DNA from: Planctomycetales bacterium
Lineage (GTDB): Bacteria; 4484-113
DNA: 64,000 nt
Assembly: GCA_030606285.1 (NCBI GenBank)
Contig: JAUWGS010000001.1
Span: 62,001 to 126,000, forward strand
Reading direction: 5' to 3'
Every line of letters starts with the position of its first letter. Position 1 is the stretch's first letter. The notes beneath the pieces were generated by a model. That model worked only from the letters and a program-made list of their open reading frames with translations. It was not told the origin of the DNA and made no database searches. The translations under genes were made by a program, and so were the position numbers. Shown here piece by piece: positions 1 through 64,000 of this stretch.

Positions 1-518
1 AGCTCCCCGCGCTCGGTGCGGAAGCTGGCGAACAGCTTGCTCTTTCCGGTGGTCAGCAGCAGAGACGCGATGAACAACACGAGCGTAATCTTCAGGAATT
101 CCGCCGGCTGGAACTGGATCGGGCCGATGCGCAACCACCGGAATGCTCCATTGATCTCCTGGCCCAGCGGTGTGAAGAGGACTGCGAGGAGCATCAGTAC
201 GCTGAAAACAAACGATGCCTGAACGAGTATCTTCAGAGCGCGCTCAGATAGTTTTGGCAGCACGACAGCTCCGACGAAACCAGCCAGCAGCAGGCTAATG
301 CCGATGAACATTATCTGCTTGAGTACGGTGGAGTAGGGGAAGTTCCCGCGCGCCGCCAGTGGAGCGGTGCTCGCGGAAAACAGAGCGAGGATTCCCAGAA
401 CGAGCAGGGCTCCGGTGACGAAGAGAAGCAGGCGCGAGTAATGACGTATTTCTTCCTGCCGCTTTTGCACCTGCGACTTGCGGCGGTGTTTTTCAATTGT
501 CTGGCTGCTCTGCGTCAT
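1..518 (-). CDS. ftsW: FtsW, septal peptidoglycan polymerase (partial, C-terminus outside window)
   Basis: This is a SEDS-family glycosyltransferase that polymerises lipid II at the division septum. Reading the minus strand from the ATG at 518 gives about 172 residues before the window edge. They comprise a basic cytoplasmic N-terminus (~1-28), a first membrane segment (LLLFVTGALLVLGILALF), two further hydrophobic segments, and the SEDS signature GAFRWLRIGPIQFQPAEFLK. The gene lies 42 nt downstream of murD, the usual dcw position. There is only a weak purine-rich stretch before the start, and an ATG at 531 is out of frame. The family call is firm; FtsW rather than RodA rests on the dcw context. 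Confidence 0.93.
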   Translation of the reverse strand, partial: MTQSSQTIEKHRRKSQVQKRQEEIRHYSRLLLFVTGALLVLGILALFSASTAPLAARGNFPYSTVLKQIMFIGISLLLAGFVGAVVLPKLSERALKILVQASFVFSVLMLLAVLFTPLGQEINGAFRWLRIGPIQFQPAEFLKITLVLFIASLLLTTGKSKLFASFRTERGE

Positions 519-560
519 CTTCTTGCGCCATCCAGCGGTGGGACCCGCCGGCCCGTCGGC

Positions 561-1919
561 TCACAGCTTCTGCACCAGCTCCTTGAACAGGTTCCCGCGT
601 TCCTCGAAGCTCTCGAACATGTCAAAGCTCGCGCAAGCGGGTGACAGAAGCACCACTTCGCCCGGCTCGGCAGCCTTCCGCGCGGTTTCCACCGCTTTTT
701 CCAGGCTGCCGGCTCGCGTAATCGCGTCGAATCCTCCCTCGCGAAGGACCTGCTCGAAGCGCCCGGCGGCCTCACCCAGAAGCACGATTTGGCTACAGTC
801 CTTCTGCGCTTGCGACATGAACTCCGTTAGATCGGTGCCTTTGTCGCGTCCACCGGCGATTAGCACGACTGCCTGCGGAAACGATTTGAGTGCGGTCACG
901 GTAGCTTCGGGATTGGTTGCCTTGCTGTCGTTGTAGTAGCGCACGCCGTCCAGTTCCCGGACGAACTCGATGCGGTGCTCGTAACCCTCAAAGCTCCCCA
1001 GGCCCTTCTCCAAATGGTTTTTCTTGGCTCCTAGAAGGCGGGCGGCCAGTGCGGCGGCAAGAGCATTCTCCACGTTATGCAGCCCGGGAAGGCGTAGCAC
1101 ATCACGCGCGATGCGCACTTCGCCGTTGCCGGCGTCGACAATCATCTCGCCGTTCTCCAGATACGCGCCCGGCGGCCCCACTTCGCCCACGCTGGAAAAC
1201 GGCAGGAACGTCACGGGTCGGCGTGGAAACTCGTCCGGCTGCAGGTTCTCGTCCTCCGCGTTATAGACAACGCTGTCTCCCTCGATCATCGTTTTCACAA
1301 GGCTGCGCTTCATTGCCGCATAGTTGGCGAACGAATGATGTCGCTCCAGGTGGTCTGGCGTAATATTTGTGAAAACGGCGATGTGCGGATGGAAGTCCGG
1401 GCTGGCTTCGAGCTGGAAGCTGCTCACCTCGCAGCACACGACGTCGTTCTCGTCAAGGTCGTCCACGATACCGATGAACGGAGCGCCGATGTTGCCCACC
1501 GCAAAGGCTTTGCGGAATCCGCTCAGCAGGTGAGCCAGCAGCATGGTCGTTGTGGATTTCCCGTTGCTGCCGGTTATGCCTACGAGCTGGGCGCGGCAAT
1601 TGTGGTATGCCAGCTCAATCTCAGAGATGCAGGCGGTTCCGGCTTCCCGGGCTGCGGCGAGTATAGGATTGTCCAGTGTCACTCCCGGCGAAACTATGAC
1701 CAGCTCGCATCCGGCGAGCGCGTCCTGCGGTATCTCGCCCAGGTGCGCTTCCACGCAGTGCTCCGCCATAAGGCGCTGCAACTCCCGAAGCTTCTCCGGC
1801 TGGGTTACCTCATCAACGCATACGGGATGGGCCTCGTGCAGCAGAAGATAATCCAGTACCGCTCTGCCGGTGATTCCCAACCCGAAAATACCGACCCGTT
1901 TCTTTGCTAAATCCATCAT
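561..1919 (-). CDS. murD: UDP-N-acetylmuramoyl-L-alanine--D-glutamate ligase
   Basis: MurD adds D-glutamate to UDP-MurNAc-L-Ala in the cytoplasm using ATP. The product is 452 residues, normal for the family. It has an N-terminal Rossmann-like UDP-binding domain (VGIFGLGITG, ~9-18), the Mur-ligase P-loop GITGSNGKSTTT (114-125) and the C-terminal ligase domain with YNDSKATNPEAT. The frame stays open upstream to 2498, but that part is antisense-frame readthrough of mraY. The start chosen is the ATG at 1919, which overlaps the mraY stop by 4 nt (ATGA type) and begins at the conserved N-terminus. It is translationally coupled within the dcw operon. Confidence 0.95.
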   Translation of the reverse strand: MMDLAKKRVGIFGLGITGRAVLDYLLLHEAHPVCVDEVTQPEKLRELQRLMAEHCVEAHLGEIPQDALAGCELVIVSPGVTLDNPILAAAREAGTACISEIELAYHNCRAQLVGITGSNGKSTTTMLLAHLLSGFRKAFAVGNIGAPFIGIVDDLDENDVVCCEVSSFQLEASPDFHPHIAVFTNITPDHLERHHSFANYAAMKRSLVKTMIEGDSVVYNAEDENLQPDEFPRRPVTFLPFSSVGEVGPPGAYLENGEMIVDAGNGEVRIARDVLRLPGLHNVENALAAALAARLLGAKKNHLEKGLGSFEGYEHRIEFVRELDGVRYYNDSKATNPEATVTALKSFPQAVVLIAGGRDKGTDLTEFMSQAQKDCSQIVLLGEAAGRFEQVLREGGFDAITRAGSLEKAVETARKAAEPGEVVLLSPACASFDMFESFEERGNLFKELVQKL

Positions 1920-2932
1920 AGCGCGTACCGGTAGAACAGCATGACGCTCCCCGCGCAGACCAGCGCGTGCGCCACCCAGAACAACAGCACGGTGGCGATT
2001 TCGCTCAGTCCCGAAAGCTCGAAGTGGTGGTGCAGCGGGCTCATCTTCAGCAGCCGCTTTCCGCCCGTCAGCCTGAAGTAAATAACCTGCACCATCACGC
2101 TCAAAAGTTCTAGGCCGTAGACCAGGGCAAGCGGGATGAGGTAGATGATGAGTCCGCTGAGTATTGCCATGTAGCCGATGAACGCGCCCAGGAAGTAGCT
2201 GCCCGTGTCCCCCATATAGATGAGCGCGGGCTTGAAGTTTACGATGAGAAACGCCAGCACCGCGCCCGCCACGATGGCGCACAGGTAACTCAGCAGCACT
2301 TCCTTGCCGGCAAGCATCTCGTGAGCTGCGTTCGTGCCCAGGATGAGAACGAACGCGGCAAGGCTGATTACAGCCATGCCTGGCGCAAGCCCGTCCAGGC
2401 CATCGGTGAAGTTCATCGCGTTGACCATTCCGACCAGCAGGAACGTGCCCAGCGCGTAGTACACCCATGCCGGCAGGTTCACCGGTGCAGCAGACCACGG
2501 CAGGAAAGCCTGCGTGTTGCTCTGGATGGCGAAGTGAATCGCAACCAATGCGATTATCACCTGGAGGATAAGCTTGTAGCGCGCAAGAAATCCCCGCGAT
2601 GACTGGGTAACGGCTTTAATGTAGTCGTCAATGAATCCGAGCAGGGCGAATGCGGTGCACACCAGCAGCACGAGCAGTGCTAGCGCCAGATCCGACTCCT
2701 GCAGGTCCAGAACATCCCCCAGTATAAAGATGCTCAGCGGCACCATAATCAGTGGAACGATGATGAAGAGCACTCCGCCGCCGGTAGGTATGGAGCCTTT
2801 CTCCTTATGATGCTCCGGGCCCCACTCGCGGAAACTGTGGATAAAGCGCCGCCGCAAGACGTGGTAGAGCGGATAGATGACTATAAGGCTTAGAAGCGCA
2901 GATACGCCTACGGTTGCCAGCTTGTCGGTCAA
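1916..2932 (-). CDS. mraY: Phospho-N-acetylmuramoyl-pentapeptide transferase
   Basis: MraY transfers phospho-MurNAc-pentapeptide to undecaprenyl phosphate, making lipid I at the inner membrane. The protein is 338 residues with about ten membrane segments. Catalytic motifs are visible: the DD pair in GFIDDYIK (102-103), NAMNFTDGLDGLAPG (171-185), GDTGSYF and PLHHHFEL. The start codon is TTG at 2932, overlapping the murF TGA stop by 4 nt; no better ATG lies nearby. It is slightly shorter than the E. coli protein (360 residues). It sits between murF and murD in an overlapping gene string. Confidence 0.96.
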   Translation of the reverse strand: MTDKLATVGVSALLSLIVIYPLYHVLRRRFIHSFREWGPEHHKEKGSIPTGGGVLFIIVPLIMVPLSIFILGDVLDLQESDLALALLVLLVCTAFALLGFIDDYIKAVTQSSRGFLARYKLILQVIIALVAIHFAIQSNTQAFLPWSAAPVNLPAWVYYALGTFLLVGMVNAMNFTDGLDGLAPGMAVISLAAFVLILGTNAAHEMLAGKEVLLSYLCAIVAGAVLAFLIVNFKPALIYMGDTGSYFLGAFIGYMAILSGLIIYLIPLALVYGLELLSVMVQVIYFRLTGGKRLLKMSPLHHHFELSGLSEIATVLLFWVAHALVCAGSVMLFYRYAL

Positions 2933-4599
2933 AGTATCTGCTCCTCCTGGCCAAAGTGGGAAAGCAGCCGGTCGACGACACGCTCAAGGTGAAGCGCCCG
3001 TGAACCCTTGATCAGTATGGCGGTATCGCTTTCGTTTCTTTCCAGTTCCTGGAATATACGCTCCGTCACCCGGTCAACCGTGAGTTTGTCCACCATTTCA
3101 CCATGATCCGCCGAATGTTCCTGCTGGCGCGCTGGCGGGAAGCCCTGTGCGACCTTCTCGTCCTCTTCGCTGACTCCGTGGAACCACGTCAGTTCAAAGC
3201 CCTCGGGGACCGGCACCTCCCGAAGCGCGGACATTCGCGGCCCGATGCCAATGACGAGCGACGGCGGCAACTGGTAGACCTGCTTGGATATCTGCCGGTG
3301 TAGCAGCGTCTCAAACTTGCCCAGTTCCAGCATATCCCCAAGGACTACCACCAGCCGGGTTGTCCGGGGAAACGTCGCCAGTATCTCAATGGCGTCCTGT
3401 GTTGAAGCCGGGCTGGAGTTGTACGTGTCATCAATGAGCACGACGCCGGGTTTCAGCTCATATGGCACAAGCCGCTGAGGGGTAGGTTCGATGTCCTTTG
3501 CGGATTCTGCGATTTCCGGGTAATCCACACCGAGGCTGCGGGCCAGCGCGGCGGCACAGCAGAAGTCTTCGACCGCGCCCCGTCCGGGCACGCGCAATTC
3601 AACTGGCGTGCGGCCATCCGATGAGCACAGAGCGAAGCTTGAGCCCTCGACCCCGCGGTACACCACATCGTCAAGCCACAGGGACGGCTCGACATCCAGC
3701 GGGGGCGGGCCGCTGCCGCTTTCATCGTCACCGGGAATGATGAGCGGCGGGAGCTGCGGTGCGGCGCGCGCTGCCGCGGAGGCGTCGAAGTACTCGACAT
3801 TCAACCCCCGCTCGATCGCCTGCTTATCACGTATCTCGTGCATAAGCGTCGCCAGGTTGTGGTCATTGAGGTTGAGCCAGAGCGTGTTTCCGGTTTTCAT
3901 TCCATCCACAATCTCGGCCTTGGCGCGCGCGACTTCCGCGCCGGAGCCCAGGCGCCCGATGTGGCTCCCGAGCGTATTGGTGACCAGGCAGAGCGTGGGC
4001 TGTGCTATGCGCGACAGCAGCGAGATCTCGCCCCGGCCCCGCATCGCCATTTCCACGATTGCGCATTCCGTGTCCGGCCGCAGCTTCGAAAGCGTTATCG
4101 GCACGCCTATTTCATTGTTGAAGTTCTTGTCCGTTCCCACGACGTTGCAGAACGGGCCCAGGATGTGCAAGAGCATTTCCTTGGTCTGCGTCTTGCCGAC
4201 GCTGCCTGTAATGCCGACCACGTTAGGTCGGTCGAACTGCCGGCGGAACCAGCTTGCGAGTTTCTGCAGCGCGACCAGGGTGTGGCGCACCTCAATGATC
4301 GTCACCTCGCAGGCTGAGTCCGCTGATACGTAACTGCGGGAGTCCTCAAGCACACGGAGCACTTCGCCCACCAGATGGTGGCCGCTGCGCACGAGCGCCG
4401 CCGTCGCCCCATTCTGGAAGGCGTCCAGGATGAAGTTATGACCGTCGCGCTTCTGTCCCATCAGCGGGACGAAAAGAGTGTCCTTCTTCGCAAAACGCGA
4501 GTCGATGCAGTACGTCGCGAAACGGGCGTCCGGTTCACCGAAGACCACCTTGCCGGACAATGGGGCAAGGATGTCTTTCATCCTGAAGGGATAGTCCAT
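2929..4599 (-). CDS. murF: UDP-N-acetylmuramoyl-tripeptide--D-alanyl-D-alanine ligase (enlarged)
   Basis: MurF adds D-Ala-D-Ala to complete the UDP-MurNAc-pentapeptide. The P-loop GITGSVGKTQTK (129-140), NFNNEIGVPITL and the C-terminal ILIKGSRALHLE mark it as MurF. At 556 residues it is about 100 longer than typical MurF (~450). The extra length appears as a central acidic/proline-rich stretch (around 270-310) and a charged insert before the C-terminal KGSR motif. The ATG at 4599 is preceded by TTGAGG at a suitable distance. It starts 77 nt after murE, separated by a hairpin-forming spacer. Confidence 0.94.
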   Translation of the reverse strand: MDYPFRMKDILAPLSGKVVFGEPDARFATYCIDSRFAKKDTLFVPLMGQKRDGHNFILDAFQNGATAALVRSGHHLVGEVLRVLEDSRSYVSADSACEVTIIEVRHTLVALQKLASWFRRQFDRPNVVGITGSVGKTQTKEMLLHILGPFCNVVGTDKNFNNEIGVPITLSKLRPDTECAIVEMAMRGRGEISLLSRIAQPTLCLVTNTLGSHIGRLGSGAEVARAKAEIVDGMKTGNTLWLNLNDHNLATLMHEIRDKQAIERGLNVEYFDASAAARAAPQLPPLIIPGDDESGSGPPPLDVEPSLWLDDVVYRGVEGSSFALCSSDGRTPVELRVPGRGAVEDFCCAAALARSLGVDYPEIAESAKDIEPTPQRLVPYELKPGVVLIDDTYNSSPASTQDAIEILATFPRTTRLVVVLGDMLELGKFETLLHRQISKQVYQLPPSLVIGIGPRMSALREVPVPEGFELTWFHGVSEEDEKVAQGFPPARQQEHSADHGEMVDKLTVDRVTERIFQELERNESDTAILIKGSRALHLERVVDRLLSHFGQEEQIL

Positions 4600-4621
4600 A
4601 AGTAAACCTCAATAATTAGTC

Positions 4622-4655
4622 AGTAACATAATCCAAACCGTATCCGGATGTTACT
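4622..4655 (-). other. Inverted repeat in the murE-murF spacer
   Basis: Perfect 8-bp arms (AGTAACAT / ATGTTACT) flank an 18-nt loop in the only sizeable gap among the mur genes. No T-run follows, so it is more likely an mRNA-stability or processing hairpin than an intrinsic terminator. Confidence 0.45.
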
Positions 4656-4676
4656 CCTTCCAGAGCGCATGCGCAA

Positions 4677-6200
4677 CTATTTCATAAACTCGCGTGCGGC
4701 TTCCACGTCGCTGAAATGCTCGGTTCTATCGGCGAATACTTGGTAGTCCTCGTGGCCCTTCCCCGCTATGAGCACAACATCTCCCGCTTTAGCAGAGGAA
4801 AGCGCCGCTTCGATGGCGCGCTGCCGGTCGGGCTCTACAGTGCAGTGTGTTCGTGCCTCGTCGGGGATGCCGGCGAGGATTTCGTCAATGATTTGCTGTG
4901 GCTCTTCGCTGCGGGGATTGTCGTTGGTCACAAATACGGCGTGGGCAATTGCCGCAACCGTCTGTCCCATCACGGGTCGCTTCTCGCGGTCACGGTCGCC
5001 CCCGCAGCCAAAAACGCAGATTATGCGCGCGTCGGCGGCAGCTTCGCGGATGGTCTGCAGTACATTGCTCAGCGCGTCCTGCGTATGCGCGTAATCCACG
5101 AAGACATGCAGTCCTCTTCGATTCTCCACGCGCTCCAGCCGTCCGGGGATTGCCCGCACCGCTTCCACTCCGACGGCGATGTCCTCCGCGCTCACATTCT
5201 CCATCAGCGCGGTTCCTGCGGCCGCCAGGATGTTGGTGACGTTATATCGTCCGATTAGCGGCGAGCGAATCGTGGTTCGGAATCCCGTCACCGCGTCGGG
5301 CCATCCTGCGTCGTTGCCGTCGCGGAAGAACAACTCGCACTCGATGCCGTTCAGGTCGCGCCTGGTTACGCGTGCGCTGAGCGAGGTCATCTCGCCGAAG
5401 CCGAAACTCAGCGCGGGGCACGTGGCTGAGCGCAATATCTCCCGCCCTAGCTCATCGTCCGCGTTTACCACCGCGTATTCCGGGATGCCGAATTCGGCGC
5501 GCTCAAAGAAGCTGCGCTTTACCTGCGCGTAATTCTCCATCGTGACGTGGTAGTCGAGATGCTCGCGCGTCAGGTTGGTGAAGATGCGCCCCCGGAAATG
5601 TACCGAGTCCACGCGCCGCTGGTCAAGCGCGTGCGACGAAACCTCCATCACCAGATGCGTTGCGCCAAGCTGCAGACAGTTTTCTATTGTGGATTGCAGG
5701 TCGGCCGCGTCCGGCGTAGTCAGGCCCCGGCCGGTGAAGCTAAGCGGGTCGGGTTGCTCGGTAGAGAGAGGCAGACGCGTTCCTAGAGTTCCCAGCACAC
5801 AGCTTGTGTGCCCCGCGGTGCGCAGTATGGAGTCTACGAGCAGCGTGACCGTGGTTTTGCCGTTGGTTCCGGTGACGCCGATGACGCGCAGCTTCTCGCT
5901 GGGATAACCCACGAGCCTGGCGACCAGCAGCGGATATAGCTGGCGCGCATCGGAAACGCGCAGGTGGCAGACGCCCGGCGGGACTTCCACCGGCTTTTCG
6001 TGCACGATGCAGGCTGCGCCGTTCCGCAGCGCGTCGTCGACAAACATGTGTCCATCGAAGGCCGTGCCCCGCATCGCCACGAACACCGTGCCCGGTTTCA
6101 CGCGGCGGCTGTCACTCGTGACCGCTTCGATCTCAAGGCCCTCGTCAGCGTCCGCAAGTTCGCTGAACTCGATGCCGCTGAGCAGTTCACTGAGCTTCAT
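4677..6200 (-). CDS. murE: UDP-MurNAc-tripeptide synthetase, meso-DAP adding
   Basis: MurE adds the third stem-peptide residue in the cytoplasm. The P-loop GVTGTNGKTTVT lies at 108-119. The specificity motif DNPR (427-430, in NDNPRSEEP) is the signature of meso-diaminopimelate-adding enzymes rather than lysine-adding ones. This agrees with dapB and asd elsewhere in the window. The protein is 507 residues, normal size. The ATG at 6200 follows GGAGAGAAAGC and overlaps the 3' end of ftsI by 14 nt, so the two are translationally coupled. Confidence 0.96.
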   Translation of the reverse strand: MKLSELLSGIEFSELADADEGLEIEAVTSDSRRVKPGTVFVAMRGTAFDGHMFVDDALRNGAACIVHEKPVEVPPGVCHLRVSDARQLYPLLVARLVGYPSEKLRVIGVTGTNGKTTVTLLVDSILRTAGHTSCVLGTLGTRLPLSTEQPDPLSFTGRGLTTPDAADLQSTIENCLQLGATHLVMEVSSHALDQRRVDSVHFRGRIFTNLTREHLDYHVTMENYAQVKRSFFERAEFGIPEYAVVNADDELGREILRSATCPALSFGFGEMTSLSARVTRRDLNGIECELFFRDGNDAGWPDAVTGFRTTIRSPLIGRYNVTNILAAAGTALMENVSAEDIAVGVEAVRAIPGRLERVENRRGLHVFVDYAHTQDALSNVLQTIREAAADARIICVFGCGGDRDREKRPVMGQTVAAIAHAVFVTNDNPRSEEPQQIIDEILAGIPDEARTHCTVEPDRQRAIEAALSSAKAGDVVLIAGKGHEDYQVFADRTEHFSDVEAAREFMK

Positions 6201-8001
6201 GCTTTCTCTCCGGCGGTATCTCTTTCGCCATAGCGATGCGTTCCGCGACTTCGTGGAAGGCGGGAGCGGCGATCTCGCTGGCGTAATAAGCGCCGCGCGG
6301 CTCGGCGAGAGTCACCAGCACGAGGTATTTCGGCTCGTCGGCGGGGAAGAAGCCGATGAACGACGATACATACTTGCCCTTGACGTAGCCTCCCTTGCCG
6401 GCGACCTGGGCGCTTCCGGTCTTGCCCGCCACCGAGAAATTGTCCAGTGCAGCTTTCCTGCCCGTGCCATCGCGCACGACTTCCTGCAATACGGCTCTCA
6501 CTTCCGCAGCCGTGGTCTCGCTGATGATGCGGTAGGCGTCGGAAGCCACCTGCAATCTAGCAGCGATACCCGAATCGGTATCGCCAACCAGCGATTCTCC
6601 GTCTTCGAGGGGGACGGTGAGCGTGCCCACGTCAGCCACCTTCGTCGTCTTCTCCGGCTGTGTAACCAGTGTCGGGCGCACGAGGTAGCCGCCGTTCGCG
6701 ATAACGGCGTAGGCACGCATAAGCTGCAAAGGCGTCACCGCGATGCCCTGGCCAAAGGCCGCATTGGCAACAGCGACGTCCGGCCAGACTTCGCCCTTCT
6801 TAGCATGCTCGTAGCCTTTCGGCCGGATGCCGCCGCACTCGTTGGGTAGTTCGATGCCCGTGCATTCGTACAGCCCAAAGGTGGAGAATATGTCCGAGAG
6901 CCGGTGCTGGCCGAGCTTCAGCCCGACCTGCGCGATGCCCACGTTTGAGCTGTGAACGATGATATTGTGGATGGGAATATCCCCGAAGCCTGCGGGATTC
7001 CGGTCGTGCTCGGCTTCGGTAATCGTGTATTTGCCGATTGTGAGGCTGGGCGTGCAGTGGAATGTTTCCTGCGGGCTGAGCCAGCCCCGGTCAAGCGCCG
7101 CGGCGGCAACCAGCGGCTTCATCACCGATCCAGGCTCGAACGCGTAATGCACCAGAGGATTCGCCTCATTGCCCTTGCTTCCTTCGCGCGCGTATTCATT
7201 GGGATTGAACGTGGGTCGCGTGGCCACCGCCAGGATCTCGCCGGTGCGCGGGTCCATCACGGTGATTAGCCCCCACTTGGCGCGGTATCGGGAGAAGCGA
7301 CTCGATAGCACATCCTCGCAGATTTGCTGGATAGCGGCGTCAAGCGTGGACACCAGGTCGGAACCGTGCGCGGGGTCTTTGCTCTTCAGTGTTCCGGGGA
7401 TAATGTGCCCGAAACGGTCGGTGGAGAACTTATCCTTGCCGCTGGTGCCCACTAGTTGCTCATCGAACACTGCTTCCAGCCCGATTTGCAGTCCGGTCTT
7501 CCAGCAGGAGTAGCCCACGGTCTGCGCGGCGAAATCCGCTGCATAAGGATAATGGCGCTGGAAGTAGTAACGGATGAAGACGCCGCGAAGTCTCAGGTCG
7601 CAGATCTGCTCCGCCACTTCCACCGGTATGTCGTAGGCAAGCTCCAGGCTGCGCGGTGCATTGTCGTCCGTGATGCGGGAGTGGATCTCCTCCGGGCTCA
7701 GTCCCACGAACGGCGACAAGCCGTTGGCGACCTCCTGCGGCTTGGAGATAAGGTGCAGTTCAGCCACGACCCGTGCCAACTTAATGTTCCCCGCCAGTAC
7801 CGTCTCGCCGTCCCGTGCGAGGATACAACCGCGCTGGGCCTGCCGGGAGAGCTTGCGTTCCCACATCTGTCCGAGGCGCTCTTCTAAGCCTTCGCTTTGC
7901 GCAGACTGGATGTAGTAGACCTTAGCCAGGCTCAGTGCCGCCAGTGTGAGCAGCACCCCGATATATAGCAAGACTGCTTTGACGCCAAAGCCGCGTTCCA
8001 T
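6187..8001 (-). CDS. ftsI: Penicillin-binding protein, FtsI/PBP3 class transpeptidase
   Basis: This is a class B PBP that cross-links septal peptidoglycan. It has 604 residues: a short cytoplasmic tail, one membrane anchor (~8-27), a PBP dimerisation region (~55-210) and a transpeptidase domain. The three catalytic motifs are S292-V-M-K295, S351-S-N353 and K527-T-G. No PASTA repeats follow; the C-terminus ends just after the catalytic domain, as in didermal FtsI. The ATG at 7999-8001 fits the anchor. Upstream lies an array of tandem hairpin repeats instead of the usual direct junction with ftsL. Confidence 0.94.
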   Translation of the reverse strand: MERGFGVKAVLLYIGVLLTLAALSLAKVYYIQSAQSEGLEERLGQMWERKLSRQAQRGCILARDGETVLAGNIKLARVVAELHLISKPQEVANGLSPFVGLSPEEIHSRITDDNAPRSLELAYDIPVEVAEQICDLRLRGVFIRYYFQRHYPYAADFAAQTVGYSCWKTGLQIGLEAVFDEQLVGTSGKDKFSTDRFGHIIPGTLKSKDPAHGSDLVSTLDAAIQQICEDVLSSRFSRYRAKWGLITVMDPRTGEILAVATRPTFNPNEYAREGSKGNEANPLVHYAFEPGSVMKPLVAAAALDRGWLSPQETFHCTPSLTIGKYTITEAEHDRNPAGFGDIPIHNIIVHSSNVGIAQVGLKLGQHRLSDIFSTFGLYECTGIELPNECGGIRPKGYEHAKKGEVWPDVAVANAAFGQGIAVTPLQLMRAYAVIANGGYLVRPTLVTQPEKTTKVADVGTLTVPLEDGESLVGDTDSGIAARLQVASDAYRIISETTAAEVRAVLQEVVRDGTGRKAALDNFSVAGKTGSAQVAGKGGYVKGKYVSSFIGFFPADEPKYLVLVTLAEPRGAYYASEIAAPAFHEVAERIAMAKEIPPERKHEAQ

Positions 8002-8042
8002 TCGTGCGAGTGCACCATACCTACGTCACAGTGACCAGAGCC

Positions 8043-8456
8043 CTATAAAAATAAGGTAGGCGGCCAGGTTTCCCCGGCCGCCGCCAGGAGGAAGGGTAGC
8101 AAAACCATTACGCCCGTCAGGCGAAAAAAGGTAGCGGCCAGGTTTCCCCGGCCGCCGCCAGAAGGAAGGGTAGCAAACTTATTACGCCCGTCAGGTGAAA
8201 AAAGACAGGCGGCCAGGTTTCCCCGGCCGCCGCCAGGAGGTAGGGTAGCGTGTTTATTTCGCCTGTTGGGCGAAAAGGGGTAGGCGGCCAGGTTTCCCTG
8301 GCCGCCGCCAGGAGGAAGGGTAGCGATTTCATTGCGCCCGTCAGGCGAAAAAAGGTGGGCGGCCGAGTTTCCCCGGCCGCCGCCAGGAGGAAGGGTAGCG
8401 AATTCATTGCGCCCGTTAGGCGCTAAATGACAGGATTGTCCCATCGAACATATCAC
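8043..8456 (-). other. Doubtful 137-codon frame across the tandem repeats
   Basis: A frame opens at GTG 8456, overlapping the ftsL stop by 4 nt (GTGA). It runs through the repeats, giving a 25-residue periodicity (ATLPPGGGRGN...GRN). One unit is 74 bp, so the periodic peptide changes register in the last part. The coupling to ftsL looks gene-like, but the composition is that of repeat DNA read in an open frame. I treat it as probably non-coding. Confidence 0.2.
8055..8425. repeat. Five tandem ~75-bp hairpin repeats between ftsL and ftsI
   Basis: Five units begin with GGCCAGG-type cores at about 8062, 8136, 8211, 8286 and 8361 (periods 74, 75, 75, 75). Each unit holds a palindrome with arms GGCGGCC and GGCCGCC around a pyrimidine-rich loop, then AGGAGGAAGGGTAGC and a second small hairpin (CGCCCGTCAGGCG). 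The units differ at a few positions, so they are not an assembly artefact of identical copies. Repeat content fills the whole ftsL-ftsI gap. Confidence 0.9.
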
Positions 8457-8956
8457 GGTTGCACTTCGATTATCTGGTCGCTGAGCGGATACAGCTCATC
8501 CACGGTTCTTGCGCCGATCCTCACCGGATAGATATTCGTCCGCACGATGTACGTTGCGTGGATGGGCGGCACCAGTCCCAGTGCCGTTGCCTCTTTTTCG
8601 TTATAAACCAGCTTGTCTTTCGTCTGCCGGTTCGCCAGCACCTGCCCGTCAAGCGCAAGCGAGAGGTTATGCAGCCCCTTGTCGGTCTGGGTTAACTGGT
8701 AATCCGTGTTGACCACGGCAGTGGCCAGGATTCCGTATGTGACCAGCGCGCCAAGCAGCAGCAGCACGCCTGCAATCAGTGCGACCTCGTAGCGGACTCT
8801 GAGCACCAGCGGTCCCAGCCGCCTGCGGGGAAGGAACGGGATGATAGTGCGCAGGCGGGGCTTGCCGCCGTATCGCTCCTTGAGCTCGTTGAACTCGTCG
8901 TAGTCGTAGATGCGGTCGCCGCGAAGGATGTTGGCTTCTGCAGGTTCAGCTGGCAT
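8453..8956 (-). CDS. ftsL: FtsL-like division protein
   Basis: A 167-residue protein occupies the ftsL position between rsmH and ftsI. It has a charged cytoplasmic N-terminus (1-56), a single membrane helix (~57-82, rich in V/L/G) and a periplasmic tail with polar heptad-like spacing (~84-120). That is the bitopic topology of FtsL, which joins FtsB and FtsQ in the divisome and helps activate FtsWI. Sequence identity in FtsL is always weak, so the call rests on topology and locus. The ATG at 8956 begins 1 nt after the rsmH stop. Confidence 0.7.
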   Translation of the reverse strand: MPAEPAEANILRGDRIYDYDEFNELKERYGGKPRLRTIIPFLPRRRLGPLVLRVRYEVALIAGVLLLLGALVTYGILATAVVNTDYQLTQTDKGLHNLSLALDGQVLANRQTKDKLVYNEKEATALGLVPPIHATYIVRTNIYPVRIGARTVDELYPLSDQIIEVQP

Positions 8957-8957
8957 G

Positions 8958-9884
8958 TTAGGCTCCCTCCCTTTGAACCTTGGTGACTACGCGCAGTTTC
9001 GCGCTGCGCGCCCGGCGATTCTCCTCCAGCTCCTCGGGATCGGCGGTAACCGGCTTGCGGGTCGCCGGAAGCAGGACCCATTCCTGCTCTTTCTCGCCCT
9101 TCGGTCCGTAGAGCTTGAAGGTATGCTTCGCCTTGCGGTCCTCAAGTGACTGCCAGGAGATTACGCCCATCCGTCCGCCCAGGAGCAGGTATCGGATAGC
9201 GCCCAACAGTCCGGTATGGAGCTCGTCCATTTCGTCGTTGGTGACGATGCGGATGGACTGGAACACGCGCGCCCGAATGGCATTGAGATGGCGCTTCGCC
9301 TTCGGCGGAACCGCGCGGTCCACCGCGTTTACGAGCTGCAAAGTCGTATTGATGGGAGCTTCCTCGCGCTTGCGCACGATGCTTTTTGCGATGCGCTTGG
9401 CATACCGCTCCTCGCCGAGCTTGGAGATAATCTGGGTAAGCTCGCGCTCACCCAGTCCGTTCACCAGCTCCATCGCTTTTTTCTTATCACTTCCCATCTG
9501 CATAGAAAGGGGGCCGTCAGCCAGATAGCTGAACCCCCGTGTCGGGTCGTCCACCTGGAATGCGGACACGCCCAGGTCGAAAAGCGCCAGGTCGATCCCT
9601 ACAACGCCCAGTTCTTCGAGGACGTCCTCCGCTTCCGAGAACCTGGCCTGCCGCAGGATAACCCTGCAGGGAGGCCAGTTCTTTTGCAGCCGCTCCGCCC
9701 GGGCGATAGCCGCCGGATCCCTGTCGAATCCGATAGCGGTGCCTTCAGGCCCCAGATGGGGCAGGAAGGCCGCGAAATGCCCGGTGCCTCCGAGGGTGAA
9801 ATCCACAAAGGTCTCGCCCTCTTGGGGCTGCATCAGCTCTAAAACAGCTTTCACAAGTGCGGGCCGATGAACAATCTCGTTCAC
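8958..9884 (-). CDS. rsmH: 16S rRNA (cytosine-1402-N4)-methyltransferase
   Basis: RsmH (MraW) methylates C1402 of 16S rRNA in the P-site decoding region, using SAM. The 308-residue protein shows the N-terminal HRPALVKAVLEL, the SAM loop DFTLGGTGHFAAFL (~28-41), the GFDRDP acid motif and the DLGVSAFQVDDPTRGFSY region typical of the family. The start is GTG at 9884, reading directly into the conserved N-terminus. It lies between mraZ and ftsL, the standard order. Confidence 0.96.
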   Translation of the reverse strand: MNEIVHRPALVKAVLELMQPQEGETFVDFTLGGTGHFAAFLPHLGPEGTAIGFDRDPAAIARAERLQKNWPPCRVILRQARFSEAEDVLEELGVVGIDLALFDLGVSAFQVDDPTRGFSYLADGPLSMQMGSDKKKAMELVNGLGERELTQIISKLGEERYAKRIAKSIVRKREEAPINTTLQLVNAVDRAVPPKAKRHLNAIRARVFQSIRIVTNDEMDELHTGLLGAIRYLLLGGRMGVISWQSLEDRKAKHTFKLYGPKGEKEQEWVLLPATRKPVTADPEELEENRRARSAKLRVVTKVQREGA

Positions 9885-9928
9885 GGCAAATACCTATCCG
9901 TCCCGGCGGGAGGCGGTGCAGACCCGCC

Positions 9929-10414
9929 TCATTTACCGCCGCCCGCCGTTACGTCCTCGTTAGGTGTAATAAACTCCTGGAATCCCTGCGCATCCAGCGT
10001 GGTTTCGTTATCCGGTCGCTGGTAGTGGTCCTTGGGCGTCCAGAGCTGCAAATGGTTCCCTGCGCTGCGAACGACCACATCGCTTACCAGCCCAATCTGT
10101 TCGCACAGGAATTTGGGCAAGACGACGCGCCCCTGCTCGTCCACGTCAACTTCAGCCTGGTTGGAGAAGAAGTTCGCCAGGTAGTTCTGGAATTTAGCGT
10201 CGAAGAACATTCGCAGGCCGAGTTCGGTGTCCAGGTCGGAAGCGGCGCGAAGCCGCCGCTCGATCTTCTCGAAATGCCCCAGGGGAAACACTTTCAGGTA
10301 AGGGCCCTCGCCCCGGACCACGATGGCTTTATCGCCCAGCTCCTCCTTGTATTTGGCGCCAAGGAGCAGCCTACCCTTGGAGTCGATCTTCGTACTGTGG
10401 GTTCCCCTGAACAT
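9929..10414 (-). CDS. mraZ: Transcriptional regulator MraZ
   Basis: MraZ is the AbrB-fold regulator that heads dcw operons and binds its own promoter. The 161-residue product starts MFRGTHSTKIDSKGRL and has a second swapped-hairpin domain with VDEQGRVVLPKFL, the two SpoVT-AbrB-type repeats. A longer frame begins at 10456, but MFRG is the family N-terminus and its ATG (10414) is preceded by GCGGGG. It is first in the cluster, with a consensus-like promoter directly upstream. Confidence 0.93.
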   Translation of the reverse strand: MFRGTHSTKIDSKGRLLLGAKYKEELGDKAIVVRGEGPYLKVFPLGHFEKIERRLRAASDLDTELGLRMFFDAKFQNYLANFFSNQAEVDVDEQGRVVLPKFLCEQIGLVSDVVVRSAGNHLQLWTPKDHYQRPDNETTLDAQGFQEFITPNEDVTAGGGK

Positions 10415-10428
10415 ATCCCCGCTCGAAT

Positions 10429-10456
10429 ATTCTACCAGGGGAAAATTGGGTGTCAA
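10429..10456 (-). promoter_or_regulatory. Sigma70-type promoter of the mraZ/dcw operon
   Basis: On the minus strand TTGACA (10451-10456), a 16-nt spacer and TAGAAT (10429-10434) lie just before the mraZ ATG at 10414, leaving a very short leader. GGG-containing tracts around it could serve as MraZ sites, but no clear repeat array is visible. Confidence 0.65.
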
Positions 10457-10579
10457 GGGGAGAAGTAGGTCGTTTCTGGGCTTACGGTCTATTTTCGCAA
10501 CCTTTGTATAGTAAACGAGCTGCGCGACGCCGATGGAAGTGGCTTTGGAGGGTGACCAGCGCTGGTTATTGTTTTTTCT

Positions 10580-10700
10580 TGTAGGGGCGATTCACGAATC
10601 GCCCTCTTCCTGTAGGGTGCGGTCTCCGCGCCCCGCCTTGTTGTAGGGGCACGGCACGCCGTGCCCTTCCCTGGTGGCGCGGGCGCTTGCCCGCCGGAGC
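10580..10700 (+). repeat. Cluster of palindromic elements (TGTAGGG family)
   Basis: Three consecutive elements each begin TGTAGGG: 10580-10604 (arms around GATTCACGAATC), 10611-10637 (GGTCTCCGCG core) and 10641-10666 (ACGGCACGCCGTG). A related GGTGGCGCGGGCG/CGCCCGCC-type element follows at ~10673-10695. The gap between mraZ and hicB (10457-10886) is otherwise free of genes. Confidence 0.85.
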
Positions 10701-10857
10701 CTTGGCGCAGGTTGGTCCCGCCCGTGATTCCGCGTTCTTAACTGGCGCTTGCCCGCCATAGCCTCGGCGACGGCGGGACTGATAGCTGACAGCTGGCGAC
10801 TGAATCGTGCCCCGCCGTTTTCTGGTAGTTCACTCACCCCTCTGCACGCCATTAGGG

Positions 10858-10863
10858 TATAAT
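10858..10863 (+). promoter_or_regulatory. -10 box for hicBA
   Basis: A perfect TATAAT lies 23 nt before the hicB ATG, followed by a GAGG ribosome-binding site. No convincing -35 hexamer is seen. Confidence 0.45.
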
Positions 10864-10886
10864 CAGCAAGCGAGGTGTGATACCTG

Positions 10887-11090
10887 ATGAAATTTAAGAT
10901 CGTGCTTGAAGAAAGCGACGAAGGCGGCTACACGGTATACGTGCCCTCGCTACCCGGCTGCATCAGCGAAGGCGACACCGAGGAAGAAGCCCTGGCGAAC
11001 ATCAAAGAAGCGATTGAGCTGTATCTAGAGCCGACTGAAGACGACGCAACGCTTGACGAGGGAGCCCGCCTGGTGGAAATCGCTCTATGA
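10887..11090 (+). CDS. hicB: HicB-family antitoxin
   Basis: A 67-residue protein has the HicB/UPF0150 fold signature: FKIVLEESDEGGYTVYVPSLPGC, then EEEALANIKEAIELYLE. HicB antitoxins neutralise the HicA mRNA interferase and often repress their own promoter. Here the C-terminus is short and lacks an evident DNA-binding domain, so repression would need another partner. The order hicB-hicA is the reverse of the classical one. The stop overlaps the hicA start (ATGA). Confidence 0.87.
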   Translation: MKFKIVLEESDEGGYTVYVPSLPGCISEGDTEEEALANIKEAIELYLEPTEDDATLDEGARLVEIAL

Positions 11091-11317
11091 GCAAGCTTCC
11101 CAGCCTTTCTTACCGGCAAATCATCTCCGCGCTGCAAAGAGACGGTTGGGTAGTGGTGCGGCAGAAGGGAAGTCACATTCGCCTGCATAAGCGAACTGCG
11201 GAAGGTGTGTTTAAACTAACGGTTCCAGCGCACAAGCCGGTGAAGCGGTCTACGCTCAGGAGGATACTCAGTCAGGCGGAGATGGAATTAGATGAGTTCC
11301 TGAAGCTGCTGCGGTAG
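11087..11317 (+). CDS. hicA: HicA-family mRNA interferase toxin
   Basis: A 76-residue YcfA/HicA protein with a dsRBD-like fold. It shows LSYRQIISALQRDGWVVVRQKGSHIRLHK, where the GSH histidine is the family catalytic residue, then VPAHKPVKRSTLRRILSQA. HicA cleaves mRNA and arrests translation. It follows hicB with a 4-nt overlap, which supports coupled production. A TGTAGGG palindrome starts 9 nt after its stop. Confidence 0.88.
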   Translation: MSKLPSLSYRQIISALQRDGWVVVRQKGSHIRLHKRTAEGVFKLTVPAHKPVKRSTLRRILSQAEMELDEFLKLLR

Positions 11318-11325
11318 CAGAGGAC

Positions 11326-11350
11326 TGTAGGGGCGCGGCATGCCGTGCCC
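11326..11350 (+). repeat. TGTAGGG-family palindrome after hicA
   Basis: One element with complementary arms around GCGGCATGCCG lies between hicA and the convergent membrane-protein gene. It may act as a bidirectional 3' hairpin. Confidence 0.75.
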
Positions 11351-11387
11351 GGAGGTGGGGCGGTGAGACATCGCTTCAGAGAACCTC

Positions 11388-12068
11388 TTACGGAGCGGGC
11401 GGGAACATGCGCCATGAACTATCTATTGTTCTGCAGTATTCGTCGAACGTCTGCAGGTCTACACGTAGTCGTGTGTTGACAATGTCATTCAGCTTGCCCA
11501 CAACGGGTTCCCCTAACGCCTTGACTTGCTTGGGGTCGCTGGCCCTTTGGAGCCCATCGGGAAATAATCCCCGCGCGAGGTGGAAGAACCTATTGTTGAA
11601 ATCCTTGAAATCATCGAGACGCTCAAGCTCGAGTACTTCTATGCCTGCCAATCGTCTCAACCGTGCATCGCAGAGCAGTTCTTCATATAGTGCTTCAGTT
11701 TCAGCAGGATGTGCTCGTCTTTCCCAGAGCTTTCTAAGTTCGCGTGCAACGCGGGTTACCCTACTTGCAACGTCACTGCGCTCATTTGCGAAGATGGGAT
11801 ACATTGTGATTTTCTGCCAACGCTCCTCAGAGGCTTTCCATTTCTCAGAGATAGCTCGAATCTCACGGTTCGACTGTACTAATTCGCCAGTATATCGTGC
11901 CAGAAAGTATGAGAAAACCACTAAGAACGCAGCGAAAACGAGATCAGCAACAATTGCCCACTGTTCCATGCGACCTCCCACGGTCAGTACGACAGTTGCA
12001 CCCACCAATGCGCCAAAAGCTGCCACCACAACATACTTCCAATTATGCTTCCACCGCTCTTTAAACAT
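11388..12068 (-). CDS. Hypothetical membrane protein
   Basis: I do not recognise a family. The 226-residue product has two N-terminal membrane segments (~13-32 and ~37-58) followed by a long soluble, charged, alpha-helical region rich in Arg/Glu/Leu (~60-226). A two-helix hairpin with a cytoplasmic helical domain resembles small signalling or scaffold proteins, but no motif decides this. It is convergent with hicBA. A similar architecture (short membrane anchor plus helical domain) is seen at 18837-19433, though with no obvious sequence identity. Confidence 0.6.
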   Translation of the reverse strand: MFKERWKHNWKYVVVAAFGALVGATVVLTVGGRMEQWAIVADLVFAAFLVVFSYFLARYTGELVQSNREIRAISEKWKASEERWQKITMYPIFANERSDVASRVTRVARELRKLWERRAHPAETEALYEELLCDARLRRLAGIEVLELERLDDFKDFNNRFFHLARGLFPDGLQRASDPKQVKALGEPVVGKLNDIVNTRLRVDLQTFDEYCRTIDSSWRMFPPAP

Positions 12069-12237
12069 GCCACGATTCTATCATCTCCAAGGGGCTTCCG
12101 CATGACCTCCCTCGCCACAGCCAAGCGATTAGCTGGTCCTCTGATGGTGTAGGAGAGAGTGTCTGAAGGAGTAGGGCAGTGGAGGTCTACCACGCGTCTC
12201 CGAATAGCCCTCTGAGGTCAAGGATATCCTCAGATGA

Positions 12238-12266
12238 CGGCGGGGCGCGGAGACCCCGCCCTACAA
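12238..12266 (-). repeat. TGTAGGG-family palindrome
   Basis: An inverse-orientation copy with the GGTCTCCGCG core, the same core as at 10611 and 18610, lies just downstream of the lipoprotein gene that ends at 12279. The rest of the 12069-12278 gap shows nothing recognisable. Confidence 0.8.
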
Positions 12267-12278
12267 GTTCAATGCGGC

Positions 12279-14621
12279 TCAGTACCCGATGGCAAACTTT
12301 AGGTCGTCGTTGGTGAGGTCCAAGTAGCTAATAGCAGGATTGCCATCGACTACTGCCAGGGAGGTGTGTCCGCCCACAGCTCCCGCGCTATCCACCGCTA
12401 CCGGCGTGCCCCAGCTTCCCCCGCTGGCATCACTCGCTCGCACATACTTCAAGTTGTGGTTGGTGTAATCGTAGTAGCTGATGGCAGGATTTCCATTAAC
12501 TACTGCCAGGGAGGTGTATTCGCCCACATTCCCTGCGCTATCCACCGCTACCGGCGTGCCCCAGCTTCCCCCGCTGGCATCACTCGCCCGCACATACTTC
12601 AGGTCTGTGTTGCCGCAGTAGTAGCTTATGGCGGGATTGCCATTGACGACCACCAGGGAGGTGTGGGAAACACCCGTGCTTTCCACGGTTACCGGCGTGC
12701 CCCAGCTTCCCCCGCTGGCGTCGCTCGCCCGCACATACTTCAGGTGGAAGTTGGTGTAGTCGCAGTAGCTAATAGCGGGATTGCCATTGACTACGTAAAG
12801 TGAGGTGTAATAGCCAACCCCCCCAGCGCTATCCACGATATACGTATTCCAGGATGTGCCATTGGCATCAGTCGCACGAGCATACTTGAGGTCGTAGTTG
12901 GTATTGTCACAGTAGCTAATAGCGGGATTGCCATTGACTACTGCCAGGGAAGTATTGTACACGCCCACATCTCCCGCGCTATCCACGGTTACCGGGGTTC
13001 CCCAGCTTCCTCCGCTGGCGTCATTCGCCCGCACGTACTTCAGGTCTTGGTTGGCAGAGTCGTAGTAGGAAATCGCCGGGTTGCCGTTTACCACTGCGAG
13101 CGAGGTGTCCAAGCCCACATTTCCCGCGCTATCCACGGTTACCGGGATTCCCCAGCTTCCCCCGCTGGCATCACTAGCCCGCACGTACTTCAGGTCGAAG
13201 TTGGACTCGTCAAAGTAGCTGATGGCGGGGTTGCCATTGATTATCGCCAGGGATGTGTGTCCGCCTACAGCACCGATACTATCCACCGTCAAGACATGCC
13301 ACAAGGTTATTGTGAAGCTAAACGTATCAGTGTCGTAAACATTCGTGACAGTGAGGCTCGCTTCGTAGATCCCTGCAAGACCCAGAATGACGTAAGGCTC
13401 TTCGTCAGTTGATGTATTGGGCGTGGCGCCGCCGCCGAAGTCCCATTCGTAGGTGAATGGCGGTGTGCCCTCTACTGTGGCACTGAAGATTACCGCTTCA
13501 CCTGCGTCTCCGCCGGTCGGAGTCACTCCGGTGATGGTTGGCGGTAGTTCTACGTTCAGAGTGAAATCACAATCGTCAGCGCCATACGCGTTGGCCACTA
13601 TAAGGCTTGCAGAATAGCTGCCCGCTGCTCCGAGCGTGACAGTAGGCTCAGAATCATTAGACGTGTTCGGTGTGGCTCCACCGCCGAAATCCCAGGCGTA
13701 AGTGAGCGGCAAGAGACCGTCAATCTCCGCGATAAACGTGACCTCAGTACCCGCTGCTCCGGCTAGCGGACTCACCGAGTGAATGACAGGAACTACGGAT
13801 ACAACATTGCTGGGGATTCCTGTAATGTCATCACCGTCGTATGGAACGACGCGGTAGTAGCTCCACGAAAGCTCGTCAAGCACGGCGGAGAACTCCAATC
13901 GTCCTTCGCCGGTTGCTTCGCTCTGTAAAGCTTCCTGTATGAAATTAAACGAGCCGGTTGCGCTGTCGTCCCCTTCAACATTGTACCCAACACACTCCAC
14001 GCCATAATTCATCGCAATGGGAGTAATATCCGCGATGTCTACGACGCCATTGCCGCTGCCGTCAATGACGGCGAGGAGGCAGTTGGCGTCCTCACGGTCG
14101 TAGGTTTCGCCGTAGTGCATCGCAATCGGTGTGATGTCGGAGATGCCGACGGTGCCGTTCTGGTCGTAGTCGCCGAGGTTCTTGTAGTGCCAGGAGAGGG
14201 TGTATATGCCGCCATCATCGATTAGCTCGAGATCGTCCACGCGGTTGGCTTCACCGGTTGGCGGGGTGGAGACGAATTTGATTCCCCCCTGTAGGGCGGG
14301 GACCTGTGCCCCGCCGTCCACCATTTTTGCGTTATCCCCCAGCGGCGCGCCACAGGTGCGCGCCCTACAGAAGAGCGCATCCCCCAGCGCGTCCTTTAAT
14401 TCCGCGAATAGCTCCGCATTCACACCCTCCGGACACGGATACGCACCAAGTTCCGCCAGCGCGTCATCGAGGGATGTGTCGTCCGCCACCTGGATAGCTT
14501 GCCCGCCGGATTGGAGGGGCGGCGCTACCCGATGGGAACTACCACACGTGCTCAACACCAGCGCGAACGCGCAGGTAACGAGCGTGAGTGCAATCACCCG
14601 AAGGATGCTGCGGATTCTCAT
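12279..14621 (-). CDS. Lipoprotein with dockerin-like pair, two PKD domains and a seven-repeat propeller
   Basis: A 780-residue surface or periplasmic lipoprotein. The signal peptide ends in a lipobox (LSTC, Cys ~26). Residues ~147-210 hold two Ca-binding dockerin-like motifs (GDYDQNGTVGISDITPIAM; DGSGNGVVDIADITPIAM). Two PKD domains follow (~280-435), each with YAWDFGGGATPNTS-like cores. The C-terminal half has seven ~45-residue repeats built on NGNPAISYYD...LKYVRASDASGGSW, probably a seven-bladed beta-propeller. Two TGTAGGG palindromes are read in frame at residues ~85-111. The function is unknown; adhesion or carbohydrate contact is a guess. Confidence 0.85.
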   Translation of the reverse strand: MRIRSILRVIALTLVTCAFALVLSTCGSSHRVAPPLQSGGQAIQVADDTSLDDALAELGAYPCPEGVNAELFAELKDALGDALFCRARTCGAPLGDNAKMVDGGAQVPALQGGIKFVSTPPTGEANRVDDLELIDDGGIYTLSWHYKNLGDYDQNGTVGISDITPIAMHYGETYDREDANCLLAVIDGSGNGVVDIADITPIAMNYGVECVGYNVEGDDSATGSFNFIQEALQSEATGEGRLEFSAVLDELSWSYYRVVPYDGDDITGIPSNVVSVVPVIHSVSPLAGAAGTEVTFIAEIDGLLPLTYAWDFGGGATPNTSNDSEPTVTLGAAGSYSASLIVANAYGADDCDFTLNVELPPTITGVTPTGGDAGEAVIFSATVEGTPPFTYEWDFGGGATPNTSTDEEPYVILGLAGIYEASLTVTNVYDTDTFSFTITLWHVLTVDSIGAVGGHTSLAIINGNPAISYFDESNFDLKYVRASDASGGSWGIPVTVDSAGNVGLDTSLAVVNGNPAISYYDSANQDLKYVRANDASGGSWGTPVTVDSAGDVGVYNTSLAVVNGNPAISYCDNTNYDLKYARATDANGTSWNTYIVDSAGGVGYYTSLYVVNGNPAISYCDYTNFHLKYVRASDASGGSWGTPVTVESTGVSHTSLVVVNGNPAISYYCGNTDLKYVRASDASGGSWGTPVAVDSAGNVGEYTSLAVVNGNPAISYYDYTNHNLKYVRASDASGGSWGTPVAVDSAGAVGGHTSLAVVDGNPAISYLDLTNDDLKFAIGY
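14290..14315 (+). repeat. TGTAGGG-family palindrome inside a coding region
   Basis: A copy with the GGGGACCTGTGCCCC core lies inside the lipoprotein gene and is translated as GGAQVPALQGG (residues ~101-111). The same core occurs outside genes at 18754. Confidence 0.85.
14344..14369 (-). repeat. Second, inverted palindrome inside the same coding region
   Basis: An inverse-orientation copy, translated as CRARTCGAPLG (residues ~85-93), lies 28 nt from the previous element. Both preserve the lipoprotein frame. Confidence 0.8.
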
Positions 14622-14698
14622 TTTGGCTCCTCCTTGCTGACCGGGGGCTCATACTACCTGCCCCCCAGCAGGCTGTGACTATTGTAGCAGATGGTTAC

Positions 14699-14794
14699 TG
14701 TAGGGCGGCAACTTGTATGCCGCCGTCCTGAACTGGTGGCGCGGGCGTCTCGCCCGTGATTCTGCCACGGCGCGGTACAAGTCCGCGCCCTACA
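14699..14794. repeat. Palindrome cluster upstream of the lipoprotein gene
   Basis: Elements at 14699-14724 (plus) and 14769-14794 (minus) flank a GGTGGCGCGGGCG-type element (~14735-14761). The cluster ends 5 nt before the asd stop codon and fills the asd-lipoprotein gap. Confidence 0.85.
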
Positions 14795-14798
14795 ACCT

Positions 14799-15770
14799 CT
14801 ACCCGCACATCATCTCCCCAATCCTCAATCCATTCAGCGCGGCGCCGATGTGGAGGTTGTCCGCTACGGCGAACAGATCAACCGTTCGCTGCTGAGGACG
14901 CACGCGGATCCTGCCGACGACCACGCGATCACGATGCTTCACCGCATCGGCGCTCGTGGGAGTCTCACCGGTGGGCAGCACCTGTAGGGTGGGGCTTTCA
15001 CCCAGCGCATCCCGCACCTTGGCTTCGTCAATCTCGTCGCAGAGCCTGAGATGCACTGCGACGCAATGCCCCACTAGCACGGGCACGCGAACCGCGGTGG
15101 CGAATATGCGCTCCGCCTCCAGCCCGAGTATCTTCGCCGATTCCAGCCGAAGTTTCGTTTCTTCTTTGTGCTCATCGCCCACCAGGTCGTCTACCGCCGG
15201 CACCGTCCGCAGCGCATCCGCCGCAGCGATGGAGTACGCATCCGGCTCATCCTGCAACGCCTGCGCTGCCTGCTCCCAGAAGCCTGAGACGGCGTCGCGT
15301 CCCGCGCCGGAGATTGCCTGGTACGTCGCCGCGACGACTTCCTCGATGCCGAAGCGCATAAGCGGCGCGATGGCGTGGACGAAGCCGATAGTCGTGCAGT
15401 TGGGATTTGCCGCCAGCTTCGCGTCGCCCAGCGCGTCGTCGTTCACCCCCGGTACCATCAGCGGCACGCCCTCACTCAGCCGAAACGCGTTGCTTTTGTC
15501 CACCACCTGCGCGCCGGCGTCCAGCGCTTGCGGCACGAATCTCTCCGACAGCTCGTCGCCAATGGCGAAGAATGCAAGTTCGACGCCGGCAAAGGAGTCC
15601 GAAACTAGCTCGGATACTGTAAGCTCGCCGTTGGCATAAGGAATGCGCTTTCCCGCGCTGTCCGCGCTGGCGAGCGCGACGATTTCCGCGTCCGCGAAAC
15701 GTGACTCGGGCAATAGCCCCAGCAGGACTTCGCCTACCAGTCCGGTTGCGCCTACAACCGCAATCCTCAC
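14799..15770 (-). CDS. asd: Aspartate-semialdehyde dehydrogenase
   Basis: Asd reduces beta-aspartyl phosphate to aspartate semialdehyde, the branch point to DAP/lysine, threonine and methionine. The 323-residue enzyme has the NADP loop VGATGLVGEVLL (6-17), the catalytic cysteine C125 in NPNCTT and the base histidine region VLVGHCVAVH. Its ATG overlaps the dapB stop by 4 nt. With dapB and plsC it forms a minus-strand operon that supplies the meso-DAP used by MurE. Confidence 0.94.
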   Translation of the reverse strand: MRIAVVGATGLVGEVLLGLLPESRFADAEIVALASADSAGKRIPYANGELTVSELVSDSFAGVELAFFAIGDELSERFVPQALDAGAQVVDKSNAFRLSEGVPLMVPGVNDDALGDAKLAANPNCTTIGFVHAIAPLMRFGIEEVVAATYQAISGAGRDAVSGFWEQAAQALQDEPDAYSIAAADALRTVPAVDDLVGDEHKEETKLRLESAKILGLEAERIFATAVRVPVLVGHCVAVHLRLCDEIDEAKVRDALGESPTLQVLPTGETPTSADAVKHRDRVVVGRIRVRPQQRTVDLFAVADNLHIGAALNGLRIGEMMCG

Positions 15771-16540
15771 TTGAGATCCTCCATCACGCTTGCCAGTCCG
15801 ACGCGAAGTCCGGTGAAGCCGCCCATCGCCTTGAGCGCGAGCTTCACGCCCGGCAGGAAGCTTTCGCGGCTGATGGAGCGGTGCTCGATGGTGAGCGTTT
15901 CGCCTTCCGCGCCGAACATCACCGCCTGCTCCGCCAGAACTCCCGGCAGCCGCTGCGAATGGATGCGCACGCCGCCGTAGCCGCCACCGCGCGCTCCGGG
16001 GATTTTCTCGTTCACCGGCCCAGGCTTGACCTTCGCGGCGTCAGCGATGAGCCGCGCAGTCTCCAGCGCGGTGCCGCTGGGCGCATCGGCCTTGCCCGTA
16101 TGGTGGCGCTCGGTGATCTCGGCGGTGCGGAAGAACTTCGCCGCGCGCTGCGAAAACTCCATCATCAAATTCGCGCCCACCGAGAAGTTGGGCACTATCA
16201 GGCACGATACGCCTGCGTTCTCCGCAGCTTCGCGCATCGCTTCCACCGTCTCCTCCGCATATCCCGTCGCGCCGACAACATAGTGCTTGCCGGCTTCAAG
16301 TACGCGCACGCCGTTTTCGTCCACCGCCGGTCCCAGCGAGAAGTCCACCACGTGCGTAACCGGCGATGCGAGGAACTCGTCCACCGACGCCGTGATCGGC
16401 CCCACGTCCGGTACTTCGCCGGCGATAACATCGCACAGCTTCTCCACCGCAAAACCGCTGTCGGCGTTCAAGCCTGCGCTGATGATGCGGCCCATGCGTC
16501 CGGCTGCGCCCAGCACGCCGACTCTAATCGCTTTTTTCAT
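15767..16540 (-). CDS. dapB: 4-hydroxy-tetrahydrodipicolinate reductase
   Basis: DapB reduces hydroxy-tetrahydrodipicolinate to tetrahydrodipicolinate with NAD(P)H in DAP synthesis. The 257-residue product shows the dinucleotide motif GVLGAAGRMGR (8-18), VVGATGY, and the catalytic segment ERHHTGKADAPSGTA with the conserved HH and K. A longer frame begins at 16564, but the ATG at 16540 follows GGAGGGTACGGT and overlaps the plsC stop (ATGA), so it is preferred. Confidence 0.95.
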   Translation of the reverse strand: MKKAIRVGVLGAAGRMGRIISAGLNADSGFAVEKLCDVIAGEVPDVGPITASVDEFLASPVTHVVDFSLGPAVDENGVRVLEAGKHYVVGATGYAEETVEAMREAAENAGVSCLIVPNFSVGANLMMEFSQRAAKFFRTAEITERHHTGKADAPSGTALETARLIADAAKVKPGPVNEKIPGARGGGYGGVRIHSQRLPGVLAEQAVMFGAEGETLTIEHRSISRESFLPGVKLALKAMGGFTGLRVGLASVMEDLK

Positions 16541-17220
16541 ACCGTACCCTCCTCGCGGTACCATTTTGCCTTCTCCTCCGGGAGCGGGCGTATCTCGGGT
16601 GGCGCCAGCTCTTCGATGGCGTCCATTATCTTTTTCGTGGTCTCAGCCAGCACGCTTTCGGGTATGATCCCTGTGGGATAGTGGGCGAACTGCATTGGCT
16701 TCGCGAAGCGCACCTTGATGCGCCCCGGCTTGATGGCTTTACTTCCGACGGGAAAGCACTTGCCTGCGCCGGCGATGCAGGCCGGAAGCACCATTGCGCC
16801 GCTTCTGTGCGCGATCACCGCCACTCCCTTGCGCCCCCTGTTCAGCCGTCCGCTGCGGGTACGCGTGCCTTCGGGGAAAATCATCACCGTGCCGCCTACC
16901 TTCAGGCAGGCCAGCGCCGATTCCAGCGCCCCGCGCCCGTGGCTCCGGTCCACCATGATAACTCCCACGTTGCGCATGAACCATCCCAGCAGGCGGTTTT
17001 TGAAAAGCTCGCGCTTGGCCATGAAGTGGATGCACCGGGGCACGCCCACGCCTATCATCGGCGGGTCCAGGTGGCTCTGGTGGTTGCTCGCGATGATAAG
17101 CCCCCCCTCGCGCGGGACGTTCTCCACCCCTTCGTGCCGCAACCTAAACATCAGCTTGCCGCCTGCGAGGAGCAGCATCTTGCTCATCGCATACAGCGGC
17201 TTATTGATGGGAAGAATCAC
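16537..17220 (-). CDS. plsC: 1-acyl-sn-glycerol-3-phosphate acyltransferase
   Basis: PlsC acylates lysophosphatidic acid at the inner membrane. The acyltransferase motifs NHQSHLD (HX4D) and FPEGTR are clear, with an N-terminal hydrophobic stretch (MLLLAGGKLMF). The open frame extends to 17313 into the divergent dinB leader, so the start must be internal. I chose GTG 17220 (~227 residues), which lies 7 nt after a TATAAT; ATG 17187 is an alternative. It heads the plsC-dapB-asd operon. Confidence 0.85.
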   Translation of the reverse strand: MILPINKPLYAMSKMLLLAGGKLMFRLRHEGVENVPREGGLIIASNHQSHLDPPMIGVGVPRCIHFMAKRELFKNRLLGWFMRNVGVIMVDRSHGRGALESALACLKVGGTVMIFPEGTRTRSGRLNRGRKGVAVIAHRSGAMVLPACIAGAGKCFPVGSKAIKPGRIKVRFAKPMQFAHYPTGIIPESVLAETTKKIMDAIEELAPPEIRPLPEEKAKWYREEGTV

Positions 17221-17227
17221 CAGGCAG

Positions 17228-17233
17228 ATTATA
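17228..17233 (-). promoter_or_regulatory. -10 box of plsC, leaderless arrangement
   Basis: A minus-strand TATAAT lies 7 nt before the GTG at 17220, with no ribosome-binding site between. It sits back to back with the dinB promoter. Confidence 0.5.
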
Positions 17234-17244
17234 GCAGCCCCCCC

Positions 17245-17273
17245 TTGACACGCGCCGCGCCCTGTGTTACTAT
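17245..17273 (+). promoter_or_regulatory. Sigma70-type promoter of dinB
   Basis: TTGACA (17245-17250), an exact 17-nt spacer and TACTAT (17268-17273), with the dinB ATG 26 nt further on. Confidence 0.7.
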
Positions 17274-17278
17274 ACAGG
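17261..17278. promoter_or_regulatory. Candidate SOS operator over the dinB -10 box
   Basis: An inverted repeat with arms CCTGT and ACAGG around 8 nt contains CTGT-N8-ACAG, the core of the classical proteobacterial LexA box. It overlaps the -10 hexamer, where a bound repressor would block transcription. Confidence 0.55.
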
Positions 17279-17299
17279 CGTATAGCAACGGAGCCCGAC

Positions 17300-18484
17300 A
17301 TGGAGTCTCTCATTGTTCACGCGGATCTTGACACCTTCTACGTAAGCGTGCAGCGCCTGCTCGATCCCTCGCTCGTCGGTCGGCCGGTAATCGTGGGGGG
17401 CGACCCGCACGGGCGCGGCATAGTCGCCGCCTGCAGCTACGAGACGCGCGCTTTCGGCGTGCGCTCGGGGATGACCGCGCGGGACGCCTACCGCCTCTGC
17501 CCGCAAGCGGTGTTTGTCCGGGGGCACGGCGAGTACTACGGCTACTACTCGCGCTTGGTGAAGAACATCCTTGAGGATTTCACGCCCGAAGTCGCCCCGA
17601 TGAGCATAGACGAGTTCAGGCTGGATTTTTCGGGCATGGAGCGGATGTGTCCCGCGCCCTCCGCGCTTGCCGAGCGCATCCGCGAAAAAGTCTACCTGCA
17701 CACGGGCCTGCCCATCTCGCTGGGGCTGGCGACGAACGGGCTGGTGGCGAAGGTCGCCTCGGGGCAGGCCAAACCCGACGGCTACCGCGTCGTCCCGCCG
17801 GGCGAAGAAGCCGCGTTCCTCGCGCCGCTTCCGCTTGGCAAGATGCCGGGCATCGGGCCCGTCACCGAGCGGATGCTCACCGAGCGCGGGCTGACGACGC
17901 TGGGCGATGTGGCGCGGGTGCCGCTCGTTATGCTCCGCGCGCTTTTAGGCAAGCACGGTGAGGCGCTGCGGATGAAGTGCAAGGGCGAGCAGGTAATCAC
18001 CGCGCGCGAGACCCGCACCGTCAAAACGCTCGGCCACGAGAGCACGTTCAAGGACACCGCCGACCCCGCGAAGCTGCGCGCCATCTTAGCCGGGCTCACC
18101 GCCGAGGCGGGCTTCCGGCTGCGCGGCGGCGGTTACACCACGCGGCTTGTCATCCTCAAGCTGCGCTACTCCGACTTCGAGACCCACACGCACCAGCGGC
18201 GCGTGGACGCGCTGTTTTCCGACGACGCCATCTTCAAAGTCGGCTGCGAGCTTCTGGAGAGCACGTTTAGCCGGCGCGTGAGTGTGCGGCTCGTGGGCAT
18301 CCGCCTGGCGGGATTGGTGCGCGACCTGCACCAGCTTCCGCTGTTTGAATGGCAGCGCCGGATAAAGCGCCAGGAACTCTACGCCGCCATTGACAGCGTC
18401 CGCGGCCGCTTCGGCCTGGAGTCTCTCACCACCCTCACCGCCCACCAGGCGCGCGAGCGCCTGCCCGCCGAAGCCTCGGCGTAG
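17300..18484 (+). CDS. dinB: DNA polymerase IV (Y-family translesion polymerase)
   Basis: DinB copies past damaged bases at the cost of fidelity. The 394-residue protein has the palm motif VHADLDTFYVSVQ (first catalytic Asp), MSIDEFRLDF (the catalytic DE pair), the helix-hairpin-helix region KMPGIGPVTERML, and the little-finger domain with YTTRLVILKLRYSDF. The frame is open from 17264, but the ATG at 17300 follows GGAG and starts at the family N-terminus. It has its own promoter with a candidate SOS box. Confidence 0.94.
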   Translation: MESLIVHADLDTFYVSVQRLLDPSLVGRPVIVGGDPHGRGIVAACSYETRAFGVRSGMTARDAYRLCPQAVFVRGHGEYYGYYSRLVKNILEDFTPEVAPMSIDEFRLDFSGMERMCPAPSALAERIREKVYLHTGLPISLGLATNGLVAKVASGQAKPDGYRVVPPGEEAAFLAPLPLGKMPGIGPVTERMLTERGLTTLGDVARVPLVMLRALLGKHGEALRMKCKGEQVITARETRTVKTLGHESTFKDTADPAKLRAILAGLTAEAGFRLRGGGYTTRLVILKLRYSDFETHTHQRRVDALFSDDAIFKVGCELLESTFSRRVSVRLVGIRLAGLVRDLHQLPLFEWQRRIKRQELYAAIDSVRGRFGLESLTTLTAHQARERLPAEASA

Positions 18485-18577
18485 GCGGGTCGCCGCCCGT
18501 GATTAAAACCGGAGTGGGGGCCAGCCAGAAGGGCTGGCAAGTCTCTAGGCCGCCACACCTTAATCGCGCGTCCGACT

Positions 18578-18779
18578 TGTAGGGGCGATTCACGAATCGC
18601 CCATCTTTCTGTAGGGCGGGGTCTCCGCGCCCCGCCTGTTTCTGTAGGGGCAATTCCTTTCGGGTCTGCCTTCGGCTCTGAGGCTCAGGCTCGAAGAGAG
18701 CCTTAGGGCCGAAGACACGAATTGCCCGTTCTTCCTCGGTTGGGGGCCTTCCCTGTAGGGCGGGGACCTGTGCCCCGCC
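18578..18779 (+). repeat. Four palindromic elements downstream of dinB
   Basis: TGTAGGG elements lie at 18578-18602 (GATTCACGAATC core), 18610-18636 (GGTCTCCGCG core), 18643-18727 (arms GGGGCAATTC / GAATTGCCC split by ~65 nt) and 18754-18779 (GGGGACCTGTGCCCC core). The 18485-18824 gap holds nothing else recognisable. Confidence 0.85.
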
Positions 18780-18824
18780 GCTCTTCGTTCTTGGTGACTG
18801 TCGACTTCCCTGTCTTTGCAGCGA

Positions 18825-18830
18825 TATAAT
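18825..18830 (+). promoter_or_regulatory. -10 box before the 18837 gene
   Basis: TATAAT lies 6 nt before the GTG at 18837; no ribosome-binding site intervenes. Confidence 0.45.
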
Positions 18831-18836
18831 GGACAC

Positions 18837-19433
18837 GTGGATTGGGCGCTATTCTGGACGGCGATTGCGGCGGTCGGGGCTCTTATTCTCGGCTTTGTCA
18901 ACTTGGTGCTACGTTTCTTGGACCGCCGTCGTGAACAGCAGCTGCGGGGATTGCCAATCAAGAGACATCTGGAGAACGTATTCATTGACCTCTCAGAAGC
19001 CATGTTCTCCGTTTCCATTCCTACCCTTTGTTCAGTCCGCGTGGACCGCATTGAGGAGTTCATCGACTCAACTGAGTTCCAAACCCTTGATGACAATGAA
19101 AAGGATCTCGTGCGGAGCTGTCTGAGGTTGGTGGAGAGGATTAGAGACCACGTTCGGTCGCGGACGGTGACCGTAGATGAACAGAAGAAGGACACTGCGG
19201 TTGACGCTTCTTCACTACTTGTTGAGGATGAGCTGTTTCCCGATGATTTCTGGCGGACACTAGGGCATTTGTGCAACCTCATGCGGCGCAAAGATCTGAG
19301 AGACCCACGAGAACCAGATAGCAGTCTTCATTGGAGAATGATGTTGCATGAAATGGGTAGAGAAGGACAGCTTACAGTCTACACGCCCAAGGGGAAAGTT
19401 GAATTCTCCTCTTCAGACCTCCACCTGGAATAG
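18837..19433 (+). CDS. Hypothetical membrane-anchored protein
   Basis: I recognise no family. The product (198 residues from the GTG at 18837; a TTG at 18816 would add seven) begins with one hydrophobic segment (ALFWTAIAAVGALILGFVNLVL), then a basic RRR stretch and a long soluble helical domain rich in Asp/Glu/Arg. The topology resembles the small DUF4760-like or generic 'anchor plus helical domain' proteins common near mobile DNA, but this is only an impression. It is flanked on both sides by palindrome clusters. Confidence 0.55.
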   Translation: MDWALFWTAIAAVGALILGFVNLVLRFLDRRREQQLRGLPIKRHLENVFIDLSEAMFSVSIPTLCSVRVDRIEEFIDSTEFQTLDDNEKDLVRSCLRLVERIRDHVRSRTVTVDEQKKDTAVDASSLLVEDELFPDDFWRTLGHLCNLMRRKDLRDPREPDSSLHWRMMLHEMGREGQLTVYTPKGKVEFSSSDLHLE

Positions 19434-19452
19434 CTGCGTTCTTACCGGTTTT

Positions 19453-19571
19453 GGCGGAGTCCCCGCCCTACAGGGAATCCAACAGAAGGCAAGCCCGGCG
19501 GGGCACAGGTCCCCGCCCTACAGAAATCCTGCAAAAGGTGTGCCCGGCGGGGCACAGGTCCCCGCCCTACA
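19453..19571 (-). repeat. Three palindromes in a ~49-bp tandem arrangement
   Basis: Minus-oriented elements at 19453-19472 (partial), 19497-19522 and 19546-19571 are separated by similar spacers (CAG-AA-AATCC ... AGCCCGG / TGCCCGG). The palindrome plus spacer was therefore duplicated as a unit. Confidence 0.75.
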
Positions 19572-19698
19572 GCGTGGCTCTTTCTGACAACTGACAACAG
19601 ATAGCAGACCACTAAATCCCAAAAACCCCCCAAATCAGTGTCCGCTTTTTGCCAGAACCTGCTATAATAGTTAATGAGCGTAGAAATACGCGAAAGAT

Positions 19699-20846
19699 AT
19701 GTCTGATGACGCAGAAATGCGCGATTCCCCTGTAGGGGCACAGCATGCTGTGCCCGTTGTAGGGCGGCCACCTGTGGGCCGCCGTCCTGAGACACAAGAT
19801 GATATACGGCGCGGCACGGGTCCGCGCCCTACAGAAGAATCCCCGATGGAATTCGATGCCGCCAAGCTCCACACCCAACTCGCAGACCTACTCCAACTCT
19901 ACCTCACCCGCGCAGCCGAGCCCGACGCCATCGAAAAATGCTCCGCAAAGGACGCCATATCCTGCGCCAAGACGCTCACGGCGATGATGTCCGACGTCCA
20001 ATCGGGCAAACCCGCCTCGGTTGATTCCTCTGTAGGGCGGCCCTTTACGGGCCGCCATCCTTATACCGGCATGAATCAGCGGCGGGGGATAAACCCCCGC
20101 CCTACAGGCTCTTATCCTGGCTACAGGCCACTGCTACTGGCTACTCTCCCATCCTCGCAGACGCCCTCTCCGTCGTTCTCGCGTCCGACGAGGAATCCCC
20201 CATCCCCGAGCCACATAAACGCCTGATCGCCCGCATCCAGAAACTCTGCACCGAGGTTCAGAAGCGATTGGACAAGGCCCCCAACCGGCTAGGCGGTGTT
20301 TACCCGCCGATGTGGAGGGCTCACCAGCGCCGCTCTGAATCTGAGGATTGCACAAACGATACCAAGAGCCGGGCTAGTGAGCCCGGTCTACCCATTATGG
20401 ACAGCGCGGTTTCCCCTGTAAAAGACTGCGCGTCCGTCCCAGTTGTCGGTGGCGTGGGCGCTTGCCCGCCATCGCGCGCTTCGTGTGACCAGCGGGTACC
20501 TACTGGTGGCACGGGCGACCCGCCCGTGATTCCGCCCAATACATCCCGCAAAGCCGCGGGATGCCACCAGAGATCTTCCCCCGCTCCAATCCCCAATCCC
20601 TTACCCCTAATCCCTAGCCCCTCTCATAAGGGTGGGTCTACCCACCATAGCTTTAGCGAAGGTGGGCCGGGTGGGGGCCTGGTGGATGGCTCCGCATATC
20701 CAGAAGGCGGGGCGCGGAGACCCCGCCCTACAATTTCCATCCCTGGCCCCCGGTCCCTGGCTACTGGCTACTCTCCGCGCCGCAAGCGCCGCACCCTCTA
20801 CACTCTCGGATGTGGCCATCGTGCCGCGCCACGGTGCCCCACCTGA
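19699..20846 (+). pseudogene. Reading frame broken up by palindromic elements
   Basis: Protein-like stretches alternate with palindromes. The ATG at 19699 leads through three elements (19731-19833) into a helical segment starting MEFDAAKLHTQLADLLQLYL (from 19846, to ~20019). After two more elements (20031-20055, 20081-20106) the helical coding continues in another frame (20151-20290: ILADALSVVLASDEESP, KRLIARIQKLCTEVQKRL). Further elements follow to 20732, then a basic tail with a CGHRAAPRC-like end at 20846. A TATAAT at 19663-19668 precedes it. I infer one ancestral gene, possibly phage-derived, invaded and frameshifted by repeats. Its original function is unknown. Confidence 0.5.
20031..20732. 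repeat. Mixed palindromic elements, 20.0-20.7 kb
   Basis: TGTAGGG copies lie at 20031-20055 (+), 20081-20106 (-) and 20706-20732 (-). Relatives lie at ~20369-20393 (GCCGGGCT/AGCCCGG), ~20449 and ~20504-20530 (GGTGGC type), and ~20629-20671. A 15-mer CTACTGGCTACTCTC occurs at both ~20133 and ~20758, on either side of the block. Confidence 0.75.
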
Positions 20847-20950
20847 ACCTAGACCTTAACGCAAGAAGCCAGAGGCAGTGCATACCTCTGGCTCCTATAA
20901 ACTCCCTCACGTGAGATTATGGCACGCTGGGGAGGTTGCGTGATGGCAAG

Positions 20951-23095
20951 TTACTCTCGGGGCGGCTCTCCGGGGGCACCTGAAGGCGGTGGAACTTCGC
21001 CGTCCATAATGCCGCCCCAGGGGCCCCAGCCGCCTGCGCCAATGGGCCACAGATAGAAGTCGAACTCAGGCCACTCGGTATTCACCCAGACCCGGGTGTA
21101 CAGGTCTTGGTAGCCTTCGTGCTGTACCAGCACGTTGTAGTCGCCCGCAGGAAGCAGCATCGTGTAGTTGCCGCTCTCGCCAGACTGCACGTAGGTGTAA
21201 TAGCTGTCATCCGTGGCGACCGCCACAAGATCGCTGCCTGCCAGCGGGTCGCCGGTCGAGCCGTCGAGCACAGCCCCGGTAAATGTAACCAGGTCCGTCG
21301 GAGGCGGTGCTTCGGCCAGCGGAAGTGTGAAGTTCAGCTCGATCGCCACGTCCTCGTTTATCTCGACGGTAACCGCGCGGGCATTATACCCATCTTTGTA
21401 TGCGCCGACGCGCCACATGCCTGTCGGCACGTTCGCCAGTTCGAATTCACCGCTATCATCGGTGAAGGTGAACGGATCCACGTTGGGCTGAGTAGCGTTC
21501 ACCAGCGCGTCAGGAATTGGATTGCCGTCCTCGTCCTCGACACAGCCTCGCACCAGTCCAACTGGAACAGCGTTGAGCACGAAGTCCATATCGTCGGTGT
21601 CCTCAGTGATTTCGCAGTCCGAGGCATAGCCTAGGTAGCCGTACGCGCCAACGAAGATAGCGTAGAAACCGGACGGGATTTCGCCCAGGTCGTAGTCGCC
21701 GTTCTCGTCAGTGGTTGCAGCGTAGTAGCCAAATGGCATCGTCATATCCTGCGATGCGCCTCGGTTCTCGCGCTGCTGATAGCGATAGCGCGCCATTCCG
21801 TACGAATCGTGGCTCTGGTCGTAGCCACCATCACTCGATGGCGGGGGAGCTGCACCGGGCAGTGCTGCATCGGTGTTCTCCCGCTCCGCATACGCGAGGC
21901 CGCCAGCGTCCATATCGTCGAGTTCTGCGCCCATCGGCACCGCATAGTCATAACCGTAGAAGTTGGGGTCCATGTAGATGAACTCGACGTACGCTCCTTC
22001 AATCGGGCTTTCTTCGGTATCCGACACTGTGCCGCTGACGTTCACCGGGATTATCGGAGTCAGCTCCAGGGTTACATCAATGTCGCCGTCAGATTCGCGA
22101 TTGAAGAAGCCACTGAAGGACATGTAGTCCGCGTGGCTTGCGCTAAGGTACACGCCCATCCCGTTGAAGGGGTCGGGGAAATCGAAGTACCCGTTCTCGT
22201 CGGTATACGTCTCCTGGTATACCGGCGGCTCCCAATTGGGATCGGTTCCGTCGCGAGAAGGCATTCCCGCATCCGCATAGGCAATCTCCTCTGGCATGCC
22301 TGAATCAACAGGCATCGAGGGAGGTTCCGCTTCGTCTTCGAGCAGATAGTACCAGCCGCAGTCGGAATTGCCCTGCACGAGTGCGCCAGCGATGCCTGCG
22401 CCGCTATCGGCGTCAACGACCCGGCCTGATACTGTGTAGCCCTCAGAAGGCGGGTTTGGGCTGCGTGGCTCCAGACTGATTATGTGCTGGGTCGTGTCAC
22501 CAGCCTGCACGGACAGCGAGAGCATCTGCAGGCGATAGTCGCTTGCGAAGACTACGAGATAGTAATCGCCCACAGGCACGCCGGTAAACTCGTAGGTTCC
22601 AGCAGCCTCCGTAATGCCTATCGAGGCCCAGCCGTCTTCGCTGAACAGGGCGACTACGGCGTCGGCAACAGGGTCTTCCGTGTCAGCGTCAATGACCAGG
22701 CCGTTGACTATTCCGCCGTTTTCGTCGGGTTCGCCAAGCTGCCAGTCGACGCGCCAGTCGTCACCAATGCCAAACTCGCGTTCGCCAAACATCACTCCTT
22801 CGTGGCGCAGGCTCAGGCTGAACCTCTCGTTTGACCTCACAACGCCTGAAGGGATTGTGAAGTTACCGGCTGAGTCGGTCTCAATGCCGATGTCAACTCC
22901 GTCGACCAGCACGGTCGCAGCCGCAAGCGGGTTTCCGTACGAGTCCGTCAGCACACCGCTCACTTCGTTCGTGACCGGTGGCGGTTCCGGACCTGGCCCG
23001 GGACCGGGCTGAATTCGGCCACCGCCGCCTCCGCAGGCGGCCAGTAGGATGAGAATAATGGCCAAGCCTGAACTTAGTATCAGTAGTCTTTTCAA
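20951..23095 (-). CDS. Lipoprotein with multiple carboxypeptidase-regulatory-like domains
   Basis: A 714-residue lipoprotein: signal peptide with lipobox LAAC, then a low-complexity GGGGG and PGPGPGPEPPP linker. It continues with about seven repeats of the transthyretin-like CarboxypepD_reg fold, each with a VSGVLTDSYGNPLAAATV-type strand and a DENGYFDFPD-type turn. Such beta-sandwich modules are found in cell-surface spacers. The start is TTG 23095 after GGGGGTG; an upstream start at 23128 would place 11 extra residues before the signal peptide. It is the last gene of a minus-strand string headed by the MocR regulator. Confidence 0.82.
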   Translation of the reverse strand: MKRLLILSSGLAIILILLAACGGGGGRIQPGPGPGPEPPPVTNEVSGVLTDSYGNPLAAATVLVDGVDIGIETDSAGNFTIPSGVVRSNERFSLSLRHEGVMFGEREFGIGDDWRVDWQLGEPDENGGIVNGLVIDADTEDPVADAVVALFSEDGWASIGITEAAGTYEFTGVPVGDYYLVVFASDYRLQMLSLSVQAGDTTQHIISLEPRSPNPPSEGYTVSGRVVDADSGAGIAGALVQGNSDCGWYYLLEDEAEPPSMPVDSGMPEEIAYADAGMPSRDGTDPNWEPPVYQETYTDENGYFDFPDPFNGMGVYLSASHADYMSFSGFFNRESDGDIDVTLELTPIIPVNVSGTVSDTEESPIEGAYVEFIYMDPNFYGYDYAVPMGAELDDMDAGGLAYAERENTDAALPGAAPPPSSDGGYDQSHDSYGMARYRYQQRENRGASQDMTMPFGYYAATTDENGDYDLGEIPSGFYAIFVGAYGYLGYASDCEITEDTDDMDFVLNAVPVGLVRGCVEDEDGNPIPDALVNATQPNVDPFTFTDDSGEFELANVPTGMWRVGAYKDGYNARAVTVEINEDVAIELNFTLPLAEAPPPTDLVTFTGAVLDGSTGDPLAGSDLVAVATDDSYYTYVQSGESGNYTMLLPAGDYNVLVQHEGYQDLYTRVWVNTEWPEFDFYLWPIGAGGWGPWGGIMDGEVPPPSGAPGEPPRE

Positions 23096-23198
23096 ATCGC
23101 ACCCCCAGATTACAGGTCGATGAGACAATTCGTTTTTATTCTATCCCAGCGTATGCAGGATGCATAGAGCCGGTTTCGCACGTAAATCAAGGTACCAG

Positions 23199-24326
23199 TT
23201 AGCCTCCGCCGGGCTCCTGCGAGTATGTTTCAGGCAGCACCATTATAAGGGATGCTGCAATATGCCCGTCGCGGTATTCCTGAGCGACCGCGACGGCGTC
23301 TCTGCCGACGAGGTCACGAGTGAGTGGAAACTCTGCGCCATCCTCGGCAACCAGGCTTGTGCCTTCGTTGAGCGCAAGCTCGATAGAAGCCATGTCCTCG
23401 TAGCTGAAAATGGTGATGATGTTGCCGACCACGCTAAGAATTGCGCCGAAGACCACGCGTTCCGCCGTCGGCGGGCCTGCGCTCCCTGCAAGATAATCCT
23501 CTGTTTCATCACCCAGACCGTTGGCGTTCTCGTCGGCGAATTGCAGATCGTCCGGGGTAAATTCACCGTCCAGGTCTGAGTCCAGCCAATTCCTGTCAAG
23601 AGCTCTCAGTATTGCCAGGCTTCGTTGGCGGTCGCCGTCAGGTCCCTGATAGCTATAGTTGAATGCTATTGGCGTAGCGGTCAGGATGTCCAGTGGTGGT
23701 TCTAGTTGCTCGTAGGACAGCGGTTTCAAGGGCGAGATATCAAGCTGAACGCTAGTGATCCTTGCAGCCATAATCCTTATCGGCAGTTTGCATTCAATGG
23801 AGTCGATCCCGTAGCCGTCTCCGTCCACGTCTTCCGCTACAACAAACTGCACGCTGAGTGTCGCACTTGTTGTCGGTGGCAGATCGGGGAACAGGAAATT
23901 CCCCTGTGCGTCGGGGAGTGTGATGGAGTCTATGTCGTCCTCAGGATCGACGACGCGCAGCGGCACATCGTTGAGTCCCTGCTCCGGTGGAACTGGTTCC
24001 AGCGACTGCGGGTCAATCAGAGTGTAGCCGGTTATGGAGATGGAGCCTGAAAGCGCGCCCAGAGTTGAGCTGGGCCAGCCTTCCAGGCCGCTTGCCTGGT
24101 CACTCAAGTAATTGCTGAGCAGCTCCTCCGGCTCAGGTGCTTCGGGTGGCGGCTCAGCGCCGTCTTCGGGAGGTGGAGAAGGACGTTGCCAGCCAGGCTG
24201 CAACTCGGGCGGGTGCTTCCCTGGACCGCCTCCACCGCAGGCGGATAGGGCGTTGACGAGCAGGATTAGCGCACTCAGTGCGACCAAGCCGTGGAGTGAG
24301 ATTCGACGCAGCGGGTGTTTACTCAC
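23199..24326 (-). CDS. Lipoprotein of unknown function
   Basis: A ~375-residue lipoprotein: signal peptide with lipobox ALSAC (Cys ~30), GGGG, then a proline/glutamate-rich linker. It continues with a beta-rich domain (~100-215) containing GFT-like DAQGNFLFPDLPP (carboxypeptidase-regulatory-like) and an Asp-rich loop DSDLDGEFTPDDLQFADENANG, which resembles a Ca-binding dockerin/EF-hand turn. No family can be named. The GTG at 24326 overlaps the MocR stop by 4 nt after GGAGGGGG; ATG 24347 is an alternative. It is translationally coupled to the regulator. Confidence 0.75.
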   Translation of the reverse strand: MSKHPLRRISLHGLVALSALILLVNALSACGGGGPGKHPPELQPGWQRPSPPPEDGAEPPPEAPEPEELLSNYLSDQASGLEGWPSSTLGALSGSISITGYTLIDPQSLEPVPPEQGLNDVPLRVVDPEDDIDSITLPDAQGNFLFPDLPPTTSATLSVQFVVAEDVDGDGYGIDSIECKLPIRIMAARITSVQLDISPLKPLSYEQLEPPLDILTATPIAFNYSYQGPDGDRQRSLAILRALDRNWLDSDLDGEFTPDDLQFADENANGLGDETEDYLAGSAGPPTAERVVFGAILSVVGNIITIFSYEDMASIELALNEGTSLVAEDGAEFPLTRDLVGRDAVAVAQEYRDGHIAASLIMVLPETYSQEPGGG

Positions 24327-25828
24327 TTTCCGCCAGTCCCCCTCCATTCTCTGATGGCTGTGCCCATTCGTTTGATGCCTTCTCTGATGTGCGCCTTTGT
24401 CAGCATACTGAATGCAACGCGAATATAGTGGCTGTCCTGCTTACCGGCAAAGAACATCCTGGACGGCGCATAATCAACACCATATTTTACCGTATGTTCC
24501 AGCAACTCGGCGCTCATTGTCCCCTGCGGCATCTCGACCCAGAAGGAGAAGCCGCCGACAGGCACTTCCCAGCGAAACTCAGGCGGGAGGTGCTCGCGCA
24601 TGGCGGTATCCGTGAGCCGCTTCCGCTCACTGTATATTCTAGCCATTTTCCTTATGTGCAAATCCATATAGCCTTTCTTGATGAACTCAAGGAGCAGCGT
24701 TTGCAGGAAGAAGCTGTCGCTGCGCTCCGTGGCGCGCTTCAGTTTAACCAGCGGCACGGCCATCGGGCCGGGCGTGCAGATGAAGCCGATGCGAAATCCC
24801 GGAAGGAAGCTCTTGCTGAAGCTGCCCACCAGAAAGACATGGCCGCCATCATCCATCGCCTTGAGCGATGGTATTACACGCCCCTCCGTCTTGAGGAACA
24901 TCGCCCAGGCATCCTCGATAATCGGGATGTTGTGTTTCTGGGCAAGGCGCAGGAGGGCTTCGCGCTTCTCCAGGCTCATAACCGTAGCGGTGGGATTGTG
25001 TAACGTCGGAACCGTTACGATAAGGCCGACTTTCTTGCGCTTGATGCAGCGGGATAGGTAACTGATGTCCATCCCGTCGCGCTCCATTGGAATGGGCACG
25101 TAGGGCATTCGCCGGGCAATGAGCGCGTTGAGGATGCTGGCGTATGTGGGGTTTTCGACAGCAACGGTTGTGCCGGAACGGTGCAGCAGCGTGAGTAGCA
25201 TGTTGAGCCCAACCTGGAAGCCCGCACAGACAACGACTTCATTAGCGCCAGGTTTCATATCGATGAGTTCGCGCGAAAGCGTGAGCTCCAGGTGCTCCAC
25301 CAGCGGTTGGTAGCCTTGCGGGTGTCCACGGTCGAAGAAGAACTCCTCCGGATACCACAGCAGGTTACTGGAGACCTTCTTGATGCGGCCAAACGGAAAC
25401 TGCTTGGGATCGGGCAACGCTTTGGCGAAGGAAATGTACGGTTCCGGCCCCTTCCACCGCTCGTAGTAACGTGGCAGGGCGAAGCTCTCGCCGTTGAACT
25501 GGTAGTCGCTCCAGTCCATCGCAACGACATGATGGGCACGCGCGGAGGGGCGCGTATGTTCGGGTGGGGACAGGTCTGCGCGGCTAGGCGGACTGTCGGA
25601 TACGCGCGTGCGGCTACCAGGTTTAGTATCCAGCCAGTGTTCTGCAGCCAGCTCAAGGTAGGCTTGTAGAACGGTGTTGCGTGCAAGTCCGAGCTCCTGC
25701 GCCAGTTGCCTGCTGCTGGGCACGGATTCTCCGGGCTTTAAAGCTCCGGTCGTGACGAGCGTGATTATCTGCTCCTTTATCTGGAGGTAGACCGGCGTAG
25801 AACTGGCTTTATCGATGAGCAGCTTCAC
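24323..25828 (-). CDS. MocR/PdxR-type GntR regulator with aminotransferase domain
   Basis: A 501-residue fusion of an N-terminal GntR winged helix (PVYLQIKEQIITLVTTGALKPGESVPSSRQLAQELGLARNTV, ~12-55) and a fold-type I aminotransferase domain. The PLP-binding lysine is visible in GSFSKSFLPGFRIGF. MocR proteins sense PLP or amino-acid ligands and usually repress neighbouring genes. The start is GTG 25828, 8 nt after TATAAT. It overlaps the downstream lipoprotein gene, an unusual partner for this family. Inverted repeats upstream are likely its operator. Confidence 0.88.
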   Translation of the reverse strand: MKLLIDKASSTPVYLQIKEQIITLVTTGALKPGESVPSSRQLAQELGLARNTVLQAYLELAAEHWLDTKPGSRTRVSDSPPSRADLSPPEHTRPSARAHHVVAMDWSDYQFNGESFALPRYYERWKGPEPYISFAKALPDPKQFPFGRIKKVSSNLLWYPEEFFFDRGHPQGYQPLVEHLELTLSRELIDMKPGANEVVVCAGFQVGLNMLLTLLHRSGTTVAVENPTYASILNALIARRMPYVPIPMERDGMDISYLSRCIKRKKVGLIVTVPTLHNPTATVMSLEKREALLRLAQKHNIPIIEDAWAMFLKTEGRVIPSLKAMDDGGHVFLVGSFSKSFLPGFRIGFICTPGPMAVPLVKLKRATERSDSFFLQTLLLEFIKKGYMDLHIRKMARIYSERKRLTDTAMREHLPPEFRWEVPVGGFSFWVEMPQGTMSAELLEHTVKYGVDYAPSRMFFAGKQDSHYIRVAFSMLTKAHIREGIKRMGTAIREWRGTGGK

Positions 25829-25836
25829 GCACTTAC

Positions 25837-25842
25837 ATTATA
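25837..25842 (-). promoter_or_regulatory. -10 box of the mocR-like gene, leaderless arrangement
   Basis: TATAAT on the minus strand, 8 nt before GTG 25828, with no Shine-Dalgarno sequence in between. Confidence 0.5.
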
Positions 25843-25858
25843 TCCTCGCCAGATGCCT

Positions 25859-25899
25859 AACTGGTATGCCAGTTTCAGCATACTTTCGCTATACCAGTT
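25859..25899. promoter_or_regulatory. Candidate MocR operator
   Basis: AACTGG (25859-25864) and CCAGTT (25869-25874) form a perfect inverted repeat around TATG. A third half-site, ATACCAGTT (25891-25899), follows. The first copy read on the other strand is also ATACCAGTT, so two copies of this 9-mer face each other 23 nt apart, upstream of the regulator's -10 box. Confidence 0.5.
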
Positions 25900-25918
25900 G
25901 TGGTGGGGGGGGGCAACG

Positions 25919-28387
25919 CTAGGTGAGAGCAGTGCAGTACTCGGCCAGCGACTTGAAACTCTGGCCCCGCAGCGTCTGGAAGTCGTCATACTTGACCTTT
26001 ATATAACGCCATTCCGTCTCCGTGAGCTCCGTCGCGCGTTTGCACCATTCTATGGCCGCAGCATCCTTGAGCGGAACGTTAAGGTCCTGAATGCCCTTGG
26101 TCTCAATGAGGTATATAACCTTATCGGTTTTCACGATGAAGTCCGGTAAGTAGTAGCTCAAATATCCCTCATGGTTGTGATATGGGATATAGAGCGGGAA
26201 GGTTGTTAGCACCTTAGTAAACGCAAGAACTTCATCTTTCTCATCGAGCCATTTGATGAAATCCAGCTCCAACCTGCTCGCCCGCGGGTAGGGAAGCTGG
26301 TCGAGAACGCATTTCTGAACCTCTATCGTCTCCTGCGTAGTGTGAAAGGGCAGGATTGAGCTGACTCGGAAGTACCTGAGCAGGCTAGTTGGCTCGGAAG
26401 CCTTAGCGAGTTCGTTGACTTCGCACGCGAATACATCAAGTAATCCCGCTCGGACCTTGGGATCGTTGAGCTTATGCCTAACCTCTCGCTCATTCGGGTC
26501 AACGGGATTATCAAAGAGATTATTTGCAATGTAATCTTTCAGCTTGACAACAAGCTCCGGGAATGCCGCGAGACACCTCACTTTGGCGAAAACCGCTTTG
26601 GCGATATAGCTGATGTAAAGGGATAGATTCTCCGTGTAATCGAACGCGAGCGTCTTTTCGCGCACGAGCTTCCCGGTCAGCAAGTCCTTCTCCTTGTACC
26701 TTATCTTTGGCACTTTGACTTCGCTAAGCCTGAATAGCTTGTGCGGGAGCTTCGTCAGGTCGAGCTTGCTGAGATCGGGCGCAACTGTGATTATGCCGCC
26801 CTCAAGCACTGGAAACTCAATGTCGTACTCAAGCTTCTCGGGGTCGACTTGAACGAGAGTTGGCGGTTCGTACACCTGACGAATGGGAACGATATCAGCG
26901 ACGAGCTCACCCTTCTCAATCTCAGCTTCCCACAACTGCCGGAACCTCGGATGGTCGATGACGATCAAGTGTTCATCTATCAGCGGCTCATCCGGAAGAA
27001 GTCTTCTCAAGCCGCGCCCGAGCGTTTGCTCAGGTAGAATCTCGGAGACAAAAGCGCGCAGCGGAACAATAACATTCACTGACTTTACATCCCATCCTTC
27101 CTTAAGCATCATCACGCTGACTATCGCCTCGTATGGACTGCCGGGGCTATCAAGTTCACGTGCGGCAATCCTTGCTCTTTCAAGATCCTTCTGAGTTACC
27201 TCACCGCTCCTCTTTGTGTGAATCACCAGCACCTTGCCGCTGTAGCCGTGTTCCTCGAGGTATTCACCAACCCGGTCAGCGTTCCGGGTAATGTCGCACA
27301 TAATGAAGAGCACCGGTTTGCCGCCGGTTATCTCGAAGTCCTCCACCGATGAGCGGTGCATCTCTATTCCGGCATCAATCTGCACCTGGTTCCTGCTCAC
27401 AAAGTCGCCACGCAGCGGCAGTGGGGCATCTTCGATAATCCCTATACGAGGACGCTTTACTATCCGTTCTTCAATCGCGCTCTTCAGCGGATAGTTGTAA
27501 ATGATGTGAGGAAAGAACGCGCCCTGCGGGTCTTTCGGCGTAGCGCTGAAATCTAGCTGGCTAAGAAGCCCGTTGCCGCGAGAGTGAGCTTCATCATGCA
27601 GAAAGCCAATCAGTTCATTCCACTTGAGTTCGGGGCTATGAACATGATGCGCTTCGTCATTGAGTATCATCAGGTCATCGAAAGCGGCAAGCCTATCCCG
27701 AAGCGCCGCGACTTCCGCTTCCTCTTCAAGGCGTGGCTTTTCCCCCACGAGCGCGTCAACAGGATTCACCGGCTCCGGATGCTCGCGCTCGTAGAGTTGC
27801 TGGATGTTAGTAAGATGGAGGATTCCCTGAGCCGTCCGACTCGAAGCCGCTGACTGAAGCACAACTTGCAGGTCAAAGTCCGCCTTCCATTCCGGCGGGA
27901 TAAACGGATAGCCACGGAAAATTGTGCAGTTCTCGAACGCCTCAGTAAGACGGTCCAACACAATGAGATTCGGTGCCAGCAGCAAAAAGTTGCTCGTGTA
28001 GCGAATGTCCGAGTTCTCAGCGTATAGCTTATTGAAATACTGCCACACTATCGCCAGCGCCATCACGAAGGTCTTGCCGGAGCCGGTCGCCATCTTGAAA
28101 GCGTACTTGGGCAAGATGTCCGTGCTCGGATCGACCATAACGCTGGCGCTGAAACCACGCGCCATCTCGTAGATGTTGCGATACCTGCATACTTCGTATA
28201 TGTAGATGAGGGATTCGATGGCTTCGCGCTGGCAACGCCAGAAAACGAATGTAGTCTCCTTTAGCAGGTGACCATCCTTAAACCAGAACTCCAGCAAGCG
28301 CTTAGTGACAGGAGTGACGCCTTCCCAGCCCTTTCTTCGCCACTCGCGCACAGCATCCTTGATTTTCTCGTCGAGCTCAAGTGCCAT
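25919..28387 (-). CDS. res: Type III restriction enzyme, Res subunit (helicase-nuclease)
   Basis: An 822-residue SF2 helicase-nuclease that cuts DNA after ATP-driven movement together with Mod. Visible motifs are Walker A MATGSGKTFV (~99-108), DEAH-box NDEAHHVHS (243-251), motif III SATP (281-284), motif VI EQTLGRGLRR, and a C-terminal PD-(D/E)XK nuclease (P748-D749 ... E762-T-K764). It is somewhat shorter than classical Res (~970). It starts 2 nt after the stop of the HEPN-like gene. The region looks less G+C-rich by eye than its surroundings, as expected of transferred defence genes. Confidence 0.92.
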   Translation of the reverse strand: MALELDEKIKDAVREWRRKGWEGVTPVTKRLLEFWFKDGHLLKETTFVFWRCQREAIESLIYIYEVCRYRNIYEMARGFSASVMVDPSTDILPKYAFKMATGSGKTFVMALAIVWQYFNKLYAENSDIRYTSNFLLLAPNLIVLDRLTEAFENCTIFRGYPFIPPEWKADFDLQVVLQSAASSRTAQGILHLTNIQQLYEREHPEPVNPVDALVGEKPRLEEEAEVAALRDRLAAFDDLMILNDEAHHVHSPELKWNELIGFLHDEAHSRGNGLLSQLDFSATPKDPQGAFFPHIIYNYPLKSAIEERIVKRPRIGIIEDAPLPLRGDFVSRNQVQIDAGIEMHRSSVEDFEITGGKPVLFIMCDITRNADRVGEYLEEHGYSGKVLVIHTKRSGEVTQKDLERARIAARELDSPGSPYEAIVSVMMLKEGWDVKSVNVIVPLRAFVSEILPEQTLGRGLRRLLPDEPLIDEHLIVIDHPRFRQLWEAEIEKGELVADIVPIRQVYEPPTLVQVDPEKLEYDIEFPVLEGGIITVAPDLSKLDLTKLPHKLFRLSEVKVPKIRYKEKDLLTGKLVREKTLAFDYTENLSLYISYIAKAVFAKVRCLAAFPELVVKLKDYIANNLFDNPVDPNEREVRHKLNDPKVRAGLLDVFACEVNELAKASEPTSLLRYFRVSSILPFHTTQETIEVQKCVLDQLPYPRASRLELDFIKWLDEKDEVLAFTKVLTTFPLYIPYHNHEGYLSYYLPDFIVKTDKVIYLIETKGIQDLNVPLKDAAAIEWCKRATELTETEWRYIKVKYDDFQTLRGQSFKSLAEYCTALT

Positions 28388-28389
28388 CG

Positions 28390-29127
28390 TTACTTGACCT
28401 CCACTTCAACGGGCTTGAATGCCACGGCTTTCGCACGATCAAGAACACGGTCGAGTTCTTCCTCCAGGCGGCTTACTTCCTTAAACATTGCACTACTGTA
28501 GCGCTTCCTGAGCGTCCTATACACATCATCAGCCACGGGCTCTAGTTCTGGAATTCGCTCTCCGAATATCTCTAAGCCCTCCAATTGGTCTATCCGCATA
28601 TCCTTGTATCTCCTAACGTGCACGTGATCGTGCCTAATCCCGGTGAGGGCCCGCAGGCTCTCCTTGAAAATGGTTCTTAAGTCCTCCATTTCGCTAGCTC
28701 CTTCCACCCAGCCCACCTTCGTGCAGCTATTCTTGATGTATCCGAGCAGTTTGGCCACCCTCTCTTTGAAGATGTTCACTTCGTTGATGTAGTATTCAAG
28801 GTGATACCGAAAGTACTTCTCCTTCGTTATTCCGGCTTCCTTCCAAGAAGGTAAAGCGGGGTATTGCTTAATCAACAACGCAGCCATCTTCATTCTGTCG
28901 AGAGATACTTCAACCTCATACCGCGCAAAAAAAAGCTCTACGACGTAATGACCCGTCGACCTCAGCTCAGCTCTCTGCAAAGCCGCGTCTTGAAATGCTT
29001 CGCCACTTAGGTTCTTGAACACCGCCCGTGCCAGAGTTTCCTCCTCCTTGCTGCCCGCGGGCGGGTGCAAGAACGGCTGTATCTCTTCCCAAAGGGCAAC
29101 ATCAAACGGGCTAGTAGGTTTTCTCAA
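28390..29127 (-). CDS. HEPN-like protein inside a type III R-M operon
   Basis: A 245-residue, mostly helical protein without a family I can name with certainty. Residues ~105-135 (YFRYHLEYYINEVNIFKERV) and 155-180 form two long helices, and the second helix carries R165-H-D-H-V-H170. This is the R-X4-H motif of HEPN ribonucleases, with a polar residue after the Arg as in many active members. It resembles Cthe_2314-type HEPN proteins in helix layout. It is packed between mod (4-nt gap) and res (2-nt gap), so it is co-expressed with the R-M enzyme. A role as an RNA-cutting abortive-infection arm is inferred. Confidence 0.55.
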   Translation of the reverse strand: MRKPTSPFDVALWEEIQPFLHPPAGSKEEETLARAVFKNLSGEAFQDAALQRAELRSTGHYVVELFFARYEVEVSLDRMKMAALLIKQYPALPSWKEAGITKEKYFRYHLEYYINEVNIFKERVAKLLGYIKNSCTKVGWVEGASEMEDLRTIFKESLRALTGIRHDHVHVRRYKDMRIDQLEGLEIFGERIPELEPVADDVYRTLRKRYSSAMFKEVSRLEEELDRVLDRAKAVAFKPVEVEVK

Positions 29128-29131
29128 AGGT

Positions 29132-30946
29132 CTACACCCCCACTTCCATTAGCTTATTCGTGTCGTTGCCAAAGATGTCTACCACTTTTACTAGCACCTT
29201 GTATTTCCCGTTCTTCTCGTAATCGTAATGCGCGGCAAGCTCAAGCTCCTTTCGTTTCCGCGTTCTGAAGCTCTGCCACATATTGTGGAACGTATCATCC
29301 TTGAAGTCGAAGTCGACCGCCCAGTAGTCCACGAGCGCATCGAAGTTGGCGGAACTCAGCTTATCCCTCACTTCCTGCGGAAGGTACTCGGGATTGCTGA
29401 TGACGAAGTCGTTGAGCTTGAGCCTCACGCTCTTGCCTGTCGCCTTTGACTCGACGTCCACGTGATTGAGGTCAAAGAACTTGACCTCTTCGGCATCCGG
29501 GCTTCTCACTTCAAGGACTTCACGCGGAATCTGCACGAGGCGCGGAACCACTTTGCTTTCCGCGACTGCTTCTCTCAGGCTGTCTATCACGTCGTGAAGT
29601 CCCATCTCGAAGTCCCAGCCGAGAATGTCCACCTGACCCACGCCGGATGCCGCACACTCCTTTAGCACTTCGCGCACTTCAGCTTCGGTTACGACGGAAT
29701 CGACTGCGCCTATGTGCACCATGCGTTTCCCTTTCTTCCCGTGAAGCGTCGTGTATCCGCGAACTCTCTCAGCATGGTATAGCTTTAGGATAAACTCGAT
29801 GTACTGCCCGATACCGTTTTCAGCAAGTTTCGCCTTCTGGTAGTTCCCGAGGTTCAGAACTTCAAACGGCTTGCAGCCCTCAATGCCGAGAAGCCTCTTC
29901 CGCGTTGTGTGAATGGCAAACTTGGAGAGGTCGCTCATAATCCACCGCCTTCCCAGCTTTTCCGCCACCGCGCCCGTCGTCCCCGACCCACAGAAGAAGT
30001 CAGCCACGAGGTCTCCTTCATTGGAGGACGCTTTGATTATCCTTGTTAGAACGCTCTCGTTCTTTTGAGTTGGGAAGCCAGTCTTCTCAGTAGAGAAGCT
30101 CTTAATCTGTATCGAGTCAAGGCTCTCCTCCCCCTTCAATTCGAGTTCGAACCTATTCGCATTCCAAACGTCTTCAATTGGGTATCCTTTGCCAACCGCC
30201 TCTTCTTCGTCTCCCCGTCGCTTATAGCCTGGCGGATAAGGGACGTACTTCTTATTGAACGTGAATCGAGACGGGTTCTTCACATAATAGAGAATCGTGT
30301 CATGGTTCCGAACCCAGTTCTTCACACTTGCTTTGTAGCCAGAAACCCATCCAATCCTCCATATAATCTCACGTTGAAAAAACGGCTCCTTGCCGAATAG
30401 CTCATCCATCAACGCCTTTACGTAGTGCCCTAGATGGGCGTCAAGATGCATATAGATCGAACCTGAATCCGACAGCAGCTCCCACATCAGCACCAGTCTG
30501 TCATACATCATCTGAAGGTAGGAATCCAAGCCTTTGCCCCAGGTGTCGCGGTAGGCTCTTTCTTCAATGACCGACGCTTCCTTGACCCATTCCTCACCCT
30601 CAACCTTCACTCTGTAGGAGAAGTCCGCACCGGTGGCGAACGGCGGGTCAATGTAGATGAGGTCGATCTCCCCTGCGAACTCAGCAAGCAGGCTCGCCAT
30701 TATCCACTTGTTGTCTCCCCAGATGAGCTTGTTGCGCCAGCCTGGGACTGGTTCGCCGCTCTGACGGAATAGGGCGTATTGATCGCGGTCAGCCTTAGAC
30801 TCGTTGACAGTCTCTACGACTTGAAACGGCAGAACCGTCTTATCGACGACCGTACGCTTGTCAGGCCAGTATAGCCCGAGCTTCGGTACGGAAAATGACT
30901 GGGAGGTGGCGGGTTCCTTGGTCGCCTTCTTCTTGGATTTAGCCAT
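29132..30946 (-). CDS. mod: Type III DNA methyltransferase, Mod subunit
   Basis: A 604-residue beta-class N6-adenine methyltransferase: the catalytic motif IV variant DPPF (100-103) precedes the SAM-binding motif DFFCGSGTT (316-324). A long central region between them would hold the target-recognition domain. Mod methylates one strand of an asymmetric site and guides Res. A frame opens at 30997, but ATG 30946 follows AGGAGGGG. It is first in the mod-HEPN-res operon, with a TTGACA-type promoter upstream. Confidence 0.92.
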
Positions 30947-30968
30947 ATTTCCCCTCCTGGCAGCCCCA

Positions 30969-30997
30969 AGTTTACCGGCGGCATAAACAAATGTCAA
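30969..30997 (-). promoter_or_regulatory. Promoter of the type III R-M operon
   Basis: TTGACA (30992-30997), a 17-nt spacer and TAAACT (30969-30974) on the minus strand, followed by AGGAGGGG and the mod ATG. Confidence 0.6.
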
Positions 30998-31034
30998 CTA
31001 CCGCTGAAAGCGCGCCGGCGGGGATTCCCTGTGC

Positions 31035-31040
31035 TATAAT
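31035..31040 (+). promoter_or_regulatory. -10 box of the acyl-CoA dehydrogenase gene
   Basis: TATAAT lies 52 nt before the ATG at 31093, which has its own AGGAGGGG site. No clear -35 is visible. Confidence 0.4.
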
Positions 31041-31092
31041 CTGGCCAACGTTGAGTCCACACTGGCCTGCGCAGGGAATATAAGGAGGGGAC

Positions 31093-32250
31093 ATGGATTT
31101 CGAACTTAACGAAGAGCAACTGATGGTGCGCGACACCATCCGCAAGTTCGCGGAAACAGAGCTGGAGCCCAAGGCTGCGGAACTGGATAAAACCCGCGAA
31201 TTCCCGTGGGATACGGTGCGAAAGCTGGGCGAGCTGGGGTTCCTTGGCGCACCTGTACCGGAGGAGTACGGCGGCGGCGGAATGGACTCCATCTCCTACC
31301 TGATAATCGGAATGGAAATTGCGCGCTGCGATGCCTCCCATGCGACCATCATTGGGGCACATTGCTCGCTGGCGGTGCTGTCCATCCTGCAATACGGCAC
31401 CGAAGAACAGAAGCATAAGTACCTTCCGAAAATGTGCAGCGGGGAATGGCTGGGTGCCTTCTCGCTCACGGAGCCGAACGCCGGTTCTGACGCCTCGAAT
31501 CTTGAAACTGTCGCAGTGAAAGACGGCGAGTATTACGTAATCAACGGGCACAAGCAGTGGTGCACCAACGGTGCTGAGGCGTCGGTCATCGTGCTTTTCG
31601 CCAACACCAACCCCGAAGCGGGTCTGCGCGGTATCACGCCTTTCATCATCGAAAAGGACATGGAGGGTTTCAGCGTCGGCAACATCGAGGATACGATGGG
31701 CATCCGGGGTAGCCACCAGACCGAGCTGAATTTCGAGAACTGCCGGGTGCACGAGAGCCAGATCCTTGGCGGCGAGGGCAACATCGGTAAGGGCTTCAAA
31801 ATCGCGATGATTATTCTTGACAATGGCCGAATTGGTATGGCCGGGGCCAGTATTGGAATCGCGCAGGCGGCGCTGGAAGCTGCGGTCAAGTATGCCAATC
31901 AGCGTGAACAGTTCGGACAGAAGATCGCCAGGTTCCAAGCCATTCAGTGGATGATTGCCGATATGGCCACCGAGCTAGAGGCGGCGAAGCAGCTCGCGTA
32001 CTACGCTGCATGGCTCAAGGGCGCGGGCAAGAAAGTGACCGCCGAGGCCGCAATGGCCAAGATGTTCGCCTCCGAGGTTGCGGGACGAGTCACCGACCTG
32101 GCGCTGCAAATACACGGCGGCTACGGCTACAGCCGGGAATATCCGCTGGAACGCTTCGTGCGCGACGCACGCATCAAGCGCATCTATGAAGGCACCAATG
32201 AGATCCAGCGGCTGGTAATCTCGCGCGATATCCTGCGCCGGTACAGCTAG
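31093..32250 (+). CDS. Acyl-CoA dehydrogenase (short-chain/butyryl type)
   Basis: An FAD enzyme that introduces the alpha-beta double bond of acyl-CoA, passing electrons to ETF. The 385-residue protein has the family N-terminus, the FAD/substrate signature FSLTEPNAGSDAS, and the C-terminal YEGTNEIQR with catalytic Glu366 in the position used by short- and medium-chain enzymes. It has its own promoter and an AGGAGG site. No other beta-oxidation gene is adjacent; a 3-hydroxyacyl-CoA dehydrogenase lies at 61.9 kb. Confidence 0.93.
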   Translation: MDFELNEEQLMVRDTIRKFAETELEPKAAELDKTREFPWDTVRKLGELGFLGAPVPEEYGGGGMDSISYLIIGMEIARCDASHATIIGAHCSLAVLSILQYGTEEQKHKYLPKMCSGEWLGAFSLTEPNAGSDASNLETVAVKDGEYYVINGHKQWCTNGAEASVIVLFANTNPEAGLRGITPFIIEKDMEGFSVGNIEDTMGIRGSHQTELNFENCRVHESQILGGEGNIGKGFKIAMIILDNGRIGMAGASIGIAQAALEAAVKYANQREQFGQKIARFQAIQWMIADMATELEAAKQLAYYAAWLKGAGKKVTAEAAMAKMFASEVAGRVTDLALQIHGGYGYSREYPLERFVRDARIKRIYEGTNEIQRLVISRDILRRYS

Positions 32251-32654
32251 GGGTGTAAGACGACATCACAGTCCTAGAGTCGGGGCCCACCACATCGGCG
32301 GGTAAATTTTCTAATCCCGATTATTTCTCCGCTCGCGGCTGGAAAGCCGCGACTCTAGAATGGGGGCTTCGTCGATCGGGCCAAGCGGGGCATCCTGCTT
32401 CGTCCCGCGCCAAAGGGAGGCTTCGGTAGTCCAGCCCCGCTCAGGCGGGCAAGCCTTTAGGGCTGGCTCTTTGGCACAAAAGACCAGGGCTAAAGCCCTG
32501 GACTACCGCGAAGTCACAAGGGTACGGCGTGCCGTGCCCCTACAGAAGGCGGCGGGGATAAATCCGCCCTGGCGCACAAGTCCCCGCCCTACAGAAATGG
32601 TTTGAGAGGCGGTGTGGTCGGGCGCGGCAATAGTTGACGAACGCCGGACGCAGG
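32251..32654. repeat. Palindrome-rich intergenic region
   Basis: This gene-free 404 bp holds several hairpins: GCGGCT/AGCCGC (~32334-32351), CCAGGGCT/AGCCCTGG (32484-32501), a TGTAGGG element in minus orientation (32520-32544) and a partial one (32571-32593). CTAGAGTCG/CGACTCTAG-like ends also repeat. No terminator with a T-run is evident for the convergent genes. Confidence 0.75.
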
Positions 32655-33920
32655 TTAGTCGGATGTCACCGGTGGGAAATTCTTTATCTTCACCAGGTCG
32701 CCTTCTTCCAGGCCTTCCAGGACCTCGTAGTTCTCGTAGTCCGTCGCGCCCAGTACGATATCGCGCTGCTCCGGCACGCCTTTTTCGTTGCGCACGAAGA
32801 CGACGTATTCGTCCGTTTCCTCTCCGGGTCGTATAGCGGCGAACGGCACGAGCAGCAGATTCTCCATCTCCGTGGTAGTGATGGTGATTGAGGCGGTCAT
32901 ATTCGCCAGCAGGCTGCGGTCTTCGTTTTCCACCTCGACAATGACGGTGAAAGTTGTCAGGCCGCCCGGGGACTGTGTTCCTTGCGGGAAGACGTTGACC
33001 ACCTTGCCGTCGTAGACGCGGTTAGGATAGGCATCGACTTCTAGCTCCGCGATCTGACCGATGGCGACCGTGCCGATGTCAACTTCGTCAATGCTGCCAC
33101 GCACCTGCACCTGCGAGAGGTCTGCCACCGTGCACAGCGTTGTGCCTTCGGTGAAGCCCTGCCGGCTGCTCACGACGGTGTCGCCTTCCTCCACATACTT
33201 TGCGAGTACAGTTCCACGAATGGGCGATTTGATTGTCGCGTCACCAAGCGCTTTCTGAGCCTGGGCGAGGTACACCTTCGCATCCTGCCAGGATAGGCGT
33301 GCAGTCTCGATGTCGCGCTCGTAACCTCCATCTTTCAGTAGCTTGAGCGTTAGCTCGGCCTGGTCAAGTTGCACCTCAAGGGTTTCCACGTTCTTCTCGG
33401 CATCTTCAACTTCCTGGTCAGACGCGAAGTCGCGTTTGTGCAGGGCTCTTATGCGCTCAAGGCGTTCCCGGGCGTTCGTGAGAGTGAGCTTAAGCTCTTC
33501 GACTCTCGCTTCGGCCGCTTTCAGCTCCTGAGGAAGGGCGCTGTTTTTCACTTCCTCGTAGCGGAGGCGCGCCTGCTTCTCGGAGATCGCCGCGCGCTGG
33601 ACTATCAGCCGTTGATCCTCCTGGTCAAGCACGGCGATAACCTGTCCCTCGATCAGGTCGTCGCCCTCTTCCACGAAGAGTTCATCGATCTGCCCGCTGG
33701 CCTCGGATTTGATGCGGACCTCTGTGCGCGGCTCGACGATACCAGTGCCCTCGACGACGATGGTGAGCGTGCCGAGCTCCACCTTCTCATAGTCCTTGGG
33801 AATCTTCTCTTCTGCATCATCTTCGCTGCCAGCGCCCTTCTGCCGGTTTAGCATCAGCAAAGAGACTCCACCGATGATAACGACTACGACCAATATCAGT
33901 ATGAATAGACGCTTCAGCAT
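32655..33920 (-). CDS. HlyD/MacA-type membrane fusion protein
   Basis: A 421-residue periplasmic adaptor with an N-terminal anchor (~4-23), a biotinyl-lipoyl half (GTGIVEPRTEVRIKSEASG ... VEEGDDLIEGQVI), a long coiled-coil hairpin (~105-205), the second lipoyl half (ATIKSPIRGTVLAKYVEEGD), a beta-barrel and a membrane-proximal domain. Such adaptors link an ABC or RND pump to an outer-membrane channel. No ABC or RND pump gene lies next to it here, so its partner is elsewhere. It is 9 nt downstream of the Yip1-family gene. Confidence 0.88.
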   Translation of the reverse strand: MLKRLFILILVVVVIIGGVSLLMLNRQKGAGSEDDAEEKIPKDYEKVELGTLTIVVEGTGIVEPRTEVRIKSEASGQIDELFVEEGDDLIEGQVIAVLDQEDQRLIVQRAAISEKQARLRYEEVKNSALPQELKAAEARVEELKLTLTNARERLERIRALHKRDFASDQEVEDAEKNVETLEVQLDQAELTLKLLKDGGYERDIETARLSWQDAKVYLAQAQKALGDATIKSPIRGTVLAKYVEEGDTVVSSRQGFTEGTTLCTVADLSQVQVRGSIDEVDIGTVAIGQIAELEVDAYPNRVYDGKVVNVFPQGTQSPGGLTTFTVIVEVENEDRSLLANMTASITITTTEMENLLLVPFAAIRPGEETDEYVVFVRNEKGVPEQRDIVLGATDYENYEVLEGLEEGDLVKIKNFPPVTSD

Positions 33921-33929
33921 CGAAGGTTC

Positions 33930-34709
33930 TTACATATTGAGAGTTCTGGCCAAGAAGAAGCCGCCTAGAGCGCTGAAGCCAAGCTGCAGAGCCAACACGA
34001 TGGCGACTAAAATGCTGGCGCAAGTACCGCTTCCGCCCATCGCGCGTCGGACGCCAACGTGCAGAAGCCAAAGATACCAAACCAAGAACAGCGAGATTGA
34101 GAAGAGCATCATTGATAATATCATGCCGTCGGAGTGGAACAGGGCTTGGAGCGATGTGTAGTGGATGACTGGATTCGAGTCCGCAATGTAGCTTTGCATG
34201 CCACCTATCTCAGGCTTGATCACAGCTACAACGATGCCGTTGAGCAGGATGGCCAGTGCGGATGGGTAGTAGGCCCAGGTGGCGACGCTCAAGCCCTTGC
34301 CATAGGACGCGTTCCCGGTGAGCATGAGAACAACAACCCATATGATCAGCGCTGTGAGCAACAGACTAATCGCAAGACCTATTGGCGCCTGAATTGCAGC
34401 CATGACGTAGCTTAGAGCCGTGGGGTCTTCGGAGCTTACTGGTGCTCCCATGGCACTCCGGATAAGTGCTTGTGCTTTGGTGTTGGTTGGCAACGCGAGC
34501 AGGCTTCCGGCAATCATAACGACACACAAAGCAATGAGCGGCAGCCAGAAGTCGTTGCGCTTGGCCACGTAGTCGAAGACCACTTTCGGCTCTGCGAAGA
34601 TCGCGAGCAAGCGTTCGCCAAAGGATGGCAGTTTAGTTTTCTCAGTCTCAGGTTCAGCAGGCTGGTAAGCGCTCTCCGGTGTCAGGTTCTCTTCCACGTT
34701 CCCCTCCAT
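33930..34709 (-). CDS. Yip1-family membrane protein
   Basis: A 259-residue protein with a polar N-terminal tail (1-27), a KLPSFGERLLAIFAEPKVVFDYVA segment typical of bacterial Yip1-domain proteins, and five or six membrane helices. The function of bacterial Yip1 proteins is not established; they often sit beside transporters or adaptors, as here beside the membrane fusion protein. The ATG at 34709 follows a GGGAA stretch. Confidence 0.75.
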   Translation of the reverse strand: MEGNVEENLTPESAYQPAEPETEKTKLPSFGERLLAIFAEPKVVFDYVAKRNDFWLPLIALCVVMIAGSLLALPTNTKAQALIRSAMGAPVSSEDPTALSYVMAAIQAPIGLAISLLLTALIIWVVVLMLTGNASYGKGLSVATWAYYPSALAILLNGIVVAVIKPEIGGMQSYIADSNPVIHYTSLQALFHSDGMILSMMLFSISLFLVWYLWLLHVGVRRAMGGSGTCASILVAIVLALQLGFSALGGFFLARTLNM

Positions 34710-34745
34710 GCGGACGGACCTGGCAGTCCGGCCAGAAAATATGAT

Positions 34746-35030
34746 TCACTCCACCGCTATTAGGTTCCCGAAGTCGGGCACTTCTTCACGCAGGGCTGCC
34801 TCAACACCCATTTTCAAGGTGTAGGTTGCGCCCGGACATCCCGCGCAAGCGCCCTTCAGGCGCACTTTCAGGTCGTGCCCTTCAATGGCCACGATTTCAA
34901 TATCGCCTCCGTGAGCCTGCAGGTAACCGCGTACCTTCTCGATGACTTGCCGCACCTTGAATTCGAAACCCTCCTGGGTTTCGTCCTCACTTGCCGCAGG
35001 CCCGCTCGTGGTTTCATCAACCATCATCAA
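34746..35030 (-). CDS. NifU-like/NfuA-type Fe-S carrier domain
   Basis: A 94-residue protein consisting of the NifU C-terminal domain. The helical start (VRQVIEKVRGYLQAHGGDIE) is followed by the cluster-binding motif C62-A-G-C65-PGA. These proteins carry a 4Fe-4S cluster between two subunits and deliver it to apoproteins. The first three Met codons make the exact start uncertain; the conserved domain begins near residue 22. It lies between the S24 repressor and the Yip1 gene. Confidence 0.88.
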   Translation of the reverse strand: MMMVDETTSGPAASEDETQEGFEFKVRQVIEKVRGYLQAHGGDIEIVAIEGHDLKVRLKGACAGCPGATYTLKMGVEAALREEVPDFGNLIAVE

Positions 35031-35102
35031 AACACCTCAAGTGGAAGCTTGCCCGCTAGGGCGGGCTGCGCCATTATAGCAGAACAATTGCCGATAGTGA
35101 GC

Positions 35103-35927
35103 CTACGCGATGAGCTTTCGGCGAACGAGAATCACCTTGCCAAGTATCTCCACTTCTTCAGGATACTTCAGCAGGGATGGCTTGTACGCGCTGTTCGCCG
35201 GCTGGAGCAACAAGCTGTCCTCGTCCTCGAAGTACACAATCTTTACAGTGGTCTCGCGCCCGGCGATCTGGACGACTGCAATGTCGCCGTCCACAACCTT
35301 TGTGTTTGGCGAGACGATGATCACATCGCCCTCGAGGATGCCGGCCTCCAGCATCGAGTCGCCCTTGACAACCAGGGCGAACGACTTCGGGTCGAATGCG
35401 AGCTCATCTTCCGTAAGGATCAGTTTCTCAACGTCGTCATACGTCTCTACAACGTTGGCTTCGTCAAAATAGCCCGCCGGCACAGTATCAAAGACGGGGA
35501 CTGCGCGCCGCTTGAGACGCTCCTGCAGCGGAGCTTGTGCCCGGAACTCGGTTGGCCCGACGAGACGTCCAAGGGCGGATTTGATGTCGTGGATGTCCTT
35601 CAGGATGTTAGTGTCACCCACGACTGCGCGCTTCTCGCGGAATTCGGGCGATAGCAACCCGCTGGCCACAACGAGTTCATCATAGGGATAGTCGAGCGCT
35701 TCGCCCATCTTGCGCATCACTTTCGTCGAAGGGCGACGCTCTCCATTCTCGATTCGAGAGAGGTAGCTGTTATTCACACCGATTACCTCTGCCAAGTCAA
35801 ACTGTGTCATTCCCGCACTGATCCTGAGGTCGCGCACGAGTCTGCCAATCTCCTGGTAAGGCTTGCCCTCAACAGGAGGCTTCTTCTTTTTGCTCTTTCG
35901 AGTTTTTTTCACCGTTTTCTTTACCAT
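35103..35927 (-). CDS. XRE-type repressor with self-cleaving S24 peptidase domain (LexA/CI-like)
   Basis: A 274-residue regulator: very basic N-terminus (KKTRKSKKKK), XRE helix-turn-helix (~26-85: MTQFDLAEVIGVNNSYLSRIENGERRPS) and an S24 domain. The autocleavage site A151-G152 (TVPAGYF), nucleophile S191 (KGDSM) and general base K229 (TTVKI) are all present, so RecA-stimulated self-cleavage is plausible. The helix-turn-helix is of phage-CI type, not the LexA winged helix. A GTG at 35939 is an alternative start; ATG 35927 is preferred. It is divergent from the RDD gene, with a 23-bp palindrome between. Confidence 0.88.
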   Translation of the reverse strand: MVKKTVKKTRKSKKKKPPVEGKPYQEIGRLVRDLRISAGMTQFDLAEVIGVNNSYLSRIENGERRPSTKVMRKMGEALDYPYDELVVASGLLSPEFREKRAVVGDTNILKDIHDIKSALGRLVGPTEFRAQAPLQERLKRRAVPVFDTVPAGYFDEANVVETYDDVEKLILTEDELAFDPKSFALVVKGDSMLEAGILEGDVIIVSPNTKVVDGDIAVVQIAGRETTVKIVYFEDEDSLLLQPANSAYKPSLLKYPEEVEILGKVILVRRKLIA

Positions 35928-35960
35928 AGTCCACCACACTCAGTATTACTCTCAATGAGT

Positions 35961-35983
35961 GATTCCGGCAATCTGCCAGAATC
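35961..35983. promoter_or_regulatory. Near-perfect 23-bp palindrome, candidate repressor operator
   Basis: Arms GATTCCGGCA and TGCCAGAATC flank a 3-nt centre; one position is unpaired in symmetry. It lies 33 nt upstream of the repressor's ATG, between the divergent genes. Confidence 0.6.
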
Positions 35984-35989
35984 GTATAT

Positions 35990-36028
35990 ATTGTAGCAGA
36001 ATTTGAAGGTTTTGAGGTCTGCTACAAT
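35990..36028. promoter_or_regulatory. Mirror-image divergent -10 regions
   Basis: ATTGTAGCAGA (35990-36000) and TCTGCTACAAT (36018-36028) are an 11-bp perfect inverted repeat 17 nt apart. Each includes a TACAAT hexamer pointing towards one of the divergent genes. The plus-strand TACAAT ends 8 nt before the RDD ATG. Confidence 0.55.
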
Positions 36029-36036
36029 AGATTTTT

Positions 36037-36816
36037 ATGAATCTGGCTATTTTACGGGAACCGCTTGTCAGGATACCGACACCGGAACAGGTGTATCTGG
36101 AGTATCCGCTGGCCGGATTCGGGCGGCGCGCACTCGCGGCTATGATCGATCATGCCATCATCGGCGCAGGCGAGTTTATACTCATGTTTGTCTTTTTCTT
36201 TTTGGCCTTCGCGATGGGCGCGTACTCTGCGAGCTATGAGACCGGGCCGATGGAAGGATGGTTCATAGCATTCTTTGTAGTTATGTTTGCCGTCATAGTT
36301 CTCGCCCCGCTTTTCTACTTCATCGTGTTTGAGTATTACTGGAAGGGACAGACTCCCGGGAAGAAGGTGGCGAACATACAGGTAATGCGAGTGAGTGGCC
36401 TGGCCCTTGACCGTACTTCGGCCGTGTTGCGTAACTTATTCCGGATGGTGGACTGGCTTCCCAGTTCCTACTTCATTGGCATCTGGTCGATGATGCTCAC
36501 GGGACAGCAGCGAAGACTGGGCGACATGGTCGCCGGAACAATCGTCGTCGCGCTGCCGCGCAAGCACGGAAGACGCGAGATCGATGCAGGTACTCAGTCG
36601 CTGAGCGTGGCTGGAACCGGCTCGGCGCTTTTCAGCGGCAGCCGTGACGAGGAGCTGCTGTGGCTGGTCAACGCTTATCTGCGCAGGCGTCAGCACATTG
36701 AACCCCAGGCCCGCGCGAGAATCGTCCGGGCGCTGGCTGAAAAAGCAGGGCTTGATTCTCAAGCCGAGTTCGCCGCGCTGGAGCAGCAGCTTTACCGGCG
36801 GGTTACGAATCAGTGA
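36037..36816 (+). CDS. RDD-family membrane protein
   Basis: A 259-residue protein with the RDD core: GFGRRALAAMIDHAIIG (R and D in the first helix), three or four membrane helices, and YYWKGQTPGKKVANIQVM followed by RRLGDMVAGTIVV. The C-terminal ~80 residues are soluble and helical. RDD proteins have no agreed function; ion or drug transport has been proposed for some. The start lies 8 nt after TACAAT. Its 3' end overlaps the convergent cytidine deaminase gene by 14 bp. Confidence 0.82.
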   Translation: MNLAILREPLVRIPTPEQVYLEYPLAGFGRRALAAMIDHAIIGAGEFILMFVFFFLAFAMGAYSASYETGPMEGWFIAFFVVMFAVIVLAPLFYFIVFEYYWKGQTPGKKVANIQVMRVSGLALDRTSAVLRNLFRMVDWLPSSYFIGIWSMMLTGQQRRLGDMVAGTIVVALPRKHGRREIDAGTQSLSVAGTGSALFSGSRDEELLWLVNAYLRRRQHIEPQARARIVRALAEKAGLDSQAEFAALEQQLYRRVTNQ

Positions 36817-37216
36817 AGGGGTAGGGCAGCAAATCGGCGAAAGGTAACGTCACCGGACTGCCGTCGGTGTTCTCCACAACAAGCACAGCGCCTTCTTCAC
36901 ACCAGGGAAGCAATGCCTGCCGGCAGATACCGCAGGGGTAGCAAGGGCGTTTGTCATTGCACCAAACAGCGACGGCACGAATGCGAACTTCCGGCCCTTC
37001 AGTGCTAACCATTGCAGCCAGAGCCGAACGTTCCGCGCATAAGGTGGCGCCGAAAGAAGCGTTCTCGATGTTGCAGCCGGAGTAGGCGGCACCTTTTGAG
37101 GTCAGAATGGCTGCTCCCACACGGAGCATCGAGTATGGCGCGTGAGCGTGCGTAGCCGCCTGCCTGGCCTGGGCAAGCAGACCTTTCCAATCTTCAGTTC
37201 TTGAGTCGGTCATCAT
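36803..37216 (-). CDS. cdd: Cytidine deaminase
   Basis: A zinc hydrolase converting (deoxy)cytidine to (deoxy)uridine for pyrimidine salvage. The 137-residue protein carries zinc ligands C60, C95 and C98 with catalytic E62 (C-A-E and PCGICRQ motifs), as in the small tetrameric class. The open frame reaches 37273, but the extra N-terminus is unlike the family. ATG 37216 or 37213 is likely. A salvage partner, pyrimidine nucleoside phosphorylase, lies at 45-46 kb. Confidence 0.9.
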   Translation of the reverse strand: MMTDSRTEDWKGLLAQARQAATHAHAPYSMLRVGAAILTSKGAAYSGCNIENASFGATLCAERSALAAMVSTEGPEVRIRAVAVWCNDKRPCYPCGICRQALLPWCEEGAVLVVENTDGSPVTLPFADLLPYPFTDS

Positions 37217-37291
37217 TACTCTGAAAGACGGGCGCGGGATTCTGGATAGCCAAGCGCCATACGCGACTATCATAGCATCACGATAGACGCC

Positions 37292-38494
37292 TTAGCGCAT
37301 GAAGTCACGGGTCTTGCACATCAGGTATATCGCGTGAACGTCCTCCAGGCTCAGAGGTTTCACACCGCCAATGACGCCCTTTCCATGACCGTAGAGCCGG
37401 ATACAGTCCTCGGCTGCAGCGTCTAGTTCGCCGACCGGGATGCCGAAGTCGTCCAGCGTGAGAAAGAGGCCAACGCTTTCAAGCCACAGGCAGAGTTCTC
37501 TCACTCCTGCCTGAGCATCCTGCAAGTCGTTTCCGCCTGGCGTAACCTTCATCACGTTCACGGCAAAAGACGCAAACGGCGCGGGATCCGTCGGCAGAAC
37601 ATACCACATCCAGCGGGGCATTATTAGAGCCAATCCGCGTCCGTGGCTGATGTCCCAGCGTGCGGAAAGCACATGTTCCATTTGGTGAACCGGATAGTTA
37701 CCACCGCGACCGGCGGTGAAGAGTCCTGAAAGGGCAAGGGAACTAGGCCACTGCACGTTTTCCCGGAGCTTCACGTTTTCGAGGTCGTCATACAGCTTCT
37801 TGCCTTCGTCAAATACGGTGAGCAGGCAGCCTTCGATGAGCCTGCCCTGAAACGGCGTGTCCTGGTCGCCATTAAAGTAGCTTTCCATTACGTGGACAGC
37901 AATGTCGAAAACGCCGTCCATCGTGTAGTCCTGCGGGACTGATACGGTGAGTACCGGGTCGATGACGGCGATTCTGGGGAAGAGCAACGGCGACCCGAGA
38001 ACGCATTTCTCGCGGGTCTCCCACCGTGTAATGACAGCGCCTGCATCCATTTCAGAGCCTGTGGCTGCGAGCGTTGGGATGACCATCAGCGGTAGCGCCT
38101 GTTTCACCGGCTTAACTGCCTCCTGGCCGTGGTTGACGTAATCCCACAGGTTGTCCGGGTCGTAGAAGCCAGCGGCAATGGCCTTGGACGCATCCATCAC
38201 GGAACCACCGCCCAGCGCCAGTATGAAGTCGCATTTCTCCTCTATCGCTTTGCGTGCGGCTTCAATACAGGTCTCCACGTGAGGATTAGGCTCTGTGCCC
38301 CTGAAGACAACGTGGTTGACCCCGGCTTCTGCAAGCATATCTTCCGCCCGTTTGAGGTAGCCGTGCTGCTCCACGCTTCCCTGCCCGATTACGAGCAGGC
38401 ACTTGCTGCCTAATCGGGCTGCAAGTTCACCTGTACGCTCGAACTCCCCGGGGCCAAAGTGGACCTCGGTTGGATTGTAGAATTTGAACTTCAT
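37292..38494 (-). CDS. Iron-containing alcohol dehydrogenase (butanol-dehydrogenase type)
   Basis: A 400-residue group III NAD(P)-dependent alcohol dehydrogenase. It has the nucleotide loop GGGSVMDASKAIAAG, PTLAATGSEMDAGAVI, and the metal-binding set: Asp and His in DGVFDIAVHVMESYF, plus HQMEHVLSARWDISHGRGLA. The substrate cannot be read from sequence; the closest pattern is YqhD/BDH-like enzymes acting on short aldehydes. It is 10 nt downstream of the polyprenol-kinase-like gene and shares its operon. Confidence 0.9.
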   Translation of the reverse strand: MKFKFYNPTEVHFGPGEFERTGELAARLGSKCLLVIGQGSVEQHGYLKRAEDMLAEAGVNHVVFRGTEPNPHVETCIEAARKAIEEKCDFILALGGGSVMDASKAIAAGFYDPDNLWDYVNHGQEAVKPVKQALPLMVIPTLAATGSEMDAGAVITRWETREKCVLGSPLLFPRIAVIDPVLTVSVPQDYTMDGVFDIAVHVMESYFNGDQDTPFQGRLIEGCLLTVFDEGKKLYDDLENVKLRENVQWPSSLALSGLFTAGRGGNYPVHQMEHVLSARWDISHGRGLALIMPRWMWYVLPTDPAPFASFAVNVMKVTPGGNDLQDAQAGVRELCLWLESVGLFLTLDDFGIPVGELDAAAEDCIRLYGHGKGVIGGVKPLSLEDVHAIYLMCKTRDFMR

Positions 38495-38504
38495 TCGCTG
38501 CCTC

Positions 38505-39116
38505 CTACCAGAGGTGAAACACGGCAGTACCCACGAACAGCAGGGCGGCGGTGCCGAGTCCTACAATGTAGTTATCGTCCAGCTTCGTTTCGAGAGATTC
38601 CGCCACACCTATTATCAGCGATACCGCGCCAAAGTAGACCAGGGTCGGTGCTGAGAGCCAGGTCAGTTCGTCATAAGTCCACAGGAAAGAGATGGCGATC
38701 GCGCAGTAGACGAGGAGGATGCATGTGATGAAGCCGGAGACCGTCTTGTGTCGCGACCACGGCAGACGCGTGCTTACCTTTCCTCCGACCAGTGCGGCAG
38801 CGCCGTCTCCCCATGCCAGGGCCAGCCAGCCAGCGGTGGCTGTGACGTCGTAGCGCAAGCCAAAGAGGACTATGAGCAGGAAAACGGTTACGAAGTAGTG
38901 GCGAGCGCCGATTATCGCCCGGTGGTTGACATCCTCGGGTTTAGCCAAGTCGCGCAGCCAGCGCCAGTTCGGACGCAGCATCCAGCTTCCGACAACCATC
39001 GCTACTCCGAACAGCAGCATCACGCTGAAAGGCATCTGTTTCAGCAAGAACGCAGGGAAACCGGCGAGTATGTGCGCTACTTTGCGGTATCGACGGTTGT
39101 ATGCCGGAGGATTCAA
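38505..39116 (-). CDS. Phytol/dolichol kinase-like integral membrane protein
   Basis: A 203-residue membrane protein with the CTP-dependent polyprenol kinase pattern: RKVAHILAGF at the N-terminus, AWGDGAAALVGGKVSTR...HKTVSG (the GDG/KT nucleotide motif) and ESLETKLDDNYIVG near the C-terminus. Relatives phosphorylate dolichol or phytol with CTP; diacylglycerol kinases of this fold also exist. The substrate here is unknown. It lies in the recO-kinase-alcohol dehydrogenase string. Confidence 0.75.
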   Translation of the reverse strand: MNPPAYNRRYRKVAHILAGFPAFLLKQMPFSVMLLFGVAMVVGSWMLRPNWRWLRDLAKPEDVNHRAIIGARHYFVTVFLLIVLFGLRYDVTATAGWLALAWGDGAAALVGGKVSTRLPWSRHKTVSGFITCILLVYCAIAISFLWTYDELTWLSAPTLVYFGAVSLIIGVAESLETKLDDNYIVGLGTAALLFVGTAVFHLW

Positions 39117-39160
39117 CCTCGGTGATTATACAATCCCCGGCAGGAGTTGCGCACGCTCTC

Positions 39161-39940
39161 CTATGTTCTGCACGCTGCTGCCGTGAGCGGAAGCAGCGCA
39201 GAGACCGCACCAGGAAGGATGTTGTCCAGGCGCGCGCACGCCAAGCTGAAGATAAACGACAGCGCATCAGTGTCCAGCTCCAGCCTGCCGCTCTCGGAAA
39301 GCGGCGTTATCGCCATGCGATGGAGAAGCTCCAGGTGCTCCCGGTTAACGAGTATCACGGAAACCTCCGCCTTCCCGTACAGCCTGTTGAAGCACCTGGC
39401 ACAGATGAATGTCCTGAGGTCAGGTGCCGCCGCTATTATGTCCGCGGTAAACGCGGTTCCGCAGAGTGAGCAGTTGGTCTCGCCGCCAAGCAGACCCAGG
39501 ATGCCGAGTGCATGCACAAGGAACACTGCGAGTGCGGACAGTGGATGCACGGACGGGTTGCTGCGCAGGAGGTCAGTGCTTAGCTGGAAGAAGAGCCGGT
39601 TGGTCTCCTCAGGGGCGTCCAGCCCTTCCAGAACCGCCAGGGCCACACCCGCGACACGGATGCTCAAGCCAATGGCACGCCACCTGGCCAATCGCTCGGT
39701 CAACTCGACATTGGCCAATACCGGGATGGGAGAGCGTCCGCGTGCCAGTGTAAAGCGCCCGAGTGCGGGAGCGACGAGCAGTGGCGCGAGTTTGGAGCCG
39801 GATTCCAAAGCTGAAATAGCTCGTGCACGCAGGATCCCGTGAGTTGCCTCGAAGAGAACAGTCAGACGGTCTCGTTCACCCCACGGTGAGGTCCGGACAA
39901 GGACTGCGTCGTAAGTGTGGACATTTGGCGACCAGCTCAC
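39161..39940 (-). CDS. recO: DNA repair protein RecO
   Basis: RecO helps load RecA onto SSB-coated single-stranded DNA. The 259-residue protein has the OB-fold N-terminus (YDAVLVRTSPWGERDRLTVLFEATHGILR) and a helical C-terminal domain with a four-cysteine zinc site (CSLCG ... CARCF). The start is GTG 39940. It lies 6 nt from a TATAAT, with no ribosome-binding site, and is first in its operon. Confidence 0.88.
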   Translation of the reverse strand: MSWSPNVHTYDAVLVRTSPWGERDRLTVLFEATHGILRARAISALESGSKLAPLLVAPALGRFTLARGRSPIPVLANVELTERLARWRAIGLSIRVAGVALAVLEGLDAPEETNRLFFQLSTDLLRSNPSVHPLSALAVFLVHALGILGLLGGETNCSLCGTAFTADIIAAAPDLRTFICARCFNRLYGKAEVSVILVNREHLELLHRMAITPLSESGRLELDTDALSFIFSLACARLDNILPGAVSALLPLTAAACRT

Positions 39941-39946
39941 GGTATG

Positions 39947-39952
39947 ATTATA
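39947..39952 (-). promoter_or_regulatory. -10 box of recO, leaderless arrangement
   Basis: TATAAT on the minus strand with 6 nt to the GTG start codon. Confidence 0.5.
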
Positions 39953-39973
39953 GTAATGAAAGCCTTACCTTGC

Positions 39974-39979
39974 TATAAT
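39974..39979 (+). promoter_or_regulatory. -10 box of the dockerin/cohesin-like lipoprotein gene
   Basis: TATAAT lies 31 nt before GTG 40011, which has an AGGAG site. It is divergent from the recO promoter. Confidence 0.45.
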
Positions 39980-40010
39980 CGGCGGGTTTACTACCCAGGA
40001 GCGGCGTAAA

Positions 40011-41651
40011 GTGAATTATATCTTGAGACCAATATCGTACGCTGTCGTTGCCTGCATGCTCATTGGATTACTTGCCTGCTCAGGCAGTGGGCTGAAGGGC
40101 AGGAATGGCCTGTCGACACCTGCAGCCGACGAAACAGCTTATTGGCTGAACTTCGACCCCCTGGCGCAGTCGCATTCAGCTACACCGGTAAGCACTGAGG
40201 GTATTGCGTCGTATCCCGGCATAGCGCAAGGTGCCTTTAAGGTTGTAGCCGTTGACGCCCAGCTCGAACCGGCTCAGCCACCCGAAGGACTGAGTATTCA
40301 GGTGGAGGATGATTCTGTTGTCCTGGAACTGGCGGAGCCTGCGGCGGGAGATATGTACTTGTACGTTTTCTATGATAGTGATGCAGTGCATCCGGCGGAG
40401 ATGTCTCCGGGTGATGCGCTAGGAGAGGAGTACATATTCCTTGCGGTTCCCGTGGAGGTTGGAGTTGTGGCAGTGGGAATGGCGCGAACTCGCTCGGCCG
40501 GTGAGCCAATGGTGTCGGCTGGTGAGATCGTTCGCCTGCGGTTTGCCGATGGCGCCGCGACGAATGTGCGCACGGGTTCAACAGTACCCAACAGGGGGGA
40601 TGCAGCTGTGGAAGACCTTGTCGTTGCAGTTAATCCTGACGCTACCGTCAGCCTGTCGTGGACTGAGATGCACCCGGGGGACTATGACAACAACGGAACA
40701 GTTGCGATTGCCGACATCACGCCCATTGCGATTATGTACGGAGAAATATACGAGGAATCTGATAACCCAGGTCGAGTCGATCTGGTGGACGGCGACCGCA
40801 ATGGAAAAATCGAAATCGCCGATATAACCCCGCTTGCCATGTTTTATGGCACCGAGATTGCGGGCTACAACGTATACCGGACTTTGCTAACTGGCCCGGA
40901 CGAGGATGCGAACGCTGAGGACACAGAGCGCTGGGTCTATGCTGAGCGGCAGGGAGCGGATCCGCCTGAGCAGATGCCAAGCGCACTCCGCGATTATACA
41001 AACCAGGATTTCAGGCTGCCATACACTTTCCGCGACGAGACGCCCGAACCGGGCTATTACGCGTATCACGTCCGCCCGTTCAGCAGAGAAACCGACGACC
41101 CCAACGAAGGCTGGTATTCAAACGTGGCCAAGACTTCACAGCCGACGGCTATGGCCACGCTAGAACTTGAAGTGACGGCCGATCCGCCGTTCTTCTTCGT
41201 GGACGATGAAGTTATTGTCCGCGTGATGCTCATTGATGCGGCGAACGCGTTTTCGGTGAACGCGCGTTTCGAGTACCGGTCGGATATACTGGAATTCGTT
41301 TCCGCAGAGCCTTCGCTGGGCGGCTTCGATCCGAACCTGTTTTATGACGCGGGCTACGGTGGCGACCCTCTGTTCGTCGGCGCGCGAATCGGCCCATCTG
41401 TCCTGGAGCCGGACTATTACGACCTTGCGGGATTCAACGCTACCAAACGCTGGCCGGCACCTACAGTGACGGGCAGCGGCCCCGTCGCGTACTTCACATT
41501 CCTCGTGATAGGCGGTGACGGCCCGTACGCTCAGGCGATTCGTTTCCCGCAGAGCACAACCAACATCTGGGTCTGGGGCGAGGAGTACAATGTCCCGCTG
41601 CCCGGGCCACAGATGGGCGGAGCGCAGCTGATAAACGTCACCGGAGGGTAG
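40011..41651 (+). CDS. Lipoprotein with dockerin-like pair and cohesin-like domain
   Basis: A 546-residue lipoprotein: lipobox GLLAC (Cys ~23), a beta-rich N-domain (~50-215) and two dockerin-like Ca-binding motifs (GDYDNNGTVAIADITPIAI; DGDRNGKIEIADITPLAMF, ~224-285). A linker leads to a C-terminal beta-sandwich (~380-530) resembling cohesin/CBM-fold domains (VRVMLIDAANAFSVNARFEY ... PVAYFTFLV). The DITPIA motif is the same as in the lipoprotein at 12.3 kb. Having both modules in one chain suggests intramolecular or oligomeric packing, not a cellulosome. The start is GTG with AGGAG upstream. Confidence 0.8.
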   Translation: MNYILRPISYAVVACMLIGLLACSGSGLKGRNGLSTPAADETAYWLNFDPLAQSHSATPVSTEGIASYPGIAQGAFKVVAVDAQLEPAQPPEGLSIQVEDDSVVLELAEPAAGDMYLYVFYDSDAVHPAEMSPGDALGEEYIFLAVPVEVGVVAVGMARTRSAGEPMVSAGEIVRLRFADGAATNVRTGSTVPNRGDAAVEDLVVAVNPDATVSLSWTEMHPGDYDNNGTVAIADITPIAIMYGEIYEESDNPGRVDLVDGDRNGKIEIADITPLAMFYGTEIAGYNVYRTLLTGPDEDANAEDTERWVYAERQGADPPEQMPSALRDYTNQDFRLPYTFRDETPEPGYYAYHVRPFSRETDDPNEGWYSNVAKTSQPTAMATLELEVTADPPFFFVDDEVIVRVMLIDAANAFSVNARFEYRSDILEFVSAEPSLGGFDPNLFYDAGYGGDPLFVGARIGPSVLEPDYYDLAGFNATKRWPAPTVTGSGPVAYFTFLVIGGDGPYAQAIRFPQSTTNIWVWGEEYNVPLPGPQMGGAQLINVTGG

Positions 41652-41660
41652 CAGGCGACT

Positions 41661-42680
41661 TTAGTTGCCGCTTCGCAAGTATTGCGAAGCTGTGTGGCGC
41701 TTGTCGTGGCAGGTGACGGTGCAGGACCCTATGTCACCGGCTGTGAAGTGGAGCAACGGCTCACCCTCGAGTGTTGTCGCACGCACCATCGCTGCATCAC
41801 CACCGTGCGGGTTGTGGCATTCCACGCAGGATGCATATGCCCGGCTCAGATGCAGGTCGTGCAGGCTGAGACCAGCCCCCAGTGAGAACCCGGTTTCCGG
41901 TCCCGCCAGCTTGAGATAGCCGTGGCAACGCAGGCAGAGCCTGTTGCTGTCGATAGGATCGTAGGCCAGCACCGTGCGCTCCCCCATCATCTCAAGCAGA
42001 TCCACGGTGATGTTTACGGCAAAAGGCTCATGGGGCGGGTGGCAGCCGCGACAGGATACCGTCTGGCGCTGCAGGCTGTGAGTGTCCGAGAGCACGAATT
42101 CGCGGCGCTGCTCTTCGTGGCAGTCGAAGCAAAAGGAGCTCGTGTAATCTGTCCCGGCCCAGGCTTCCGGTTTCAGGCGGCCTGCCAGCAGATCGTGGCA
42201 GTCGAGGCAGGAGATGTGTGAGCCAACGCTGCGCGTAGGATGCGTGAGCGTGGTCAGTGGCCGGTCAAACATCTCACCTTGATGGCAGGATGAGCAGGTC
42301 GGCGGCAAAAGCTCGCCCGATGCCCGGAACTCGTTAAGCCTGGCAGCGAGACGGAAAACGCCCAGAGGTGGGAGGGCTTCCCTGGCTTCCTGATGGCATG
42401 CAGCACAGGAGTCGTCCGGTCTGCTGAGTTCATCTGGACGGTCAGCGGCAAAATGGCAGGAAGCGCAGGAGACGGCGGCATGCTCCTTGCCCAAAGCGTG
42501 TGGCTTGTGGCAATTGGTGCAGTTGGAATCTACGGTGTGCGACGATGCCCCTGACGCCTCGGCGGGCGGCTCGTCCTGCCCGCGCAGCCTGTCTGATCTG
42601 GCGGTCTCAGCTTGCGTGTAACCGGCAACGAGTGCAAGCAACACAACGATAATCCCGCCGTATGTCAACCAGACGCGCAC
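41661..42680 (-). CDS. Decahaem c-type cytochrome
   Basis: A 339-residue exported protein with an N-terminal signal/anchor (~5-24). It has nine CXXCH haem sites (CTNCH, CASCH, CAACH, CSSCH, CLDCH, CFDCH, CRGCH, CLRCH, CVECH) and one CXXXCH (CTVTCH), so up to ten haems. Numerous extra histidines can serve as second axial ligands. Size and haem number match MtrA-class periplasmic electron carriers, though NrfB/cytochrome c554-like families are also possible. It starts (GTG) 2 nt after the stop of the beta-barrel-like protein gene, so the two are co-transcribed. Confidence 0.88.
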   Translation of the reverse strand: MRVWLTYGGIIVVLLALVAGYTQAETARSDRLRGQDEPPAEASGASSHTVDSNCTNCHKPHALGKEHAAVSCASCHFAADRPDELSRPDDSCAACHQEAREALPPLGVFRLAARLNEFRASGELLPPTCSSCHQGEMFDRPLTTLTHPTRSVGSHISCLDCHDLLAGRLKPEAWAGTDYTSSFCFDCHEEQRREFVLSDTHSLQRQTVSCRGCHPPHEPFAVNITVDLLEMMGERTVLAYDPIDSNRLCLRCHGYLKLAGPETGFSLGAGLSLHDLHLSRAYASCVECHNPHGGDAAMVRATTLEGEPLLHFTAGDIGSCTVTCHDKRHTASQYLRSGN

Positions 42681-42682
42681 TA

Positions 42683-44059
42683 TCAGGAATTCGTGAAGAC
42701 CCGGTAGGTGCCGGACGTGCCCTCGGCTAGCTTGAGTCTCTGAGAAGCAGCTCTGGGGCCAGATGCCGGGTCATCGGGGCCGGACACGCTTTCGCGCACG
42801 GTTGCGGTAAGCGGGTGGAAGTCGTAGCCCAGAGGCAGGAGTTCCCAGGGGTTCTCAATCGCCGGTGGACGCGCGATGCGTGCTGTCGTGGTGGGCACAG
42901 GCCCGGCGGTCTGTTCGGGCGCAGCAAGCGGTGGCGACGGGACTGAGTGTTCCGGCCGGGTTTTCCGCAATACGACGGGCGGCACTAAATCCTCCTGCTG
43001 CGGGCTATTTCCAGCGTAAGACGCTTCCTTCCCCTGGCTCTGCTCAACCGGTGCTTCGCCGTTTTCAGGGGTTGGTTCGGTCTGTCCTTCGTCTCCCGTC
43101 TCTTCCGGCTGCACATCTGCCTGAGAGGGGGGAGTTTCTTCAGGCGGTGTTTCTTCGATTGCCTCCTCCGGCGGATGGGCTCGGGTGAATGACGGGAGCT
43201 TGGGAGTGTAGGCTACACCGTAGAATGCGCCCTGCGAGTTGCGGTCGGACAGAGAATCGTTTACCACCTCGTATCCGGCGTAACCGCTGAAGGCATCGGA
43301 AATCCGCAACCTCAGGCCGGCGTCGAACCTGGTGACTCTGCCGGTATCGAATGTCGGCTTGCGGATGCTGTAGATGTCGATGAGACCGTTTGCGGTGAGC
43401 TGCACAGCGCTGCGAGACTCGTCCCATGAGTACAAATCGTAATCCACGCCAAGCCCCAGCGATGTTGCGTTTCCGCGCTTGGTGTCTGACGTGTAATGCT
43501 GCGTGGTGAATACCGTGTGCGCGTGAAGCTCCTGTGTGAAGTCGGTGCTGTAGAGCAGAGAACCATAGAAGCGGTGCAGGTCGTCGTCAACATTGACCGC
43601 GGAAAGCGCGAGGCTGTCGAATCCGAGCACTACGCAGAATGCGTTTCCCGGTGAGAACCTGGACTCCGGCGTTGCCGGGATGGCGGGAGGAGTGCGCTCC
43701 AGCATCATCCTGACCTCAACTCCCCAGCCATCAGCGTCACTGAGGTTAGAAAACAGCGGGTTGAAGAGCACGTCTACGCCGGAAAGCTCGTTTCCCATAA
43801 GCTTCCCCCTAACCTGCAACCGCTCGTTCAGGTTGTAGCCGAAATTGAAGAAGGTGGCGACGTCTCGCCCGATGGCCAGATCGGTGGTCTCCTCGTAGGA
43901 GTCCTGGCCGTACTCGAGGATGACCCGCCCCTTTTCGCCGATGTCAGCATCGTGGATGCGGGGATGTCGGACGGCGTACGCTTGCGATGGCAACTGAAGG
44001 AGCAGGAGCGCTGCAAGCGCGATTACGAGCAGCATCCGGTTGTGGGTGTCCGGTCTCAT
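42683..44059 (-). CDS. Exported beta-barrel-like protein with disordered C-terminal tail
   Basis: A 458-residue protein: a signal peptide ending LPSQAYA, then ~250 residues of alternating polar/hydrophobic strands with Tyr/Phe-rich ends (NFGYNLNERLQVRGKLMG, LGLGVDYDLYSWDESRS, RFDAGLRLRISDAFSGYAGYE). A Pro/Glu-rich tail (~270-390) and a short C-terminal region follow. This pattern suits a small outer-membrane barrel. The open frame starts at 44293, but ATG 44059 after GAGGAAGGG begins the signal peptide. It is immediately upstream of the decahaem cytochrome. Confidence 0.68.
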   Translation of the reverse strand: MRPDTHNRMLLVIALAALLLLQLPSQAYAVRHPRIHDADIGEKGRVILEYGQDSYEETTDLAIGRDVATFFNFGYNLNERLQVRGKLMGNELSGVDVLFNPLFSNLSDADGWGVEVRMMLERTPPAIPATPESRFSPGNAFCVVLGFDSLALSAVNVDDDLHRFYGSLLYSTDFTQELHAHTVFTTQHYTSDTKRGNATSLGLGVDYDLYSWDESRSAVQLTANGLIDIYSIRKPTFDTGRVTRFDAGLRLRISDAFSGYAGYEVVNDSLSDRNSQGAFYGVAYTPKLPSFTRAHPPEEAIEETPPEETPPSQADVQPEETGDEGQTEPTPENGEAPVEQSQGKEASYAGNSPQQEDLVPPVVLRKTRPEHSVPSPPLAAPEQTAGPVPTTTARIARPPAIENPWELLPLGYDFHPLTATVRESVSGPDDPASGPRAASQRLKLAEGTSGTYRVFTNS

Positions 44060-44090
44060 CCCTTCCTCTACGAGTGGTCGCGTGATTATA

Positions 44091-44828
44091 TCACGGCTGT
44101 TTGGCGCCAAGTGTGGGCAGGAGCAGTGCCACAACGTTGTAGATAGTGTGCAGAAAGACCATCGTCCAGAAGCTCTGCCGAATGACGTAGACAATGCTGA
44201 ATACAAGTCCGACGGCGAACAGCGCAACCATTGCTTCAACGCCCTGGTAATAGTGGCCGGCCGCGAACGCAGCGGAAGTGAGGAGCACTGCAAGGTACAC
44301 GAGGCCGGTGCTTTTCAGCCGGATGCCATTGCCAATGACATAGCAGCGCAAGAATTCCTCCGGTAAACCTGCAGCCAGGAACATAACGGGCGCACCCACT
44401 ACGAGCACAAGCCACGGCGACCGGAAGTAGCCCTGAAGGGCTTTTACGATAGGATCAACTTGTTGCGCGTTGCCGGAAGCCTGAAAGACGGAGTGAATGC
44501 CATTGACCAGCAGGACGAGCAGGAGCACAACTATGGCGATCCACATTACCGAAATGAGCACACCCTGTTCTCGAAAGCTCAACTGCACTATCTGGAATCG
44601 GTTGAAGATGAGCATAAGGACCAGGCCCAGGCCAAGGAAGATGGCGAGGTTGATTCCAATCGTGACCGCGAGGATTCTGGGCACATCGGACGAAAGGACT
44701 TCCGTCTCTTCTGCAGGTCCGAAAAACTCCAGCGCAGCCATTCCCGCGTAGATGGCGATGTAGACCAGTAGCACTACGATGTACTCGACCAGCGCTACTG
44801 CACGCGACGGTCTGTGTTTTCGCAGCAT
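44091..44828 (-). CDS. CPBP-family intramembrane metalloprotease
   Basis: A ~245-residue protein with about seven membrane helices and the Abi/CAAX-protease motifs: EEFLRCY (EEXXXR), FAAGHYYQG (FXXXH) and HTIYN. Eukaryotic relatives cleave CAAX proteins; bacterial members act in bacteriocin immunity or have unknown roles. ATG 44828 lies 7 nt after a TAATAT hexamer; GTG 44834 would also be possible. It is 31 nt upstream of the barrel-protein gene. Confidence 0.85.
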   Translation of the reverse strand: MLRKHRPSRAVALVEYIVVLLVYIAIYAGMAALEFFGPAEETEVLSSDVPRILAVTIGINLAIFLGLGLVLMLIFNRFQIVQLSFREQGVLISVMWIAIVVLLLVLLVNGIHSVFQASGNAQQVDPIVKALQGYFRSPWLVLVVGAPVMFLAAGLPEEFLRCYVIGNGIRLKSTGLVYLAVLLTSAAFAAGHYYQGVEAMVALFAVGLVFSIVYVIRQSFWTMVFLHTIYNVVALLLPTLGAKQP

Positions 44829-44835
44829 CAACACT

Positions 44836-44841
44836 ATATTA
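44836..44841 (-). promoter_or_regulatory. -10-like box of the CPBP protease gene
   Basis: TAATAT on the minus strand, 7 nt before ATG 44828; no ribosome-binding site. Confidence 0.35.
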
Positions 44842-44918
44842 GCGCATTTCCGGTCAAGTGTGCAGATTCACTCCGTCAGTTGCGGGCGAAGCCCTGAGGT
44901 GCTAAGGCCAGGGCCAAC

Positions 44919-46223
44919 TCAGCTATTGACGATGGTGTCAATCAGCCGTGGGGCTGTCGCTTCTTCGCCGATTATGTATGCGCTGCGCACTTCTTCTTCG
45001 ACTGAGCTCTCGTCGCAGTCCAGCCTGGCATACGCCTCGGCCAGGAGGTCGCCCGATGCCACCGCGTCACCCGTCTTCTTGTGAAGCATAACTCCCACCC
45101 ATGGATTGATCGTCTCTCCCTTTCGGGTGCGGCCTGCTCCCTGACGATGGCAGAATTGACCGATGGCCAGGGCGTTCACGCCGGCAATGGCGCCGCTGGA
45201 CTGCGCTGTGATTGCCACCTTGCAGGTTTTCATGTCTATGCTGTTCATTTCCCGGTTGAATGCATCAAGGTCGCCACCTTGAGCGCTGACAAGCGCCCGC
45301 AGCTTGTCCGCTGCCCGGCCGTCAGCAAGCGTCTGCGCAAGGATATCCTCTCCTTGCTTTGCGCGTTCCACTTCACCGGCCAGTTTCAAAAGCGCGCCGC
45401 CAAGCGCAATGCATAAGGCGCTCACTTCACATTCCACGTCGCGCTCTTCAACGATGCGAAGCACCTCGGCGATTTCCAGCGCGTTGCCGACTGCGCTTCC
45501 GAGTGGCTGATTCATATTGGTGACCACAGCCGCGAATTCAGGCTCGAAGCTGCGCGAAATGGCAATCAGCCTTTCAGCGAATGTCTCGGCGTCCACCCGG
45601 CTGGCGAAGAACGCCCCGCTACCGTATTTGACATCAATGATGATGTGAGTCGCGCCGGATGCGAGTTTCTTACTCAGGATGCTTGAGATGATCAGTTCCG
45701 GTTGTGAAACCGTGACAGTCACATCGCGGAGTGCATATAGCTTCTTTTCCGCGGGCACGAGGCCCTCGCTCTGGCTCATGATAACGCAGCCGATGTCATC
45801 GAGCTGGCGCAGGGCATCCTCGCGGGACAGCTCAGCGCAGAAGCCGGGAATGCTCTCCAGCTTGTCAATTGTGCCGCCGGTGTGGGCGAGCCCGCGCCCA
45901 CTCATCTTTGGCACTTTGTATCCCTCGGCTGCCAGCATCGGCACCATCAGCAGCGATGCCTTGTCACCGACACCGCCGGTGGAGTGCTTATCGAGTACGG
46001 GATGGAACTTCACAGGAAGCTCCCAGTGGTCGCCGCTTTCGAGCAAAGCTAGCGTGAGCGACACAATTTCTTCGTCACTAAAGCCCTTGAAGCAAATGGC
46101 CATAAGCAGTGCGGCCATCTGGTAGTCGGGCACTGCCCCGGCTGTGAAGTCGGCGATCAGCCGGTCGATCTCTTCTGCTGTCAGCTCTTCTCCGCGTTGT
46201 TTCTTTTCGATGAGTTTGAGCAT
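44919..46223 (-). CDS. Pyrimidine-nucleoside (thymidine) phosphorylase
   Basis: The enzyme splits thymidine or uridine with phosphate into base and (deoxy)ribose-1-phosphate. The 434-residue protein has the glycosyltransferase-family-3 phosphate loop KHSTGGVGDK, the family signature SGRGLAHTGGTIDKLESIPGF and the C-terminal PYNP domain. The length fits Pdp/DeoA; substrate preference cannot be told from sequence. GGAGCAGGG precedes the ATG at 46223. Confidence 0.93.
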   Translation of the reverse strand: MLKLIEKKQRGEELTAEEIDRLIADFTAGAVPDYQMAALLMAICFKGFSDEEIVSLTLALLESGDHWELPVKFHPVLDKHSTGGVGDKASLLMVPMLAAEGYKVPKMSGRGLAHTGGTIDKLESIPGFCAELSREDALRQLDDIGCVIMSQSEGLVPAEKKLYALRDVTVTVSQPELIISSILSKKLASGATHIIIDVKYGSGAFFASRVDAETFAERLIAISRSFEPEFAAVVTNMNQPLGSAVGNALEIAEVLRIVEERDVECEVSALCIALGGALLKLAGEVERAKQGEDILAQTLADGRAADKLRALVSAQGGDLDAFNREMNSIDMKTCKVAITAQSSGAIAGVNALAIGQFCHRQGAGRTRKGETINPWVGVMLHKKTGDAVASGDLLAEAYARLDCDESSVEEEVRSAYIIGEEATAPRLIDTIVNS

Positions 46224-46287
46224 CCCTGCTCCATCATATCATTGCGTGCGGGTGTTGCGTCAGGAGTGCGAAACTGAGATCTGTCGG

Positions 46288-47493
46288 CTAGTCACCGATG
46301 GCGTACAGGCGGTGGTCATCACTGCCGATGTACAGCGTGCCATCGGGGCCGATGGCGGGGCTTGAAGGCACCCAGCCGCCGGTTTTATATCGCCATTTCC
46401 GCGTGCCGTCCGGATTGACTGCGTGTATGTACCTGTCGCCACAACCGACATATATAGTGCCTTTGGCGTCTATGGTCGGGCTGGAGTTGAAGCCGTAGAA
46501 ACCCTCGCCTTTATAAATCCACTTCAGGCTGCCATCCGGGTTGAAAGCGTAGAGATTCACGTCCGTGCTGCCGACGTAGACTGTCCCGTCGGGTGCGATG
46601 CCCGGACTGGATATCATCTTGCCGCTGGTCTCGCTGCGCCACTTCAATTCGCCCTCAGGGCTGAAAGCGTAGAAGGAGTCTTGCCTGCCCACGTAAACCG
46701 TTCCATCATCGGCAATGGCAGGGCTGGAATAGACCAAATTGCCCATGTCATAGCGCCATTTCAGAGTTCCGTCGGGATTGAAAGCGTAGAAGTAGGAATC
46801 CTTGCCGCCAACGTAGACAGTGCCATCAGGGGCGATGGCGGGGCTGGAGGCGACTTCCCATCCGGTCTGGTAGCGCCACTTTAAGGTTCCGTCCGGGAGA
46901 ATTGCGTACAGGAAATGGTCATCGCTGCCCACGTACACCGTGCCGTCGCTGCCGACAGTTGGGCATGAGTCCACGTTTGCGCCGGTTTCATACCGCCACT
47001 TCAGGTCGCCGTCGGGCGTGAACGCGTACAGGCAGTTGTCCTGGCTGCCAATGTAAACAGTTCCGTCAGGACCTATAGCGGGGCTGGAAAGAATCTCGCC
47101 ACCCGTCATGTAGTCCCATAGATACTCGCCATCCGCACGAGTGGCGTAGAGAGCTCCGTCGCGGCTCGCGAAGTAGATCGTGCCGTCAGCGGCCAGCGCC
47201 GGGCTTGAGTACACCTTGTTCTCGGTTCGGAACCTCCATTTCAGATTGGGCTCCGCCGGGCCTGTGAAGGGGCTTCGCCTGTTGTGCGTGGGTTCGCGTC
47301 CAAACATCCGCCAGTCTCCCGGTCCACGAGACGCTGACTGCTGCGTTGGCTTGATAACCTGCTTAGTTTCCTGCAGGGACGGCGCGGCTGCTCGGTCATC
47401 TTGCGAGGCTTCGTTAAGGCACGAGACGAGCGTGCAGACGACGAGAAGGAGTATCAGCGAGAAAAGAATGAGTGCAGGTTTCGCTTGCATCAT
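46288..47493 (-). CDS. PQQ-repeat (BamB-like) propeller lipoprotein
   Basis: A ~401-residue lipoprotein: signal peptide with lipobox TLVSC, a short polar linker, then eight near-regular repeats of the type SSPAIAPDGTVYVGS..LYAFNPDGTLKWRY, an eight-bladed PQQ-type beta-propeller. BamB in outer-membrane protein assembly has this fold, but many such lipoproteins have other roles and cofactor-binding residues are not evident. The frame is open to 47547 within pheT; the ATG at 47493 starts the signal peptide. It is 25 nt downstream of pheT. Confidence 0.83.
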   Translation of the reverse strand: MMQAKPALILFSLILLLVVCTLVSCLNEASQDDRAAAPSLQETKQVIKPTQQSASRGPGDWRMFGREPTHNRRSPFTGPAEPNLKWRFRTENKVYSSPALAADGTIYFASRDGALYATRADGEYLWDYMTGGEILSSPAIGPDGTVYIGSQDNCLYAFTPDGDLKWRYETGANVDSCPTVGSDGTVYVGSDDHFLYAILPDGTLKWRYQTGWEVASSPAIAPDGTVYVGGKDSYFYAFNPDGTLKWRYDMGNLVYSSPAIADDGTVYVGRQDSFYAFSPEGELKWRSETSGKMISSPGIAPDGTVYVGSTDVNLYAFNPDGSLKWIYKGEGFYGFNSSPTIDAKGTIYVGCGDRYIHAVNPDGTRKWRYKTGGWVPSSPAIGPDGTLYIGSDDHRLYAIGD

Positions 47494-47518
47494 CGTGATC
47501 GGACTTGATGGATGCGGC

Positions 47519-49930
47519 TTAGATACCGTACGCCTTACGCAACTCATCGGTGAACCGCTCGTCGCTGAAAACGCTGAGTTCCTTTATCCGCGAGAAGTCG
47601 CGAATGACAATGTTCTTGCGCCGGTGCAACTCGACGAGTGCAGCCAGTACACGTTCATCGACCTCAGTGCCGGTAAGAGTGCGCTCGGGGCTCTGGAAGA
47701 CTAGATGGAATGCCACGCTTTTTTGACCGGACGGGATCTGCTTACCGCGATAGATGTCGAACGGGAATGCGTCAATGAGCAGTCCGCCACCGGCTTCGCG
47801 GATAATGCTAAGAGAGTCTGCGATTTCCATACTTGCTGGCACGAGCACAGCGAGGTCTCGCTCCACCCGGGGGTAAACGCTGTAGCTTGCGAGCTGTAGA
47901 TGGCGTTCGGATAAAGCTGAAAGGCGATCCAGGTTCATCTGGGCGAACGCGAGACGCTCTTCTCCACTCTCCATCACTGAAGCTGCTATCTCGCCCAATA
48001 CGCCCAGGGAAGTACCGTCTGCCAGTATCCCGAAGGTGCGTCCGGCGGCCATTGCTGTCTGCTGAGCCTCGGCGTATTCGAGTTCCGGACAGCCGATTTC
48101 CGCAAAGAGCTCGTTGAGCACGCCCTTCAGCACGAACACAGGGCTCTCGCGGCTGAAGTCAGGACGCGTGTGGGCAGGCGGGGTGAATCCGTCACCGTAG
48201 AATAGGCCCAGAGCCTGCTGCTCGTAATGGCTTTTATCGTTGACCTCAAGCGTGTAGCTCACGCCTGACTCGAACTCCCTAAGGCTGTAGACTCGCGCGA
48301 TTTCAAAGCAGAATGGCGGGCGTTCGCTGTGACGGCGGTTGTGCTCCGCGCTTGCGAGCATACCGGGCAGAAGCGAGCCGATGAGGAATGCCTGGTCAGC
48401 CGAGTCGGGATTTTGAATAGGCACGAGGTGATGGTTCTCGCCAAAGAAGACCTCGGCTCGATGGGGCGAGAGGAAGGCCTGGTTCATCACTTGCTGACCG
48501 CCAAGGCGCGTCAGTAAGTCTTCGATGCGACGGGCAAACGACAGCGATGGCTCCAGCGTGCCGCTCTTGAGGGGGATGCGGAGTGTTCTCGCCTCTAGGG
48601 AGTCAAAGAGGTTCAGCCGCATCACTTCTTCAGCCAGGTCTTCCCACATCTTGATATCATGTCGCCAGCTTGGCGGGACCGCTGTGAAATGCTCGCCATT
48701 CCGCTTGACGGTCATCCCAAGTTTGACCAGTGCATCAATCATGTTGTTGGTGTCGATACTGGCACCGAGCAGGGAGTTGATGCGCGTGCAATCAAAGGAT
48801 ATCGGCTTTGCATTCTGTTTGTACACGTTGGCGTCGACGAAACTGCCCTGGACGAAGCTGGCGGCGCCCATGCTCTCGGCAAGATATATGAACCGGCGTG
48901 CTGCAACCGGAGGGAGCTGCGGGTTAATGCCGCGACCGAAGCGGAGTGAGGACTCGGACTGCAGTCCCAGCCGCTTACTGGTGATGCGGTTGTTCTGAGG
49001 CGTGAAATAGGCGCTCTCCAGGAGCACGCTCGCCGTTGTATCCCTGATCTCGGATTCGACGCCGCCCATTACGCCAGCGAGCGCAACGGCCTTCTTCTCG
49101 TCGGCAATGACCAGATGGTTCTCGGCGAGTTCGTATTCCACGTGGTTGATTGCAGTGAAGCGTTCGCCGGGCTTCGGCCTTCGCGCTGAGATCGTGCCTG
49201 ACAGTATGTTGCGGTCAAACGTGTGCATTGGCTGACCGAGCTCAAAGAGCAAATAGTTGGAGAGGTCAACGATGTTGCTGATTGGGTTGACGCCGCAAAG
49301 CGATAGGCGATATGCCATCCAGTCAGGACCGGGCTCGATATTCACATTGTCGAAGTAACAGCCAACGTAACGCGGACACAGGTCCGGCGCGGGGAGCTCG
49401 ATTACAGGCCGATCGTCTCCCTCGGCATCTGTGTCGATTTCGGCTAGCGCGGGCAGGCGAAGCTCCTGGCCAACTGCCAATGCCGCTTCGCGTGCAATGC
49501 CGAGATGCGAGAGCAGGTCACCACGGTTGGAGACCACGGCGAAATCAATAACGCAGTCCGCAGCGACTTCCTCGGCGCTCATACCCTCCGGCTTGACCAG
49601 CGGGAAGCGCACGGGCGCGAGTCCGAGTTCCTCAAGCGTGGGGATGTTCCCATTCTCGATGTTCAGAAAAACTTCGTAGCCGACCGGTATGTCAGCGGCA
49701 CGGCTGGTAAAGGTCTTTACCTCGCCGCTTACGTCCACGGAATACTCAGGATGTTCGTCTCTACCGGTGGATTGCCCCGTGACACGCCCAACAGTGAGAT
49801 CTGCGACAGGCGGCTGCAGTGGAATCAGGAGTTCGGCTTCCACGCCGCGTTCTGTGAGCACGCGAGCCAGCTCCGCCGCCTCCGGCAGGCGATTCATGAA
49901 CTCCGCAAGCCAGGAATACAGGATGCGCAT
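47519..49930 (-). CDS. pheT: Phenylalanyl-tRNA synthetase beta subunit
   Basis: PheT forms the alpha2-beta2 enzyme that charges tRNA-Phe. The 803-residue protein has the N-terminal OB-type tRNA-binding domain, the B3/4 editing domain (CDFxxVSNRGDLLSHLGIARE-like region near 125-150), B5, the inactive synthetase-like core and a C-terminal FDX-ACB anticodon-binding domain (YSVYPRVERDLAVLVP). pheS is not adjacent: upstream is the divergent nitroreductase gene. TATAAT at 49952-49957 gives a 21-nt leader. Confidence 0.94.
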   Translation of the reverse strand: MRILYSWLAEFMNRLPEAAELARVLTERGVEAELLIPLQPPVADLTVGRVTGQSTGRDEHPEYSVDVSGEVKTFTSRAADIPVGYEVFLNIENGNIPTLEELGLAPVRFPLVKPEGMSAEEVAADCVIDFAVVSNRGDLLSHLGIAREAALAVGQELRLPALAEIDTDAEGDDRPVIELPAPDLCPRYVGCYFDNVNIEPGPDWMAYRLSLCGVNPISNIVDLSNYLLFELGQPMHTFDRNILSGTISARRPKPGERFTAINHVEYELAENHLVIADEKKAVALAGVMGGVESEIRDTTASVLLESAYFTPQNNRITSKRLGLQSESSLRFGRGINPQLPPVAARRFIYLAESMGAASFVQGSFVDANVYKQNAKPISFDCTRINSLLGASIDTNNMIDALVKLGMTVKRNGEHFTAVPPSWRHDIKMWEDLAEEVMRLNLFDSLEARTLRIPLKSGTLEPSLSFARRIEDLLTRLGGQQVMNQAFLSPHRAEVFFGENHHLVPIQNPDSADQAFLIGSLLPGMLASAEHNRRHSERPPFCFEIARVYSLREFESGVSYTLEVNDKSHYEQQALGLFYGDGFTPPAHTRPDFSRESPVFVLKGVLNELFAEIGCPELEYAEAQQTAMAAGRTFGILADGTSLGVLGEIAASVMESGEERLAFAQMNLDRLSALSERHLQLASYSVYPRVERDLAVLVPASMEIADSLSIIREAGGGLLIDAFPFDIYRGKQIPSGQKSVAFHLVFQSPERTLTGTEVDERVLAALVELHRRKNIVIRDFSRIKELSVFSDERFTDELRKAYGI

Positions 49931-49951
49931 GGCTTTGCCTTAAGGGCTGCG

Positions 49952-49957
49952 ATTATA
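49952..49957 (-). promoter_or_regulatory. -10 box of pheT
   Basis: TATAAT on the minus strand, 21 nt before the ATG at 49930. Confidence 0.45.
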
Positions 49958-49985
49958 GCAGAGCCGAAAAGCGCGCGGTATGGGT

Positions 49986-49991
49986 TATCAT
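49986..49991 (+). promoter_or_regulatory. -10-like box of the nitroreductase gene
   Basis: TATCAT ends 6 nt before ATG 49998; there is no ribosome-binding site. Confidence 0.4.
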
Positions 49992-49997
49992 AGTGTC

Positions 49998-50501
49998 ATG
50001 CTGGAGTATATCTACAGACGCCGCAGTATTAGGAAATTCCATGCCTACAGGCCCGTCGAGCCGGAGAAGGTGACGGAGCTCTTGCGCGCAGCGATGGCCG
50101 CACCTAGCGCGAACAACCGCCAGGGCTGGCGCTTCATCGTTGTAGACGACCACGAGACGCTGGACAGACTCGCTGAACACTACCCAAACGCCGCGATGCT
50201 CAAGACCGCTACGCTATGTATCGTGCCGGTTGCGGACATGGATACGTTCTACTACCACCAGGACATCGCTGCCGCCACGCAAAATCTGCTGCTCGCCGCG
50301 CCGGAGCTGGGATTGGGAACGTGCTGGTGCGGGATGAAACCCAGCCGCCACGAGTGGGCGCACGAGTTCTTCGAGGTTCCCGAAGGCTGGTGGGTCTTCG
50401 CCCTCATCGCCGTCGGCTATCCCGCTGAAGAGAAGCCGGAAAATACGTGGTACAAAGAGGAGAATGTGTTTCGCGGGAAGTGGGGGGAAGCGTGGGGGTG
50501 A
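49998..50501 (+). CDS. Nitroreductase-family flavoprotein
   Basis: A 167-residue FMN-dependent oxidoreductase. The N-terminal RRRSIRKFHAYRPVEPEKVTELLRAAMAAPSANNRQGWRF carries the FMN phosphate-binding Arg/Ser pattern. The C-terminal GLGTCWCGM and ALIAVGYPAEE complete the fold. Physiological substrates of this family are rarely known. The start at 49998 is preferred to 49980 because it follows the -10 box at leaderless spacing and begins at the conserved region. Confidence 0.85.
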   Translation: MLEYIYRRRSIRKFHAYRPVEPEKVTELLRAAMAAPSANNRQGWRFIVVDDHETLDRLAEHYPNAAMLKTATLCIVPVADMDTFYYHQDIAAATQNLLLAAPELGLGTCWCGMKPSRHEWAHEFFEVPEGWWVFALIAVGYPAEEKPENTWYKEENVFRGKWGEAWG

Positions 50502-50539
50502 TGGTGAGGGTCAATGTTAGAATACACAGGACGTAGCTT

Positions 50540-52849
50540 ATGATTGATAAAGTAATAAGAATCAAGAACGTTGGCTGCTTCAATGACTACGGTGCATTCG
50601 GTGACGTTTCGTTCAGGGGCGTCAATATCATCTTTGGCGAGAACGCTAAGGGCAAGACAACTCTTTCCGCAATCCTGCGTTCGTTGCAGACGGGTGATGC
50701 GAACCATATCGCCGAACGCCGCACGCTAGGTTCTGATAACGAGCAGTCCGTGGAGCTTCGAGTGAGCGATTCCACGAAACGGTATAGCGACGGTTCATGG
50801 AATGAGACAGTGCCGGAGATTGTCGTATTCGACCCTACATTTATTGAAGACAACGTTTATTCAGGTGCGTTCATTAAGCATGAGCACAAGAAGAACCTGT
50901 ACAACGTGGTCGTCGGCAAACAGGCGGTTGAGCTGGCGAAGGGCATTGAGCGAATAGATTCAGACGTGAGGCGCTTAAACGAACAGATGCGTGATACTTC
51001 GGAGCGAATCCGGGAGCTGGGCATAGGTGCCATGGATGTTGACACTTTCGTGACGCTCCCTGAAGTGGCAGACGTGGATAACCGCATTAGGCTTGCGGCG
51101 CAGACCGTGGCCACTCTAGAAAAGGCTCAAGACATTGCAGTGAAGGGTGAGTTATCAATAATACCAATGATTCCTTTCCCCGAAGCTGAATTAGCGGAGG
51201 TTCTCGGAAGAACACTGGAGGATCTTTCCGCTGATGCCGTCTTGAAGATAAGGCAACACATTCACCAATGCATGGATAATCAAGGTGAGGCTTGGATTAG
51301 CCATGGTATGAAGTACATCAAGGATGAACGATGCCCATTTTGCACGCAACTGCTTACAGGAATCGAGCTAGTCGATGCTTACCGAGGCTTCTTCGGTAGT
51401 TCGTACCGCGCGTTGAAATCACAAACAGATGGCTTGCACAGTAGGGTCAGCGAGGATATGTCCGACCGTGCTTTAATGAGAGTTCAGGGAGTCATTGAGA
51501 ACAATCGCGCCCTCGTGACCTTCTGGCGCGAGTTCGTGGAGGTCCAGTACCCGGAACTATCCTTCAAAGATATTCAGGGGCCGTGTCAAGCCCTAAGAGA
51601 ATGCTTGGATAGACTGCTGTCTAAGAAAAGAGAGTCTCCCTTGGAAAAGATTAAGCTTCACGATTCGATCTTGCCTTTGAGAAATAAATTCCAAGAGGTG
51701 ATGACGGCAGTTATTGCCTACAATGATCTACTGGGAAGCGTGAATAGCGCCATTGGAAAAAAGAAGGCGGAGGCTAAGACCGGCGATTTGAGACTGGCCA
51801 TGAAGAACCTAGGACAATTCAAGCTGGCAAGACTGCGGCATCAGGAGAAGCCGGCACAGAGATCGAAACAGTATATAAAGCTTCAACGTGAGAAGACGCA
51901 GCTTGAAATGGCAAAAGAGGAAGCTAAAGAGAGTTTGGACGACCTTACTGAAACGCTCTTTGAGACTTACCAGAAGACGATAAACGCTTATCTCAGCCGG
52001 TTTGGCGCAACCTTCTCCATCAGTGGTCTACGGAGAACGTACATAGGGGGGACCCCTAATGCCGGCTTTGCCCTAGTGATCAACAGCACAGAAGTGGATG
52101 TGAGTGACCCGGACACTCCGCCGGGAGAGGCCTGTTTCAGAAACACGCTTAGCTCTGGTGACAAGTCTACTCTCGCCTTCGCTTTCTTCTTGGCGAAACT
52201 CGACCAAGAGAGTGAATTGGAGAAGAAGATAATCGTCTTTGATGACCCGGTTTCCAGCCTAGACCATCACCGCAAGACCTGCACTGCACAGCAGATACTC
52301 TCCTACATCGACAAAGCCACTCAGATTGTGGTGATGTCACACGATTTGCAGTTCATTAAGGCGTTCTGGGATGGTTGCGACCAATCACGTGTGAAGGCCC
52401 TCGAGATCATCAGGGCCGAACGTGGTAGTGAAATCGTCGAATGGGACATCGAAGAGGCGCTGCAAGAGGATTACTACAGGAACTGCTTGTCCCTGTATGA
52501 TTACCTGGAGAAGGGCGCCGAAGGCAATGACTTGAGCGATATTGCTAGGCTTGGTAGGCCCATACTTGAGGGGAATCTTAGGAGACGTTTCCCTCGTCGC
52601 TTCCGACCAAGGGAGCAGATCGGGCAATTCATGCGGGAAATAGAAGCCGCGCAACAGGGAGATGAATTGTTCACCCTTAAGGGCGATTTCCTTAGTGAGT
52701 TGGATGCGCTAAACGAGTACTTCAGCAAGTATCATCACGACGAGGCCGGTGCGCTCTCCATTGAGGAACCCAATGATACCGAGTTGAGAGCGTATGTCCG
52801 GCGTCTGCTAGACTTCATCAAGGGCCTCCCAATCCAAGGTGCCTCCTGA
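50540..52849 (+). CDS. AAA_13-family SMC-like ATPase with internal CXXC
   Basis: A 769-residue ABC/SMC-type ATPase: Walker A GENAKGKTT (33-41), a long central coiled-coil region interrupted by C265-P-F-C268, a signature LSSGDKSTLAFAF, Walker B IIVFDD (ending 569) followed by PVSSLDHH, and the H-loop MSHD. This is the PrrC/RloC-like superfamily, whose members include anticodon nucleases and zinc-hook proteins. I cannot identify the anticodon-nuclease triad, so the activity is unassigned. The gene looks less G+C-rich than its neighbours, consistent with a transferred defence gene. TAGAAT at 50518-50523 may be its -10 box. Confidence 0.82.
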   Translation: MIDKVIRIKNVGCFNDYGAFGDVSFRGVNIIFGENAKGKTTLSAILRSLQTGDANHIAERRTLGSDNEQSVELRVSDSTKRYSDGSWNETVPEIVVFDPTFIEDNVYSGAFIKHEHKKNLYNVVVGKQAVELAKGIERIDSDVRRLNEQMRDTSERIRELGIGAMDVDTFVTLPEVADVDNRIRLAAQTVATLEKAQDIAVKGELSIIPMIPFPEAELAEVLGRTLEDLSADAVLKIRQHIHQCMDNQGEAWISHGMKYIKDERCPFCTQLLTGIELVDAYRGFFGSSYRALKSQTDGLHSRVSEDMSDRALMRVQGVIENNRALVTFWREFVEVQYPELSFKDIQGPCQALRECLDRLLSKKRESPLEKIKLHDSILPLRNKFQEVMTAVIAYNDLLGSVNSAIGKKKAEAKTGDLRLAMKNLGQFKLARLRHQEKPAQRSKQYIKLQREKTQLEMAKEEAKESLDDLTETLFETYQKTINAYLSRFGATFSISGLRRTYIGGTPNAGFALVINSTEVDVSDPDTPPGEACFRNTLSSGDKSTLAFAFFLAKLDQESELEKKIIVFDDPVSSLDHHRKTCTAQQILSYIDKATQIVVMSHDLQFIKAFWDGCDQSRVKALEIIRAERGSEIVEWDIEEALQEDYYRNCLSLYDYLEKGAEGNDLSDIARLGRPILEGNLRRRFPRRFRPREQIGQFMREIEAAQQGDELFTLKGDFLSELDALNEYFSKYHHDEAGALSIEEPNDTELRAYVRRLLDFIKGLPIQGAS

Positions 52850-53313
52850 GGCCGAGCCGGTAGAGCTAGGGGACTCGTCTTCTTGACAGTGGTGTCGCTA
52901 AGTGAGAGCGCATCCCCGTGTGCGCTGTAGCCACTTCCTCCACACCTGTCGACAATTCGTCTACACCCGGCTAGCGGCGGGGCGCGCTTCAGCTTAGCTC
53001 AGCGTCTGCGACAGATCTCCGAACTATCCCGCGAAGCGCGGGAAGAACGGGCAATTCGTGAATTGCCCCTACAGAAGATAAAGAGCCGGGCTGGTAAACA
53101 GCTGCCGGTCGTCAGCTGTCAGCCGCCAGCAAGACGAAGAAGCCGGGGTAAAGCCCGGCGTACTCATTGGGGGGATTGTGTCGAATCACGGCCGAGACCA
53201 GCCTACGTCAAGGCTCCGGCGGGCAAGCGCCCATGCCACCGCGAATGGAAACAGGTGCGGTGGCGGATGCCATTCCTGATAGAATGAGGTATTCACATCA
53301 AGGGGGAGGGACG
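52850..53313. repeat. Gene-free stretch with palindromes
   Basis: The stretch contains one minus-oriented TGTAGGG element (53049-53073, arms around CAATTCGTGAATTG), a GCCGGG..CCCGGC pair (~53086-53160) and a CAGCTGCCGG/CAGCTGTCAG repeat of the type also seen near 10785. A TAGAAT at 53279-53284 may serve the gene that follows. No other gene is seen. Confidence 0.65.
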
Positions 53314-53943
53314 ATGAAATACATTTTCACCATCATAACAGCGCTCGTCGCCGTGGGCATTCTGTCTGCTCAGGCGGTGCGCGCCGATTCGCCGATTACG
53401 TCAACGCCGTTTCACGAGGCGTATTTCGATCTCGCGATTGTCTGGGACGCGCTGGAATCGGGCGTGCTGGATCTGCGCATGGCGGAGTACCTGTCGTCGC
53501 CGGATGTGCCGATTGACGCCAAGGTTGCGGTGATAAACGCGCTCTCATGGGACATCGAGGGCAAGCATAATGCGGAGCTTTATGCGTCCTACATTGCGCT
53601 AAGAAGAGGCTGGTCGCTCTATGAGGTAGATGAGTGGCTGGCGGAGCTGACGGACGACGAGCTGTGCTGCCTGGGGTATCTGGCGGTGATGGACGACTAC
53701 TTCCATCCGGAAGAGGGCCTGCCGCTGCTGCAACTGGCGCACGAGTTCAAGCCGGAGAGCCTTACCATCAGGCTCATCTACGGACTTGCCAAGGCGCAGG
53801 CGGCGTTTGACGAGGACTGGGCCGATGTCTGGTCGGCGGTGAACGACGCCTTCGGCGGCGACGAGCTGGTAATCGACATGCGGCCAGCGGCGGTGGACAT
53901 TATCCTGGAATATATGAGCCTGTACGAGGAGTATGCAGAATAG
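53314..53943 (+). CDS. Hypothetical exported protein
   Basis: A 209-residue protein with a clear signal peptide (MKYIFTIITALVAVGILSAQAVRA, cleavage before DSP). The mature part is acidic and helical with TPR-like spacing (AEYLSSPDVPIDAKVAVINAL; GLPLLQLAHEFKPESLTIRLIYGLAKAQ). No family is recognised. The ATG at 53314 follows GGGGGAGGG; an upstream frame from 53167 is rejected because it runs through repeat DNA. It stands alone between two repeat-bearing gaps. Confidence 0.75.
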   Translation: MKYIFTIITALVAVGILSAQAVRADSPITSTPFHEAYFDLAIVWDALESGVLDLRMAEYLSSPDVPIDAKVAVINALSWDIEGKHNAELYASYIALRRGWSLYEVDEWLAELTDDELCCLGYLAVMDDYFHPEEGLPLLQLAHEFKPESLTIRLIYGLAKAQAAFDEDWADVWSAVNDAFGGDELVIDMRPAAVDIILEYMSLYEEYAE

Positions 53944-53988
53944 GGCGGGAACGCAAACGGGCAACGTCGGTGCTTGTGAAGTCTGTAG

Positions 53989-54010
53989 AGCCAGTGTATA
54001 CTAACTGGCT
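53989..54010. promoter_or_regulatory. Perfect inverted repeat upstream of the GGDEF gene
   Basis: Arms AGCCAGT and ACTGGCT flank 8 nt that include TATACT, a possible -10 box. A regulator bound here could occlude the promoter. Confidence 0.45.
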
Positions 54011-54066
54011 ATGGGAGGGGTGACATTTCCGGCAGTGGAGATGCCCCAGCCCTGTACGTTGAGGGG

Positions 54067-55344
54067 ATGTTTATAGCGAAACGGGGACCTGCGAATATGG
54101 AGGGAAAGATCGCGAACGATATTCTATGGACTAGGGTGAGGAGAATAACCCTCGGCGTCCTGCTCGTGGTCGGCTACTGGCTATTGAAAGCTACACTTGA
54201 CGCTTTCGTGTTCCAGGAAGGGAGCTGGGTTGAGCAGGTTATCGCGCCGGCACCACAAGAAATCTGGACGCGTTCAGTGGTTGTGGCTCTGCTGGTTGTG
54301 CTATGCGTTTCTTACTACTATGCCACGCTGAGGCAAAGTGGAGCAGAGAAGGTACTACGCCAGACCCAGGTTCGACTAGCAGTCCTGCTGGAGAACCTGC
54401 CGAAGGTTGTGCTGTACGAAACCGGAGGCGGCAGGGAATTCATATCAGAGAACATCCTGGATTGGCTGGGGTACTCGGCGGAAGAGCTTACCAGGAGCCG
54501 AAGCTCATTCGTAGGCCTTATCCATCCGGAGGATGAACCGAGGCTAAAGAAAGAAGTGAGGGCATGGCACGATGCCGGAGAGGCCGACTGCCTGACTATG
54601 CAGTTTCGGGTGCGCCGCGCGGACGGTGAGTACATCTGGGTTGAGGACAGGATGGTTCTGGTAAGACCCAGGAACGCCAGGAAATACATGGCTGGAGTGA
54701 TGGTAGACATCACCGAGCGAAAGCTCGCGGAGCAGCAAATCCACGAGATGGCAACTCACGACAGCCTGACGGGGCTGCTCAACCGGCGAGAGTTTCATCG
54801 CCTGTTGGCTCACGAGATTGAGCGCGCCGGCCGCTATCATCGTGTGTTTTCCCTGTTGATGATTGATGTTGACCGTTTCAAGAACGTTAATGACACGTAC
54901 GGCCACCTGGCGGGTGATGAGGTCCTGAAGAGTGTCGTTGAGACCATCAAGGAGGGTCTCCGGACTATCGATGCAGCTGCCCGATACGCTGGCACAGGGA
55001 TAGCTGTCCTGGTGCAGGAGAAAGGTGAAGAGAGCGCATCTGCTGCCAGGTATGGAGGCGAAGAGATGGCAATCCTGATGCCGGAGACCGACAAGCAAGG
55101 ATCCACGCTCGTCGCAGAACGTATCCGCAAAATGGTTGCTGAGACAGCCGTCACGATTGAGTCGGGCGAGTCAGTCAGCGTGACCATCAGCATCGGGGTG
55201 GCTACATTCCCCGAAGACGGCATCGGGGAACGGGAGATACTGGCAGCTGCCGACGTGGCTCTCTACGCAGCGAAGGATGCAGGTCGTAACAAGGTTAGAG
55301 TATCTCAGCCCGAGGAATCAGAAGAGGCTCCAGTCGAGCTGTAG
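54067..55344 (+). CDS. Membrane-bound PAS-GGDEF protein (diguanylate cyclase candidate)
   Basis: A 425-residue protein: two membrane segments (~27-45 and ~69-86), a PAS domain with PAC motif (~105-225: ISENILDWLGYSAEELTRSRSSF ... GEYIWVEDRMV), then a GGDEF domain (~238-410: HDSLTGLLNRREF, DVDRFKNVNDTYGH). The active-site loop is GGEEM, not GGEEF, and is preceded by an extra ~22 residues (AARYAGTGIAVLVQEK) that look like a degenerate duplicate of the loop. c-di-GMP synthesis is likely but not certain. ATG 54097 is an alternative start. Confidence 0.87.
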   Translation: MFIAKRGPANMEGKIANDILWTRVRRITLGVLLVVGYWLLKATLDAFVFQEGSWVEQVIAPAPQEIWTRSVVVALLVVLCVSYYYATLRQSGAEKVLRQTQVRLAVLLENLPKVVLYETGGGREFISENILDWLGYSAEELTRSRSSFVGLIHPEDEPRLKKEVRAWHDAGEADCLTMQFRVRRADGEYIWVEDRMVLVRPRNARKYMAGVMVDITERKLAEQQIHEMATHDSLTGLLNRREFHRLLAHEIERAGRYHRVFSLLMIDVDRFKNVNDTYGHLAGDEVLKSVVETIKEGLRTIDAAARYAGTGIAVLVQEKGEESASAARYGGEEMAILMPETDKQGSTLVAERIRKMVAETAVTIESGESVSVTISIGVATFPEDGIGEREILAAADVALYAAKDAGRNKVRVSQPEESEEAPVEL

Positions 55345-55402
55345 CTTCCAGTCCTGCTCAGACTCCAACTGCGCGCCGTCAATGTTTTAGCTCTCGTCGC
55401 GT

Positions 55403-56470
55403 TTACCGCATCTCGGCGGCTTTGCCAAAGGCCTGCCAGAAAGGATCCACGCGGGGGTGTTTGAGAACAGTCTTTTTGCCCTCAATGAAGACGTTCATAC
55501 CTTCTTCCTTTGGCACGACTTCACCAACTATGGAGGTTAGGATGCCTTTATCATTCAGGCGTTTCTCTACCTCCTGGGCCTTGTGCGGGCGGACCGTGGC
55601 GATCAGCGTTCCCTCGCTGATGGAGGAGTAGGGGTCAATGCCGAAGAGGTCACAGACTTTTGCGATGACCGGTTGCAGGATGATGTCCTCCTTGTGGATT
55701 ACCATCCCCACCACTGATGCTTCGGCGACTTCGAAGAGCCCACCCCAGACACCACATTCGGTCGCATCGTGCATGGCTGTAACACCTTCGTCGCGCACTC
55801 CGACCTCCACTGCGGTCAGCGCGTCCTCGACAACACTCATCTGCCAGAAGACCTCTTCAGCCTCCCGCGCCGTCTTCTCACCGTAGGCCTCGGCAACACG
55901 CTGCGGATAGGTGCATGCGAAAAGGCCTGCTGCCTCGACAGCAGCTCCCTTGGTGATGATGATGCGGTCGCCGACGCGCGCCATTGCCGGCGTAATGTAT
56001 TTATCCGCAGACCCGATGCAAATGACGGTGGCTCCACCGACCATCGGATACTCGCAGCCTTCGTATCTGCCCGTGTGGCCGGACACAATCGCCATGCCCA
56101 TCTTCTCGCTCTCGCGGTGGATTACGCCCCACATTGTCTCCAGCTCGTCGCGAGTGATACTCATAGGGAGATTGAGGTCGATAGTCATGTAGGTTGGCGG
56201 CAGGCCCGAGGTCACTGCATCACTGGCGAGAATGTGCACAGCGAACCATGCGCTGCGCTCCCAACCGTACGGTGGCACGATGAACACAGGATCGGTCGTT
56301 GTGATCATCACCTGGCCTTGGCCCAGATCGCAGACGCCGATGTCAATCCCGTGCTGCGGTCCTACAAGCACAGTACTGCGCTTGCGGCCGAGCTGTGGAA
56401 GGATAATCTCGTTGAAGATCTCCGGCGAGACTTTTCCGATGGGCGGAAGTTCGGATTTGGCGTTTCCCAT
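55403..56470 (-). CDS. AIR-synthase/HypE/ThiL-superfamily protein under TPP riboswitch control
   Basis: A 355-residue PurM-fold ATP-binding enzyme. The N-terminal half has the dimer-forming strand region GIDIGVCDLGQGQVMITTTDPVF, analogous to the DDA-type motif of ThiL and HypE. A helix follows (AVHILASDAVTSGLPP), then VSGHTGRYEG (the SGxT/GDT-like motif) and, in the second half, MHDATECGVWGGLFEVAEAS and SISEGTLIATV. It is not a canonical ThiL: motif residues differ and it is longer. The upstream TPP riboswitch implies a role in thiamine supply, for example as a phosphate kinase in synthesis or salvage. CAGGGAG lies 6 nt before the ATG. Confidence 0.85.
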   Translation of the reverse strand: MGNAKSELPPIGKVSPEIFNEIILPQLGRKRSTVLVGPQHGIDIGVCDLGQGQVMITTTDPVFIVPPYGWERSAWFAVHILASDAVTSGLPPTYMTIDLNLPMSITRDELETMWGVIHRESEKMGMAIVSGHTGRYEGCEYPMVGGATVICIGSADKYITPAMARVGDRIIITKGAAVEAAGLFACTYPQRVAEAYGEKTAREAEEVFWQMSVVEDALTAVEVGVRDEGVTAMHDATECGVWGGLFEVAEASVVGMVIHKEDIILQPVIAKVCDLFGIDPYSSISEGTLIATVRPHKAQEVEKRLNDKGILTSIVGEVVPKEEGMNVFIEGKKTVLKHPRVDPFWQAFGKAAEMR

Positions 56471-56535
56471 TACACACTCCCTGATACTGATTTGCCAGCG
56501 CCGGGGAACTCTGGGAACTTGCCCTTGCAGGAAGC

Positions 56536-56632
56536 CGTTTTCCTACGCCGGTATTGCCCGGTTCAGGTTCAAAGGGTCTACCCGCCAGCGGCGGGCAAAG
56601 CTCTCAGCCCCGTTCAGGAGCTCCCCTAACGA
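56536..56632 (-). promoter_or_regulatory. TPP (THI-box) riboswitch
   Basis: The minus strand reads TTAGGGGAGC...GGGGCTGAGAG, a variable P3 stem (GCCCGCC/GGCGGG), then GACCCTTTGAACCTGAACC, CCGGGCAATACCGG and GCGTAGGAAAA. These are all the conserved THI-box blocks in order. The 3' edge (GTAGGAA) can pair with TTCCTGC (56527-56533), and the overlapping CTTCCTG (56528-56534) can instead pair with the ribosome-binding site CAGGGAG (56477-56483). That layout gives a translational switch. No T-run terminator is seen. Confidence 0.93.
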
Positions 56633-56682
56633 CCACGAAGAGGATACCATTTACCTGCAGTGTGTTCAAGGGCAGATGCTGG

Positions 56683-57786
56683 CTAGCGGTTTCGCACGCG
56701 TAACAATCCCATGCCCACAACGAAGACCGCGAGGTTTGGGATCCACGCGGCGAACGCAGGGTCTACAATCCCGCCACGCCCCATCTGCACTGCAACGGTG
56801 TAGAGGAAGAAGTATCCAAGGACGATAAGGAGCGAGAATCCCAAGCCCATGGAAGTTGACGCGCGCTGGGGAATAATGGCCAGTGGAACCCCGATGAGCA
56901 CAAAAAACAGGGATGCGAAAGGTATGGAGAACTTGAAGTAGTAATCCGTCTGGAAGCGCCGGATGATGCTGATATCCAGCCCCGATTCCCGCTGGTAGTG
57001 GATGAGCCGGCGAAGGTCGAAGACGGAAAGCTCCATGGGGTCTTTGCTCCGTTCAGCGATTGACGCCGGGCTGAGATCGAACTCAGGGACGTTCCATTCC
57101 TTGAACCGGGTTGTGACAACGCCTTCTTCGAGGAAATTGTAGACCTTACCGTCGTAGAACTTCCACTCCTCGCCGGTCCAGGACGACGTCTCGGCGCTTA
57201 GATGCCAGGTCGTCTCGTGCGTCTGAGGATCGAAGCTCAAGAGATTCAGATTCTCCAGTGTCTCGCCTTCGAGACTCTCAGCGACCAGGAGGTAACTCAG
57301 GTAGCCTTTACGGTAGAAGGGGAGGTTCACCTTGGCTTCCTTCACCGTACCGGTTTTTTCACGGATAACCCGTTGCTTGAGCATTTCGAGCTGATGATTG
57401 GTGTATGGCGCTATCCATTCATTGAGGATAAACGTAACAAGCGCCAGAACCAGCGCGAAGTAGAGGATGGGCCACGTAATGCGGTAGAGGTTAACCCCTG
57501 CGGACCGGAGAGCGGTAATCTCGGCGTCGCCGGATAAGCGGCCGACCGCCAGGAGCGTTCCCGTAAGCATCGCCATAGGGAATGTGAAAACGATCCACTG
57601 GGGAAGCGAGAGGAACAGCATCGCAAAGAACACGTCTGCGCCTACACCATACCTGATCAGGAAGGAAAGCAGGGGCTTGAGCAGTGCTGCGCCAATGATG
57701 AGGATGATGAAAGCGAAGAGCGCGAACAGAAACGGCGGGATGAGTTCTGCCATCACAAGCCGGTCTAAGCGCTTTAGCACCGCCAT
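56683..57786 (-). CDS. lptG: LptF/LptG-family lipopolysaccharide export permease
   Basis: A ~367-residue YjgP/YjgQ permease with three N-terminal and three C-terminal membrane helices around a periplasmic beta-jellyroll (~130-260: YLSYLLVAESLEGETLENLNLLSFDP, WKFYDGKVYNF). Together with LptB and partners it moves LPS or a related lipid from the inner membrane, so it supports an outer membrane. F versus G cannot be settled here. The open frame to 57924 is unlikely. ATG 57786 is given, but GTG 57780, 8 nt after TAGAAT, fits the leaderless pattern better. Confidence 0.88.
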   Translation of the reverse strand: MAVLKRLDRLVMAELIPPFLFALFAFIILIIGAALLKPLLSFLIRYGVGADVFFAMLFLSLPQWIVFTFPMAMLTGTLLAVGRLSGDAEITALRSAGVNLYRITWPILYFALVLALVTFILNEWIAPYTNHQLEMLKQRVIREKTGTVKEAKVNLPFYRKGYLSYLLVAESLEGETLENLNLLSFDPQTHETTWHLSAETSSWTGEEWKFYDGKVYNFLEEGVVTTRFKEWNVPEFDLSPASIAERSKDPMELSVFDLRRLIHYQRESGLDISIIRRFQTDYYFKFSIPFASLFFVLIGVPLAIIPQRASTSMGLGFSLLIVLGYFFLYTVAVQMGRGGIVDPAFAAWIPNLAVFVVGMGLLRVRNR

Positions 57787-57788
57787 CG

Positions 57789-57794
57789 ATTCTA
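57789..57794 (-). promoter_or_regulatory. -10-like box of the lptG-like gene
   Basis: TAGAAT on the minus strand, 2 nt before ATG 57786 and 8 nt before the in-frame GTG 57780. Confidence 0.35.
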
Positions 57795-57835
57795 GCACAG
57801 CACCTGCTATACTCTTGCGGAACTGGAGACGCGAT

Positions 57836-58666
57836 ATGCCGGAACTCCCAGAAGTTGAACAGGTGCGGCGGACTTTAAGCCCGAAACTGGTCGGGCAGAC
57901 AGTGTCGTCCGTGCGCATCTTCAATCCCGAGCGTATATTTGAGGTAACACCGGTTCAGTTCCGGCGGGGCATAGTTGATAGCCGGGTCAAGAAGCTCTCA
58001 AGGCGCGGGAAGTATCTCCTGATGCAAACCGACAACCAGCACACTGCGCTCATCGGGCTTGGAATGACGGGGCGCTTTATCGTAGAGCCCGACTTGGAAC
58101 CACTTGAGTATCTGGTAGTTGCGTTCAGTCTTAAGCGCAACCGGATTGTGAAGCTGTACGACATGCGTCGGTTCTCGCGGATCTCACTCGCTGAGACCGG
58201 CAAGATAAAGGAACATCCCTTCCTTGCGCACCTGGGCTACGAGTTCGACGACAAACAGCTTACTCCCAGCGTTTTCTGCAAGGAGCTGCAGCGCTTCCGC
58301 AACAGGAATATAAAGGGCGTATTGCTTGACCAGAGCGTGATTGCAGGGCTCGGTAACATCTATGCCAGTGAAGTGCTCTTCGGCGCGAAGCTCAGTCCTG
58401 AGCGCGAAGCACACACTCTGAACTTGAAAGAATGTAGTGTGCTGCTGGGCACAATGCGCAAGATCCTTCGCAAGGCGATTGAGATGGGCGGAACCACTAT
58501 TCGGGACTTCCGCGACGCAGACGGGAAGAACGGGCGCTATGCGAAGGAACTCAAAGTGTACTTGCGCGAGGGGCAGCCCTGTACCCGATGCGGCACGAGT
58601 TCCGAAATAAAGCGCATTGTACTGGGCGGCCGTAGCACATTTTACTGCCCCCGCTGCCAGAAGTGA
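57836..58666 (+). CDS. mutM: Formamidopyrimidine-DNA glycosylase
   Basis: MutM (Fpg) removes 8-oxoguanine and formamidopyrimidines. The 276-residue protein begins MPELPEVEQVRR with the catalytic P2 and E3, carries the conserved lysine K59 in RRGKYL, the H2TH region (LDQSVIAGLGNIYASE) and a C-terminal four-cysteine zinc finger (CTRC...CPRC). The frame is open upstream to 57584, but the N-terminal Pro must follow the initiator Met, fixing the start at 57836. GGAG precedes it and TATACT lies at 57808-57813. Confidence 0.96.
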   Translation: MPELPEVEQVRRTLSPKLVGQTVSSVRIFNPERIFEVTPVQFRRGIVDSRVKKLSRRGKYLLMQTDNQHTALIGLGMTGRFIVEPDLEPLEYLVVAFSLKRNRIVKLYDMRRFSRISLAETGKIKEHPFLAHLGYEFDDKQLTPSVFCKELQRFRNRNIKGVLLDQSVIAGLGNIYASEVLFGAKLSPEREAHTLNLKECSVLLGTMRKILRKAIEMGGTTIRDFRDADGKNGRYAKELKVYLREGQPCTRCGTSSEIKRIVLGGRSTFYCPRCQK

Positions 58667-58676
58667 GGTCGTACTG

Positions 58677-59576
58677 ATGGCTCAGAGACCTATTGCACTC
58701 GCGGTTCAGGGCGGCGCGGGGCCGATATCACTGGAGTCGTATAAGCGCAACCGACCTGCTATTGGGGAGATTCTCGGCAAAACAGCACCGATGCTGGTTG
58801 ACGGGGCTTCTGCGATGCAGGTTGTCGAAGAAGCCGTTCGGCTATTCGAGAAACACCCGTCTTTCAACGCCGGCGTAGGATCATCACTGCGGTACGACGG
58901 GAGCGTCCAGCTCGACGCAACCATCATGGACGGTTCGACAGTGATGGGAGCGGGAGTTGGCGCCGTCAGTGGCGTTCTTTATCCGGTGACGTTAGCGCGG
59001 TACGTCCTGGAGCGGACTCCGCACGTCCTGATGGTCGGAGAATGGGCAGCGCAGTTTGCCAGAGAGTGCGGTATGGAACTGGTCGCGGACGAGGAGCTCA
59101 TCGTGCCGGAACGCCGCAGGCTCTGGGAGCGAAAGCTCGCGGCGAAGGAAACGCCCGAGGATCAGGTCCTGTCCAGTGGCGGAACCGTTGGAGCGGTTGC
59201 GCTGGACGTGGAAGGGAAGCTGGCAGCAGCAACGTCCACCGGCGGATTGGTCCTCTCACTGCAGGGAAGGGTGGGAGATTCCGCAATTCTGGGGGCCGGC
59301 ACGTACGCTGATGCGCATTCGGCGGTTTCCTGCACCGGCGTTGGCGAGAGCATCATGCGCGTGCTTATGGCGAAAGTCTGCGCTGATGCTGTAGTCAATG
59401 GGATGAGTCCACAGGAGGCTGCCGAGCTGTCCGTGCGGGTTCAGGGAGATAATACTCCAGGCACGTCGGGGGCAATTGTGGTAGACAATCGCGGTGCACT
59501 GGGCCTGGCTTACAATTCCGAAAACATGTATCGCGGATACTTCACGCCAGCGGAAGGCGTAGTAGTACCGGAGTAA
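58677..59576 (+). CDS. Isoaspartyl peptidase/L-asparaginase (Ntn hydrolase)
   Basis: A 299-residue type 2 asparaginase precursor. It has the N-terminal ALAVQGGAGPIS, NAGVGSSLRYDG, and the autocleavage/nucleophile motif SSGGT170VGAVALD, where cleavage before T170 frees the catalytic threonine. Such enzymes remove beta-aspartyl dipeptides from damaged proteins and hydrolyse asparagine. It starts 10 nt after mutM; the two form a small operon joining DNA repair and protein-damage clearance, perhaps only by chance. Confidence 0.92.
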   Translation: MAQRPIALAVQGGAGPISLESYKRNRPAIGEILGKTAPMLVDGASAMQVVEEAVRLFEKHPSFNAGVGSSLRYDGSVQLDATIMDGSTVMGAGVGAVSGVLYPVTLARYVLERTPHVLMVGEWAAQFARECGMELVADEELIVPERRRLWERKLAAKETPEDQVLSSGGTVGAVALDVEGKLAAATSTGGLVLSLQGRVGDSAILGAGTYADAHSAVSCTGVGESIMRVLMAKVCADAVVNGMSPQEAAELSVRVQGDNTPGTSGAIVVDNRGALGLAYNSENMYRGYFTPAEGVVVPE

Positions 59577-59618
59577 GCCGGGGCTTATTGAGCAAGCATG
59601 TACGAATGAATACGCCGC

Positions 59619-61196
59619 TTAGCTTGCCAGCAGCGAGCGTCCGTCCATCTCCGGAGGTTGCTCTATGGACCAGAGGTCAAGGAAGGTCGGGATGATATCG
59701 CGCAGAGCCTGCCCGTGTGTGTCGGCAAAGACGTCTTCGGGCTGTTCCTTGTAGGGATGCTTAAGCTGACGGATAGTCCCCACTACCGCCAGCGGTACCG
59801 GATTCAACGTGTGGGTAACGTATATGTTACCTGCACCGTCGCGCATACGCTCGCAGTTGCCGTGGTCGGCAGTCACAATCAGATAGCTCTTTTGGCCATA
59901 GTCCACAGCTTCCAGGATGCGTCCGAGGCTGTGGTCCACTGCTTCAGCGCCCTTCACGGCAGCGTCCAGGTCGCCAGTGTGCCCGACCATATCGCCGTTA
60001 GCCAGGTTGACGACGGTAAGGAAGCACCCATCGGAATTGATCATGTCAACCGCCGTATTGGTGACGCTCATCGCGCTCATTTCCGGCTTCTGGTCGTACG
60101 TGGCAACTTTGGGCGATGGAATGAGGACTCGTCGCTCGTTCTCAAACAGCTGTTCACGACCGCCGTTGAAAAAGTAAGTCACGTGGGCGTACTTCTCGGT
60201 CTCGGCAACTTTGCACACGCGACGTCCCTGGTTGCTTAGGTACTCTGCGATCGTATTGGGGAGTTCTTCAACGGGCAGAATTGCGGGGTTGTCGAAATCG
60301 CTGGAATAGCGCGAGAACGTGAGGAACCGTTCGATCGTGAACGGCCGATCAAACGCGTTGAAGTCACTGAGATACAGAGCGCGTGAAAGCTCGCGGGCAC
60401 GGTCCTCGCGGAAATTGTAGAAGATGACGCTGTCCCCGGGTTGCATCATTACAGGTTCTTTGTCCCCTTCTGCGTCCACCACGCAGAACGGCTTGATGTA
60501 CTCGTCGGTTTGACCGCGTTGATGCAGAGCGCCAAGGTAGTCTATGGGATTCGTTGTGGTTGACCCCTGTCCCTGTACGATTGCGCGATAAGCAGGTTCC
60601 AGCCGCTCCCAGCGTTTATCCCGGTCCATCGCGTAGTAGCGACCCGAAACGGTGGCCAGTCTGGCGCTGTGTGGGTACTCCTTCAGTTTCCGCAGAAGCC
60701 CGTGCAAGAAGCCCTTTCCGGCGTAGGGGCTTGTATCCCGACCGTCGAGGATAGCGTGGACGACAACCTGTTTCACGCCGTAGTGAGACGCCGCGTCCAG
60801 CAGAGCGAAGAGATGAGAGATGTGTGAATGCACGCCGCCGTCAGACAGCAGCCCTATCAAATGCAGGGCTGAGTTGCTGTCCACGGTGGACTTCATAATC
60901 CCGGCAATGGCGGGGTGCGTCAGGAACTCGCCCCGCGCCACCATCTGGTCCAGTCGCGCCAGGGGCTGGATAACCCGTCTGCCGGCGCCGATGTTCAGAT
61001 GGCCGACCTCGCTGTTGCCCATCTGCCCCGGGGACAGGCCGACGGCAACTCCCATACAGTCGAGCAATGTCCACTGATGCTCCTGCAACAATCTGTCCCA
61101 GTTGGGTGTGTTGGCAAGGCGTATCGCATTGCCCGTAGGGTCGAACCGATAGCCCCAACCGTCCAGAATGAGTAGGACGCCAGCTTTGCGTTCCAT
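59619..61196 (-). CDS. gpmI: 2,3-bisphosphoglycerate-independent phosphoglycerate mutase
   Basis: GpmI interconverts 3- and 2-phosphoglycerate in glycolysis, using two Mn ions and a phosphoserine. The 525-residue protein has LLILDGWGYR (metal Asp12), GQMGNSEVGHLNIGAGR with nucleophile S62, HAILDGRDTSP, VTADHGNCE and THTLNPVPLAV. The frame opens at 61214, but ATG 61196 starts the family N-terminus. It lies 8 nt after TAGAAT with no ribosome-binding site. It is convergent with the asparaginase gene. Confidence 0.95.
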   Translation of the reverse strand: MERKAGVLLILDGWGYRFDPTGNAIRLANTPNWDRLLQEHQWTLLDCMGVAVGLSPGQMGNSEVGHLNIGAGRRVIQPLARLDQMVARGEFLTHPAIAGIMKSTVDSNSALHLIGLLSDGGVHSHISHLFALLDAASHYGVKQVVVHAILDGRDTSPYAGKGFLHGLLRKLKEYPHSARLATVSGRYYAMDRDKRWERLEPAYRAIVQGQGSTTTNPIDYLGALHQRGQTDEYIKPFCVVDAEGDKEPVMMQPGDSVIFYNFREDRARELSRALYLSDFNAFDRPFTIERFLTFSRYSSDFDNPAILPVEELPNTIAEYLSNQGRRVCKVAETEKYAHVTYFFNGGREQLFENERRVLIPSPKVATYDQKPEMSAMSVTNTAVDMINSDGCFLTVVNLANGDMVGHTGDLDAAVKGAEAVDHSLGRILEAVDYGQKSYLIVTADHGNCERMRDGAGNIYVTHTLNPVPLAVVGTIRQLKHPYKEQPEDVFADTHGQALRDIIPTFLDLWSIEQPPEMDGRSLLAS

Positions 61197-61204
61197 CGTG
61201 AGGT

Positions 61205-61230
61205 ATTCTATCACCGCTTGCGGCAGCGGT
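61205..61230 (-). promoter_or_regulatory. gpmI -10 box with adjoining inverted repeat
   Basis: TAGAAT (61205-61210) lies 8 nt before the gpmI ATG. Directly upstream, ACCGCT and AGCGGT arms (61213-61218, 61225-61230) form a perfect inverted repeat that could be an operator. The remaining bases to 61388 show no gene. Confidence 0.45.
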
Positions 61231-61388
61231 CTCTGAAATCCCGGTGGGAGGTTGTGGATTCAGCGGACTCGCCAGATCTGCGTTCCCGTGCGTGATGCGC
61301 TGTGCTTTTCTTCATCGCAAATGGCGTGCCGCATACACTGTGGATGGAAGTTTGCCTATTCCGTCGCCGCTAATCTGTGCAGCGTTGG

Positions 61389-61730
61389 CTATTCCTCGTC
61401 GTAGTAGACTCCGTCGCTCCCCTGGTGCTGTACGTCCTTTACTGGTTGCTCACGGTATATGCGCCGCGTGCGCACTCCGGCGTCGTCAGCCTGGGTGCGT
61501 GCCACCATCTCATCAAGCATCTCGCCATCGCCGATTGTGAAATGGTCGCCTCCGAGTGACTCGTCGAATGTGGGGAGGATCTCGATGACTCCGCCGGCGC
61601 GTCCGGACTCTATCAGGTGCTTGAGTTCCGCCAGCAGGCATGATGCTGCTCCGGTAAAAAGCAGCCCAACAGAGAATCCAAGCATCAAATCCCAGAAGCC
61701 GCTTCCCCGTTTGTTCATGTCGTCAACCAC
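61389..61730 (-). CDS. Small membrane-anchored hypothetical protein
   Basis: A 113-residue protein (from GTG 61730; ATG 61718 also possible) with one N-terminal membrane segment (FWDLMLGFSVGLLFTGAASCLLA) and an acidic soluble tail. No family is recognised. A TATAAT at 61745-61750 on the minus strand and a GGAG stretch support expression. The frame has ordinary codon-like composition and stands alone between gpmI and the divergent 3-hydroxyacyl-CoA dehydrogenase. Confidence 0.6.
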   Translation of the reverse strand: MVDDMNKRGSGFWDLMLGFSVGLLFTGAASCLLAELKHLIESGRAGGVIEILPTFDESLGGDHFTIGDGEMLDEMVARTQADDAGVRTRRIYREQPVKDVQHQGSDGVYYDEE

Positions 61731-61856
61731 GCTCCAGCAGGCAGATTATATGGCGAGCTTCAAGGTGCGTCAAGGAGTGCCCTGCAATGGACGTGCGGGA
61801 TTCTTGCATTTTGCCACTTTTCGGAATAGTATCTGCGCGAATACAAGGAGGAAGTA

Positions 61857-62699
61857 GTGGAACTGCGACAAATCGGGGTGGCTGGCTTTGGCACGATGGG
61901 AAGCGAGATTGCTCTGCTGGCTGCGATGGCGGGATTCAAAGTCTGCGCTTACGACATCATTGCTGAAGTTGTGGAAGGCAAGATGAAACGTCTTCCCAAA
62001 CTGCTCCGCGTGCTCCGGAAGGAAATCAGTGATGATGAGCGGATGGAAGTAATCGATCGGATCAGTGTGCTGAAAGGCCTGGACGATTTCGCCGGCTGCG
62101 ACCTGGTGATTGAGGCTGTGCTGGAGGACTTCGAGGTCAAGTCGCGTTTCTTCTCCGAGCTGAATGGGATCTGCGGACCGGAGGCAATCTTCGCGACCAA
62201 TACGTCCAGCATCGGCATTACCCGGCTGGCGGCGGTGAGCGGGCGTCCTGAGCGCTTCATCGGATTGCATTTCTTCAACCCGCCGTCTCAGATGACCCTG
62301 GTAGAAGTAGTGCCCGGACTTCACACGACGGACGAAGTCCGCGACGCAGGTGTTGAGTTCATCAAGAAGCTGGGCAAGAAACCGTTGGTGTTCAAGGAGA
62401 CCCCCGGCGTTGTTGTCAATCGCGTGCTGATGGCGATGGCCGTTGAGGCGATGGCCCTGTATGAGGAGGGCATAGGCGAGCCGGCGGAGATAGATGAAGC
62501 CTTGAGACGTGGCGCTGGATGGCCGTTGGGGCCTTTCAAGCTGATGGATCTTGTAGGTCTGGATGTATTCCTGCAAGCGTGCGAAATGCTCTACAGGGAA
62601 CATGGAAACGTCAAATTCCGACCGCCGTTTGTGTTGAAACAGCTGGTTCAGGCGGGGCGATTAGGCCGTAAGACCCGCGCAGGATTCTACGATTACTAG
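61857..62699 (+). CDS. 3-hydroxyacyl-CoA (3-hydroxybutyryl-CoA) dehydrogenase
   Basis: An NAD(P)-dependent enzyme oxidising 3-hydroxyacyl-CoA or working in reverse in butyrate-type pathways. The 280-residue protein has the Rossmann loop GVAGFGTMGSE, TNTSSIGITRLAAVSGRPERF, and the catalytic H138 in GLHFFNPP. The C-terminal dimerisation domain ends normally (GRKTRAGFYDY). The start is GTG 61857 after AGGAGG. The size matches stand-alone Hbd/PaaH. It is co-directional with dxr, whose Shine-Dalgarno overlaps its stop codon. Confidence 0.93.
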   Translation: MELRQIGVAGFGTMGSEIALLAAMAGFKVCAYDIIAEVVEGKMKRLPKLLRVLRKEISDDERMEVIDRISVLKGLDDFAGCDLVIEAVLEDFEVKSRFFSELNGICGPEAIFATNTSSIGITRLAAVSGRPERFIGLHFFNPPSQMTLVEVVPGLHTTDEVRDAGVEFIKKLGKKPLVFKETPGVVVNRVLMAMAVEAMALYEEGIGEPAEIDEALRRGAGWPLGPFKLMDLVGLDVFLQACEMLYREHGNVKFRPPFVLKQLVQAGRLGRKTRAGFYDY

Positions 62700-62707
62700 G
62701 AGCAAGG

Positions 62708-63919
62708 GTGGGCGAGGATGCTAAGAACCTATGCCTGCTTGGTTCCACGGGCAGTATCGGAAGGACAGCCCTGCGTGTCATCCGCGCGCATCCCGACAGG
62801 TTCAGGCCCCTGGTTCTGGTTGCTCGATCACGCGGTGACATTCTTCTGGAACAGGCAAGGGAGTTTAAACCGAAGGCGTGTGTGCTCACGGATCAGGATG
62901 CTGTCATCAAATATTGCGGTGACTTCACTGCTCTAGGTGTTGAGCTTCTAGCGGAAGAAGACTGCCTTCGCTTTGTTGTTGGGCTCGACGAGGTGGATTC
63001 CGTAGTTTGCGCTATGAGCGGTGTGGCGGGGCTAATACCGATGGAGTCAGCCATTCGGGCCGGCAAAGAGATCCTGTTTGCCAACAAAGAAGCTCTCGTC
63101 GTGGGTGGCGAATACATAATGCGCCTAGTGCGGGATTCAGGCGTGCGTTTCGTGCCGATTGACAGCGAGCACTCAGCCATCTACCAGTGCCTTCTGGCGG
63201 GACGACGCGACGAAGTATCCTCCATAACGCTAACTGCATCGGGTGGACCGTTTCTCCGCAGCTCTCCCGAGCAGATGTCATCGGTTACGAAAGAGCAGGT
63301 CATGGCGCACCCAACGTGGGAGATGGGGCCTGAAGTGACTGTGAATTCGGCGACGATGATGAACAAGGCGCTGGAGGTGATCGAGGCGCACTTCTTGTTT
63401 GGCCTGCCACCGGAAAAGATACGTGTTGTTATACACCCCCAGAGCATCGTGCACGGCCTCGTCGAATTCACTGATGGGAGCGTGCTGGCGCAACTCTCGC
63501 CCCCAGATATGGCGCTGGCGGTGCAATATGCGCTGACCGCTCCCGAAAGGCTGGCAGGTGTGGTAGAAGCGCTGGATCTCGCTGCAATCGGGAAGCTTGA
63601 GTTCCTGGAGCCTGATGAGCAGCGCTTCCCCTTGCTGCGGCTTTCGTACGAAGCTCTCGGCGGCGAATGGTGGGAGCCGGTCGCATTGAATGCTATAAAC
63701 GAAACGCTGGTTCGGGCGTTTCTGGCGGACGAGATTAGCTTCGGAGCGCTACTGAAGCTCATTCCCGATTGCTTCAAGCGACGGAACGAAATTACCGGGG
63801 AATGGTCTCCTTCTGCGAAGGAGCCTGATTGCCTCGACGAGATTCTGCAAGCTGACACGGCCTTCCGCAGGTTCGCGCTGAGCTCCGTTAAAGGGCATGG
63901 AAAGCGTGATATTGAATGA
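62708..63919 (+). CDS. dxr: 1-deoxy-D-xylulose-5-phosphate reductoisomerase
   Basis: Dxr makes MEP from DXP, the committed step of the bacterial isoprenoid pathway. The 403-residue protein has the NADPH loop LGSTGSIGRTAL (11-22), FANKEALVVGG, PIDSEHSAIYQ (metal site), LTASGGPF, HPTWEMG and NSATMMNKALE, all diagnostic. The start is GTG 62708 with GGAG overlapping the end of the previous gene, 8 nt away. Isoprenoids feed undecaprenyl phosphate used by MraY. Confidence 0.96.
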   Translation: MGEDAKNLCLLGSTGSIGRTALRVIRAHPDRFRPLVLVARSRGDILLEQAREFKPKACVLTDQDAVIKYCGDFTALGVELLAEEDCLRFVVGLDEVDSVVCAMSGVAGLIPMESAIRAGKEILFANKEALVVGGEYIMRLVRDSGVRFVPIDSEHSAIYQCLLAGRRDEVSSITLTASGGPFLRSSPEQMSSVTKEQVMAHPTWEMGPEVTVNSATMMNKALEVIEAHFLFGLPPEKIRVVIHPQSIVHGLVEFTDGSVLAQLSPPDMALAVQYALTAPERLAGVVEALDLAAIGKLEFLEPDEQRFPLLRLSYEALGGEWWEPVALNAINETLVRAFLADEISFGALLKLIPDCFKRRNEITGEWSPSAKEPDCLDEILQADTAFRRFALSSVKGHGKRDIE

Positions 63920-63938
63920 AGCGTCGTGAAGGAGTGAA

Positions 63939-64000
63939 ATGAGCGACTTTCGGGACAAACTGGATGATGATCTTAAACTGAAAGTTTGGGAGAAGGCTCT
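63939..64000 (+). CDS. Start of an unidentified gene (truncated by window end)
   Basis: ATG 63939 follows GAAGGAGTGAA, 19 nt after dxr, and encodes MSDFRDKLDDDLKLKVWEKA before the window ends. The 'VWEKA' start occurs in some small HNH-endonuclease-like proteins, but 20 residues are too few to assign a family. It is probably co-transcribed with dxr. Confidence 0.6.
   Translation, partial: MSDFRDKLDDDLKLKVWEKA

Follow-up and report, generated by a model that had tools for sequence, protein, structure and literature searches.

The window, a 64,000-nucleotide stretch of a Planctomycetales genome (the home genome), carries on its minus strand a gene for a 355-residue protein, hereafter X (55403..56470, ATG start), preceded by a TPP riboswitch aptamer (THI box, RF00059; 56523..56637, minus strand). 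X is composed of an AIRS and an AIRS_C domain, both above the Pfam cut-offs, and has no other Pfam domain. It is proposed below as a candidate thiazole-supply enzyme. The preliminary description, drawn over 55403-56632, took in the whole reading frame but only most of the aptamer, which extends to 56637. Elsewhere in the window (50540-52849, plus strand) lies a gene for a 769-residue AAA/SMC-like ATPase that matches the PADLOC candidate PDC-S06 with 270 bits and may serve in anti-phage defence.

The TPP aptamer at 56637-56523 (minus strand) is full-length and real. It scores 67.4 bits in cmscan (gathering score 54.3; E 4.4e-11) and aligns with all 105 positions of the model (1-105/105), confirming the riboswitch that had been read from the letters alone. 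RF00059 is the sole Rfam family above threshold in the window. Across the 2.3-Mb home assembly this aptamer is the one TPP riboswitch detected, and X is the only TPP-controlled gene found. The aptamer is connected to the ATG of X by a leader of 52 nt (56471..56522, minus strand), the presumed expression platform, which contains a putative ribosome-binding site, AGGGAG, ahead of the ATG (56477..56482, minus strand). A terminator search found no intrinsic-terminator-like hairpin in this leader, and the leader folds no better than shuffled sequences. The leaders of three X orthologues (L010, L016, and L017) contain GC-rich hairpins, with a clear T run after the hairpin in L010; these hairpins are consistent with terminators. 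In another orthologue (L013:5915-6011), the predicted ATG of X falls within the 3' strand of its aptamer, an arrangement suggestive of direct translational control.

X matches no curated equivalog. Its best NCBIfam score is to HypE (TIGR02124, 80 bits; cut-off 251.6) and its second best to ThiL (TIGR01379, 67.6 bits; cut-off 184.15). The SelD cut-off is missed as well (TIGR00476, 50.8 bits; cut-off 125), and PurM is not among the NCBIfam families listed. The earlier assignment of X to the PurM-fold ATP-binding proteins, outside the canonical thiamine genes, was thus right at family level. In a tree with ThiL, HypE, SelD, and PurM, the families named beforehand for this comparison, all 13 X proteins group in a single clade of their own (support 100/100). 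The clade is sister to HypE (86/91) on long branches, and this placement is provisional; two filler rows, which were ill chosen, sit on very long branches outside the X clade. The AlphaFold model of X has a pLDDT of 91 when built from a mixed alignment with HypE, ThiL, SelD, and PurM rows, and of 63 when built from close homologues alone. The fold of the model is PurM-like and best superimposes on HypE (Z 35.4), followed by SelD (29.2), ThiL (28.7), and PurM (24.3). Both Pfam domains and the predicted fold place X in the PurM/AIRS superfamily.

Residues D43, D60, D84, and D235 of X are invariant and lie at the aligned superfamily motifs. An aromatic set (W70, W75, Y136, Y141, W209, and W242) is invariant as well, and could stack on a heterocycle. 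Also invariant are C139, C239, and C273, and E286, which is part of a SEGT motif and aligns with the glutamate of the HypE NEGK motif. At the sites of the ThiL motifs GDDAA, GGDT, DVSDG, and DYELLF, X has GIDIG, SGHTG, HDATECG, and SEGTL, respectively. The C-terminus of X reads ...FGKAAEMR, and that of HypE from the same genome ...PRIC. One X orthologue (L010:1436-2548) carries an in-frame tandem duplication of ~17 residues (VEVGVREDGVTAMHDA), either natural or an assembly error.

HypE being the nearest relative, X might be an ordinary HypE, SelD, or PurM paralogue to which the riboswitch is incidental. We regard this as hardly credible. In the home genome, PurM, SelD, and HypE each have a gene of their own that passes its cut-off, and a further gene, of 778 residues with two AIRS_C matches, reads as PurL by its size. 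X lacks both the C-terminal cysteine of HypE and the lysine of its GDTK motif, and thiamine operons that include X recur in several phyla. Misannotation of a HypE, SelD, PurM, or PurL gene as X is rejected, as the first three are separately present and a PurL-sized gene is present too. With ThiL present in addition to these, X is therefore an extra member of the superfamily.

To retrieve relatives of X, bacterial and archaeal genomes were scanned, yielding 12 contigs with 61-93% identity. They are labelled Acidobacteriota, Myxococcota/Deltaproteobacteria, KSB1, Zixibacteria, Eisenbacteria, Planctomycetales (G001, of the home family), and others, and X is a distinct family in at least six bacterial lineages. 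Seven of the 12 contigs carry, immediately ahead of the X orthologue, a TPP aptamer that passes the gathering score, so the pairing of riboswitch and X is not due to chance. Four other orthologues with upstream DNA have no TPP riboswitch even at E 5, and one further contig is cut. Counting the window, X is preceded by the riboswitch in 8/13 X genomes. We found no earlier report of this gene-riboswitch pair in open-licence papers.

X lies among thiamine genes in several lineages. In L017 the riboswitch is followed by X-TenA-ThiE-ThiL-ThiD, the four partners all being above NCBIfam cut-offs; G012 and G013 have X-TenA-ThiE-ThiL; and in G011 one contig has riboswitch-X-ThiE and another ThiE-ThiL-ThiD. 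X very probably belongs to the thiamine pathway. The preliminary description had inferred a new ATP-dependent step in TPP synthesis or salvage, and that part of it is well supported by the riboswitches, the distinct clade, and the thiamine operons.

Its more specific proposal, that X is an alternative thiamine-phosphate kinase replacing ThiL, has to be abandoned. The shared fold of the predicted model and the TPP control are in its favour, but a canonical ThiL (221.5 bits; cut-off 184) is encoded on the same contig as X, 16 kb away. ThiL is above the cut-off in 11 of the 13 X genomes, a twelfth being cut by a contig end, and is co-operonic with X in several; only in G019 was no ThiL found. In addition, X scores far below the ThiL cut-off and does not keep the ThiL motifs. 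Replacement of ThiL is very improbable and is rejected. As X sits in thiamine operons with ThiL, it therefore acts beside ThiL and not in its stead. Of the two observations that had been named as contrary to the proposal, ThiL in the same genome and riboswitch-less orthologues in relatives, the former was made, whereas in other lineages the riboswitch is retained ahead of X (8/13 genomes). The ThiL reading frame of G017 (L180:7372-8622), followed by ThiD, has an N-terminal extension of ~100 residues that reads like thioredoxin and has no Pfam match; it may reflect a fusion or a misplaced start.

In three genomes (G012, G013, and G018), TenA is the gene immediately after X. This arrangement, along with the TPP control of X, would fit a role for X and TenA together on another thiamine-related compound, in the repair or salvage of a breakdown product. 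The same reading does not account for G011, in which no TenA lies between X and ThiE, for the several genomes in which X is a single gene, or for the missing thiazole enzymes described below, and we consider it unlikely, though worth keeping in mind.

The home genome encodes ThiC, a ThiE fused to ThiD2 (L193:6165-7229), and ThiL, yet family searches detect no ThiG, Thi4, or ThiM in this MAG, which is 91% complete. Two relatives likewise have ThiC, ThiE, and ThiL and are without ThiG, Thi4, and ThiM. Weak ThiG matches in these genomes are PdxS by sequence, and weak Thi4 matches are other flavoproteins. The home genome thus covers the pyrimidine branch, the coupling step, and the last kinase, which leaves the supply of thiazole as its single gap. 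The gene just upstream of the ThiD2-ThiE fusion reads as a shikimate dehydrogenase.

We compare thiamine genes across 20 genomes, most of them incomplete MAGs: the 13 with X and seven from the home phylum that have no X. ThiG, Thi4, and ThiM are all missing from each of the eight genomes in which X is under riboswitch control. Among the five X genomes without the riboswitch or without upstream DNA, three have ThiG (G012 and G013) or Thi4 (G020); the association of ThiG/Thi4 absence with a riboswitch on X has a probability of 10/286 = 0.035 when kinship is ignored. The X-less members of the home phylum all have ThiG (7/7) and all are without ThiC (7/7). X and ThiG are nearly mutually exclusive (Fisher test, 0.0005 overall and 0.008 within the phylum, kinship ignored, the home-phylum census being small at 10 genomes). 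ThiM is found in none of the 20 genomes, the control search being positive in E. coli and others. In the X-less relatives that were read, the riboswitch precedes a PF02133-type transporter, confirmed in one (L070:10254-11753) and similar by sequence in the others. Sodium:solute symporters follow a TPP riboswitch in G019 (L067:5699-7141) and G018 (L068:4166-8062), the latter with a TonB receptor as well. These riboswitch-linked transporters are probably for uptake of HMP or thiamine.

X sits where the known thiazole enzymes are missing, which argues for a role in thiazole supply; on balance, we slightly favour the view that X acts in the thiazole branch. In the proposed mechanism, binding of TPP to the predicted riboswitch would switch off X, an enzyme devoted to thiamine metabolism. 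X would supply the thiazole moiety (HET-P) to ThiE where ThiG, Thi4, and ThiM are missing, ThiE would couple it to HMP-PP, and ThiL would then make TPP. X itself may be a homodimeric ATP enzyme of the HypE/ThiL type whose substrate for phosphorylation is a salvaged thiazole alcohol (HET or carboxy-HET); it would then be a non-orthologous counterpart of ThiM. This assignment as a ThiM analogue with a fold like that of HypE is the least certain part and is made tentatively. A HET or carboxy-HET kinase needs only ATP and could fit in an active site of the ThiL/HypE type. The near-exclusion of X and ThiG, the thiamine operons, their resemblance to the salvage operon of Staphylococcus aureus, and the invariant aspartates and aromatics are consistent with thiazole supply. 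Against it stand the co-occurrence of X with ThiG or Thi4 in three genomes and the presence of X in G014, G017, and G019, in which neither ThiE nor ThiN is matched. HET-P would be useless in these genomes unless the assembly has missed the gene or another enzyme stands in for it; ThiN was considered as the substitute, and none was found. No thiazole transporter was identified, which counts against salvage.

The unusually strong conservation of X also speaks against a simple salvage kinase. The mean identity of X between genomes is ~70%, compared with 42% for ThiE, and in the same genome pairs X has 72% vs 38% for ThiL and 71% vs 57% for ThiC, figures to be read with a retrieval method that favours close homologues. 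X might instead be a new de novo thiazole synthase, or part of one, in which ATP-driven activation of a carbonyl or amide builds or closes the ring, replacing ThiG or Thi4. HypE, to which X is closest in sequence, tree, and fold, uses ATP to activate an amide oxygen. We know of no precedent for thiazole-forming chemistry of the PurM/HypE type, which counts against a synthase. Conservation exceeding even that of ThiC, the invariant E286 and cysteines, and a home genome that keeps ThiC and ThiD2-ThiE with no thiazole enzyme found would all suit a synthase. ThiD2 is reported to accept HMP-P but not HMP (PMC12345177), an indication of de novo synthesis rather than salvage in the home genome. This de novo style and the strong conservation of X keep a new thiazole-forming activity alive. 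In contrast, X occurs alongside ThiG and Thi4, has tenA, a salvage gene, as its neighbour in three operons, and is kept where ThiC is missing and where ThiE is missing. We therefore judge a synthase unlikely, and a third thiazole route, independent of ThiG and Thi4 and catalysed by X on a PurM/HypE fold across several phyla, slightly less likely. ATP-dependent thiazole salvage is the likeliest reading, ahead of a new thiazole-forming enzyme.

The genomes without ThiE and ThiN, speaking as they do against a thiazole kinase and a synthase alike, argue for a third assignment unless they reflect assembly gaps: X as a thiamine kinase that converts salvaged thiamine to TMP and so feeds ThiL. It would explain G014 and G017, in which ThiL is present, and would suit G018 and G019, in which the second riboswitch with its symporter probably serves the import of thiamine or one of its precursors. 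A thiamine kinase would leave ThiC and ThiD2-ThiE of the home family stranded without thiazole and does not explain the near mutual exclusion of X and ThiG, and is rather improbable.

Annotation would class bacteria that have ThiC, ThiE, and ThiL and none of the known thiazole genes as thiazole auxotrophs. Should X supply HET-P, such predictions fail in several phyla that are little cultured, and the PurM superfamily gains a further function. The riboswitch and the operons single out one gene for an old gap in the pathway, which is now directly testable.

The closest neighbour of X by sequence, tree, and fold is HypE (TIGR02124; PDB 3wjp and 2z1e), with which it shares the PurM-type two-domain ATP fold. 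HypE carries its carbamoyl group on a C-terminal cysteine, whereas X has none. HypE GDTK corresponds to GHTG in X, in which the lysine is gone, and HypE NEGK to SEGT. X also differs from HypE in its thiamine genomic context, and its genome encodes a true HypE besides. ThiL (TIGR01379; PDB 3c9t) belongs to the same superfamily and pathway as X and often to the same operon. However, the first aspartate of the ThiL DD motif is I42 in X, the DVSDGL and GEDYEL motifs are missing, and a separate ThiL is also present. SelD and PurM are superfamily members as well, and the GHT motif of X resembles SelD GGHS, but X is under the SelD cut-off and both proteins are separately encoded in the home genome. 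ThiM, the hydroxyethylthiazole kinase (PF02110), is like X in proposed role and operon position. The two families are unrelated and X lacks a PF02110 domain, which bears on family membership only and not on role. ThiM is needed by Ostreococcus for the use of carboxy-HET (PMC5899164). In Staphylococcus aureus, the salvage operon is TenA-ThiD-ThiM-ThiE (PMC2766623); the X operons resemble it in layout, with X in the place of ThiM.
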